Source of the DNA: a virus
Virus record (IMG/VR): IMGVR_UViG_3300025120_000622
Location: 1-22,273 of that record
Reading direction: 5' to 3' (one strand)
DNA length: 22,273 nucleotides
Shown here: positions 1 through 22,273 of the stretch, in pieces
Layout of the letters: each line of letters starts with the position of its first letter
Position numbering within the stretch: position 1 is the stretch's first letter
Position numbers and translations under genes: made by a program
Notes under the pieces: generated by a model
Told to the model about the DNA's origin: nothing
The model's input: the letters and a program-made list of their open reading frames with translations, nothing else
Database searches by the model: none

Positions 1-39
1 AGGTGCCACTTTTTTACACCTTTTTACAATTTTTAGCAT
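1..39 (-). CDS. Possible start of a gene running off the left edge
   Basis: An ATG at 39-37 on the minus strand opens a frame that is still open at base 1, giving 13 residues (MLKIVKRCKKVAP). It is the first ATG after promoter P1 (107-137), about 60 nt downstream of the expected transcription start, so it is the natural first gene of that transcript. Thirteen basic and hydrophobic residues allow no family assignment, and a later start outside the window is possible. Confidence 0.3.
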   Translation of the reverse strand, partial: MLKIVKRCKKVAP

Positions 40-106
40 TGTTGCTGTTTTGATTTTGTTAACGCTGTTCTGACCTTTACTGACTAAGCTAACTACAATA
101 ACATGA

Positions 107-137
107 CAAATATATAAATAATATTTCCAACTGACAA
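107..137 (-). promoter_or_regulatory. Promoter P1, Bacteroidota sigma-A type, firing leftward
   Basis: On the minus strand TTG (137-135) is followed by exactly 20 bases and then TATATTTG (114-107). This matches the Bacteroidota vegetative consensus TTG-N19-21-TAnnTTTG. Transcription would start near base 101 and run off the left edge. The word TCAGTTGGA just after the -33 TTG is also present in P2 (2041-2071). The surrounding gene-free stretch 40-306 is AT-rich and otherwise shows only the repeats at 281-335. Confidence 0.6.
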
Positions 138-280
138 AACAATTAACAAACAAAGTTAATAATTTATATCAATTCTAAATAAGAATATTATTTTGTTTTT
201 GTGCTTTATTTGTTTTTAACTTTGCAAATTGCCCAAGAAGAGCCGAACAGAAAACAGATATTTTTTGAAGGGGTGGGATA

Positions 281-392
281 TTAAATTTATGTATTGAATT
301 TATAATCTACTCTATTAAATTCATGTATTGAATTTGGCGATGCCTTGAGTATTGCTCAATGGTGTATTGAATTGATCTATCCGTATTGAATT
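281..392. repeat. Cluster of GTATTGAATT repeats, partly inverted
   Basis: The 10-mer GTATTGAATT occurs at 291-300, 325-334, 364-373 and 383-392. The first two copies are each preceded by TTAAATT(T/C)A, making inverted repeats: AAATTCA (317-323), 5-nt spacer, TGAATTT (329-335), and a weaker version at 283-302. The cluster spans the 3' end of the 46-aa gene and its downstream flank, upstream of P1. Related repeats lie at the other operon junction near 11581-11640. Function is unknown; a protein-binding site or a transcript-end structure are both possible. Confidence 0.5.
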
Positions 393-447
393 GCTTAATA
401 TAAACTTCTTGTCCTACTTCTTTTATCTCAAAGGTTAGTAGCTTCAT
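307..447 (-). CDS. Small hypothetical protein, 46 aa, last gene of the cascade
   Basis: I do not recognise this 46-residue protein. It starts at an ATG (447-445) that overlaps the TGA of the preceding 56-aa gene in an ATGA junction, and ends with TAG at 309-307. The sequence begins MKLLTFEIKE and the C-terminal half contains QFNT, SIQYT and QIQYM, which are encoded by the repeated AATTCAATAC element described at 281-392, so coding and repeat structure coincide here. There is no signal peptide, membrane segment or Cys motif. The coupled start is the main evidence; the repeat-derived sequence lowers confidence in a conserved protein. Confidence 0.5.
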   Translation of the reverse strand: MKLLTFEIKEVGQEVYIKQFNTDRSIQYTIEQYSRHRQIQYMNLIE

Positions 448-614
448 ACTTTACTCTTTCTATATTCTGATTCTAATTCTTGCCTATACAATTCATTCTT
501 TGCTTCTAGTGTTCGATTCATATTCTTTAGCTTTATGATCTCTCCTTTAAATATCTCTAGCATGTCTCTAAGGTGTTTGATTTCAATTCTGTTTAAATCT
601 TCTTGATGTGTCAT
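444..614 (-). CDS. Small coiled-coil protein, 56 aa
   Basis: This is an unrecognised 56-residue protein, MTHQEDLNRI... to ...YRKSKV. It is almost entirely charged and helical (E, K, R, L and I with heptad-like spacing from residue 9 to the end), so a single coiled coil is likely. The ATG (614-612) lies 12 nt after the stop of the 63-aa gene, and its stop overlaps the next start by ATGA (447-444). It resembles other small coiled-coil proteins of this cascade in composition (see 1545-1736) but I see no shared motif. Function unknown. Confidence 0.6.
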   Translation of the reverse strand: MTHQEDLNRIEIKHLRDMLEIFKGEIIKLKNMNRTLEAKNELYRQELESEYRKSKV

Positions 615-626
615 AATTATATGTTT

Positions 627-818
627 TTAAGTTAGTGTTTCAAAATCAACTTCTTCTCTTTTGCCAAAATCACAATTATTAAATGAGATTCTGCACATAT
701 TAAAAGTTGTGTCGGCAATAAAAAAACCACACACCTTATAGGTTAGTCCATCACTATAATCTTTATAGAAATAGTGATAATCTTTTTCGATAATTAATTC
801 TTTTGTATTATGTGTCAT
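627..818 (-). CDS. Hypothetical phage protein, 63 aa
   Basis: A 63-residue soluble protein without signal peptide or membrane segment. It is rich in aromatic and acidic residues, with three cysteines (in YKVCGFF, NMCRI and NNCDF) that are not arranged as a CxxC zinc site. The start is the only upstream ATG, 4 nt after the stop of the 69-aa gene, consistent with one operon from P2. I do not recognise the family. Confidence 0.6.
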   Translation of the reverse strand: MTHNTKELIIEKDYHYFYKDYSDGLTYKVCGFFIADTTFNMCRISFNNCDFGKREEVDFETLT

Positions 819-822
819 ATTA

Positions 823-1032
823 TTAAATTTCTATTTCTGGGTTAATTTCTATTCTATTGTCTAAGTGTTCTATAATTGTAGCCATATACAACTCTTTTTG
901 TTTTTTAGTTTTGGCATACAAAGGGTATCTACACCAAGCATATTTTGACTCTCTTGGATTTATAATGTCCTTTATTAAATTGCCAAACCTTCTCATAGGT
1001 CGCACTATTTTATATACTCTGTTTACTTTCAT
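823..1032 (-). CDS. Hypothetical basic phage protein, 69 aa
   Basis: A 69-residue protein with a basic, arginine/lysine-rich first half (MKVNRVYKIVRPMRRFGN) and an acidic end (EINPEIEI). A central segment around residues 31-45 (YAWCRYPLYAKTKK) is aromatic and basic and could bind nucleic acid, but this is only a compositional hint. Its start lies 2 nt after the stop of the 33-aa gene. No family recognised. Confidence 0.6.
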   Translation of the reverse strand: MKVNRVYKIVRPMRRFGNLIKDIINPRESKYAWCRYPLYAKTKKQKELYMATIIEHLDNRIEINPEIEI

Positions 1033-1034
1033 AA

Positions 1035-1136
1035 TTATTTATTTTGGTTATCTAAGTATTCTAATATTTGCTCTCCGACTTTCGGAAAGTCACTAAATAA
1101 TATATCAACTATTTCTGTGTCTGTGTGTTCGTTCAT
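1035..1136 (-). CDS. Very small acidic protein, 33 aa
   Basis: Thirty-three residues, MNEHTDTEIV... ending DNQNK. It is acidic and amphipathic, with no membrane segment. The support is positional: its ATG (1136-1134) overlaps the TGA of the zinc-ribbon gene in an ATGA junction, and its TAA is 2 nt before the next ATG. Such spacing on both sides, repeated through this cascade, is hard to explain if the frame is not translated. Function unknown. Confidence 0.5.
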   Translation of the reverse strand: MNEHTDTEIVDILFSDFPKVGEQILEYLDNQNK

Positions 1137-1276
1137 AATGCTTTGTTATTGAACTGATTTGCTAGTGAATAAAATTTATAAGTTTCGTAAGGCAGTTTAT
1201 ACCCTTTACAATTATAACAGAATAGTTGCTTTGCTTTCTGTTCTATTATTGTTGCACATTTATTACACTTTCTCAT
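1133..1276 (-). CDS. Small zinc-ribbon-like protein, 47 aa
   Basis: This 47-residue protein has two CxxC knuckles, Cys4-Asn-Lys-Cys7 and Cys20-Tyr-Asn-Cys23, with a 12-residue spacing between them. That is the arrangement of a minimal zinc ribbon. The rest is basic and aromatic (GYKLPYETYKFYS). ATGA overlaps join it to the genes on both sides (1276-1273 and 1136-1133). Small zinc ribbons in phages often bind nucleic acid or host protein partners, but here the role is inferred from the Cys pattern only. Confidence 0.65.
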   Translation of the reverse strand: MRKCNKCATIIEQKAKQLFCYNCKGYKLPYETYKFYSLANQFNNKAL

Positions 1277-1548
1277 TTTATTTCTTTTAATACTTCTTGA
1301 ATGTTTTTTAGCTGATTACCTTGCATTTTAGATTGCTCTCTGACTACTTGACTAATTATATAAGGCAAGTCATTAAACAAACTATTTACATTCCACACTA
1401 ACCACCTTTCATTATCTCCATAATCTCCAAATCCTATGTGAAGTTCTCCATCAGAACATTGTAAATGATTAGTTTCATATATATATGTGTTTGCTTTAGC
1501 TTCTTTTAATTGTATCTCTAATCTTTTAATCTTTTCTTTTTGTGTCAT
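1273..1548 (-). CDS. Hypothetical protein with N-terminal coiled coil, 91 aa
   Basis: A 91-residue protein. Residues 1-20 are a charged helix (MTQKEKIKRLEIQLKEAKA) and the C-terminal 25 residues are again helical. The centre (about 25-65) carries glycine and aromatic residues (HIGFGDYGDNERWLVWN), suggesting a small beta domain. The ATG overlaps the stop of the 63-aa gene (1548-1545) and its own TGA overlaps the zinc-ribbon start. No family recognised. Confidence 0.65.
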   Translation of the reverse strand: MTQKEKIKRLEIQLKEAKANTYIYETNHLQCSDGELHIGFGDYGDNERWLVWNVNSLFNDLPYIISQVVREQSKMQGNQLKNIQEVLKEIK

Positions 1549-1736
1549 AATTCATAAGTTTTAGTTGAGTTCATAATGTAGTTAGCGTGTACTGTAGCTT
1601 TATGATGTAGTTCATCATTCTTTCCTTCTAAGAAGTCCATGTAATGATTTTGCCAATTAATATCATATTGTAAGCTTACCACCTCTTCTTCTAACTCATA
1701 TATTTTATCTATTAAATTGTCTTTTGATGTTCCCAT
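1545..1736 (-). CDS. Small coiled-coil protein, 63 aa
   Basis: A 63-residue, mostly helical protein: an acidic heptad-like stretch (DKIYELEEEVVSLQYDI, residues 10-26), then a His- and Asn-rich tail (WQNHYMDF, NDELHHKATVHANYI). It is separated by one nucleotide from the stop of the 52-aa gene (TAA A ATG) and coupled by ATGA to the gene that follows. No signal peptide or membrane segment. Function unknown. Confidence 0.6.
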   Translation of the reverse strand: MGTSKDNLIDKIYELEEEVVSLQYDINWQNHYMDFLEGKNDELHHKATVHANYIMNSTKTYEL

Positions 1737-1737
1737 T

Positions 1738-1896
1738 TTATTCAGTTAATTCTATTTCGTTTTCTATTATCTTGCCTTCTAAATCTACAACTGTGTAGCC
1801 ATGACTTTTTAATAGGTTTATTGACTTTCCTATTTGATTTACTCTTTTTCTGTAATGATCAAATATCTCGTTCTCAAATGCGTTTACTTTACTCAT
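1738..1896 (-). CDS. Small hypothetical protein, 52 aa
   Basis: Fifty-two residues beginning MSKVNAFENE. A basic N-terminal helix (about 8-30) is followed by a short turn-strand-rich segment (SHGYTVVDLEGKIIENE). The ATG (1896-1894) lies 2 nt after the stop of the 39-aa gene and the TAA is 1 nt before the ATG of the next. I do not recognise it; it could be a small partner or regulator protein. Confidence 0.55.
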   Translation of the reverse strand: MSKVNAFENEIFDHYRKRVNQIGKSINLLKSHGYTVVDLEGKIIENEIELTE

Positions 1897-1898
1897 AG

Positions 1899-2018
1899 TT
1901 ATTTATTTGTTTTAAATTGTTTTCTTAATAAATCCATTACTAGATTCTGATTAGATTTCTGAATCCAATCCTCGTTAATCTTAAAATGTTTTGGGGTAAT
2001 CTTTTTGTTTTCTCTCAT
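1899..2018 (-). CDS. Small basic protein, 39 aa, first gene after P2
   Basis: Thirty-nine residues, MRENKKITPK... to ...FKTNK, strongly basic and predicted helical. Its ATG (2018-2016) is about 17-20 nt downstream of the transcription start predicted from P2 (2041-2071), which makes it the first gene of the small-gene cascade. The leader has no Shine-Dalgarno sequence, as expected for Bacteroidota. No recognised domain. Confidence 0.5.
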   Translation of the reverse strand: MRENKKITPKHFKINEDWIQKSNQNLVMDLLRKQFKTNK

Positions 2019-2040
2019 TGTTTTCTTTATTAGTTATACA

Positions 2041-2071
2041 CAAACTTAGTTAATAATCTCCAACTGACCAA
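2041..2071 (-). promoter_or_regulatory. Promoter P2 for the small-gene cascade
   Basis: In the 70-nt gap after the nuclease gene, the minus strand reads TTG (2071-2069), 20 bases, then TAAGTTTG (2048-2041). This is a full match to the Bacteroidota consensus. The spacer begins GTCAGTTGGA, nearly the same as in P1, so the two may share an extra recognition element. It would drive the genes from 2018 down to 307. Confidence 0.65.
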
Positions 2072-2088
2072 ATAAATATAAAAAAAAA

Positions 2089-2586
2089 CTAAAATACTTT
2101 GTCTATCTCTAATAAATCTGCCTTTTCTATTACGAAACTCTCAACTCTTGTCATTCTTATATTAGATTTATTGAATACCATTTCGTTAGTAGCAAAACCT
2201 TCAAATCTATATCTAGGGTATATGCAACTAAACAAAGCAAACAGATCACATTCACTTTTGGCATAGCTCGGTATCATTAATGGGTGTTTATGATTTCTAT
2301 TTACTTTTACATCTATTGTCTTATTTTTATAAACTGCATCATAATAATCTGTGCCATTAGATTTAGACGTATTATGTATCTTAAAGTCAGGATATAGATT
2401 CAATTCCCTACAAAAGATAAACTCAGCACCAAAGCCAACTATATTTAAATCTACACCACTTTTTTCGTTTACTGTACCTTTACCATCCCAACCTGTTTTA
2501 ACCTTGTTGTTCTGTCTTTGACTTGCAACTAATTCAACAATTTCTTGTTCAGTTTTGTCTAGTATGTAAACATTTCCTATCTTCAT
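2089..2586 (-). CDS. Putative PD-(D/E)xK nuclease downstream of terminase, 165 aa
   Basis: A 165-residue protein with a likely PD-(D/E)xK core: Glu55 in GFGAEF, Asp80/Asp83 in TDYYDAVY, and Asp92-Val-Lys94 in the strand TIDVKV, which is the D...(D/E)xK arrangement. Residues 1-45 are an N-terminal helical part and residues 105-165 hold aromatic strands. It starts 3 nt after the terminase large-subunit stop, in the position where many tailed phages carry an HNH endonuclease that assists packaging. The fold is inferred from motif spacing; the packaging role is inferred from position. It could also be a restriction-like or homing nuclease. Confidence 0.5.
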   Translation of the reverse strand: MKIGNVYILDKTEQEIVELVASQRQNNKVKTGWDGKGTVNEKSGVDLNIVGFGAEFIFCRELNLYPDFKIHNTSKSNGTDYYDAVYKNKTIDVKVNRNHKHPLMIPSYAKSECDLFALFSCIYPRYRFEGFATNEMVFNKSNIRMTRVESFVIEKADLLEIDKVF

Positions 2587-2589
2587 TTT

Positions 2590-3804
2590 TTATTTGATAA
2601 AGTAGCTACCATGTGGCACTGATCTAGTTAAGACGTATTGAATTAAATATCTGGATGCATCAATCCCATGATTGAATTTATCGATAGGAATTGCACCGTT
2701 TAATTTCCAAGTATAGTTGTTAAACTCCCTTATTAAATTCACAGATTTATCGTCTATTATTATTTGATAATCTTGCATTAAAGAGATTCCTGCTAAAATA
2801 CTACCTTTCTTTTTTATAGTGGGTATTACATTCAGTCCTTTGGATTTAATTTCATATAAAAGTCGTGGCTCACTATTATCCATTACTATTAAATTGGCAC
2901 CTGCAAACCTTCTATTCAATTCATATATTTGAGTTGTGCTTAATCCTGCTTTATAATAATGTTCTTTTAACCATATAATCTTTCTTTCTTTATCTATTGC
3001 ACCTTCTACTAAAACTGATGGATCGACAGAAAATCCTATGTCCATGCCAAATATTGAATCTATTTCATTATTGAATTTACCAATATTCCAATCCTTAAAG
3101 ATAACTCCATCGGCACTTTTAAGCCATCCACCCATAATTTGATGTTTAAACTTCTCTGGTCGTCTAACTTTCATGTCATCAATTTGCTTAACAAATGAAT
3201 CTGACAAATGATCTAAGTTGTCTTGATATGTAGTGTGTATGTAAGTAATGTTTTCTTTAGTGCCATTAAATCCATCTGGAACTCCTCTGTTTTGAAAGAA
3301 CCTTTGGTATATCCAGTTCTCTTTTGTTGTAGGGTTTAGAATTAATATACATCTGTTCTTTACAAGCTTTGATCTAATACTAAAATCTATCTTATCAAAA
3401 CTCTCTTCATCTGTTAATTCCTCTGCTTCATCTAATACAAATGAACTTACACCCTGAATAGATTTAAGCTTTGCAGTTTGATCTCCACTTGAAGTTCTAA
3501 TCCCACTGAAGTATATTGAACTGCCTGTTAAATTGTTTATGATCTCTGTCTTGTTTACAGTGAACTGATCTAATACACCCATCAATTCTAGCTTCTCTAT
3601 AAACTCAGGGATAATAGACATACCTGCCGAAGTCATTGTATAACGAGTGAATAATATTCTGTGTCCTTTTTCGTATGTGAGTAATACTAAGAATGTATTT
3701 GTGGCAAATGATTTTCCAGAACCTCTCCCTCCAGTTATTACAAAGTAACGACTTTTAGAGTTAAACAAAGTTTGATACTTTTTATTGAGGTTGAGTTTCT
3801 TCAT
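2590..3804 (-). CDS. terL: Terminase large subunit (Terminase_3/PBSX type)
   Basis: A 404-residue DNA-packaging motor. The N-terminal ATPase has Walker A GGRGSGKS (residues 25-32) and Walker B with Asp125-Glu126 (SFVLDEAEEL). The C-terminal RNase H-like nuclease shows its three acidic positions at Asp255 (GMDIGFS), Asp309 (IVMDNSEP) and Asp382 (HGIDASRY). Length and motif order fit a complete PBSX-type terminase that translocates DNA into the prohead and cuts concatemers. Its start overlaps the stop of the 106-aa gene by one base. The small-subunit candidate lies just upstream at 4096-4464, so packaging genes are clustered after the replication block. Confidence 0.95.
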   Translation of the reverse strand: MKKLNLNKKYQTLFNSKSRYFVITGGRGSGKSFATNTFLVLLTYEKGHRILFTRYTMTSAGMSIIPEFIEKLELMGVLDQFTVNKTEIINNLTGSSIYFSGIRTSSGDQTAKLKSIQGVSSFVLDEAEELTDEESFDKIDFSIRSKLVKNRCILILNPTTKENWIYQRFFQNRGVPDGFNGTKENITYIHTTYQDNLDHLSDSFVKQIDDMKVRRPEKFKHQIMGGWLKSADGVIFKDWNIGKFNNEIDSIFGMDIGFSVDPSVLVEGAIDKERKIIWLKEHYYKAGLSTTQIYELNRRFAGANLIVMDNSEPRLLYEIKSKGLNVIPTIKKKGSILAGISLMQDYQIIIDDKSVNLIREFNNYTWKLNGAIPIDKFNHGIDASRYLIQYVLTRSVPHGSYFIK

Positions 3805-4124
3805 TAATCTAAAGTGTTTTTTAATTTATAATCAGTTATTCTTTTCAAAACATATTTATCTCTTTCTATGCCTTTCAATAATGTTCTATATTTCCAATAT
3901 TCTTTATCTCTTATTTTTTTCCAATCCTCATTAGTAAAATAAAAGCTTTCCTCAAACTTACAAAATTTTATATATGAAGGGCATTTTTGTAACACTCTTA
4001 AATTTAAAACCTTGTGTTTACCCATTGTCATTGATTTATATTCACGCATTATTTGTGAATAAAACCTTTTGTTTACGTCTTCTAAAGTAATTATATCAAC
4101 TACTCTCTTCTTTTTTTTGATCAT
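3804..4124 (-). CDS. Hypothetical basic protein between terminase subunits, 106 aa
   Basis: A 106-residue lysine-rich protein (MIKKKKRVVDIITLEDVN...) with aromatic residues (FKFEESFYFTNEDWKK) and a basic C-terminal helix. It overlaps the small-subunit gene by 29 nt and the large subunit by 1 nt, so translation of the three is probably coupled. There is no membrane segment or Cys cluster. A packaging accessory role is suggested by position only; the family is not recognised. An internal ATG at Met26 or Met32 would avoid the long overlap, but the N-terminal frame is kept as the first ATG. Confidence 0.6.
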   Translation of the reverse strand: MIKKKKRVVDIITLEDVNKRFYSQIMREYKSMTMGKHKVLNLRVLQKCPSYIKFCKFEESFYFTNEDWKKIRDKEYWKYRTLLKGIERDKYVLKRITDYKLKNTLD

Positions 4125-4464
4125 CCTTAATCTCTTCTGATTCTATATCTATTATTTTATCCTTGTCTCCAAAATTAATAATAGGGATGTTGACTTCTGT
4201 TTTCACGTTAAGTTCTTTTAATTCTTTTGGTTTACCATACTTGTATTCCCAAAGTAATCTCATGTGTGGAAAGCTATCTTTAGATTGTTTAGCTAATTCA
4301 AGCCAAGCTTTCTCTTCACTACCAAACACTTTTTTCATAGCTCCCAAAGCATAGTTACCTAGCTTTTTTTCTCTTGCTTTTGGTGGTCGTCCTTGACCTC
4401 TTGATATACCTTTAAGAGCTCCGTTGTTCGACCTTCCGTCTTTCTTTTTTTCTTTTTCTTCCAT
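4096..4464 (-). CDS. Terminase small subunit-like DNA-binding protein, 122 aa
   Basis: A 122-residue protein with a glycine/arginine-rich segment GRSNNGALKGISRGQGRPPK (residues 10-29) containing a GRP AT-hook-like core, then a helical part ending in LWEYKYGKPKE (71-81) and a disordered acidic tail. This N-G-G-x-G-RP(P/K)KA head followed by a (F/L)xEYxxGKPKE element is a pattern I know from short proteins encoded next to terL in many phages, usually annotated as terminase small subunit-like. In that role it would recognise the packaging site. It overlaps the 106-aa gene by 29 nt and the GIY-YIG-like gene by 1 nt (TAATG). Confidence 0.65.
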   Translation of the reverse strand: MEEKEKKKDGRSNNGALKGISRGQGRPPKAREKKLGNYALGAMKKVFGSEEKAWLELAKQSKDSFPHMRLLWEYKYGKPKELKELNVKTEVNIPIINFGDKDKIIDIESEEIKDDQKKEESS

Positions 4465-5099
4465 TATCTATAAATGTGTGCTATTAATGTCGCATATTTA
4501 TATTGCTTTTCAGTTAACTTTTTATTTGTTTGATATTTTTTACAAACACTTTTTATAAAATTATAATGTGTTTTTTTCATACCATTAGTGTTTAACAAAT
4601 TTATAAGATATTTATTTTGTTTTAATGAAATCGTATAATAAACATTACCTTTTATATAATTTTTACTTCTGTATTTTTTAATTTTTACTTCACTTGATGT
4701 AAAAAAACTTTTTACTGTTTTATTTTTTTTAGAGTTGTTTAGAGCTTCAATTTTATCATCAAAATCATATTTGTTTAAATCACTTTTTACAGACAAAATT
4801 TCTTTTTCACTTAAATCAAACCACTCTGTTTTGTTTGGTAAAGATATTTTAGCGCGTTTATATTTTCCAAAAATATATTTTGTTACATTATTATCTTTAA
4901 ATCTTTTTTTTATATCATTTTCAAAAGACATGGCTTTCTCTAAATATTTTTTATATATTATTCTTAAAGGAAAACTTATTCCAGTTTGCAACGTCTTTCT
5001 TCTTTGTTCAACATCTTTAGATACACCAATTTTGTAATAATTAAATTCCATAGAATCTTTAAAGGTCATTATATATAAATATTTATTATCACAACTCAT
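4464..5099 (-). CDS. T5orf172/MUG113 GIY-YIG superfamily protein, 211 aa
   Basis: Residues 1-105 match the T5orf172 (MUG113) branch of the GIY-YIG nuclease superfamily: YLYIM (7-11) and YYKIG (21-25) form the two GIY-YIG-like strands, followed by SKDVEQRRKTLQTG with Arg33/Arg34, a candidate catalytic Glu60 (SFEND) and the family's closing EWFDLS (92-97). Residues 106-211 are lysine-rich and unassigned, possibly a DNA-binding tail. By hand count bases 4501-5100 are about 20% GC, against about 34% for five sampled lines of terL, which suggests recent acquisition. Proteins of this family occur as mobile or accessory nucleases in phages. It lies between the DUF1599 gene and the terminase small subunit. 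Confidence 0.75.
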   Translation of the reverse strand: MSCDNKYLYIMTFKDSMEFNYYKIGVSKDVEQRRKTLQTGISFPLRIIYKKYLEKAMSFENDIKKRFKDNNVTKYIFGKYKRAKISLPNKTEWFDLSEKEILSVKSDLNKYDFDDKIEALNNSKKNKTVKSFFTSSEVKIKKYRSKNYIKGNVYYTISLKQNKYLINLLNTNGMKKTHYNFIKSVCKKYQTNKKLTEKQYKYATLIAHIYR

Positions 5100-5100
5100 T

Positions 5101-5439
5101 TTATTCCTTCCATAAACCTTTATTAATTAGTTGGCATATAATAGAGTAATTGCCTAAGTCCTGATATGTATCTGTTAAGGTTTCATTATTGCCTTTACGA
5201 TTCTTTATTATTAAATTTTTCCATCTACTTATTTTGTCATTCATTCTAAACCATAAACCATGTAAAGCAAAATCTTTACCTTGTTTAGTTTCTAGGTTTG
5301 CACCAGTACTTATATTGCCAATACCATAATCTAATTGCTTCTTTGCAAATAGTTCAAACTGCTCTTCAACTATTGTCTCATAACTTTTATACAAGTTAGG
5401 ACATTCTTTTAATAATAATTTTCTATACTTGTTGTTCAT
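5101..5439 (-). CDS. DUF1599 / nucleotide modification-associated domain 1 protein, 112 aa
   Basis: A 112-residue all-helical protein matching DUF1599 (nucleotide modification associated domain 1): FAKKQLDYGIGNIS (31-44), GLWFRMNDKISRWKNLI (61-77) and ETLTDTYQDLGNYSIICQLI (86-105) are its three signature helices. The acidic residues Glu25/26, Glu86, Asp90 and Asp94 sit where MazG-like all-alpha NTP pyrophosphatases bind metal. The family is common in phages and Bacteroidota and is associated with nucleotide metabolism or base modification; the actual substrate is unknown. It overlaps the DnaA-like gene by 17 nt. No modification enzyme is seen next to it in this window. Confidence 0.7.
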   Translation of the reverse strand: MNNKYRKLLLKECPNLYKSYETIVEEQFELFAKKQLDYGIGNISTGANLETKQGKDFALHGLWFRMNDKISRWKNLIIKNRKGNNETLTDTYQDLGNYSIICQLINKGLWKE

Positions 5440-5842
5440 GTTTTCTTGTTTTTTCTGGCATATTACTAATAACCATAGTTAGTTCATCAATGTCAGTATT
5501 AGATAATGAATTAATCTTGCCTCTAATAAATTCCCTTTTAGTAAAATTATCCATTTTATTTATATTATCAACTATGTGTTCTAACCAAATAACCAAATCA
5601 GGATTATAAAGTTTGTGTTGCTGATAAGATTCAACAGAATAAATTATAGTAGCATGGTTTATATACCAATCATTAGATTGATAAAATTCTTTAATCTTTG
5701 TATAACCCATTTTCTTATAGTTATACAATATGTAATTAAACAATGATCTAACTTCTACATACTCTCTTTGTCTTGTTATTTTGAATATATCTATTTTAGA
5801 TAATTTAATTAATTCGTCTGCAATTTGTTTAGGTGTAATCAT
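5423..5842 (-). CDS. DnaA domain IV-like DNA-binding protein, 139 aa
   Basis: Residues 17-75 resemble the C-terminal DNA-binding domain (domain IV) of the replication initiator DnaA: a long helix with RQREYVEVRSLFNYIL (24-39), a TrpR-type helix-turn-helix (GYTKIKEFY, 46-54) and NHATIIYSV (62-70), the counterpart of the DnaA signature D-H-S-T-V-x-x-x. The AAA+ ATPase of DnaA is absent, so it cannot be a full initiator. It may bind DnaA boxes to recruit, compete with or mimic host DnaA. Residues 80-139 are unassigned helices. It is coupled to the 63-aa gene (TAATG at 5842). The assignment rests on pattern only. Confidence 0.55.
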   Translation of the reverse strand: MITPKQIADELIKLSKIDIFKITRQREYVEVRSLFNYILYNYKKMGYTKIKEFYQSNDWYINHATIIYSVESYQQHKLYNPDLVIWLEHIVDNINKMDNFTKREFIRGKINSLSNTDIDELTMVISNMPEKTRKHEQQV

Positions 5843-6033
5843 TATGGTAAATAATTTTGATGTTTTTGATAATCTTCTAAGGCATGGATCATGGCACTAC
5901 AACACTCATAGTGTTCTTCCATTTCGTATTGCTCTATAAGAAGAGGTATTTCTTTTTCTGATATTACTCTTTTTTTTAGACACATTAAAGTGTCTTCATA
6001 GCAATCTAAGTAATCTAAGTATTCTGATGGCAT
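5842..6033 (-). CDS. Small acidic protein, 63 aa
   Basis: A 63-residue acidic protein (MPSEYLDYLDCYEDTLMC...) with four cysteines: Cys11, Cys18 and the pair Cys44-Cys45 (HYECCSAM). It is mostly helical and lacks a signal peptide. It starts directly after the exonuclease stop and overlaps the DnaA-like start by one base. An acidic small protein beside a nuclease could act as a DNA mimic, but nothing in the sequence establishes this. Family not recognised. Confidence 0.6.
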   Translation of the reverse strand: MPSEYLDYLDCYEDTLMCLKKRVISEKEIPLLIEQYEMEEHYECCSAMIHALEDYQKHQNYLP

Positions 6034-6849
6034 TTATAATGTTGCTTTTACTATATAGTTTTCAAGATCATATTCATTTTTAATATAGTTTTCATATACT
6101 TTTATTGCATATTCAACCTTTTGTTCTCCACTATAATAAAACTCTTCGCTCACATCAAATATGCCTATTTCATTTGTAGGAGATTTGTCAATGACAATAT
6201 ACTTAAAATCTTTATAACTTTTGGAAAATAAATTACAATAAATATAACACTGGCTATCATAATTAAATTTATTAGCACTTCCTTTGAAACTATTATATTC
6301 TATAAGTTCTCCATTTTTATTATAAAATGACTTATTTATTTGTGCAGTGCTTTTTAAATCTATTAAGTGTTCTCCTAAAATATCTGCTTTGCCTCTAAAT
6401 GGATAATCCATTAAATTGTTTACCATAGGCACTTCAAACTTACTGTTCTCTATAAGTTCTTTTGCCTCATCACAATTATAAAATCTATCTCTCATTCTTA
6501 AAGCCACATCTCTATCTTTAACAGTAAACACATCCCACCTTTCTTGTTTAGCTAGTTTATATTCTTTATTTGCTTTTGTCTTTACATCTAAAAACAAACA
6601 CTCATTAAACTTATGCTCTTCTAATATACTTGCATGAAATAAATAACCTTGTGCCAATGCATCAGATTCAGTAGGTAGGTTTATTTGATTTAAGTATTCA
6701 AGTGGTGATTTAAGTAGTTGACTTATTGCACTACTTGATAAACAAGCTTTAGCTAAATAGCCATAATAGAAACTGTCTTCTATTGCTTTTTGTGTGAGCT
6801 CATGTCTGTCATGCATCTCATTGTCTAGTGTGATAATTGGTTCTTTCAT
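6034..6849 (-). CDS. RecE/YqaJ-like PD-(D/E)xK exonuclease, 271 aa
   Basis: A 271-residue nuclease with the full RecB/RecE-type motif series: GYLFHA (His72), Glu139 (KFEVPM), GKAD (153-156, Asp156), IDLKST (Asp164-x-Lys166) and the QxxxY motif at Gln200-Tyr204 (DSQCYIY). These residues bind the metal and position the 5' end in lambda-type and RecE-type exonucleases. It would resect double-strand ends to give the 3' single strand used by the ERF annealing protein at 10907-11470, together forming a Red-like recombination pair, although the two genes are about 4 kb apart. It follows the lipoprotein gene after one nucleotide (TAA T ATG). Confidence 0.85.
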   Translation of the reverse strand: MKEPIITLDNEMHDRHELTQKAIEDSFYYGYLAKACLSSSAISQLLKSPLEYLNQINLPTESDALAQGYLFHASILEEHKFNECLFLDVKTKANKEYKLAKQERWDVFTVKDRDVALRMRDRFYNCDEAKELIENSKFEVPMVNNLMDYPFRGKADILGEHLIDLKSTAQINKSFYNKNGELIEYNSFKGSANKFNYDSQCYIYCNLFSKSYKDFKYIVIDKSPTNEIGIFDVSEEFYYSGEQKVEYAIKVYENYIKNEYDLENYIVKATL

Positions 6850-6850
6850 A

Positions 6851-7093
6851 TTAATTACAATTTGAGTTATACTGATATGATAAACTGTATTCCCAACATC
6901 CGTCTGCTATGTAATAATTAAAAACCTCATTGTTGTAACCATCCCTGCATAGATAAACATATCTAACAGTGTTGTCTCCGTAGTCAACATGGTAAGGTTC
7001 GTTGTAAGGTGCTGAAGGATAGCTACTTAGATCGCAGTTGTCCTCACAACTTAGTAATGTGCATAAAAGTAATGTGTAAAATAATGTTCTCAT
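6851..7093 (-). CDS. Phage-encoded small lipoprotein, 80 aa
   Basis: An 80-residue protein with a lipoprotein signal peptide: hydrophobic MRTLFYTLLLCTLLSC with the lipobox L-L-S-Cys16. The mature part begins Cys-Glu-Asp-Asn; acidic residues just after the lipidated Cys are a weak hint of surface export in Flavobacteriia. The mature domain has Cys20, Cys49, Cys66 and Cys79, possibly two disulfides, and is tyrosine-rich (about one residue in seven). It has its own promoter P3 (7112-7141), separate from the replication operon. Small phage lipoproteins such as T5 Llp block superinfection at receptors, and that role is my inference. It is not in the lysis block, so an Rz1-type spanin is less likely. 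Confidence 0.75.
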   Translation of the reverse strand: MRTLFYTLLLCTLLSCEDNCDLSSYPSAPYNEPYHVDYGDNTVRYVYLCRDGYNNEVFNYYIADGCWEYSLSYQYNSNCN

Positions 7094-7111
7094 ATTTCTT
7101 TGTTTTCAACA

Positions 7112-7141
7112 CAAAGTTAATAAAAGAACTTATATATGCAA
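7112..7141 (-). promoter_or_regulatory. Promoter P3 for the lipoprotein gene
   Basis: On the minus strand TTG (7141-7139), 19 bases, then TAACTTTG (7119-7112) match the Bacteroidota consensus. The element fills the 51-nt gap between the 48-aa gene and the lipoprotein. The expected start near 7106 gives a leader of about 13 nt. It would also transcribe the downstream exonuclease-to-terminase genes. Confidence 0.65.
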
Positions 7142-7144
7142 CTA

Positions 7145-7291
7145 TTACATGAAATTCTTTTTCCAAACATCTAAACCAACTGCATACCTTTGTTTAGTAT
7201 CTGGGTACTCTAAGATCATTTTTGCATTGTTCATGAACCTTGCTAAGAAGTTTGCCTTCTCTTCATATTTCTTTGGTTTTAAAAATGGCAT
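7145..7291 (-). CDS. Small phage protein with RFM...PDxKQRxAV motif, 48 aa
   Basis: A 48-residue protein whose core, FLARFMNNAKM (15-25) then EYPDTKQRYAVGLDVW (28-43), matches a short helical pattern I recognise from phage proteins (F-x-x-R-x-M-x-x-x-x-M ... P-D-x-K-Q-R-x-A-V-x-x-x-x-W). The pattern often appears at the N-terminus of prohead protease or capsid-region proteins, and here stands alone. The start ATG is 4 nt after the stop of the 133-aa gene. The function of the motif is not known to me. Confidence 0.65.
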   Translation of the reverse strand: MPFLKPKKYEEKANFLARFMNNAKMILEYPDTKQRYAVGLDVWKKNFM

Positions 7292-7295
7292 AGTA

Positions 7296-7697
7296 TTATT
7301 TTTTATATTCTTTATAAACGTTCTTTAACTTGTCGTGTACTGTTTTCTTGTAGCATGATGAACAACTTGTTAAACTTGCCTTTTGATGAAATACTCTATT
7401 GTATATTTTAAGAACATCCGTTTGAACTTCTGGTTGTACAACGTTTTTATTATCAGTATAATATTTATCTAAGTAAGTGAATTCATCCTCAGTTAAACAC
7501 TGTGGTTTATAATAAGGATATAAATCATTTAAGATTTGTTTTCTCTTATCACATCCACAATCCTCACCAAGTACCCACTTAGCTATTTTTGCTATGCCAG
7601 TTGCTTCTAACACTTGTTCGACTGTATCGCCTAACCCCTTAGCTTTTATACTTTTTGTACTCTTCTTTGGTTTCTTTTCTAATTTTTTCTTTTGCAT
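7296..7697 (-). CDS. Conserved phage protein with GEDCGC and CxxC cysteines, 133 aa
   Basis: A 133-residue protein with a lysine-rich head (1-20), a GLGDTVEQVLEATGIAKIAK helix pair (21-40), GEDCGCDKRKQ (44-54), CLTEDEF (67-73) and a C-terminal CSSCYKKTV (112-120). Cys47, Cys49, Cys67, Cys112 and Cys115 could bind zinc. I recognise the GLGDT...GEDCGC...CLTE layout from hypothetical proteins of Bacteroidota phages, but no function is known to me. The first ATG gives a 59-nt overlap with the sigma-like gene; no alternative ATG lies before the conserved part. Confidence 0.65.
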   Translation of the reverse strand: MQKKKLEKKPKKSTKSIKAKGLGDTVEQVLEATGIAKIAKWVLGEDCGCDKRKQILNDLYPYYKPQCLTEDEFTYLDKYYTDNKNVVQPEVQTDVLKIYNRVFHQKASLTSCSSCYKKTVHDKLKNVYKEYKK

Positions 7698-8205
7698 TTG
7701 TTAATGTATTAAATATTGAACTTAAACTTATTTTAGTTTCTTTACTTATATCTCGCATACTCATATTAGTATTAAGATATAACTTAGTTAGCTTCTTGTC
7801 GTACCAATACCAATCCTCTATAATGTCATCGATCTTGTTATACAAAGCTTCTAAATTTACTTTTTTATTATAATTAGTATTCATTTCATCTGCATTAAAA
7901 GTTATACTATTCATTATATAATTATATTTCTCTTCATCTACATCTGAAAACACTGTAATCTTTTTCTTTTTATAACTACTGCATTTACTGTAATATAAAT
8001 TTCTTAATGTGATATAAATATAAAATGTATTAATTTCTTTTTCATTGTACATTATACGATTTACATCTTTAGTGTAATCATACATTCTGAGATACATCTC
8101 TTGAACTAACTCATTTGCATCATTATTGTTTAGTTTAAAGCTTTTTGCCATCTTAATCCAGTCAAGATGTCTCTTGGATAATATTTCAAGTATATTAGAG
8201 CTCAT
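7639..8205 (-). CDS. Phage sigma-70-like (ECF-type) factor, 188 aa
   Basis: A sigma-like protein: residues about 13-75 resemble region 2 (DWIKMAKSF, ANELVQEMYLRMYDY, then TFYIYITLRNLYYSK) and residues about 145-175 resemble the region 4 helix-turn-helix (MSMRDISKETKISLSSIFNTL) followed by a basic helix. Similar proteins in Bacteroidota phages are annotated as sigma factors or sigma-like regulators. It may direct host RNA polymerase to other phage genes. I chose the ATG at 8205, which overlaps the VRR-NUC stop by 11 nt; another ATG at 8235 would add ten residues and a 41-nt overlap. The linker (80-130) is atypical, so promoter recognition is uncertain. Confidence 0.6.
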   Translation of the reverse strand: MSSNILEILSKRHLDWIKMAKSFKLNNNDANELVQEMYLRMYDYTKDVNRIMYNEKEINTFYIYITLRNLYYSKCSSYKKKKITVFSDVDEEKYNYIMNSITFNADEMNTNYNKKVNLEALYNKIDDIIEDWYWYDKKLTKLYLNTNMSMRDISKETKISLSSIFNTLTNAKEKIRKETKEEYKKYKS

Positions 8206-8485
8206 CTTTAAATACAATGTCTCTAAGTTGTTCAAATGAATTTATAACATAATAGTTTCCTTTCCATTCAGATTGGAATCTAACTTCGTCTGGTGTTAAC
8301 TTTTGTTGTGCTTTTGGCTTAGAACCGTCTTTAATTTCTATTAAGTAGTTATTGAAGTTATAACCTACAATAATATCTGGAGCACCTTTTCCTAATTGGT
8401 GAGTATGGAGGACAGAGCATCCTATCCCCCTTAGTTGGGCAACTATTTTTTTCTGGTTAGCATCTACTCTAGCTCTGATTCGCAT
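8195..8485 (-). CDS. VRR-NUC domain nuclease, 96 aa
   Basis: A 96-residue single-domain VRR-NUC (PD-(D/E)xK) protein. GAPDII carries Asp37, YLIEIKDG gives Glu50-x-Lys52, and LTPDEVRFQSEW (63-74) supplies the conserved Gln71 helix. The length is typical of stand-alone phage members, some of which cut Holliday-junction-like or other structured DNA. It overlaps the primase-helicase 3' end by 22 nt and lies within the replication block, consistent with processing of replication or recombination intermediates. Confidence 0.85.
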   Translation of the reverse strand: MRIRARVDANQKKIVAQLRGIGCSVLHTHQLGKGAPDIIVGYNFNNYLIEIKDGSKPKAQQKLTPDEVRFQSEWKGNYYVINSFEQLRDIVFKDEL

Positions 8486-10188
8486 CTTATATTATCTACA
8501 ATATCAAAGGGTGTTTCCATATTGAAATAATATCTGTTCGATTTTCTACTGTAAGTTATGCCTTCAACTTCTTGAGGATAACCTACTAGTTTTTGTTTCT
8601 TTATCTTTTGACTGCCAAATACAACTGCTGTATTACTAAAATCTAATGCTCTGTTAGGTCGCCATACAAATAAAACATTATCACTTTTATCTGCAAATGT
8701 ACCACCACCTTTTATTCTATTTACATCAGGTTTATTATACCTACCACCATCGTCTTTTTGTGGTGTAACTTGGTGTGCAACTAAGTGAACAGAGATTTTA
8801 TTTTCTACGGCAAACCTTTTTAGTTCACTCATGAATCTACTAATATATAAATCTTCTCTTTCACCTCTTTGCATCCTGTGTTGTACAGTATTATAAGGAT
8901 CAATAATCAATGAACGAATACCTTTTGTCTTAACTAAAAATTTAGCTCTCTCAAAGATGTCCTCTAATTTATAACTTTTTTTTGGATATATTATAAAAAA
9001 GTGTTTTTTCATAAACTCCATAGCTATTTTAAATTCATCCTCACTCATATAATTATCTTTATAATAAGGATCAGAGCTTTTGCCAATGTAAGTTTCTATT
9101 AAGTCATGGAAAAAATCATTTATAGGCATATTCTCTGGACTAAACACTGCAAACTTCCATCCTTCATGAAATGCCTTTAGAACTGATAGCTGATTTAAGA
9201 ACATACTTTTACCTTCATTTTGATAACCTGTCCAAATATTTACTTCTCCGTTTCTCCAAGTCCAAGCTCTGTCAATACATTCAATGTGAGTTGTTGAACC
9301 TCTTTCTTGTCCGTTTCTATAACCATCTAGCATACTATCATAAATATCATTTACACTAAATATACCTTCAACCTTAGGCACTCTAGCATATTTAAATCTA
9401 TGCTGTAATGATTCTATACCTTCATTAAGTAAAACTTCGTTAGCATCTTTAAATGGATTTGTATCAATTAATCTAATTTTTTCAGCACCAATTCTTCTAA
9501 CAAGTTCTTCTTCTAAGTATCTGCCGTTTTCATCATTATCAGTACATAAGTAAACTACTTTTGCATTATCAAACACTTCATAGCAATTTGTAATACATTC
9601 TAGTTTTTTATCTAAGTTTTTATCTTTTACGTTTGGTGCACCCATGTTTACAGAAGTGTGCCAAGTAAAACCTGCAACTTCCCAACTTAATGAATCTAAT
9701 TCACCTTCACATAGTATTACAAAATCTTGACTTAAAACCCTATCATAATTAAATATAGTTGGCTGTCCGTTTTTAGATTGTGTAAATGTTTTATTATCAA
9801 TGCCTCTTGTTTTATAATTAACAAGTTCATTATGTTTTAAGTATGGAAATACAACACTTTTACCATCTTTTGTAGAAGTGATCTTATTGTTTTCTATTAC
9901 TTCGTTTGTTATGCCTCTATCATTAAGAAACTTAATAGCTTTAGAATTTATCTTTTTTAAGTTATTTGTAGTTGGCAAAGTATATGTTTTTTCTTGCATA
10001 GTATTATTAGGGTTTACAGAACCGTTCCAACCGCAGTGATGACAATTATATAATCCATCATCAATATTTATAGACAGTGAGCAGTCAGCTTTTTTCTTGC
10101 GAGTATGACTACATTTTGGGCACTTTACTTTCTGTTGTGAGTATTTGCCTTTAGGTACGATTCCAATTTTTACAAAGTTTTCTTGCAT
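8464..10188 (-). CDS. Bifunctional DNA primase-helicase (T7 gp4/Twinkle-like), 574 aa
   Basis: A 574-residue protein with three parts. A zinc-binding head has Cys23-x2-Cys26 and Cys49-x2-Cys52. A TOPRIM primase domain has Glu161 (LCEGELD) and Asp217-x-Asp219 (TDNDENG). A RecA-like DnaB-type helicase has Walker A GYQNEGKS (321-328), Walker B Asp430 (SLIIDPYN) and the sensor-like VAHQVTP (470-476). Such proteins unwind the fork and make primers, so the phage is probably self-sufficient for both. No DNA polymerase gene is seen in the window. The gene starts just downstream of the palindrome cluster 10215-10275, which may control it or mark the origin. Confidence 0.9.
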   Translation of the reverse strand: MQENFVKIGIVPKGKYSQQKVKCPKCSHTRKKKADCSLSINIDDGLYNCHHCGWNGSVNPNNTMQEKTYTLPTTNNLKKINSKAIKFLNDRGITNEVIENNKITSTKDGKSVVFPYLKHNELVNYKTRGIDNKTFTQSKNGQPTIFNYDRVLSQDFVILCEGELDSLSWEVAGFTWHTSVNMGAPNVKDKNLDKKLECITNCYEVFDNAKVVYLCTDNDENGRYLEEELVRRIGAEKIRLIDTNPFKDANEVLLNEGIESLQHRFKYARVPKVEGIFSVNDIYDSMLDGYRNGQERGSTTHIECIDRAWTWRNGEVNIWTGYQNEGKSMFLNQLSVLKAFHEGWKFAVFSPENMPINDFFHDLIETYIGKSSDPYYKDNYMSEDEFKIAMEFMKKHFFIIYPKKSYKLEDIFERAKFLVKTKGIRSLIIDPYNTVQHRMQRGEREDLYISRFMSELKRFAVENKISVHLVAHQVTPQKDDGGRYNKPDVNRIKGGGTFADKSDNVLFVWRPNRALDFSNTAVVFGSQKIKKQKLVGYPQEVEGITYSRKSNRYYFNMETPFDIVDNIRCESELE

Positions 10189-10214
10189 AGTTCAATTTAA
10201 AATGTATATTGTTA

Positions 10215-10275
10215 TAATACACTATGTATAATAATACACTATGTATTATTTATTTATATAATACACTATGTATTA
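10215..10275. promoter_or_regulatory. Three 17-bp palindromes, operator or iteron cluster
   Basis: TAATACACTATGTATTA is a 17-bp element made of two perfect 7-bp inverted arms (TAATACA / TGTATTA) around CTA. Perfect copies lie at 10232-10248 and 10259-10275, and a copy with one mismatch abuts at 10215-10231. Start-to-start distances are 17 and 27 bp, so the second gap is longer by 10 bp, about one helical turn. The cluster fills the gap between the winged-helix gene (its stop codon is inside copy 3) and the primase-helicase start. This is how dimer-bound operators or replication iterons look; the neighbouring winged-helix protein is the obvious candidate ligand. Confidence 0.8.
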
Positions 10276-10578
10276 CATAGAACTGACACTCCTGACACTT
10301 GGATTAACGTAAATCTTACGTTCTTTGCCGTCATTTCCTAAGCTTTTTGTCTTCCTTGTAATGTATTCTTTGTTTTCTAAGTTCTTTAATATTCTGTATA
10401 AAGTTCTATCATTTAAATTTAATGCCATGCAAATACTTTCATTTGAGGCAAAACAATAACCTTTTTTAATTGCTAATGAATCTATATAAGATAATACTGT
10501 AGCTTCCGATATTGTTAAGTTTGTGTTCATAAATGCTAAATTAATGTTAACGTATTTTGTGTTTTTTCTTTGTATCAT
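10273..10578 (-). CDS. Winged-helix DNA-binding protein (HTH_36-like), 101 aa
   Basis: A 101-residue protein with a winged helix-turn-helix: LTISEATVLSYIDSL (helix 1, about 21-35), CFASNESICMALNLN (helix 2, about 42-56), recognition helix DRTLYRILKNLENKEYI (57-73) and a basic wing (TRKTKSLGNDGKERKIYV). This is the HTH_36 type found in phage and plasmid replication initiators and regulators. Its stop lies within the palindrome cluster, suggesting that it binds there, either as autoregulator of the primase-helicase or as initiator. A hairpin (10594-10621) precedes its start. Binding is inferred, not shown. Confidence 0.75.
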   Translation of the reverse strand: MIQRKNTKYVNINLAFMNTNLTISEATVLSYIDSLAIKKGYCFASNESICMALNLNDRTLYRILKNLENKEYITRKTKSLGNDGKERKIYVNPSVRSVSSM

Positions 10579-10593
10579 AATTTAAGATAATAA

Positions 10594-10621
10594 TCCCCCT
10601 AAACGATTAAGCTTAAGGGGA
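10594..10621 (-). terminator. RNA hairpin between SSB-like and winged-helix genes
   Basis: In the minus-strand RNA, UCCCCUUAA (10621-10613) pairs with UUAGGGGGA (10602-10594): nine pairs including one U-G wobble, with a 10-nt loop. It fills the gap between the SSB-like stop and the winged-helix ATG. The following bases are AU-rich but not a U-run, so it may be a weak terminator, a processing site or a translation-control stem rather than a strong terminator. Confidence 0.5.
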
Positions 10622-10631
10622 ATGTTAATAA

Positions 10632-10892
10632 CTAAAATGGTAAATCTGGGGTAGGTAGTGGCTTAGCAGGTTCTTGTTGCTTTGCACTATCTGGGACATA
10701 CTCATCGATCCATACACTATGGCTTTTACCATATTGATCTACTTCTTTTTTCTTTCCAATAGTAAGTTTTAAATACCTTTTACCATTGTACTCAATCCAT
10801 GCATCTTTTGTTTTCTCTTCGGCAATAGTAAAGTTAACTAGGTCATAATTACCTTGTTGTTTACCACTTCCTACATACTTTTTTTCATTCAT
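10632..10892 (-). CDS. SSB-like small protein with DLPF tail, 86 aa
   Basis: An 86-residue protein with a compact predicted beta domain (KYVGSGKQQGNYDLVNFTI, YNGKRYLKLTIGKKKEVDQYGKSHSVWIDEY) and a proline-rich linker ending TPDLPF. The terminal D-L-P-F resembles the DDIPF tip with which bacterial SSB recruits partners. It lies between the ERF gene and the replication genes. I recognise the YNGKxYLxL...DQYGKxHxV pattern from Bacteroidota phage proteins placed with recombination genes. A single-strand-binding role is inferred from the tail and position; the domain itself is shorter than a standard SSB OB fold. Confidence 0.55.
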   Translation of the reverse strand: MNEKKYVGSGKQQGNYDLVNFTIAEEKTKDAWIEYNGKRYLKLTIGKKKEVDQYGKSHSVWIDEYVPDSAKQQEPAKPLPTPDLPF

Positions 10893-10906
10893 AATTTTAA
10901 TTTAAT

Positions 10907-11470
10907 TTAGGTTAATAATAATTTTTCTACTTTCTTACTTACTTTATATTTTTTTCTAATATCGGCTATAGTAAAACCTTTTTTTGTTATGGCATCTTTT
11001 GCCTTATTAAACTTGTCTCCTTTTTCATCTAACCAATCTTTAGATGGCTCTAATACAGTCGTAGAGACGTTTTTAGCTACCTTAGAGTGATTATTAGTAG
11101 CATCTGCATCTTTGTTATCGTCAATTAAAAATAAACCGTTTAAAGCGTACTTTCTAGCATAACTGCTTGATGCTCCATAGCATTGAGCTACATCCATTCC
11201 CTTTCTATTTAAGTTAATACCTGCTTGTGCTCTGACAGTAATCTTGTCTTTACCATCAGTAATTTCAGCAACTGCATTAACAAATAAAGGTTCTGGGGCA
11301 ATAGAATCAGAGATAGTCAATAACAACCCTTCTTTCATAAGTAAAGGTTTAACTGCTTCTAAAATGTCTTCACAACTTCTATAATTGTAATTACCGAAAT
11401 TGTTTCTTTGATTTTTTGGTGCTTTCAAACTCCCTTGAACTTTCACCAACTTCTTTGTTAAGTTTTCCAT
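10907..11470 (-). CDS. erf: ERF-family single-strand annealing protein, 187 aa
   Basis: A 187-residue ERF-family recombinase. KVQGSLKAPKNQ, FGNYNYRSCEDILEAVKPLL (about 25-44) and the later MDVAQCYGASSSYARKYAL (about 93-111), ending in LIDDNKDAD, are the diagnostic ERF blocks. It anneals single strands during recombination and genome concatemer formation, probably after resection by the exonuclease at 6034-6849. I start it at the ATG 11470-11468 (MENLTKKL). The upstream frame to 11533 adds 21 hydrophobic residues not found in ERF proteins, and it lies upstream of the predicted transcription start. Promoter P4 leaves almost no leader. Confidence 0.85.
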   Translation of the reverse strand: MENLTKKLVKVQGSLKAPKNQRNNFGNYNYRSCEDILEAVKPLLMKEGLLLTISDSIAPEPLFVNAVAEITDGKDKITVRAQAGINLNRKGMDVAQCYGASSSYARKYALNGLFLIDDNKDADATNNHSKVAKNVSTTVLEPSKDWLDEKGDKFNKAKDAITKKGFTIADIRKKYKVSKKVEKLLLT

Positions 11471-11474
11471 GCAA

Positions 11475-11505
11475 CAAACATATTGATAATAAATGTCATG
11501 TGCAA
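11475..11505 (-). promoter_or_regulatory. Promoter P4 for the ERF/replication operon
   Basis: On the minus strand TTG (11505-11503), exactly 20 bases, then TATGTTTG (11482-11475) match the Bacteroidota consensus. Only four bases separate the -7 element from the ATG of the ERF gene, so the transcript would begin at or next to the start codon. Confidence 0.6.
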
Positions 11506-11580
11506 GACAAAAGACAAAAAAAAGGAGCAACATCTAGTTACCCCTTTCATTGAAAACAAAGAAAATCAACAGTATATCGC

Positions 11581-11739
11581 ACCCTATTGAATTCACAAAT
11601 ATATATAAAACCCTATTAAATTCATAGGGTATTGAATTTATTTATTAACTATATGGTTCTGTGTCGTCTTGTACTGTTCCAAGCAATACGCTTTCCACCA
11701 CCAAGTATCATCTTCTTCATAACCCTATTATTAAATTCA
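11581..11739. repeat. Three ACCCTATTxAATTCA direct repeats at the lysis/ERF junction
   Basis: ACCCTATTGAATTCA (11581-11595), ACCCTATTAAATTCA (11610-11624) and a copy with a TTA insertion (11722-11739, inside the 45-aa gene). The middle copy is also the left part of a longer inverted repeat, TAAATTCA (11617-11624), 8-nt spacer, TGAATTTA (11633-11640). The same TTAAATTCAT/TATTGAATTT words recur at 281-335, the other operon end. Candidate regulator-binding or transcript-end elements. Confidence 0.55.
11606..11630 (-). terminator. Probable intrinsic terminator of the lysis operon
   Basis: On the minus strand ACCCTAT (11630-11624) pairs perfectly with ATAGGGT (11616-11610) around a 7-nt loop and is followed directly by TTT and then AT-rich sequence. 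It lies 18 nt after the stop of the 45-aa gene and about 105 nt before P4, where a terminator between the late and early operons would be expected. The U-tract is short, so strength is uncertain. Confidence 0.55.
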
Positions 11740-11786
11740 GTTCTCAGTGTGTTGAGTTGTGGGTTACCATTATCTAATTTGTTCAT
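11649..11786 (-). CDS. Small basic protein at the end of the lysis block, 45 aa
   Basis: Forty-five residues, MNKLDNGNPQ... ending WNSTRRHRTI. The ATG (11786-11784) follows the holin TAA with no gap, which strongly suggests translational coupling. The C-terminal half is basic (KKMILGGGKRIAWNSTRRHRT) with a GGGK turn. It has no membrane segment or signal peptide. It is the last gene before the terminator at 11606-11630. Unrecognised; a lysis or packaging accessory is possible by position only. Confidence 0.55.
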   Translation of the reverse strand: MNKLDNGNPQLNTLRTEFNNRVMKKMILGGGKRIAWNSTRRHRTI

Positions 11787-12245
11787 TTATTTCTTAAATA
11801 TATCAATAACTTTTTCACTTGATCTACCACCAAAGTATGCTAACACAACCGCCATCATTACTTTCTCAAATGTATCATTCCATGTAGCTCCTATATGAAA
11901 AGGTATGCTTTCTATACTATCTAATATACCTGCTAAAGAAAATACAACTATACACCATACTAAAACCATTGGACGTACATTCTTAGCTAACCAAGAATCA
12001 CTATTGCTATCAGATTCCCATCTAGCAGTTATAGCTTCCATTTCTTTATTTTGTTGATCATAGATCATTTGTTGTAGCTTAATTTTATCGTCATTAGATA
12101 TTTTAGATTTACCTATTTCTGCTAATGCTTCTTGTGGTGTAGTTACACCAGATAATACTTTACCAAGTGCAGGGTTTATCATTGATGCTGCACCGAATAA
12201 TAATTTACCAACTGTAGTTTCTTTAAACTTCTTTTTATCAGACAT
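11787..12245 (-). CDS. Holin of the 3TM (GTA-holin) type, 152 aa
   Basis: A 152-residue protein matching the Holin_3TMs family. A soluble N-terminal half (about 1-85, with TVGKLLFGAASMINPALGKVL and a QQMIYDQQNKEMEA helix) is followed by KNVRPMVLVWCIVVF (88-102), a first membrane segment, and VMMAVVLAYFGGRSSEK (about 128-144), a second. It would permeabilise the inner membrane so that the M15 peptidase reaches the wall. It overlaps the peptidase gene by 8 nt. I count two clear membrane segments; residues 10-30 may provide a third, weaker one. Confidence 0.8.
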   Translation of the reverse strand: MSDKKKFKETTVGKLLFGAASMINPALGKVLSGVTTPQEALAEIGKSKISNDDKIKLQQMIYDQQNKEMEAITARWESDSNSDSWLAKNVRPMVLVWCIVVFSLAGILDSIESIPFHIGATWNDTFEKVMMAVVLAYFGGRSSEKVIDIFKK

Positions 12246-12708
12246 GACTTATATCTTTATATTTAGTTTTACCATTTTCTTTATATGCTAACAAGCATCT
12301 TTTTCTATTACTGTCACTATCTACATAACTAACATGCACCCAATCAGGTTCAGTATCTGTACCAAATTCCCAAATAAGTTGATCAAAATCGAGATTATCT
12401 TTAATATAGTAATACATATAAGAATTAGAAACATAACCATAAACATCGTCAATATCAATAGCTCTGCCTTGACAATGTTGACTTTTATTGCTACCACCAA
12501 TCGCTTTATTAAGTTCTTCACATCTAAAAAATGAATTAATTTTAATTGGACCATTAACTGCTCTTCTAAGTGGTTCAAACACCTTCTCAGCAATTAACTC
12601 CATATTTTGTAGCTCATACTCATTAGGTAAGTTTTCTATGCCTAAGCGAAGAGCTGTGACACTTCTAGTAGCTTCTTTGTAAGTAATGTGTTTGCTTATT
12701 GAATTCAT
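12238..12708 (-). CDS. M15-family peptidoglycan peptidase (endolysin), 156 aa
   Basis: A 156-residue peptidase of the M15 (VanY/L,D-endopeptidase) family. INSFFRCEELNKAIGG (57-72) precedes SQHCQGRAIDID (77-87), giving the zinc ligands His78 and Asp85; Glu114 (IWEFG) is the likely catalytic acid and His125 (WVHVSY) the third ligand. It would cleave peptide cross-links of the wall at lysis. There is no signal peptide, so export depends on the holin encoded just downstream. It overlaps the Trx-like gene by 4 nt and the holin by 8 nt, forming a tight lysis cassette. Confidence 0.9.
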   Translation of the reverse strand: MNSISKHITYKEATRSVTALRLGIENLPNEYELQNMELIAEKVFEPLRRAVNGPIKINSFFRCEELNKAIGGSNKSQHCQGRAIDIDDVYGYVSNSYMYYYIKDNLDFDQLIWEFGTDTEPDWVHVSYVDSDSNRKRCLLAYKENGKTKYKDISHV

Positions 12709-13025
12709 AGCTTGCTAACCCTATCTACATTGTTTTGTATTTCAAGATTGCCTACTTTAATTTTTAATGATATATCTGCAATATACTGCATCCTTACTCT
12801 ACCTGATTTATCCATAATAACAATAACAGGAACAGCAACTATACTTTTTTGTATATCTTTAGGTTGATCTTTTAAATAGCTAAACTTAACTACAGCTCCT
12901 GTAATATCAGACAAGTCATAGTTATTTCTTTCATTCCACTTTGCATTAATTTGCAAAACAGTTACATCTTGACTATATACAGATGCCGCAACCAATACAC
13001 ATATCGCACATAATATTTTTTTCAT
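12705..13025 (-). CDS. Secreted thioredoxin-fold-like protein in the lysis block, 106 aa
   Basis: A 106-residue protein with a signal peptide (MKKILCAICVLVAASVYSQ, cleavage likely after residue 18-19) and a mature part resembling a small thioredoxin fold: VTVLQINAKWN, a helix, then SIVAVPVIVIMDKSGRV (61-77), where the VP stands where thioredoxins have their cis-proline. The redox CxxC is missing, since the only cysteines are in the signal peptide, so it cannot be a disulfide enzyme. I recognise the pattern from Bacteroidota phages next to endolysins. The role is unknown; a periplasmic lysis partner is possible. It overlaps its neighbours by 4 nt on both sides. Confidence 0.6.
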   Translation of the reverse strand: MKKILCAICVLVAASVYSQDVTVLQINAKWNERNNYDLSDITGAVVKFSYLKDQPKDIQKSIVAVPVIVIMDKSGRVRMQYIADISLKIKVGNLEIQNNVDRVSKL

Positions 13026-13300
13026 TTACTGATTATTTCAAACAACTTGTCGTCTATTTTCTTCAAGGCATTTGAGTTTTCTTCTACTTTAGTACCAGTA
13101 TTCATTATAGTTTCTCTGATTAACTGATCTTTTAAATCATACTCAGTTCTACTAATTTCTGGTTCTGGCAATAATTTAGCTTCCTCAATATCCGCTTGTA
13201 AAGCAAACCACATACCTATAAGAGCAGACAAGCCAACTCCTATAGCTATAAGTGTTTTAATACTAATTTCAAATTTACTATCCTCACTCAATTCATTCAT
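13022..13300 (-). CDS. One-TM membrane protein in the lysis block, 92 aa
   Basis: A 92-residue protein with an N-terminal membrane segment (LIAIGVGLSALIGMWFALQ, about 17-35) followed by a polar, probably periplasmic, helical domain (LLPEPEISRTEYDLKDQL, then a heptad-like end). The topology fits an inner-membrane spanin or holin accessory; the conserved-looking LPEPEI...RTEYDLKD segment is familiar from Bacteroidota phages. I start it at ATG 13300-13298, which overlaps the upstream stop in an ATGA junction; the longer frame to 13339 would run against the 46-aa gene. Confidence 0.65.
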   Translation of the reverse strand: MNELSEDSKFEISIKTLIAIGVGLSALIGMWFALQADIEEAKLLPEPEISRTEYDLKDQLIRETIMNTGTKVEENSNALKKIDDKLFEIISK

Positions 13301-13437
13301 AATTTCTTTGTCTTTTGAATAGTATAAGTTATCGTGCAAATAAGAAGTATAATTTTAAGCCACACTTCTACTTCAGTTAATGATATAAAAAAAGCTACTG
13401 AATTCAGAAAGTATATCTTCAAATCTGCAAAACCCAT
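13297..13437 (-). CDS. Small one-TM protein in the lysis block, 46 aa
   Basis: Forty-six residues with one membrane segment (WLKIILLICTITYTI, about 26-40) preceded by an amphipathic stretch (DLKIYFLNSVAFFISLTEVE) and followed by a basic end (QKTKKL), an N-out or holin-like topology. It occupies what would otherwise be a 100-nt gap, starts 4 nt after the stop of the 84-aa gene and is joined to the next gene by ATGA (13300-13297). Likely a small holin or antiholin partner, by topology and position only. Confidence 0.6.
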   Translation of the reverse strand: MGFADLKIYFLNSVAFFISLTEVEVWLKIILLICTITYTIQKTKKL

Positions 13438-13441
13438 AGTA

Positions 13442-13696
13442 TTATTCTTTTTCTGGTATCTCTTCGTAAGAACCGTCTTCTAAATTAACTGAAATCTTAC
13501 CATACTGTTCCTCAAGCTCTTTCTTTGATTCTAGTTGTGTTTCTTCTAGTTTTTTTAGTTCTTCTAATTGTGCGTCTTTTTGATTGTCAATGTTAATCTT
13601 TTGTATAGTTAATACACCAATAGTGTTTACTACTTGATTAATTTTACTTTGACTTTCTTGTAATGATTTTAATTGTTCTTCTGTAATTTTAGACAT
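13442..13696 (-). CDS. Coiled-coil protein, 84 aa
   Basis: An 84-residue protein that is helical throughout: a Q/S-rich first half (EEQLKSLQESQSKINQVVNTIGVL), a strongly charged coiled coil (about 40-66, QLEELKKLEETQLESKKELEEQ) and a short acidic beta-like tail (GKISVNLEDGSYEEIPEKE). Similar short coiled-coil proteins lie between tail and lysis genes in Bacteroidota phages. No membrane segment. A structural or chaperone role is possible. Confidence 0.6.
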   Translation of the reverse strand: MSKITEEQLKSLQESQSKINQVVNTIGVLTIQKINIDNQKDAQLEELKKLEETQLESKKELEEQYGKISVNLEDGSYEEIPEKE

Positions 13697-13732
13697 TATA
13701 TTAAATTTATGATTATATACAAATGTAGTAAA

Positions 13733-14059
13733 TTAATCCCAATTAGGATTTAAATATTCATTAACTGGATTTTTTTTATCATATATTTCTTGATCTAATT
13801 TAGATTGTAAAGTTTCCATGTCTATTGTTGATTCTAGCCAACCGATAACATCTTCTTTAGTTAAATCTTCATAAGGTATAAAAGAACTTTCCTCATTATA
13901 TTCAACAGGCAAAACATCCATAGCCATAGCATAAGTTGGTTTTACCTCATTATCGCTTGCAACGTATTCCCACCACACATTAAATATAACATTTTTTAAA
14001 TCACCGTCACTAATTTTAGCTTCTAATTGTGATATTTTCCAAGTATAAGTATTTGCCAT
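13733..14059 (-). CDS. Conserved phage tail-region protein, 108 aa
   Basis: A 108-residue protein: TYTWKISQLEAKISDGDLKNVI (4-25), a strand-rich VWWEYVASD, then IPYEDLTKEDVIGWLEST (61-78) and a helix with IDMETLQSKLDQEIYDKKNPV. I recognise this W-K-I-...-W-x-Y/W...EDVIxWLE layout from small proteins encoded beside tail fibre genes in many phages, but no molecular function is known to me. It lies downstream of the fibre and the 174-aa protein. Confidence 0.6.
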   Translation of the reverse strand: MANTYTWKISQLEAKISDGDLKNVIFNVWWEYVASDNEVKPTYAMAMDVLPVEYNEESSFIPYEDLTKEDVIGWLESTIDMETLQSKLDQEIYDKKNPVNEYLNPNWD

Positions 14060-14088
14060 AATTTTATTTATTTTAATTTATATTTATT

Positions 14089-14613
14089 TTAACAGCTTCC
14101 AGTATCAATTATTAATCCATTATTACCAACTTGCATCCATGAACCACTTGGTGATCCGCCAGTTGTATATATAGCATAGTAACCAGCACTTGCTGGTGTT
14201 GTTCCAGTTTGTGTTGTATATGCTGTATATATATTTAAAGAACTTGGCACTAAATTATTTGGATCATCATGATAATATGTATCGAAAGGTATTGCAAATT
14301 GACAAGCATTATTGCTTGACTGACTGTTATAATTAAACATAAACGCAGTTCTAGGTGGGTTTTGGTCGTATGAACTAAATTCAGACATGGCTAATGGATT
14401 TTCACCATCTGGTCGGTTATCTATTGGATTTGCTAATGCAACTGCTGGATAGCTATTACCAGAACCACTTGTATTACCACCAGATAATCTTTGTATGTCT
14501 GACATATAGATTGGATTTGTAATTGCAAAACTAGAGGTGTAACCAGCTCCAGTTCTTTCTCTAGCTACTTTTAACATTGACAATTCATCATCTGCAATAC
14601 TTGGACAAGCCAT
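14089..14613 (-). CDS. Low-complexity, probable virion protein, 174 aa
   Basis: A 174-residue protein rich in Gly, Ser, Thr, Asn and Tyr (SGGNTSGSGNSYPA, TTQTGTTPASAGYYAIYTTG), typical of beta-rich fibre or decoration proteins. Cysteines lie at both ends (MACPSIADDEL and DTGSC*) and one in the middle (NNACQFAI). The first 25 residues (DDELSMLKVARERTGAG) look helical. It starts 3 nt after the tail fibre stop, so it may be a fibre-associated adhesin or cap. No domain recognised. Confidence 0.6.
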   Translation of the reverse strand: MACPSIADDELSMLKVARERTGAGYTSSFAITNPIYMSDIQRLSGGNTSGSGNSYPAVALANPIDNRPDGENPLAMSEFSSYDQNPPRTAFMFNYNSQSSNNACQFAIPFDTYYHDDPNNLVPSSLNIYTAYTTQTGTTPASAGYYAIYTTGGSPSGSWMQVGNNGLIIDTGSC

Positions 14614-14616
14614 ATT

Positions 14617-17600
14617 CTATTTTTTTAGTTGTTTAATTTCTTGTTTTAAACTATCAACCTCTGCTTTTAATTCTTTAATAGCTTCTATAAACACACCAGC
14701 CATATTACCATAAGCAACAGAGTGTTTATCCTCATCATCTATACTAACAACCTCTGGTAACACCTCTAAAACCTCTTGTGCAATAACACCAAGTTTAGTT
14801 GTCTTGTCATCAATGTCTTTTCTAGTGTATGTAACACCTCTTAATTTTGTAACCTTATCTAGTGCATTGTCAACAGTAACAATATTTTCTTTTACTCTTT
14901 TATCTGAAAATGCAATTACATCACTTGTAGCTCTCATTGTACCAGAAACATCAAAAGTATATGTTGATCCTGGCAATGTTGTATCAGTTTCGCCATACCC
15001 TAATCTAAGTGAATGTGCTATTGTAAATTTACCTTGAGTAGTACAAGCAAAAGCACCTTGTGCATTTGTATGTCCAGTATCTCCCCACCAAAATCCTCTA
15101 CCAGCAGTATTGCTCATTTGACAAGTTATTGCATAGTTATTATCTAAACCACCAAAAGTATATCCGCTTTGCATTCCAATACCATAAGTTGTTCCACTCC
15201 AAACCCTAATTTTTGTTCTTGACTGAGTGTTATTTGATTCAAAATATCTTGAATATGTTACATTCCATAAATTAGCAGTACCACCTAAATTTTTAGTTAA
15301 ACTTGTGTAAGGAATGCAATTACCATCAACTACCACTTGTTTATTAAAATAAAATTGACTCCTATCGGTTTGAATATGACAATAACTATTGTTCATCGGT
15401 CCTATATCTACATAGCCATTAGTAGTTTGTATTCTTAAAGCATCTGCGCTTCCTTCAAGTAATTTAGTATTTGCATTATTTAATTCTAAAGTTCCATAAA
15501 GAATGGCACCAGTTGATTGTGTCATTATTTTCTTTGCAGAATTGTGATATATATGAACCTCACCATTACCAGTTAAAATAATACCATTCTCACCGCCTTG
15601 TGGTTGTATATATATATTGTCTGCTGCTCTTAAATATAAATCATGATTTGTGCCATTTGCTGCTAAATATAAATCACCAGCACTACCAGTTGTAGTATCT
15701 ATAACAGAGTTACTTCCGTTATGATATATTCTTAAATCACCTGAAGCTCCAAAATTTGCAAAACCATTATCTGTTAAATTAATATTGCCACTAAAAGTTG
15801 CGTTTCCAGAAGTATCAATTCTAGCCGTTTCAGTAGCATTATAACCGAATACGATGTCTCTAGGACTTCTTATAGAAAAGTCATTATCTACTGTACCTGT
15901 TATTATAGCACCTCCGCTATCTAAACCTAAGTAAGCGTAGTTGGTACCATCTGTAAAAGTAAAAGTAGGACGAGTTGCGTGTTCTAAAGTTAACCCAACA
16001 TTAGAGGTAGAATTTATAGTTACATTTCCTGCAAAAGTTCCATCATTACCATATAAATTTCCAGAAGTATCTAAAACTGTGTTGCCTGTCCACGCACCAG
16101 CACTTGAACTAACCTGTCTGCCAATAGGTTTTCTTTCTATAGATGTAACCATTTGAGCGCTTTTGCCACCTGATTTATAATATCTTAAACCACAAAATCT
16201 AATTACATTTGCCTGATTAGAATAATTTAATAACATTATTAATCTCATCCATCTTGCCGCTGTTGGTATTAATCCTGTTGTACTTCCTCTAGTTGGTCCT
16301 AATGTTCCAGTCATTAAGTACCAGCCATTATTTCTACTATTAGAATCAATTTGTGTTCCTGATTGTCCCCAATATCTTTGACTATTTCCTAAATATTGCT
16401 TATTGCCATCATAAAAAGATGATCCAGCATATACTCTTTGGTCAGTATCTGTACCAGAAATATATTTTGCCCATATTTCAAATGTGTATTCTTGACCTTC
16501 TTCAACTTTAAAATAACCAGGTACTGTTATGCTAGCATATTTATTATTTAATTCAAAACACCCTCCAGCTGGTGCAGTTGAATCTTCTACTCTTGTTACA
16601 GATGAATTATAATAATTTAATTTACCTTGTAGTGTTGCAGTGGTATCTGATTCAAGTATTTCTAATAGAGTATCGCTACCAATTTGTTTACCAGCATAAT
16701 TGTTATATTCTTTTACTGTATTTATTAAATCACCATTGTAGGTTAAAGTTCCATCATCTTTTAATAAAGAATCATCGAAAATATTTCCATTAAATTTAGG
16801 TATATAATTAGTTACAATATTAGTAACCCCTAGTGTTACAAATGAACCAACTCCATTTCCTGTTATATCCCAACTAGTTCCAGATATTGTGTTTCCCCTT
16901 AATCTAATAGAATCACCACTAGTAGCTCCTAAATATATATTTGTAGCATAATTATAATAGTTAGTAACGCCATCTTGTATATAAAAATCACCGCCAGTAA
17001 ACGCAGTTCTACCATCAGTATCACTATAAAAATATCCATTACCACCATCACCAGCTTTTAAGTCAGTGTATAATATAGAATTTGCTGTTATATTATGTAC
17101 GTTTAAACTGTATTTTCCATTACTTCTAGTTGCCCAATTATGCCAACCATCACCAGCAGCATTTAATACTCTTAAAGTATCTCTAGTATATAAAAATCCA
17201 TATACTTGAGCAAAACCATTAAAAGTTGAATCTCCTGTCCTTGTAATTGTTAATTGTGTTCCAGCATCACTAGTAAACTTTAAGCTATCATCAGCAGTAT
17301 CATCATTTTTAATTGTCCAAGTTTCTTGAGTGTTAGTTAATTCAATAGCTGTGGAATCATCATCCGTTCTTGCAGTCACTCTTATATATACATTACCATC
17401 ACCCTCAACTTCTAGTTCTCTAGCAGGGTTACGCCCATCAATACCAATGCCAACAAATCCAGATGATGTTACATGAAATAAATTTATATTGGGATTGGTT
17501 ACCATTAAAGCTGGGTCACCAACACTTGCCGAATCCGTATCAATTAACATACCCCAACCAGCAGCGTGATCTTGCTCAATAGAAACTGCATAAGCAGTAG

Positions 17601-20600
17601 ATATATTGCTTCTTACAATTAATGCTTGTGCACCAGTAGGAACAGCACCACCAATATGTAAAAATGCTTGTGGATCATCGTTCCAGATTCCCACATTACC
17701 AGCGTGATCAAGAACCATTGGATTTGTACCAATATTAGAACTGCTTGTACCAGGATCATTAAACTTTAATAATGCATTTACAGTATCAAGTTGTATATCA
17801 GCATAGGTTGTATTAGTGCCATTATTACCCTGTAATCTAATATAAGGATTGTGTTCTGTACTTGGATTTCCAATTCTTAATTGTATATCTCCATCTTGAG
17901 ATATAATTGATGAATCACTTGATGCTGCACTACCCACTTGTATTCTTTCAACAACACTTAAAGTTTCAAGCACTTTAACAGGTCCGCTTACAAATAATTG
18001 CTCAGCTGTTGAATCCCATTTTATATAACCATCATCTGCAACAGTATTGCCAAAGTAAACTGATACATTGTCCGCCATTTGAATTGATCTGCCATAAATA
18101 ACTCTACTATCATTGCCATCAATTCTAAAATATTCTACAATGCCGCCAGAACCATCATCACATCTAAACGATATTTTTTTATCATTTGCTAATTGATCAA
18201 TATATAAATCACCAACTGCATTTCTAAAAAGAGTATCTGTTCCATTATGGTATATCCAAGCATCACCATCAGTTCTATTACCAATCTGCAAATAAACATT
18301 ATCATTTAATTTTAAATTGCCAGTCATTGTATCACCAGCTTTTAGCACATTTAAACTAGCAGCTCCTGTAACATCTCCTGTTAAATCGCCTGTAACATCT
18401 CCTGTTAAATCAGCTGTTAAAGTTCCGCTTAAAGTTGCGTTTCCATTAGTTAAGTTTATTGTAAATGGAGTTGTTAATCCAGTTATATCATCTCCAACTG
18501 TTGTTGTTTGTGCTGGTGCATAGCCAATAGTAAATTCGTTGTTATCCAATAAAACATACGTTCTTTTAAAATCGGCATTGTCTGCTGTGCTTATAAACCC
18601 ACTAGATGAATTTTTAGCTTCTATTCCATAACCCATTAGCCAACCACCACTAGAATACATCGTGCTTAATGTTGCTATATAATCACCAGTAGTATTATAA
18701 GTTTGAGCTAACACTCTTGAACCAGATGTACCACCATCAGTTCCAGCATCAATATATCCACTTATTTTTGCTCCTGTACTTGTGGTTTCAAATTTGTTTA
18801 CATTATTGTATCTAAGTTTAACTCCAGCATTACCTATAGCTTGAATTGCTACCTCTGTTCCTTGTACATAAGTTAAAAAATCATCAGCTGACTTTAATAT
18901 TAAATCATCTCCTGTATTTTCAATGGTTAAATCTCCTGTAGTATTTGTAATAAATGAGTGAGTTTCATTATGATATAATTTTAAATCACTACCTGTTCCA
19001 ATTTTAAGTTCTGTATTATCTGGCAATTTAACACCACCTAATACTGTTTCTAATACAACACCATTTAGGTCATATAATTTAGCTACACCACCAGCAACAT
19101 ATAAACCTTGATTTTGTTCACCAGCATTTCCAGTAACACCCCAAACTTGCAAATCGCTTTCAACAGTAATTCGCATACCTTCTCCAGTGCCACCAGAATC
19201 AGTGTGTATTATGTGTGGTCCATAACCAGCAGTAGCACCAGAACCAAAATATAAATATTCATTGACTCTCAAATCATCAACCTCAGCATCATCAAATATT
19301 GCACCCTCAAATTCAACATTACCAGCAAATTTAGTTTTATTTAAGCCGTTTCCACTAGCTGTATAAGCAGTTCCACCAGTTGTAGTACCATCAGTATATG
19401 TAGTTGTAAATGTAACCTTTGATGATCTTTTACTTGTTATATTGCATTCAACAACTAAATCTCTATTATCATCATTCGATCTAGCTTGTAATTCATAATT
19501 ATGAGCTGATGTTTTATAAACTCTTATTAAATCGGCATCTTGACCATATACTAGAGCATCATCATAAAATGGTCCAGTATCAGATTCATCTCCTCTAAAA
19601 GCAATACTATAATAAATTGTGTTTAAACTAGCAGTATCACCCCAATATGTATTTGGTTGTAATACCTTAACTTCCATTTGAACACCATTTTTAAAACCAG
19701 TATCATTAAGAACCACATCAGCAACTTTTTTCCATGTAGTTCCAGTTGCACCACTATTAGATTCAATCCATCTAAAAGTAGTTCCTATACCATCTACATT
19801 AAAAGCACTATTATCTAATTCAGTTCCCTCACCGCCTTGATATGCTATTGTGTTTAAATAAGCATTACCGACAAAACTAGTAGCAGTTACAACCCCTGCT
19901 GGTGTAATATCCCAATTATCACCAGTCAATGGGTTTCCTCTAAATTTTTGATTATCACCACTTGTGCTACCATGATAACTATTTGCTGCATAGTTATAAT
20001 AGTTAGAAACATTAGATTGAATATAAAAATTCCCACCAGCAAATGCGGTTCTACCAGCTATGTCACTATAAAAATATCCATCAGTACCATCACCAACTCT
20101 TAATCTTTCGGCTGTTACATAATTAGTAAAAGTAGCACCTGTGCTGTCTATTGTTAAATAAGTAGATGTTGTATTACCAGCTTCTTTAAAACTAAATATT
20201 TTTTCAGCAGTTGATGGTGTGTCTATTATAAAATCTAAAGAGTGTACTTGGTTAGAATCAGCATCATTTTTATGTCTAATTATTGCCACACGATCAGTAA
20301 CATCAAACTGTAAACTTTCTGCTGCTTGCCTCCCTAAACTTAATCTAGGGTTTTCACTTACTGATGTATCATAAATTGTAACTGGATTAGTAAATGAACC
20401 GCCTAAAGCTGATATGTTATTGCTAAAAGTTCCAGTTGTGCCAGATATTGTACCGCCAATAACACTACCTGTTAAATCACCTGTAACATTACCTGTTAAC
20501 GGACCGCTAAATTCAGTTGCTTCGACTGTACCTGTTACAACTATACCACTATTAAATCTAAATAAGTTGGTATCAATACCAATAGCATGGTAACTATTTC

Positions 20601-21540
20601 CATCATACCATTTTTCATAATAAGCAACATAAGCATCATCATCCGAGTTTCTATTCCATTTGTGTAACACAGCACCAGTACCACTATCTCTAGCATCCAT
20701 ATTAACTTTAGCATCACTAGGTGAATAAAATTGTAAGCCACTAGATGTAGAGCCATTAATAATAATATAAGAACTTGTCCCAGTTAAAAATAAATCATCT
20801 GACAAAATACAATCAGTTGCAGATATTGTACTGCTAAAAGTACCAGTTGTACCAGTTAAGTTTACTAAAGTTAATGTATTGCTACTTGGATTATAGAAAA
20901 AATCATTAGCACTATCTTTAAACAACCTGCCATCTGTGTCGGTTGCATTATTAGATTCTGTAAACACCATTCTCCTTGATGTATCAGCTGAATCAGCAGT
21001 TATTAAAACACCAGTAGCAGTATCGGCATTACCCTCTAAATTAGCAACAAGAGTTCCTACAGTATATCCACTATCAGATGTGTCAACAGTAGTTAATGGT
21101 TTTGTTGTTAAACCTGTAAACAGTTTAAATTTATCATCACTAGCATCGTTAAAGAATCCTTTGTATTTAGTGCCACTAGAAACATATTTACCAAATAATC
21201 CAATGTCTAATATATTTGAAGCATTATTTACGGCTAATTGAATTAACGGATCATCAACTTCTAAATCTGTTACGTTTAAATATGTGAGAGTTCCGTTGAC
21301 TGTTAAATTGCCACTGACCTCTAGGTTACCTCCTATTTTAACATTATTAGAAACATGTAATCCATAACCTGATTGTGGAGTTATTCCTATTCCTATTTGT
21401 GTTGTTGAAACATATAGAGGAGAGTTATTACCAAAGCCATCTGTTAATCGTTTAGCACTAATAGTTATATTTCCATTATCACTAAACTTAACAAGTGACT
21501 GATAAGTATCTTTTATTTTAGTATTAGAAAGAGATGCCAT
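14617..21540 (-). CDS. Giant tail fibre with C-terminal S74 chaperone, 2307 aa
   Basis: A 2307-residue fibre. The N-terminal part (about 25-120) has the GNLEVSGNLTVNGTL type of strand repeat, then many beta-solenoid-like units of the kind L-x-I-Y-H-N-G (for example DLRIYHNGSNS). A domain near 1665-1795 (YTFEIWAKYIS ... WYLMTGTLG ... WMRLIMLLNYS) looks like a carbohydrate-binding jelly roll. The C-terminus is a peptidase S74 intramolecular chaperone: SDKRVKENI, GVIAQEVLEVLPE and a terminal coiled coil; Ser2212 and Lys2217 have the five-residue spacing of the known catalytic dyad, so autocleavage would release about 96 residues after trimerisation. It is expected to determine host binding. Confidence 0.9.
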   Translation of the reverse strand: MASLSNTKIKDTYQSLVKFSDNGNITISAKRLTDGFGNNSPLYVSTTQIGIGITPQSGYGLHVSNNVKIGGNLEVSGNLTVNGTLTYLNVTDLEVDDPLIQLAVNNASNILDIGLFGKYVSSGTKYKGFFNDASDDKFKLFTGLTTKPLTTVDTSDSGYTVGTLVANLEGNADTATGVLITADSADTSRRMVFTESNNATDTDGRLFKDSANDFFYNPSSNTLTLVNLTGTTGTFSSTISATDCILSDDLFLTGTSSYIIINGSTSSGLQFYSPSDAKVNMDARDSGTGAVLHKWNRNSDDDAYVAYYEKWYDGNSYHAIGIDTNLFRFNSGIVVTGTVEATEFSGPLTGNVTGDLTGSVIGGTISGTTGTFSNNISALGGSFTNPVTIYDTSVSENPRLSLGRQAAESLQFDVTDRVAIIRHKNDADSNQVHSLDFIIDTPSTAEKIFSFKEAGNTTSTYLTIDSTGATFTNYVTAERLRVGDGTDGYFYSDIAGRTAFAGGNFYIQSNVSNYYNYAANSYHGSTSGDNQKFRGNPLTGDNWDITPAGVVTATSFVGNAYLNTIAYQGGEGTELDNSAFNVDGIGTTFRWIESNSGATGTTWKKVADVVLNDTGFKNGVQMEVKVLQPNTYWGDTASLNTIYYSIAFRGDESDTGPFYDDALVYGQDADLIRVYKTSAHNYELQARSNDDNRDLVVECNITSKRSSKVTFTTTYTDGTTTGGTAYTASGNGLNKTKFAGNVEFEGAIFDDAEVDDLRVNEYLYFGSGATAGYGPHIIHTDSGGTGEGMRITVESDLQVWGVTGNAGEQNQGLYVAGGVAKLYDLNGVVLETVLGGVKLPDNTELKIGTGSDLKLYHNETHSFITNTTGDLTIENTGDDLILKSADDFLTYVQGTEVAIQAIGNAGVKLRYNNVNKFETTSTGAKISGYIDAGTDGGTSGSRVLAQTYNTTGDYIATLSTMYSSGGWLMGYGIEAKNSSSGFISTADNADFKRTYVLLDNNEFTIGYAPAQTTTVGDDITGLTTPFTINLTNGNATLSGTLTADLTGDVTGDLTGDVTGAASLNVLKAGDTMTGNLKLNDNVYLQIGNRTDGDAWIYHNGTDTLFRNAVGDLYIDQLANDKKISFRCDDGSGGIVEYFRIDGNDSRVIYGRSIQMADNVSVYFGNTVADDGYIKWDSTAEQLFVSGPVKVLETLSVVERIQVGSAASSDSSIISQDGDIQLRIGNPSTEHNPYIRLQGNNGTNTTYADIQLDTVNALLKFNDPGTSSSNIGTNPMVLDHAGNVGIWNDDPQAFLHIGGAVPTGAQALIVRSNISTAYAVSIEQDHAAGWGMLIDTDSASVGDPALMVTNPNINLFHVTSSGFVGIGIDGRNPARELEVEGDGNVYIRVTARTDDDSTAIELTNTQETWTIKNDDTADDSLKFTSDAGTQLTITRTGDSTFNGFAQVYGFLYTRDTLRVLNAAGDGWHNWATRSNGKYSLNVHNITANSILYTDLKAGDGGNGYFYSDTDGRTAFTGGDFYIQDGVTNYYNYATNIYLGATSGDSIRLRGNTISGTSWDITGNGVGSFVTLGVTNIVTNYIPKFNGNIFDDSLLKDDGTLTYNGDLINTVKEYNNYAGKQIGSDTLLEILESDTTATLQGKLNYYNSSVTRVEDSTAPAGGCFELNNKYASITVPGYFKVEEGQEYTFEIWAKYISGTDTDQRVYAGSSFYDGNKQYLGNSQRYWGQSGTQIDSNSRNNGWYLMTGTLGPTRGSTTGLIPTAARWMRLIMLLNYSNQANVIRFCGLRYYKSGGKSAQMVTSIERKPIGRQVSSSAGAWTGNTVLDTSGNLYGNDGTFAGNVTINSTSNVGLTLEHATRPTFTFTDGTNYAYLGLDSGGAIITGTVDNDFSIRSPRDIVFGYNATETARIDTSGNATFSGNINLTDNGFANFGASGDLRIYHNGSNSVIDTTTGSAGDLYLAANGTNHDLYLRAADNIYIQPQGGENGIILTGNGEVHIYHNSAKKIMTQSTGAILYGTLELNNANTKLLEGSADALRIQTTNGYVDIGPMNNSYCHIQTDRSQFYFNKQVVVDGNCIPYTSLTKNLGGTANLWNVTYSRYFESNNTQSRTKIRVWSGTTYGIGMQSGYTFGGLDNNYAITCQMSNTAGRGFWWGDTGHTNAQGAFACTTQGKFTIAHSLRLGYGETDTTLPGSTYTFDVSGTMRATSDVIAFSDKRVKENIVTVDNALDKVTKLRGVTYTRKDIDDKTTKLGVIAQEVLEVLPEVVSIDDEDKHSVAYGNMAGVFIEAIKELKAEVDSLKQEIKQLKK
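16847..17034 (-). repeat. Internal duplication in the fibre, copy 2
   Basis: Residues 1503-1564 of the tail fibre (YFYSDTDGRT ... SWDITGNGV) repeat residues 489-550 (YFYSDIAGRT ... NWDITPAGV), at 19891-20076, without gaps. I count about 40 identical residues of 62. The copies lie about 1014 residues apart. Confidence 0.75.
18365..18412 (-). repeat. 24-bp tandem duplication in the fibre gene
   Basis: CCTGTAACATCTCCTGTTAAATC(G/A) occurs twice in direct tandem, 18365-18388 and 18389-18412, encoding a doubled GDLTGDVT unit. Related GDLTG/GNVTG units occur near 20468-20500. Slipped-strand expansion or contraction could vary fibre length here. Confidence 0.75.
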
Positions 21541-21564
21541 TATTCAAAACAAGTTGGTTGTGAA

Positions 21565-21678
21565 TTAAACATCTTTTCCCAATTTATTATGTGTGCCATT
21601 ATCTTTCTTTTTTAAATACGTTAATAATTTTTTTACGTTAACCTGTTTAGGTTTGTAGTTTCTCTTTAAATCACCCAT
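21565..21678 (-). CDS. Small basic protein between connector and fibre, 37 aa
   Basis: Thirty-seven residues beginning MGDLKRNYKP, lysine-rich with one helix (VNVKKLLTYLKKKD) and a GTHNKLGKD end. The ATG (21678-21676) lies inside the last codons of the DUF6712-like gene, giving a 13-nt overlap, and the frame fills most of the gap before the fibre. I favour it over the 19-residue frame at 21540-21599 in the same gap because it is longer and coupled to the upstream stop. Function unknown. Confidence 0.5.
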   Translation of the reverse strand: MGDLKRNYKPKQVNVKKLLTYLKKKDNGTHNKLGKDV

Positions 21679-22169
21679 CCATGAAACCCTGTATCTTTAT
21701 CTGGGTAAATATCTTGATTAGAATTGCTATAGTACTCGTCAAACTTAGATGGTGCATTAAAACTCATAAAGTCAATAAATCTTTGTGCATAGTATTCAGC
21801 AAAATCTCTCTCCTTTTGAATTAAGAAATCTATCTCTTCTTTGCTTGCGTTAGAGCTGTTTTCTGAGTTATGCTTATATACACCTCCATTTGATATAGAA
21901 TATGCAGCAAACGGCAAGTATTCTACCATAGCAAAGTGAATAAGCATTGGTTGTATGTAGTCATTTACTAAAGATAGATAATCTCCTGTTAATTGACCAG
22001 CTAAAATATCAGCACTTATTTTATCATACAAATCTGTACCTAAATAGTTTTGTATATGTATTTCTTGTGCTAGATCAATAAACTGTATAAATTTATCTGT
22101 ATCTACGTTTGAATTTAGTGCAGTGTTTTTGACTAAATCTGATCTCTTAATAAATAGTGCTTTTGCCAT
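21666..22169 (-). CDS. DUF6712-like virion protein, 167 aa
   Basis: A 167-residue mostly helical protein. FIKRSDLVKNTAL (6-18), FIQFIDLAQEIHIQNYLGTDLY (27-48), MLIHFAMVEYLPFAAYSISNGGVYKHN (75-101) and a long C-terminal helix with ERDFAEYYAQRFIDFM match the layout of the DUF6712 family found in Bacteroidota phages among head and tail-connector genes. A head-tail adaptor role is the usual guess. The start is fixed by the TAATG overlap with the upstream gene at 22169. Its end overlaps the 37-aa gene. Confidence 0.65.
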   Translation of the reverse strand: MAKALFIKRSDLVKNTALNSNVDTDKFIQFIDLAQEIHIQNYLGTDLYDKISADILAGQLTGDYLSLVNDYIQPMLIHFAMVEYLPFAAYSISNGGVYKHNSENSSNASKEEIDFLIQKERDFAEYYAQRFIDFMSFNAPSKFDEYYSNSNQDIYPDKDTGFHGWVI

Positions 22170-22273
22170 TACTCTTCTGTGTTTATTGATTCTTCTTCTA
22201 TTATCTCACTATCTCCTTTTTTTATACCAGTTTCTTTTTCAACTTCTGCATCTGTTATAGCATTTGTTAAATC
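22169..22273 (-). CDS. C-terminal end of an upstream gene with acidic tail (partial)
   Basis: The frame entering from the right edge is open for 34 residues (DLTNAITDAEVEKETGIKK ... EESINTEE) and ends with TAA at 22171-22169, overlapping the next ATG (TAATG). The tail is strongly acidic and probably disordered. Too little is present to identify it; by position it should be a virion gene such as a portal or other head protein. Confidence 0.6.
   Translation of the reverse strand, partial: DLTNAITDAEVEKETGIKKGDSEIIEEESINTEE

Follow-up and report, generated by a model that had tools for sequence, protein, structure and literature searches.

The DNA analysed here, an IMG/VR virus record 22,273 bases long, is referred to below as the window, and nearly all of its genes lie on the minus strand. 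At positions 6851..7093 (-), stop codon included, it carries a gene for a predicted 80 aa lipoprotein, delineated from the list of open reading frames, its conservation in relatives and an AlphaFold2 model. The gene is preceded by g48 (7145..7291 (-)), a 48 aa gene product without a TM segment that, by synteny in relatives, always precedes this slot, and is directly followed by an exonuclease VIII-like gene (PDDEXK, DUF3799) at 6034..6849 (-). The original prediction had placed the lipoprotein gene between replication genes, which is roughly right: the exonuclease VIII-like gene lies downstream, and the immediate upstream neighbours are a pair of small genes (7145-7697) with no known function. 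The lipoprotein stop and the exonuclease start are separated by 1 nt and no terminator was found between the two genes, hence the P3 promoter described below must also serve the downstream genes, and the exonuclease VIII-like gene is expected to be co-transcribed from it.

Further upstream lies a sigma-factor-like gene (7639-8235) with a TTG start and weak matches to sigma-70 regions 2 and 4, which is followed by a gene for a 133 aa cysteine-containing protein (7296-7697). The pair is conserved across many distant Bacteroidota-type phages, and in Nonlabens phage P12024L the gene at the matching place carries a sigma-70 region 2 annotation. A GIY-YIG-like gene at 4464-5099, with a GC content of 0.20, has counterparts of 47 or 100% identity in a subset of the close relatives and is missing from the rest, making it the true variable insert of the operon.

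Promoter P3 and its leader

P3 (7112..7141 (-)) has the sequence TTGCATATATAAGTTCTTTTATTAACTTTG and comprises a TTG at 7139-7141 and, after a spacer of 19 nt, the box TAACTTTG at 7112-7119. This is the arrangement of Bacteroidota sigma-A promoters, namely a TTG at about -33 and TAnnTTTG at about -7, placed 19-21 nt apart. Since the stop codon of the preceding 48 aa gene occupies 7145-7147, P3 falls within the intergenic gap. A single promoter match is weak evidence, because full matches with spacers of 19-21 nt are only mildly enriched in this 30% GC sequence (six in the window against 2.5 +/- 1.6 expected), and TANNTTTG alone is not enriched at all (42 observed, 39 expected). The support for P3 comes from its relatives. 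TTG-N19-TAACTTTG is present in all 48 sequences of the first relative set, and a comparison of 20 distinct 38-mers from relatives shows no change at any of the 11 consensus bases, against variation in 12 of the 19 spacer columns and seven of the eight columns upstream. Conserved boxes around a largely drifting spacer argue that P3 is real beyond chance, which bears out the claim that the lipoprotein gene has a full promoter match of its own. A divergent genus (L136-L149) retains the -7 box but has no TTG.

The -7 box of Bacteroidota occupies positions -12 to -5 (PMC9723704). Reckoned from this box, the P3 transcript would start at about 7107, close to the 7106 given in the original prediction, and would begin with a predicted A-rich leader of about 14 nt (7094..7107 (-)). 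An inverted repeat, CTTTGTGTTGAAAACAAAG (CTTTGT-N7-ACAAAG; 7098..7116 (-)), spans the end of the -7 box and the P3 start site. Most relatives retain its arms, around loops of differing length, and it is the sole repeat of this kind in the window. With its left arm placed before the predicted start, the repeat was rejected as a 5' hairpin and is possibly an operator, or a chance overlap of the promoter with the A-rich leader.

Two further promoter matches in the window, at 107-137 and 2041-2071 (-), share GTCAGTTGGA(A/G)AT as an extended upstream element, a sign of possible co-regulation. Another full match (11470-11505) lies only about 4 nt before the likely start of the Erf gene (MENLTKK), whose early transcript is possibly leaderless.

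The lipoprotein, its relatives and its predicted fold

The precursor begins with MRTLFYTLLLCTLLS, followed by CEDNC, and thus presents a basic N-terminus, a hydrophobic stretch and an LLSC lipobox. Residues 1-15 form the signal peptide, C16 is the lipidated cysteine and residues 16-80 make up the mature domain, which contains four further cysteines, C20, C49, C66 and C79. The lipobox cysteine and exactly four other mature cysteines, five in total, are kept in 46/46 distinct sequences, in full agreement with the original description of a lipobox-bearing 80 aa protein with four mature cysteines. The prediction from this pattern and its conservation that the product is a bacterial lipoprotein and a substrate of SPase II is well supported. 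The median dN/dS is 0.10 in the mature part, indicative of purifying selection, against 0.54 in the short signal peptide, and by this measure the gene is translated and under selection. It encodes the only lipobox protein of the window and lies away from the lysis-type genes at 11.8-13.3 kb. Its base composition (GC 0.34, GC3 0.32, against about 0.30 and 0.23) is close to that of its neighbours and not distinctive, and a foreign origin on this ground was rejected.

Residues +2 to +6 of the mature protein read SDNCD in 25 and EDNCD in 12 of the 46 distinct proteins. The lipoprotein export signal (LES) of Bacteroidota is SDDFE in F. johnsoniae and SDDDD in B. fragilis (PMC5080379), and the rule derived for it, a polar residue at +2 and acidic residues from +3/+4 to +6, is matched in part. 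Surface exposure of the lipoprotein is thus possible.

In IMG/VR, 47 contigs encode the lipoprotein at 70-100% identity, and more distant ones do so at about 48-56%. Because related metagenome assemblies yield partly redundant contigs, distinct sequences were counted where this matters. The gene lies between g48 and the exonuclease in 195/195 loci, as far as contig ends permit, and accompanies all 62 distinct exonuclease haplotypes that were >60% identical and on contigs holding >400 nt of upstream sequence. The variable presence in relatives proposed as a check on the original prediction was accordingly not seen, with no loss in any haplotype. Nor does the locus behave as a strict moron, a self-contained and variably present unit with its own promoter and terminator: the promoter is there, but there is no terminator, the gap to the exonuclease is 1 nt, the composition is neighbour-like and the gene is syntenic throughout.

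By terminase and helicase the closest isolated phages are Nonlabens phage P12024L (52%) and Tenacibaculum phage JQ (51%), which makes a Bacteroidota host likely. A scan of GTDB genomes with TerL, aimed at a prophage or host, gave a best match of 52% in a Psychroflexus MAG, too distant to name the host, and no relatives of the lipoprotein were found in the same genomes. Sequence searches of Pfam, NCBIfam, PHROGs and the PDB with the lipoprotein family, tblastn against GenBank phages and megablast of the whole window likewise returned no match. Judged from these searches, the lipoprotein is a new conserved family of uncultivated Bacteroidota phages, situated in a slot that combines a promoter with an envelope protein.

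AlphaFold2, run on 41 aligned mature sequences, yielded a confident model of a compact β-fold (pLDDT 90.6, pTM 0.74) with four antiparallel-looking strands (residues 20-24, 27-32, 39-48 and 51-60) and short helices at either end. No significant fold match was found in the PDB or BFVD with Foldseek or VIA. The top PDB match, Knl1 (E 0.14), and the XusB lipoprotein found by VIA (Z 4.5) were not taken as meaningful, the best VIA scores of 5.0 and 4.5 being at chance level. At rank 33 in BFVD stands a 61 aa lipoprotein of Escherichia phage ZL19 (Rtpvirus), a match that is not significant (E 0.45; TM 0.54/0.57) and concerns a protein not established as a homologue of the exclusion lipoprotein Rtp45. 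Structure predictions for exclusion lipoproteins of this sort have been reported as unreliable (PMC12685063), and the ZL19 match therefore serves as a lead and not as a test.

Occupants of the slot in sister phages

In phages with terminases 66-79% identical to that of the window, g48 is followed by a transmembrane protein of 56-60 aa, and in still more distant phages the slot holds one of 41-42 aa, in both cases mostly behind the same type of promoter. These proteins are unrelated to the lipoprotein. The TM families of 41-60 aa, represented by L130:6430-6612, L274:2713-2886, L325:2452-2577 and their relatives, usually have their own promoter, and the two that were searched (L130 and L167) had no database match. 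In some relatives (for instance L036 and L045, 6248-6718 in each) a 156 aa methyltransferase-like gene with weak adenine-methyltransferase matches lies between the lipoprotein gene and the exonuclease.

Across 88 distinct slots the occupant is the lipoprotein in 50 (37 with a full promoter), a TM protein in 23 (19 with a full promoter) and a soluble protein in 15 (none with a full promoter); of 180 other gaps of 40-200 nt in these loci, 11 contain a full promoter. When small ORFs of 40-110 aa in distant loci were counted, a full promoter within 80 nt upstream was found for 27/72 envelope-type ORFs and for 14/759 others, an odds ratio of 32 that is inflated by relatedness, though several unrelated families contribute. 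Judged from gene order, the slot behaves like a cassette at the genus level. It may further be conjectured, at rather less than even confidence, that Bacteroidota phages keep a dedicated slot composed of the 48 aa gene, a sigma-A promoter and a small envelope protein, the occupant of which is exchanged between genera (an outer membrane lipoprotein or unrelated TM proteins), and that every occupant acts early in exclusion or envelope takeover. On this view the lipoprotein would represent a new kind of exclusion lipoprotein in Bacteroidota phages, possibly acting from the cell surface.

A putative early exclusion lipoprotein

The best reading of the protein, held at about even odds, is that of an early outer membrane lipoprotein that would block a receptor and so exclude superinfecting phages. 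In such a scheme the host RNA polymerase with sigma-A would transcribe the gene from P3 at once after injection, and P3 would also feed the exonuclease-to-terminase part of the operon. The product would be exported, processed by SPase II and lipidated as in known families, its four mature cysteines would form two disulfides, and it would reach the outer membrane, perhaps its outer face given the resemblance to the export signal. As the least certain step, it would bind an outer membrane receptor and so keep the same phage or related ones from adsorbing any more, sparing progeny from being wasted on infected cells and debris. This reading is backed by the conserved lipobox and five cysteines, the dN/dS values, the compact β-fold, the invariant P3 boxes and the envelope-type occupants of the slot, as well as by the existence of exclusion lipoproteins of the same size and layout (T5 Llp, T1 Cor and Rtp45). 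It is weakened by the lack of homology to these three proteins and of a significant fold match, by the partial nature of the export-signal resemblance and by the distance from any receptor-binding gene, unlike llp and cor.

A core function would be equally consistent with the strict conservation and the low dN/dS, which weakens the exclusion reading further. Presence in 62/62 haplotypes under strong purifying selection would suit a constant, conserved host target, and the unrelated small membrane proteins in the slots of sister genera suggest that the shared theme is the envelope and not one receptor. The lipoprotein might thus be a host-takeover or envelope-modifying protein that binds an outer membrane machine, for example that of BAM, SusCD, T9SS or LPS export, and alters uptake, gliding or cell integrity. 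We regard this as unlikely, though by no means negligible, as phage lipoproteins of this size and layout, from the literature and general knowledge, mostly serve exclusion or lysis (PMC9586334; PMC12685063). Lysis itself, with the protein as the outer membrane subunit of a spanin pair, is highly improbable and was rejected. The product is a small predicted outer membrane lipoprotein and a TM-plus-periplasmic protein at 13022-13339 resembles an inner spanin by eye, but the lipoprotein gene follows a conserved promoter in the early operon, some 5 kb away from the lysis-type genes, its neighbours (the TM-less 48 aa protein and the exonuclease) provide no adjacent or embedded inner-spanin partner, its modelled domain is compact and not extended, and the sole PHROG spanin match (E = 0.29) came from the N-terminal 30 residues of one relative. 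At 12705-13339, beside an M15-like peptidase, a secreted 106 aa protein adjoins a 105 aa protein with one TM segment and a charged periplasmic part, a possible unusual spanin or lysis cassette.

A different doubt concerns the promoter and not the protein, and is compatible with both the exclusion and the envelope-takeover readings. P3 may be there chiefly to serve the exonuclease and what follows it, as a plain internal promoter of the early operon for its exonuclease-to-terminase half, with the lipoprotein gene merely the first to follow it. The 1 nt gap, the missing terminator and the full promoters that some relatives carry ahead of small soluble ORFs near the exonuclease all fit this idea; against it, the promoter remains with the lipoprotein gene where the methyltransferase-like gene is inserted, and none of the 15 soluble slot occupants has a full promoter. 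On balance it falls somewhat short of an even chance.

For the exclusion reading, receptor blocking of the T5 Llp type is the best functional analogy. T5 Llp acts on FhuA (PMC9586334) and Rtp45 on LptDE (PMC12685063), and the mature part of each contains a disulfide (PMC9586334; PMC12685063). Like the lipoprotein as predicted, Llp is a small precursor (77 aa) with a lipobox, a small disulfide-bearing mature domain and an outer membrane target, and its own promoter is annotated just upstream in the T5 record. Unlike the lipoprotein gene, llp adjoins the receptor-binding gene oad; Llp has one disulfide where the lipoprotein probably has two, and it is periplasmic (PMC9586334) whereas the lipoprotein is possibly surface exposed. 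The Cor superinfection exclusion lipoproteins are found in T1, phi80 and N15 (phrog_1119, NF047972), and T1 Cor, at 75 aa, is likewise encoded beside an exonuclease VIII-Erf module, albeit in the opposite orientation to the exonuclease. Rtp45 of Rtpvirus, which binds LptDE, resembles the lipoprotein, with its predicted disulfides, in its size (76 aa), its disulfide and its location near an exonuclease VIII gene. Membership of these families by sequence fails. The lipoprotein matched neither the Cor/Llp profiles (phrog_1119, NF047972), of which phrog_1119 recovered T5 Llp and T1 Cor as positive controls, nor that of the Rtp45 family (phrog_4281), and hhalign aligned only the signal peptides with T5 Llp and T1 Cor and only the lipobox region with Rtp45. 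The lipoprotein may nevertheless work like Llp, Cor and Rtp45. A more remote parallel, drawn from its description, is Ltp of Streptococcus phage TP-J34, described as a phage lipoprotein that excludes other phages (PMC3952083); it differs in belonging to a temperate phage of a Gram-positive host.

Exclusion lipoproteins of proven mechanism come from coliphages (T5, Rtp). If the exclusion reading is true, this conserved, cysteine-rich and confidently folded family would give a lead to the receptor and would extend the strategy to marine Bacteroidota phages, whose hosts have outer membranes rich in surface lipoproteins and TonB-dependent transporters. The promoter-bearing slot also offers an easy way of spotting small proteins that act on the envelope in Bacteroidota phages not yet characterised.
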